From contig JARDZO010000190.1 in NCBI GenBank assembly GCA_029240815.1, positions 1-13,353 on the forward strand: a DNA stretch of 13,353 bases. The letters are read 5' to 3'. Both the position numbers and the translations under genes were made by a program. Position 1 is the first letter of the stretch. Each line of letters opens with the position of its first letter. Shown here in pieces: positions 1 through 13,353 of this stretch. The stretch is from Brevibacillus sp. GTDB taxonomy: Bacteria; Bacillota; Bacilli; Brevibacillales; Brevibacillaceae. A model generated the notes under the pieces. It did not search any database, was not told the origin of the DNA, and was given only the letters and a program-made list of their open reading frames with translations.

Positions 1-206
1 GTCAAGATGTCCGCATAGCTGTAAGAAACCCGCTCGAAAAGTTGATCATCGTCTAGCTTTACTACAAATACTGATGGGTATGTTTCTTCGAGGATGCCAC
101 TACGTTCGACGGTTTTGCGGCGACCGCCATTTGCCTTAAGCAGGATGCGCTCACCAATGTGTCCGTCTAAACTGCGTTTAATGTCAAGTAATGCGTTTCT
201 TGCCAT
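1..206 (-). CDS. veg: Veg protein (5' part; 3' end lies outside the window)
   Basis: Sixty-eight codons are visible, starting at an ATG at 206-204 and running off the left edge. The translation contains [19 protein letters not shown] and [14 protein letters not shown] and ends in the [12 protein letters not shown] stretch, which matches my memory of B. subtilis Veg (about 86 residues), so roughly 18 residues are missing. A GAGGTGG-type ribosome binding site lies at about 214-220. Veg is a small, abundant protein linked in B. subtilis to biofilm matrix gene expression and spore outgrowth; its biochemical role is poorly defined. It has its own pair of strong promoters directly upstream and is separated from rsmA by a terminator, so it is an independent transcription unit. 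Family identity is confident; function rests on homologues only. Confidence 0.95.
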
Positions 207-231
207 TGTTCCATCCACCTCGCTTACATCT

Positions 232-260
232 ATTATAACAGCACACATTTATTTTGTCAA
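232..260 (-). promoter_or_regulatory. veg proximal promoter, near-perfect sigma-A consensus
   Basis: On the minus strand a TTGACA -35 (260-255) is followed by a 17-base spacer and a TATAAT -10 (237-232). The spacer carries TG one base before the -10, giving an extended -10. Both hexamers match consensus exactly. The predicted transcript would start near 225, leaving a leader of about 20 bases before the veg ATG. Confidence 0.92.
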
Positions 261-271
261 AGAAATAAAAA

Positions 272-301
272 ATTATAGCAACCCAGTGGAGTTTTTGTCA
301 A
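272..301 (-). promoter_or_regulatory. veg distal tandem promoter
   Basis: A second minus-strand TTGACA (301-296) is separated by 18 bases from a TATAAT (277-272). It lies just upstream of the proximal promoter, and its predicted start would fall at the proximal -35 element. Both hexamers are exact consensus. Tandem veg promoters are also known in B. subtilis. Confidence 0.82.
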
Positions 302-366
302 CGGGCTTTTTTTCATGAATTACGTAGATATTTGTCAGTATCATATCGAAAAGAAGCTGAAAACAC

Positions 367-407
367 AAAAAAACCCCACTTTTGGCGATATTAGCCCAAA
401 AATGAGG
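367..407 (-). terminator. Rho-independent terminator after rsmA
   Basis: Minus-strand arms 407-396 and 385-374 pair over 12 bp (two G-U pairs) around a 10-base loop, followed by seven T residues (373-367). It starts 12 bases past the rsmA stop codon. It separates the rnmV-rsmA unit from the veg promoters. Confidence 0.85.
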
Positions 408-418
408 ATTTTTCTAGA

Positions 419-1318
<900 letters not shown>

Positions 1319-1867
1319 TTACTCCCTCTCTTTGTCTATGGCTTTCATAGCTGCTTCAAATTCATCCCGCTTGATCTGAAAGGCATTGAGTCGCTGCAGC
1401 ATCTGCTTGGCGTTGGCATACCCAATCCCAAGCTTCTCCCCCAGCTTGACCCGTCGCTCTTTGGAGGTGGTTCCTGATGTCAGACCGTGAGCCAGCATAT
1501 CGTCAGCAGTAATCTCTCCTGCTGTATCAGCCATCTCCGTCCGCACTTCCGATAAAGCCTGAACGATCACTTCAGGAGTGGCATTTTCCACCCCGATATC
1601 TCCCTTTTTCGTACCGTTTTCCTGGGTGATGAACGCATGCTTGCAGCCTGGCACCGCTTTGCTGATAATTTTGCGAATGCGCTCTCCCTGGTAATCAGGG
1701 TCGGTAAAAATGATTACGCCGCGCTTTTGCTGCGCCAGACGGATTTTTTCAATAGTCCAGGTATGGATAGCGGAACCGCCTGTCTCGATCGTATCAGCGT
1801 TGACTGCTCGCTTGATCGCTGCAGTATCGTCTCTTCCCTCCACCACGATAACTTCCTTGATCTTCAT
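1319..1867 (-). CDS. rnmV: Ribonuclease M5 (5S rRNA maturase)
   Basis: 182 residues from the chosen ATG (1867-1865). RNase M5 cuts both strands of the 5S rRNA precursor helix to release mature 5S rRNA, with ribosomal protein L18 as cofactor in Bacillus. The N-terminal half is a TOPRIM domain: VVEGRDD with the catalytic glutamate at residue 10, and the metal-binding TDPD at 55-58. The segment IRKIISKAVPGCKHAF around 64-79 is typical of the family. The frame stays open 16 codons further upstream, but the MKIKEVIVVEG start matches homologues and has a modest GTGGG ribosome binding site. The gene sits directly before rsmA, a conserved pairing of two rRNA-maturation functions. I found no convincing sigma-A promoter in the 166 bases upstream, so it may depend partly on readthrough from yabE. 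Confidence 0.95.
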   Translation of the reverse strand: MKIKEVIVVEGRDDTAAIKRAVNADTIETGGSAIHTWTIEKIRLAQQKRGVIIFTDPDYQGERIRKIISKAVPGCKHAFITQENGTKKGDIGVENATPEVIVQALSEVRTEMADTAGEITADDMLAHGLTSGTTSKERRVKLGEKLGIGYANAKQMLQRLNAFQIKRDEFEAAMKAIDKERE

Positions 1868-1943
1868 TCTTTGTTCCCACTTTCGTACATTGTCCCTATG
1901 GTACAAGTATGCCAAAAAAATGCGGCCAAAAGCCCCAGAAAGT

Positions 1944-1969
1944 TGAAACGTTCAAGCTATCGGAGCGTC
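1944..1969 (+). promoter_or_regulatory. Candidate ECF sigma-factor promoter, antisense to yabE
   Basis: On the plus strand TGAAAC (1944-1949) is followed by exactly 16 bases and CGTC (1966-1969, continuing TA). This is the layout recognised by Bacillus ECF sigma factors of the SigM/SigX/SigW type. No plus-strand gene follows; transcription from about 1975 would run into the 3' end of yabE on the opposite strand. In B. subtilis a SigX/SigM-dependent antisense RNA of yabE is known. The motif is seen directly; its activity is inferred. Confidence 0.62.
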
Positions 1970-2010
1970 TAACTAACAAACAGCTTAACACGGCTCGCAA
2001 CCAAACAGAA

Positions 2011-2033
2011 GACAGGAGCATATCGCTCCTGTC
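2011..2033 (-). terminator. Hairpin directly after the yabE stop codon, probable weak terminator
   Basis: A perfect 9-bp stem, GACAGGAGC and GCTCCTGTC, with a 5-base loop abuts the yabE stop codon. On the minus strand it is followed by TTCTGTTTGG rather than a clean T-run, so termination may be partial and allow readthrough into rnmV. On the plus strand there is no T-run at all. Confidence 0.5.
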
Positions 2034-3128
2034 CTACGGCTTCTGCGGTCCAATTATATAGACAGTTTTGTTACGCTTGCGGCCAAACTGGACCGCCTCC
2101 GACTCCGTGCTAACAAATACGTCAATCTTGCCACCTTTCATAGCCCCACCTGTATCTTCTGCACGACGATACCCTACTCCGTCAATATAGACCCACCATC
2201 CATACGGAATGACGCGAGGATCTACTGCGATCGTGTGACCCGCCTTTGCCTTTACTCCTGTCGCCGTACGACCATATCCCGGCGAGCTAGGAGGTTTGCC
2301 TCCTCCTGCAGGAGAATAGGCTGTCAAGGTAACCCCGTTCAGTACTTTTTTCGGCCTGAAAACTTTTCCACCGCGGGAAATACTCCCCGCTGCTGATGCG
2401 ATCAGAACCCGTTGCGATTTGTCTTCCGTACGCATCGCCACTGCAGTTCCCACAGCAACTACATGGTCCTTTTTCGGTATGACGACGTCTCTCGTCACGA
2501 GTTCACGGGAGATTTCTTTGCCATCCACTGTGACCAGCTTGTAGTGTGCAATTGCCTTACCTTCTTGTCCTGTTTGTAATACTTTGGTTTTACCTTTTTC
2601 CAACACAGGATCGTTTTTACGAATCTCCTGATAAGTGACGCGCTCTTCCTCTTCTACCATCTTCTCGACAACGCGTTTGACGGTGATGGATGAATTTTTG
2701 GCTAGAGACGCTGTCAAGGCCGGTTCCACCCGGTCCTTTTCACTAATCGCGATGCCGCCGTCCTTCAACGCGCCGGCAACATCTCGACTGAGTGTTTCAA
2801 TCATTTTTGTCTGCCCGTCAATCTGGACCGGTATGGACCAGACTGTATGTAAAGTTACTACTGCTCCGTTTTTAAGCTTCGTCTCAGCTGTCGGTTGAAG
2901 GGAATCCCTTTCCGTTACCGCGATCTGTCGCTCCGTCAAGAACTGCTCGACGGTTTCGGCTTTGGTAGCCACTGTGCGACTCTCTCCGTCTAACGAAAAA
3001 GTGACCTGTTTTGGCTGGGTAGCCTGGGCAGAGAAATACCCAATCATGGGAACGAGCACAAGAGCAAGAACACCGAAAAAGACGAGCCCTCGATTCTTAT
3101 ACCTTTCCCAAATCGTGCGTAACTCCAT
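2034..3128 (-). CDS. yabE: YabE-like cell-wall protein with DUF348, G5 and 3D domains
   Basis: 364 residues from an ATG at 3128 that has an AAAGGAG ribosome binding site (3138-3144) nine bases upstream; the frame extends further but without a better start. An N-terminal transmembrane or signal-anchor segment lies at about residues 14-35. Two DUF348-type repeats follow (about 41-80 and 98-137), then a G5 domain (about 151-228) and a C-terminal 3D domain (about 267-358). The 3D domain shows its three aspartates at D303 (AVDPRVIPYG), D325 (AEDTGGA) and D335 (GKIDVF). The family resembles resuscitation-promoting factors and YocH; the 3D domain has the MltA-like barrel fold, so a role as a secreted or anchored peptidoglycan hydrolase is likely but not proven. 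It has its own consensus promoter and about 110 bases of leader. A candidate antisense ECF promoter lies past its 3' end. Confidence 0.9.
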   Translation of the reverse strand: MELRTIWERYKNRGLVFFGVLALVLVPMIGYFSAQATQPKQVTFSLDGESRTVATKAETVEQFLTERQIAVTERDSLQPTAETKLKNGAVVTLHTVWSIPVQIDGQTKMIETLSRDVAGALKDGGIAISEKDRVEPALTASLAKNSSITVKRVVEKMVEEEERVTYQEIRKNDPVLEKGKTKVLQTGQEGKAIAHYKLVTVDGKEISRELVTRDVVIPKKDHVVAVGTAVAMRTEDKSQRVLIASAAGSISRGGKVFRPKKVLNGVTLTAYSPAGGGKPPSSPGYGRTATGVKAKAGHTIAVDPRVIPYGWWVYIDGVGYRRAEDTGGAMKGGKIDVFVSTESEAVQFGRKRNKTVYIIGPQKP

Positions 3129-3244
3129 TTCCCACACTCCTTTTCCTAGAAAAGCACATTGGCTTTTTCGGTCTAGCCAGGTAAGGGTCGTTGTAATTGC
3201 ACTAATATTCTGGAAGTGGCCGGTACTAAACAAGATTGGATTTG

Positions 3245-3273
3245 ATTGTATGTTACTTTTCCGGCTTTGTCAA
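3245..3273 (-). promoter_or_regulatory. yabE sigma-A promoter
   Basis: Minus-strand TTGACA (3273-3268), a 17-base spacer and TACAAT (3250-3245). The predicted start near 3238 gives a leader of about 110 bases. Within it, AAAAGC/GCTTTT arms at 3150-3167, flanked by CTAG on both sides, could form a hairpin next to the ribosome binding site. I recognise no known riboswitch class in the leader. Confidence 0.88.
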
Positions 3274-3348
3274 ATTTCCCCTACCTTTGGCCGAAGAGAT
3301 AATGGTACAAGCCTAGCAAAAAGCATCTGACGAATCATAGTTGTTTGG

Positions 3349-3412
3349 TGTCGAGCATGTGTGTCGATAGGACAATAATCGTTCGACACATTGTTCATGG
3401 TATGCGTCGACA
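3349..3412. promoter_or_regulatory. Cluster of four TGTCGA (0A-box-like) hexamers upstream of yabE
   Basis: TGTCGA occurs on the plus strand at 3349-3354 and 3362-3367, and its reverse complement at 3383-3388 and 3407-3412. The third copy extends to the full 7-base Spo0A box TGTCGAA on the minus strand; the others match six of seven. Copies two and three lie within an 8-bp inverted repeat, TGTGTCGA and TCGACACA. The cluster sits about 75-140 bases upstream of the yabE -35. Binding by Spo0A is inference. Confidence 0.5.
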
Positions 3413-3440
3413 AATCGGGGTAGAACCCAGGAAAAACGAA

Positions 3441-3482
3441 CGAAAAAAGCGGAAAACCACGAGTAGGACCGTGATTTTCCGC
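3441..3482 (-). terminator. Strong terminator after tatD
   Basis: Arms 3449-3461 and 3470-3482 form a 13-bp stem with one wobble and an 8-base loop. On the minus strand six T residues follow (3448-3443). The plus strand is also followed by a T-rich run, so it may work in both directions, including against antisense transcription from yabE. Confidence 0.92.
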
Positions 3483-3504
3483 TTTTACTTTGTTTTATTG
3501 CTTG

Positions 3505-4269
3505 TTACAGCTGAAATAATCGACGAGCGTTATCTGATGTGATTTGGGCCATTTCCTCATAAGACAAACCACGAATGTTCGCCATTTCCTCACAGACGTA
3601 GCGGACGTATCCACTCTCGTTTCGCTTGCCGCGGAAAGGATGCGGAGTGAGGTACGGGCTGTCCGTCTCGATCAAAAGGCGGTCAAGCGGTACTTTGGCA
3701 GCTACCTCCTTGGGTTGCTTGGCGTTTTTGAACGTAAGCGGCCCCCCAAAGGAAATGTAGAAATTCATGTCCAGTGCCAGCTTTGCGGTCTCCCAACTGC
3801 CAGAAAAGCAGTGCATGATTCCGCCAACCTCGGCTGCCTTCTCCTCTTTGAGGATGGAGATGACATCCTGATGGGCATCACGGTTGTGAATAATGATCGG
3901 CATCTCGACTTTGCGGGCGAGACGGATCTGTTTGCGGAACACGTCTGCCTGGACATCCTTGGGCGACGTATCCCAGTAGTAATCCAGACCCATTTCCCCT
4001 AGTCCTACTACTTTTGGATGACGGGTAAGCTCCTCAATCCATGCCAGATGCTCGTCAGTCATATCTTTTGCATCCTGTGGGTGCCATCCGACGACCGCGT
4101 AAATAAAATCGTATTTCTCTGCCAGCTCGATGCAGGTCGGGATCGTTTCGGCATTGAAGCCGATGTTAACGATCGTGCTGACCCCATTTTCTCTGGCACG
4201 AGCAATGACTTCTTCGCGGTCCTCGTCAAATTCCTTGGCATTCAGGTGCGTGTGCGTTTCAAATAACAC
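3505..4269 (-). CDS. tatD: TatD-family metal-dependent DNase (YabD)
   Basis: 254 residues, full length for the TatD family, which adopts an amidohydrolase-type TIM barrel and acts as a 3'-5' exonuclease or DNase with divalent metals. Expected metal ligands are all present: H6 and H8 in ETHTHLN, E92 in GLGEMGLDYY, H128 in PIIIHNRDA, H153 in GIMHCFSGS and D203 in LIETDSPYL. The C-terminal TPHPFRGKRNESGYV is also typical. The start is a GTG with an AAAGGAAGG ribosome binding site about nine bases upstream. It follows metS by 35 bases with no terminator between, so it is probably under the same T-box control, and it ends in a strong terminator. The cellular role in Bacillales is not settled. Confidence 0.96.
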   Translation of the reverse strand: MLFETHTHLNAKEFDEDREEVIARARENGVSTIVNIGFNAETIPTCIELAEKYDFIYAVVGWHPQDAKDMTDEHLAWIEELTRHPKVVGLGEMGLDYYWDTSPKDVQADVFRKQIRLARKVEMPIIIHNRDAHQDVISILKEEKAAEVGGIMHCFSGSWETAKLALDMNFYISFGGPLTFKNAKQPKEVAAKVPLDRLLIETDSPYLTPHPFRGKRNESGYVRYVCEEMANIRGLSYEEMAQITSDNARRLFQL

Positions 4270-4304
4270 AGGTCTGACCCTTCCTTTCCTGCTGGATGCG
4301 CTCG

Positions 4305-6657
<2,353 letters not shown>

Positions 6658-6663
6658 ACACCT

Positions 6664-6691
6664 ATTGTACACGACCTACTTGTTTTGTAAA
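6664..6691 (-). promoter_or_regulatory. metS promoter
   Basis: Minus-strand TTTACA (6691-6686), a 16-base spacer and TACAAT (6669-6664). The predicted start near 6657 fits the 5' end of the T-box stem I. Confidence 0.75.
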
Positions 6692-6703
6692 CCTCCGTTC
6701 CTC

Positions 6704-6751
6704 CACTTTTCCCTGAAAACGGGCGGAAAGTAGAAATAAAAGGGAAAAGTG
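6704..6751. repeat. Perfect 11-bp inverted repeat upstream of the metS promoter
   Basis: CACTTTTCCCT at 6704-6714 is repeated in inverted form, AGGGAAAAGTG, at 6741-6751, with a 26-base purine-rich spacer. It begins 13 bp upstream of the metS -35 element, in the divergent metS-abrB region. No T-run follows on either strand, so it is not an obvious terminator. An operator is possible; function unknown. Confidence 0.6.
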
Positions 6752-6768
6752 AGAAATAACGGCGAATA

Positions 6769-6796
6769 TGTCGAATAAGCAAGAAGTAATTCGACA
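6769..6796. promoter_or_regulatory. Inverted pair of exact 0A-box sequences, metS-abrB intergenic region
   Basis: TGTCGAA (6769-6775) and its reverse complement TTCGACA (6790-6796) are separated by 14 bases. Both match the Spo0A box exactly. The pair lies about 180 bases upstream of the abrB start of transcription and about 110 upstream of that of metS. Known Spo0A sites are usually direct repeats, so the inverted layout leaves the binding protein uncertain. Confidence 0.45.
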
Positions 6797-6944
6797 CGAA
6801 CCGACTACGGCCAAGACGATAACTCCCAGTTAATTTTATCCATTTAATTTTACATAACAATTCCATTTTCTCGATAAACGTTGCTATATCAGCGTTTCTA
6901 TTTTCAAAAAACATTTTTGTTTTCAAAGAATTGTCAAAACAATG

Positions 6945-6973
6945 TTGACACCTTTGGGAATCGCTGGTATGAT
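6945..6973 (+). promoter_or_regulatory. abrB sigma-A promoter
   Basis: TTGACA (6945-6950), a 17-base spacer and TATGAT (6968-6973). Predicted start near 6980, giving a leader of about 84 bases. The -35 is the right arm of an inverted repeat, TGTCAA (6932-6937) with TTGACA. A/T tracts precede it. Confidence 0.9.
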
Positions 6974-6988
6974 GTTTTCAACAGAAAA

Positions 6989-7005
6989 TGTCGAATATTG
7001 ACGAT
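6989..7005 (+). promoter_or_regulatory. Tandem Spo0A boxes downstream of the abrB transcription start
   Basis: TGTCGAA (6989-6995) and TGACGAT (6999-7005) are direct repeats with a 10-bp period, about 10-25 bases past the predicted start. In B. subtilis, phosphorylated Spo0A represses abrB from tandem 0A boxes just downstream of the promoter with the same spacing. The sequence and position support the same mechanism here. Confidence 0.83.
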
Positions 7006-7063
7006 TAATGCTTTCGGTTGAACAATAGCATCGACATGTCCAGATTTGGGAGGAGTAATCACA

Positions 7064-7315
7064 ATGATGAAATCAACAGGTATTGTTCGTAAAGTGGACG
7101 AGTTGGGCCGTGTAGTGATTCCAATCGAGTTGCGCCGTACCTTGGGTATTGCAGAAAAAGACGCTTTGGAAATCTACGTAGATGGCGAGCGCATCATCTT
7201 GAAAAAATATGAGCCTGCTTGCATTTTCTGCGGAAATGCTGACAAAGTATCTCATTTTAAAGGTAAAATCGTTTGTCAAGATTGTCTGTCCGAAATGCCA
7301 GCTGTAAAACGCTAA
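7064..7315 (+). CDS. abrB: Transition-state regulator AbrB, variant with a C-terminal double-CxxC
   Basis: 83 residues. AbrB is a dimeric or tetrameric DNA-binding repressor that holds off stationary-phase and sporulation genes during growth. The N-terminal swapped-hairpin domain (about residues 1-48) is nearly identical to B. subtilis AbrB: STGIVRKVDELGRVVIPIEL, then RRTLGIAEKDALEIYVDGE. The remainder differs: instead of the B. subtilis oligomerisation domain it is short and holds C53-x2-C56 and C71-x2-C74, suggesting a zinc-ribbon-like element. The ATG at 7064 has GGGAGGAG eight bases upstream; a second ATG follows directly, and the frame is also open from a TTG at 7046 that overlaps the ribosome binding site. 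It is the only plus-strand gene, has its own promoter with tandem Spo0A boxes, and ends in its own terminator. Abh-like paralogy is possible, but promoter and context favour AbrB. Confidence 0.94.
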   Translation: MMKSTGIVRKVDELGRVVIPIELRRTLGIAEKDALEIYVDGERIILKKYEPACIFCGNADKVSHFKGKIVCQDCLSEMPAVKR

Positions 7316-7343
7316 CTTTCCCGTTTCTTCTATTACATATGAC

Positions 7344-7384
7344 GAGCCTTTTTTCGGGGACAAGCCCAAAAGAAGGCTCTTTTT
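7344..7384 (+). terminator. abrB terminator
   Basis: GAGCCTT (7344-7350) pairs with AAGGCTC (7373-7379), extended inward by T/A and GGG/CCC pairs, followed by five T residues (7380-7384). Confidence 0.88.
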
Positions 7385-7388
7385 GCAT

Positions 7389-7418
7389 AAAAAAAGCTGA
7401 CCGAAAGCCAGCTTTTTT
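7389..7418 (-). terminator. rsmI operon terminator
   Basis: Arms 7390-7399 and 7409-7418 form a 10-bp stem with CAGC at its core; on the minus strand it ends in seven T residues (7395-7389). The upstream arm begins within the rsmI stop codon. It is five bases from the convergent abrB terminator. Confidence 0.88.
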
Positions 7419-8301
7419 ATTCTGCCTGATCGCGATGGTACTCGTTGTACACATCACGTTTGGGTACCCCTCGATCATCGGCAGCTTTCTTAATCGCATC
7501 TTTTTTGTTCATTCCCTGCTCGCAATACTGATCGACATGCTCTACGACGCTCAGTGAATGCCACCACACATCGAGCTCTTCTTCCTCCAGGGGCCCGGTG
7601 TAGCCTTCTACAATTAGGCAAAACTCGCCGCGCGCTTCCCCTTCCCGGAGCCACTCCAGCAGTTCATCTATCGTGCCACGCACAAATTCTTCGTATCGCT
7701 TGGTGAGCTCCCTCGCCAAGACTGCTCGACGATTGCCCCACGCTTCCCGGATTGCCCCTAACGTCTTTTCAATACGATGGGGCGCCTCGTAAAATATCAA
7801 GGTCTCCGGGTACTTTTTGAGCCGTTCCAGCTCCTCGCGACGCTCCTTGTTTTCCCGTCCGATAAAACCACAAAACATAAAGCGATCTGTCGGCAAACCC
7901 GAAGCGATCAACGCCGTCAAAGCTGCATTGGCTCCTGGAACCGGTACGACAGGAAAGCCCGCTTCCGTCGCATCGCGCACCAGCTCCGCTCCCGGGTCAG
8001 AAATTGCCGGTAGACCTGCATCACTGACCAAAGCGATTTGCTTGCCCTCTGCCAGCCACTGCAAGAGGCCATTCCCACTCGCTTCCTTATTATGCTCGTG
8101 GTAGCTAACGGTCCGTTTGTCGATTTGAAAATGGTTGAGCAACTTTCGCGTTTGCCGTGTATCCTCGCAGGCAATGACATCGACAGAGCGCAGCGTGTCG
8201 AGACAGCGAACCGTGATATCATCCAAATTTCCTATCGGTGTAGCCACCAAATAGAGGGTACCTGACTGCTCGGACGAAAAGCTACGCTGGACATTTATCA
8301 T
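7417..8301 (-). CDS. rsmI: 16S rRNA (cytidine1402-2'-O)-methyltransferase RsmI
   Basis: 294 residues. RsmI 2'-O-methylates C1402 in the ribosomal decoding centre, using S-adenosylmethionine. It belongs to the tetrapyrrole-methylase fold. Motifs: [15 protein letters not shown] (16-30), [12 protein letters not shown] (44-55), [18 protein letters not shown] (91-108), [17 protein letters not shown] (121-137) and [12 protein letters not shown] (170-181). The C-terminal helical part (about 240-294) is the usual extension. The chosen ATG at 8301 has GGAGAGGG five bases upstream; the TTG at 8316 overlaps that site and is a poor start. The first 20 bases overlap the end of yazA, suggesting coupled translation. 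It is the last gene of the long minus-strand cluster and ends in a terminator. Confidence 0.96.
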
Positions 8302-8596
8302 GCGGTCCCTCTCCAATCAGTTCTTCTTTTTTCGGGCGGGAGAGTCGTTTGATCGCTTCCTCACGCCTCAGTCCCCAGGAGCGGTCTATCCCTTCTTCCC
8401 AGTAAAGCAGTTCGACAGGCCCGCGCCCACGGGTGTATTTGGCACCTTTGCCTTCGTTGTGTGTACGCAGGCGCCGTAACAGCTCAGTTGTATATCCGGT
8501 GTAAAGACTCCCGTCTGCGCAAGATAAGATGTACACAAAGTGACTCTTATGCGAGGGAATCGCGTCTTCCGAAATAGACTTCCTGCAGTTCTTCAC
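8282..8596 (-). CDS. yazA: GIY-YIG domain protein, YazA/UPF0213 family
   Basis: About 104 residues from a GTG at 8596 that has GGAGAGG six bases upstream; in-frame TTG and ATG codons up to 8623 are alternatives. The core is a small GIY-YIG nuclease fold: VYIL (21-24), LYTGYT (31-36), an arginine-rich helix [20 protein letters not shown] (41-60) and the conserved glutamate in REEAIKRL (78-85). The family resembles UvrC/SLX1 catalytic domains, but no cellular substrate is established for the stand-alone bacterial UPF0213 proteins. It overlaps the end of trmN6 by about 50 bases and the start of rsmI by 20, so the three are translated from one message. The C-terminal tail past the domain is short. 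Confidence 0.9.
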
Positions 8597-9326
8597 AGTA
8601 TTCCTCTCCATTTTCATAGACAATCAGTGGCGGCTGGATTCGAAGCTCAGGCTTGCCTCCCCGCATCCCTTCGATCAGCACCATGTTCGGCTCCGCATCA
8701 CGGCGCGGGTACACGAGACGCATTCGTTTTGGCTCGATGCCGTAATGACGCATCAAGGAAATGATCTCAATCAGACGAGTGGAACGATGCACCAGAGCGA
8801 GCTTCCCGCCGTTTTTCAGCAGTTGGCTGCCGACCCGAATCACGTCTTCTAGAGAAAGCATGATCTCATGACGAGCGATGGCAAAATGCTCACTGATGTT
8901 TTTTTCACCGCTGGTAGCTGGCATGTACGGTGGATTGCACGTAATTACGTCAAACTTGGCGTGACCAAACCGCTCCACAGCCTCTTTTACATCACCATGG
9001 TGCATCGTAATGCGACCTTCCAGCTGGTTAAGAGCAACATTACGGCTCGCCATGCTGAATAATCGGTCCTGAATCTCGATTCCTTCAAAAGTAGCTTCTG
9101 GTGTCCTTGTCGTCATGATGAGAGGAATTGCCCCGTTACCCGTGCAGAAGTCGAGGATGCGCCCTCTTTTCGGAGCAGATGCAAAGCGAGCCAGCAGAAC
9201 AGCATCCATGGAGAAGCAAAATACTTCGTGGCTTTGTATGATCTTCATTTCATGAGTCAGCAAATCGTCGATACGCTCTGATTCATAGAGCGGCACATTG
9301 ATGACAGGTTCCATCCGTTGTTCCAT
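8547..9326 (-). CDS. trmN6: tRNA1(Val) (adenine37-N6)-methyltransferase family (YabB/TrmN6)
   Basis: 259 residues, slightly longer than homologues I recall (about 247). A Rossmann-fold SAM methyltransferase with motif [12 protein letters not shown] (59-69), an acidic EIQ at 84-86 and the N6-adenine signature NPPY at 131-134. The N-terminal segment [20 protein letters not shown] followed by DAVLLARF is a family hallmark. In E. coli the homologue modifies A37 of tRNA1-Val; the substrate here is inferred. The start is uncertain: AAAGGGG lies only one base before the ATG at 9326 and 13 bases before the in-frame ATG at 9314. Its 3' end overlaps yazA. The 118-base gap to yabA holds two hairpins, so it may be partly uncoupled from the upstream genes. 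Confidence 0.92.
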
Positions 9327-9387
9327 ACCCCTTTGGTTGTCGTTAGAAAAACCTCTATCGAGGCTTATTCCTGATTCTAATACGTTT

Positions 9388-9423
9388 AAAAGCGACCTGA
9401 CACATGGCCGAGGTCGCTTTTTT
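9388..9423 (-). terminator. Hairpin between yabA and trmN6, possible terminator
   Basis: An 11-bp perfect stem, arms 9388-9398 and 9411-9421 with GCGACCT core. On the minus strand it is followed by only TTTTAAACG; on the plus strand by six T residues. A second small hairpin, CCTC-GATA-GAGG followed by five T residues on the minus strand, lies at 9347-9363. Partial termination or attenuation between yabA and trmN6 is plausible. Confidence 0.5.
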
Positions 9424-9444
9424 CATCCGGTTTTGGTTCACCGT

Positions 9445-9816
9445 TTATTTTTGAGGGCCTCCGCTTAAAAACGACAAGCAGAATAAACAATCGCCTTCTT
9501 TACGCAAGCTGCCAAAATGGACATTGCAGATATGAAACCCTTCTGCGTAGAGACGAGCCAGGTTGTCATAACCCTCTCCGACGACTGCTTTCTTGACCTT
9601 CTCCTGGGCAACAGGACGTGTTCCCTTTTGCTTGGGAGAAGAGCTTGTTTTTTTTCTGTCCAGTCGGTTGCGAAGGTGCTGGTTTTCAACGAGTAATTGG
9701 GCATTTTCCTCCATCAAAACGACGATGACGTCTTTTAATTCACCGATCTCTTTATAAAGGTCCCCAATTCGTTCTTCAATGCTCGCCATTTTGACGAAGA
9801 TTTCCCGTTTGTCCAC
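9445..9816 (-). CDS. yabA: Replication initiation control protein YabA
   Basis: 123 residues. YabA binds DnaA and the DnaN sliding clamp and limits over-initiation of replication. The N-terminal part (about 1-55) is a leucine-rich coiled coil, which makes a tetramerisation bundle in B. subtilis. A lysine-rich linker (about 56-78) leads to the conserved [20 protein letters not shown] (80-99). The zinc-binding C-terminal domain shows H95, C97, C110 and C113 in HICNVH and CLFC. The start is GTG with GAGAGGTGA about five bases upstream. It lies 28 bases after ricT, following the usual order holB-ricT-yabA, so a clamp-loader gene, a developmental factor and a replication brake share a transcript. 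Confidence 0.96.
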
Positions 9817-9844
9817 TAGCTCACCTCTCCCCTACTCCCACGTT

Positions 9845-10660
9845 TTATTCAAAAGTGGGATGCCCTATCGCAATCTCATCTAGCCCAAACTCTGTGATCT
9901 TTTTATCGATCGAAAGTTCTACTTGAACTGAATGATCGAGTACATTGACGGAAACAACTCGCCCATTCCCCATCGGGGTGTTGACGACTTTTCCGATGTC
10001 AGGCATTTCATCACGTGTACTCTCGTAGTTGTCGTTCTCGTATTTTAAACAGCACATCAATCTGCCGCAAAGTCCGGAGATCTTAGCTGGATTCAACGAA
10101 AGGTTTTGGTCTTTGGCCATTTTAATGGATACTGGCTCAAAATCGCCTAGGAACGTGGAACAGCACAACAATCGTCCACAAGGTCCGATTCCGCCCAGCA
10201 TCTTGGCTTCGTCACGTACACCAATCTGGCGAAGTTCGATACGAGTACGGAATACAGAAGCCAGGTCTTTTACGAGCTCACGGAAATCAACTCGACCATC
10301 TGCAGTGAAATAGAAGATGATCTTATTGCGATCGAACGTATACTCTACATCGACCAGCTTCATATCCAGCTTGTGTTCCCTGATCTTGGTCTGACAGACG
10401 GAGAATGCATTTTTGGCGGCCTGCTTGTTCTCGTCCACCTGTTTTGCATCCTTATCGTCAGCGACGCGGATCACTTTTTTCAACGGCAACACGACATCGG
10501 AATCAGCTACCTGCTTCTTTCCGATTACAACCTTGCCATATTCAACCCCACGCGCCGTCTCCACGATGACGGTACAATCTTTTTCGATCGGCAGTCGGTC
10601 AGGGTCGAAGTAATATATTTTGCCCGCTTTTTTAAAGCGAACTCCAACAACCTCATACAA
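9845..10660 (-). CDS. ricT: RicT (YaaT), PSP1-domain subunit of the Fe-S RicAFT (Y-) complex
   Basis: 271 residues. In B. subtilis RicT works with RicA and RicF, promotes RNase Y-dependent mRNA maturation, and is needed for sporulation, competence and biofilm formation. The PSP1 core (about 100-220) is strongly conserved: FYFTADGRVDFRELVKDLAS, RQIGVRDEAKMLGGIGPCGR and MAKDQNLSLNPAKISGLCGR. Six cysteines lie in two matching clusters, C161/C166/C167 and C198/C203/C204, which fits the reported iron-sulfur cluster binding. The start is TTG, supported by AGGAGGG seven bases upstream and by homologues beginning MYxVxGVRFKKAGKIYYFDP. The start codon lies two bases after the stop of the holB 3' fragment, implying coupling. 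Confidence 0.96.
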   Translation of the reverse strand: MYEVVGVRFKKAGKIYYFDPDRLPIEKDCTVIVETARGVEYGKVVIGKKQVADSDVVLPLKKVIRVADDKDAKQVDENKQAAKNAFSVCQTKIREHKLDMKLVDVEYTFDRNKIIFYFTADGRVDFRELVKDLASVFRTRIELRQIGVRDEAKMLGGIGPCGRLLCCSTFLGDFEPVSIKMAKDQNLSLNPAKISGLCGRLMCCLKYENDNYESTRDEMPDIGKVVNTPMGNGRVVSVNVLDHSVQVELSIDKKITEFGLDEIAIGHPTFE

Positions 10661-10662
10661 GG

Positions 10663-11004
10663 TTATCCCTCCTGGATTTGAAGAACCAACCGCTCAAGAG
10701 CCAACTGTACGTTGGCATTTCGCTCTATCCGATTTTTCGTCTCCATGACCAAATCTATCCCGTGCAAGAGCTCAGCTTTTGTCCATACCAGTGCTTGTCC
10801 TTGCAGCACATCCTGTTGGTCGCTGTTAATGAGATGGGCATGCCTGCCTACTTGCACATACAGGATATCGCGCAGCCAAAGGATGAGCAAATCTAAAAAG
10901 AGGGGTAGTTCCTCTTTAATTTTGTCGCTCTTTTGCAACATATCATGGATGGTAAAAAGCGCAGACGAATTGCGTTGTTTGCACTCCTGAATCAATTGTA
11001 TCAC
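10663..11004 (-). CDS. holB: DNA polymerase III delta' subunit, C-terminal fragment (out of frame with the N-terminal part)
   Basis: 113 residues if read from a GTG at 11004; the same frame is open back to 11103 and reads ESFAQLRNLVIQLIQECKQR across the junction, which looks like authentic HolB sequence. It corresponds to the C-terminal helical domain that forms the clamp-loader collar. No strong ribosome binding site precedes the GTG, so it is more likely the severed end of holB than a separate gene. Adding one base between 11015 and 11103 would restore a 323-residue protein, close to the B. subtilis HolB length. It ends two bases before the ricT start codon. Confidence 0.75.
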   Translation of the reverse strand: MIQLIQECKQRNSSALFTIHDMLQKSDKIKEELPLFLDLLILWLRDILYVQVGRHAHLINSDQQDVLQGQALVWTKAELLHGIDLVMETKNRIERNANVQLALERLVLQIQEG

Positions 11005-11012
11005 TAGATTTC

Positions 11013-11633
11013 TCAGCTGTGCAAACGATTCTGATTGGCTGCTTCTTCCACATTTGTCGTAATGTGGGAAGCAACCTGTGCCATTCCCGCCAAAACGCCT
11101 TCTCTACGTAGTTCCCCGGCGATTGCTTCTGCAGAAAGCGGGGAAAATTGAATGATTTGGCAACGCGACAAGATGGTAGGTAATATTGCATGACTGTGTT
11201 CCGTCAACAAGAGGGCGAGTACGCCAGCTGGTGGTTCCTCCAAAAACTTGAGCAGACTGTTGGCAGCCTGAGTCGTCATTTTTTCGACGTGTTCGATAAT
11301 GTAAACCTTGTGATGGGACTCTACCGCCCTCATCGCCATCTCCTTTTGCAAAGCACGGATTTGGTCGATTTTGATAGAAGCCCCATCCGGCGTAATAAAC
11401 ATTACATCGGGATGATTGCCTCCCTCGATGCGTCTGCATGTAATACAGGCCCCGCAGGCGTCAGCCTCCCTTTCCGGACAAAACAGGGATTTCGCCAGAT
11501 GCAGGGCCATCTGCTTTTTGCCCGCGCCCTTGGGACCGGTCAGCAAATAAGCGTGTGCCAGCCGGTCGTTGCGCAAGCTATGGTACAGCAGTTCCGAGGC
11601 TCGAGGCTGCTGGGTAAATTGAGTCCATGTCAT
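11013..11633 (-). CDS. holB: DNA polymerase III delta' subunit, N-terminal part truncated by a frameshift
   Basis: 206 residues; family members are usually near 330. Delta' is part of the clamp loader that places the DnaN ring on primed DNA. Visible: P-loop-like GPKGAGKK (33-40), a zinc module with C52, C60, C63 and C66, the Walker B region KVYIIEHVEKM (109-119), NSLLKFLEEPP (125-135) and the arginine-finger ILSRCQ (154-159). Domains I and II are complete, but after about residue 199 (VEEAAN) the frame runs into a stop, and the rest of HolB continues in another frame. The start ATG has only a weak AGGTG-type site. It follows yaaR by 18 bases. As holB is essential in B. subtilis, a base missing from the sequence is the simplest explanation; recoding or true splitting are alternatives. 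Confidence 0.9.
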   Translation of the reverse strand: MTWTQFTQQPRASELLYHSLRNDRLAHAYLLTGPKGAGKKQMALHLAKSLFCPEREADACGACITCRRIEGGNHPDVMFITPDGASIKIDQIRALQKEMAMRAVESHHKVYIIEHVEKMTTQAANSLLKFLEEPPAGVLALLLTEHSHAILPTILSRCQIIQFSPLSAEAIAGELRREGVLAGMAQVASHITTNVEEAANQNRLHS

Positions 11634-11651
11634 GGTTCATTCAACACCTAA

Positions 11652-12098
11652 CTAAAAGTACAGGTTGATCAGCATACCGCGAATTTCACCAATGCGGGCT
11701 AACAAGTCAATCATAGGGGCTTGGTCGCTGAGCAGCTCATCTGTGAGTTTGAGCAGCTCCGTATCCACCTCTTTGACGATCTTGTACAGCCTGCTGCGGC
11801 CTCGCCGATTCATCCCCCGTCGATCGTCCAGGGCGATACCGTACGTAACGGCCTCCTCCATGAACTGTTTGACGAGATTTTTATAGGAATAAAAGTCGCG
11901 CACGGAGCGGGAACGAGCGAGAATCTGTCCTTGCTTGTCGATATCAGACAGCAGCCTGTTCAACCGCTCCTGCGACATGCGTTCGTCTTCACCTTGAACC
12001 ATCGTGCCAAAATTCAGCTTTTCCAGCTGAGGGTTTCTCCGTGTATCTGAAGCTTTTACCATGTCGAGTTTAGGCCGCAGACCATCGCTGATTTTCAT
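11652..12098 (-). CDS. yaaR: YaaR family protein (DUF327), function unknown
   Basis: 148 residues. No catalytic motif is visible. The protein is helical and charged, with a conserved core LARSRSVRDFYSYKNLVKQF (60-79), EEAVTYGIAL (81-90) and a basic RRGMNRRGRSRLYKIV segment (93-108), ending in RIGEIRGMLINLYF. The pattern matches DUF327/YaaR of Bacillales, which lies between yaaQ and holB in the same order in B. subtilis. The start ATG has CACCTCC (complement of GGAGGTG) at 12104-12110, five bases away. The gene is followed by holB after 18 bases. Conserved position beside clamp-loader and thymidylate kinase genes hints at a DNA-related role, but nothing in the sequence proves it. Confidence 0.88.
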   Translation of the reverse strand: MKISDGLRPKLDMVKASDTRRNPQLEKLNFGTMVQGEDERMSQERLNRLLSDIDKQGQILARSRSVRDFYSYKNLVKQFMEEAVTYGIALDDRRGMNRRGRSRLYKIVKEVDTELLKLTDELLSDQAPMIDLLARIGEIRGMLINLYF

Positions 12099-12201
12099 TT
12101 CGCCACCTCCGCATCCAATCCGTGGGGTCTGGTTTCATCCCCATGAGATTCAGTATATACGAAAGCCGCGAAAAAAGAGAGCAGGAACTACTTAGCGATA
12201 G

Positions 12202-12531
12202 TTAGAAGGAGTGGAATTCTCCTACATCGAGCACGAACACGGCAGCTCCGCCTACCTGCACTTCGAGTGGGTAGGGCATGAACGAGTCTACTGCATTGCT
12301 AAGTGGGGAAACAGGAGTGACCATCTGTTTGCGGGATTTGCAATTATGAGCAATGATGTCGATTACTTCCGGCACGCTTTCGTCAGACGTACCGATCAAG
12401 AATGTTGTGTTACCAGCGCGCAAAAAGCTACCGGTACTGGCAAGCTTAGTAGCACGAAACCCTTTTTTCACCAGCTGTTGAGACAGACGACCGCTATCTT
12501 TGTCTTGGACGACCGCAACTACCATTTTCAT
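12202..12531 (-). CDS. darA: Cyclic di-AMP-binding PII-like protein DarA (YaaQ/PstA)
   Basis: 109 residues, the same length as B. subtilis DarA. It is a trimeric PII-like receptor for c-di-AMP; its downstream targets are not well known. The fold-defining MKMVVAVVQDKDSGRL start, the RATKLASTGSFLRAGNTT region (26-43) and the C-terminal PYPLEVQVGGAAVFVLDV are clear. Residues reported from memory as ligand contacts in homologues are present: R26, T28, F36, L37, N41 and G47. The ATG has AAGGGTGA about six bases upstream. It sits 138 bases after tmk and 103 before yaaR. A TATAAT lies upstream on the minus strand (12637-12632) but no matching -35, so I do not call a promoter. Confidence 0.95.
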   Translation of the reverse strand: MKMVVAVVQDKDSGRLSQQLVKKGFRATKLASTGSFLRAGNTTFLIGTSDESVPEVIDIIAHNCKSRKQMVTPVSPLSNAVDSFMPYPLEVQVGGAAVFVLDVGEFHSF

Positions 12532-12669
12532 CGGCTATCACCCTTTCCGCAAATAATCATCCCTTAGGGGGTACTTGTTGTTTCATTGTATGATAAACAT
12601 GTGGGCGTGGTACGATATTCTTCCTAAACATATTATACAGCATGTACGTTACGAAACGGTACTGTCACC

Positions 12670-13305
12670 TTACAATCTGGCTGTCAATGCTTCCAGAGCA
12701 TCCTGATAAACCTGCTCCATCGACTGGCCTGCATCAATCACGAGGAAACGTTTGGGATCACGCGCCATTGCTAATTGATAGCCTTCTCTGACCAGCTCAT
12801 GGAACTTCATGCCTTCCAGATCCAGACGATTTACTTCTCGTCCTCTCGCTGCATTAATCCTCGCGAGCCCCACTTCAGGCAAAACGTCGAAAAACAACGT
12901 CAGCTGCGGCATGCAGTCTCCAACTGCAAATTTGTTGATGGCATATACCTCATCGATTCCCAGACCGCGAGCATGTCCCTGGTAAGCGAGACTACTGTCA
13001 ATAAACCGGTCGCAGAGCACCAGCTTTCCCGCCGCAAGTGCAGGGAGTACCTTCTCCGCCAGATGCTGCCCTCGTGCTGCCGCATACAACAACGCTTCCG
13101 TCCGTTTATCCATTTGCGTGTGTGCCGGATTCAAAATGATTTCGCGAATCTGCTCGGCTATGTCGATGCCGCCTGGCTCTCTCGTGAGGAGCACATCGAC
13201 TCCACGTGCCTTCAGCTCCTCATACAGCCGTGCAATAATCGTGGATTTTCCCGCTCCCTCACCACCTTCCACGGTGATAAATCGACCTTTTCGTCCTGTT
13301 GTCAC
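12670..13305 (-). CDS. tmk: Thymidylate kinase
   Basis: 211 residues. Phosphorylates dTMP to dTDP with ATP, an essential step in dTTP supply. The P-loop GGEGAGKST lies at 14-22, the TREPGG segment at 41-46, the DRF motif at 99-101, [15 protein letters not shown] at 104-118 and the LID region with [11 protein letters not shown] near 154-164. The start is GTG (13305-13303), chosen because GGAAGGAG (13313-13320) lies seven bases upstream and the resulting length matches the family (B. subtilis 212); an ATG at 13344 would add 13 unconserved residues. It heads the visible part of the minus-strand cluster, in the order tmk-yaaQ-yaaR-holB as in B. subtilis. Whatever lies upstream is outside the window. 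Confidence 0.96.
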
Positions 13306-13353
13306 TTTTATGCTCCTTCCGCTAACCACCTGTTGTAAGGCCATTGATTGATT

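Follow-up and report, generated by a model that had tools for sequence, protein, structure and literature searches.

An ECF-type promoter motif that points backwards into yabE is present at the same place in all Brevibacillus genomes that we read, and it recurs in a Bacillus-like genus. We consider it probable that the motif is a real ECF promoter, firing backwards from just past the yabE terminator, and that the RNA made from it under stress lowers YabE as the S25 antisense RNA does in Bacillus subtilis. Comparison of the DNA demonstrates conservation of the predicted promoter and of its strand, a predicted terminator, the gene order, and an ECF sigma gene with a like promoter in 39/39 genomes of the order. 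The analysis started from a stretch of 13,353 nucleotides of Brevibacillus sp. (contig JARDZO010000190.1), referred to here as the window.

Position of the motif at the yabE locus

The window contains a minus-strand cluster of metS, tatD, yabE, rnmV, and ksgA (assigned with NCBIfam and Pfam). A YabE-type target (DUF348-G5-3D) and the gene order tatD-yabE-rnmV-ksgA are both features of the S25 system, and both are found here; the order is also that given in an excerpt of PMC1084345. The gap between yabE and rnmV is 166 bp long and contains the ECF-type motif. The features concerned are as follows.

419..1315, minus strand: ksgA (rsmA); TIGR00755 above cut-off
1319..1867, minus strand: rnmV (RNase M5); TIGR00334 above cut-off
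1944..1949, plus strand: TGAAAC, -35 element of the ECF-type promoter antisense to yabE; [TC]G[AT]AAC in 26/26 genomes of the genus
1966..1969, plus strand: -10 element CGTC, followed by TA; CGTC in 26/26 genomes of the genus, with a spacer of 16 or 17
1974..1978, plus strand: antisense RNA start at about 1976, as predicted from ECF promoter geometry
2034..3128, minus strand: yabE; DUF348, G5, and 3D domains, 364 aa; predicted antisense target

The sequence-only reading from which we started had described TGAAAC, a 16-base spacer, and CGTCTA on the plus strand, and its coordinates and spacing are correct (spacer, 1950 to 1965; CGTCTA, 1966 to 1971). The distance of 65 bases past yabE that it gave is that from the last base of yabE to the end of CGTC; CGTCTA ends 63 bases beyond the gene. 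It was also right that no plus-strand gene lies close ahead, the first to match a protein family being an AbrB-like ORF at 7046.

What is significant is where the motif lies and that it is conserved, not the match by itself. TGAAAC-N14-18-CGTC was observed once in the window, compared to 0.19 expected matches, and at least one match was present in 36 of 200 shuffled windows. In the genome of Brevibacillus centrosporus (G001, the source of locus L001), there were 59 matches to the pattern and 90 to the same pattern written backwards. It is because of these two comparisons that the bare match carries no significance.

Four of the 59 matches in the B. centrosporus genome read TGAAACGTTT (L229, 1005 to 1030; L022, 1501 to 1527; L230, 2052 to 2079; and L028). 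As judged by eye, two of the four stand before the ECF sigma gene and ~50 nt before the gene for an exported-looking protein, respectively; of the other two, one is ~440 nt upstream of another exported-looking protein and one is inside an ABC-ATPase-like gene.

Conservation in Brevibacillus and its order

Our first locus set consisted of 11 loci with YabE from named genomes, of which ten are recorded as Brevibacillus and one as Anoxybacillus sediminis. Exact TGAAAC-N14-18-CGTC was found in the aligned gap at 7/11 loci, and the remaining four have CGAAAC or TGTAAC at the equivalent place. The YabE of the locus titled A. sediminis (L009, from genome G004) groups with those of Brevibacillus, and the record appears to belong there.

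For the wider search, a relaxed site was defined as TGAAAC with one mismatch (AAC fixed), a spacer of 15 to 17, and an exact CGTC. This site was antisense to yabE in 26/26 genomes of the genus and on the sense strand in 0/26, with a chance expectation of ~0.011 per locus (dinucleotide shuffles of each gap). TGAAAC was exact in 15 of the 26 genomes, and the -35 was off by one base in the other 11. The fixed letters of the search force the apparent perfection of the -35 and the -10; the GTTT after the -35, which lay outside the search requirement and is free of that bias, has 1.45 bits per position, and the middle 8 positions of the spacer have a mean of 0.28 bits (27 rows in each case, including the window). 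The Brevibacillus loci therefore have, as the S25 system does, a conserved ECF-type promoter motif opposite and just past the 3′ end of yabE.

Among the other genomes of the order, the relaxed site was found in 4/13, or in 9/13 if CGTA is allowed. CGTA replaces CGTC as the antisense -10 in L079 and in the B. laterosporus-like genomes (L072, L073, L075, and L076). Four genomes (L078, L080, L081, and L101) fail even the CGTA-allowing test, despite having the L152-type sigma described below together with its promoter. Chance matches on the sense strand were seen in wider stretches of L081, L132, and L095. Both halves of the motif had been expected to be conserved between related species. In Brevibacillus they are, on the antisense strand and not on the sense strand, while the spacer has diverged; in Paenibacillus-like loci the expectation failed, the site being present in 0/6.

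Distribution beyond the order

For a Bacillus-like genus, which we take for Bacillus, 31 genomes were searched and 30 loci were retrieved; one of these (L226) was too short, and 29 were read. The antisense site was present at 29/29 of these loci and on the sense strand at 0/29. Together with the 26/26 in Brevibacillus, this bears out the earlier suggestion that the same layout exists in a diverged genus. It also bears on whether the motif is a chance match to a short consensus. The shuffled windows and the lack of enrichment in the B. centrosporus genome favor that reading, but the strand bias in both genera (26/26 versus 0/26 and 29/29 versus 0/29) runs against it, and we give it almost no credence. 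As a full explanation, chance is ruled out by conservation, a point for which counts from a single window or a single genome would be insufficient alone.

From the class, we sampled 58 of 194 rnmV-bearing genomes. The sample was non-random, consisting mostly of the top-scoring rnmV rows, and it leaves out most small genomes as well as the genomes of the order already covered. Of the 58 loci, 43 have yabE, 14 have no yabE beside rnmV, and one (L114) was assigned to neither group; absence of yabE refers here to the place beside rnmV only. The site was found at 9/43 yabE-bearing loci (L091 among them) and was missing from 34/43 (such as L115). None of the 14 loci lacking yabE beside rnmV has it. 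All 14 of these loci (including L130, L132, L135, and L141) have, by eye, a tatD-like ORF directly before rnmV. The shuffle-based test covered 42 class loci with gaps of ≤600 bases; this set includes L132, which lacks yabE, and omits L091 and L115. Since the site is absent from 14/14 loci without yabE beside rnmV, these data suggest that yabE is the reason for the ECF site.

A YabE tree with 88 rows requires that the trait changed at least 6 times; the tree was built with a quick method, has SH-aLRT support only, and contains several long branches. Because yabE-bearing lineages without the site separate the two groups on this tree, the arrangement may have arisen twice, once in Bacillus with its close relatives and once in the Brevibacillus order.

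Extent of the predicted antisense RNA

The predicted RNA and the elements that bear on its length are as follows.

1976..3490, plus strand: predicted antisense RNA, ~1.5 kb, from the promoter to the plus-strand terminator
2009..2035, minus strand: terminator hairpin of yabE, at its stop codon; -18.5 kcal/mol, z -5.27; visible in the alignments
3245..3273, minus strand: yabE sigma-A-type promoter TTGACA-17-TACAAT; both hexamers seen by eye in 12 aligned loci
3449..3496, plus strand: two-way intrinsic terminator, with a hairpin (3449 to 3482) and a T-rich tail (3483 to 3496); -22.1 kcal/mol, z -4.66 (plus strand)

An RNA of this extent is predicted to be complementary to yabE from its 3′ end through the coding region and leader to the promoter. 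The two-way terminator lies upstream of yabE and, in the minus-strand direction, would serve as the terminator of tatD. Its hairpin, with a T-rich tail, was seen by eye in 11/12 aligned loci, the exception being L009. A terminator scan of positions 1250 to 3550 on both strands gave 4 sites, compared to 1.9 from shuffles, and missed the hairpin at 3449 to 3482 because of an inner mismatch. From the promoter up to 3449, the scan gave a single plus-strand site of this type, a weak one at 2718 to 2735, which might end the RNA within yabE. The hairpin at 2009 to 2035 has a T-rich tail on the minus strand only.

We also considered whether the promoter gives rise to a short RNA or peptide from the plus strand that acts elsewhere, independently of yabE. 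The conserved block after the -10 speaks for such a product. However, the core of the block is retained in L101, a genome without the ECF site; positions 1850 to 2120 gave just two Rfam matches, far below the gathering score; the plus strand has no T-run at 2009 to 2035; and only the weak site at 2718 to 2735 was found ahead of 3449. We regard a short product as very unlikely and favor a long RNA antisense to yabE.

In the window as a whole, the only Rfam family at the gathering threshold was a T-box leader ahead of metS (6387 to 6640, minus strand; RF00230, 102 bits). Positions 1850 to 2120 and 3100 to 3540 gave sub-threshold Rfam matches only. The 5′ leader of yabE (3129 to 3250, minus strand) is unusually conserved, with a mean column identity of 89% across 10 sequences. 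A structured RNA in this leader is unsupported; the fold has a z score of +1.23 relative to shuffles, and one pair shows a two-sided change. Upstream of the yabE promoter, at 3355 to 3420, a 12-way alignment shows several TGTCGA/TCGACA repeats, among them a perfect TGTCGAA at 3382 to 3388 (minus strand). TGTCGAA, which we take to be the Spo0A-box consensus, occurs 5 times in the window, compared to 2.4 expected.

A presumed rnmV promoter faces the ECF-type promoter

One further element lies a few bases downstream of the -10.

1982..1990, minus strand: TGnTAAGCT, presumably the extended -10 of a promoter for rnmV-ksgA; faces the ECF promoter

TGnTAAGCT was found on the sense strand in 31/39 genomes of the order and on the other strand in 0/39. 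At 24/26 loci of the genus, AGCTTA or AGATTA (TAAGCT on the rnmV strand) stands 11 to 14 nt past the CGTC. In the Bacillus-like genus, ATTATA (TATAAT on the rnmV strand) stands 25 to 27 nt past the ECF CGTC, after the yabE terminator, at 28/29 loci; at the 29th, the scan stopped at an earlier ATTATA. This TATAAT would most simply be the rnmV promoter. Because it occupies the equivalent place, we read TGnTAAGCT, with reserve, as the extended -10 of the rnmV promoter; the reserve is due to TAAGCT being far from TATAAT. If this reading is right, transcription from the ECF and rnmV promoters would be mutually exclusive.

The facing element and the ECF site are separable, since L101 has TGnTAAGCT and L078 has TAAGCT, and the ECF site is absent from both. 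With its core kept in these two genomes, the conserved block after the -10 is unsupported as part of the ECF promoter. In the rnmV leader itself (1900 to 1935, minus strand), a T-run follows a small G+C-rich inverted repeat in several species, as judged by eye, and is possibly a weak attenuator.

A rival reading is that rnmV-ksgA is the main target, with the head-on ECF polymerase blocking the rnmV promoter and the yabE antisense RNA as a by-product. The facing ATTATA of the Bacillus-like loci and the facing AGCTTA or AGATTA of Brevibacillus both favor this. Nevertheless, the site is missing from all 14 loci that have rnmV without adjoining yabE, the facing element is kept without an ECF site in L101 and L078, and TAAGCT is a poor -10. 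We consider it improbable that rnmV-ksgA is the main target, and we retain yabE in that role. It is also conceivable, although we think it somewhat unlikely, that the two form a conserved face-to-face pair, an ECF promoter directed into yabE against a sigma-A promoter of rnmV-ksgA, with starts only a few bases apart in Brevibacillus, so that stress would silence the hydrolase and curb the rRNA-maturation operon.

A candidate sigma factor

With 91% identity in YabE, G010 is the nearest of the compared genomes to the window. It has 41 matches to PF08281, of which 30 were retrieved and scanned upstream, and TGAAAC-like sites were present ahead of three of these 30 (L152, L143, and L151). L152, an ECF sigma gene, gave the best promoter match, with TGAAACGTTTT-...-CGTC located 55 nt ahead of its start. 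The site upstream of L143 is TGCAAC-...-CGTC; that upstream of L151, which passes the SigM-subfamily cut-off, has CGTG in place of CGTC. Both halves of the motif and their spacing are thus common to the yabE site and the upstream region of an ECF sigma gene (the TGAAAC-N16-CGTC class). L152 is followed by a 453-aa ORF without a Pfam or NCBIfam match; the position of this ORF leads us to regard it as the anti-sigma.

The L152 sigma is present in 26/26 genomes of the genus and in 13/13 other genomes of the order. In all 39 its gene is preceded by TGAAAC (37 genomes) or GGAAAC (2 genomes) and CGTC at promoter spacing. Since the site precedes the sigma gene throughout, the resident ECF sigma probably uses this form of promoter and is probably autoregulated. 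Among the best 25 of 98 NCBIfam families, L152 passed only the general ECF cut-off, and it is not SigX or SigM by the curated cut-offs; its best sequence match among solved structures is SigW (5wuq). When 11 ECF-like sigmas of G010 were compared with NCBIfam, none was above the SigX cut-off among the families listed.

Covariation of the sigma promoter with the antisense promoter was unsupported in the laterosporus-like clade and L079, where the antisense -10 is CGTA and the sigma promoter has CGTC. Because these two forms stand side by side, one sigma does not explain every genome, hinting at a different sigma for the laterosporus-like and L079 sites or at a change of sigma.

Discussion

The S25-type yabE antisense switch is already known, mainly from B. 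subtilis. According to excerpts of three papers, S25 (shd4; Eiamphungporn and Helmann 2009) is a sigmaX/sigmaM-dependent cis-antisense RNA of yabE (PMC8464778, PMC7430163, PMC2784878); two of them give its length as ~1350 nt (PMC8464778, PMC7430163). When B. subtilis is moved from LB to M9, the antisense RNA goes up 1.1 log2 and yabE goes down 2.7 log2, and the antisense is predicted over 72 to 80% of the yabE coding sequence (excerpts of PMC2784878). The Brevibacillus case resembles S25 in being antisense to yabE and in its ECF-class promoter, gene order, and similar predicted length (~1.5 kb; the weak inner site at 2718 to 2735 is a possible end). It differs in belonging to another bacterial family, in a sigma not assignable to SigX or SigM, and in a predicted RNA that spans yabE from end to end together with the leader and promoter.

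Two other antisense RNAs can be compared, each from excerpts of the papers cited. BLi_r0026 of Bacillus licheniformis, a 4793-nt RNA antisense to metS, yabD, yabE, and rnmV (PMC3871023), is directed against the same cluster but is far longer and covers neighboring genes too. S1326 depends on sigmaB and is antisense to cwlO, an autolysin gene of B. subtilis (PMC7430163, PMC8464778). In both S1326 and our case, a stress sigma drives, or would drive, RNA antisense to a wall-hydrolase gene from its 3′ side; the sigma class and the gene are different.

Antisense transcription, its triggering by stress, and the repression of yabE in Brevibacillus would follow the B. subtilis precedent (PMC8464778, PMC2784878). 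In the mechanism that we propose, the anti-sigma would release the ECF sigma, and polymerase would start at the antisense promoter. The resulting ~1.5-kb RNA would extend across yabE in full, then its leader and sigma-A promoter, and stop at the terminator shared with tatD. YabE, a 3D-domain cell-wall enzyme, would then be lowered by RNA pairing, polymerase collision, or both, as with S25 in B. subtilis. B. subtilis YabE is one of three RlpA-like proteins, likely lytic transglycosylases, which help LytE function in the presence of magnesium (excerpts of PMC10653849), and lowering of YabE under envelope stress fits that role.

New here are the breadth of the arrangement, its linkage to the presence of yabE, the candidate sigma, and the facing presumed rnmV promoter; the distribution is wider, and the link to the target clearer, than in the descriptions that we found. 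We found no literature on a yabE antisense RNA in Brevibacillus; most subscription papers, the 2009 original among them, lay outside our search, and an earlier mention of conservation is possible. To our knowledge, conservation well outside a single species has been demonstrated for few cis-antisense RNAs, and doubts about the relevance of such RNAs are common. A second genus now offers a candidate sigma, promoter, target, and terminator as a test set, and the facing promoters raise the question of whether the same event also represses rnmV-ksgA. The antisense promoter is kept in all 26 Brevibacillus genomes despite a drifting spacer, it is found again in a Bacillus-like genus, and it is absent from the 14 loci without its target beside rnmV; this pattern is an argument that antisense control of a wall hydrolase is under selection.
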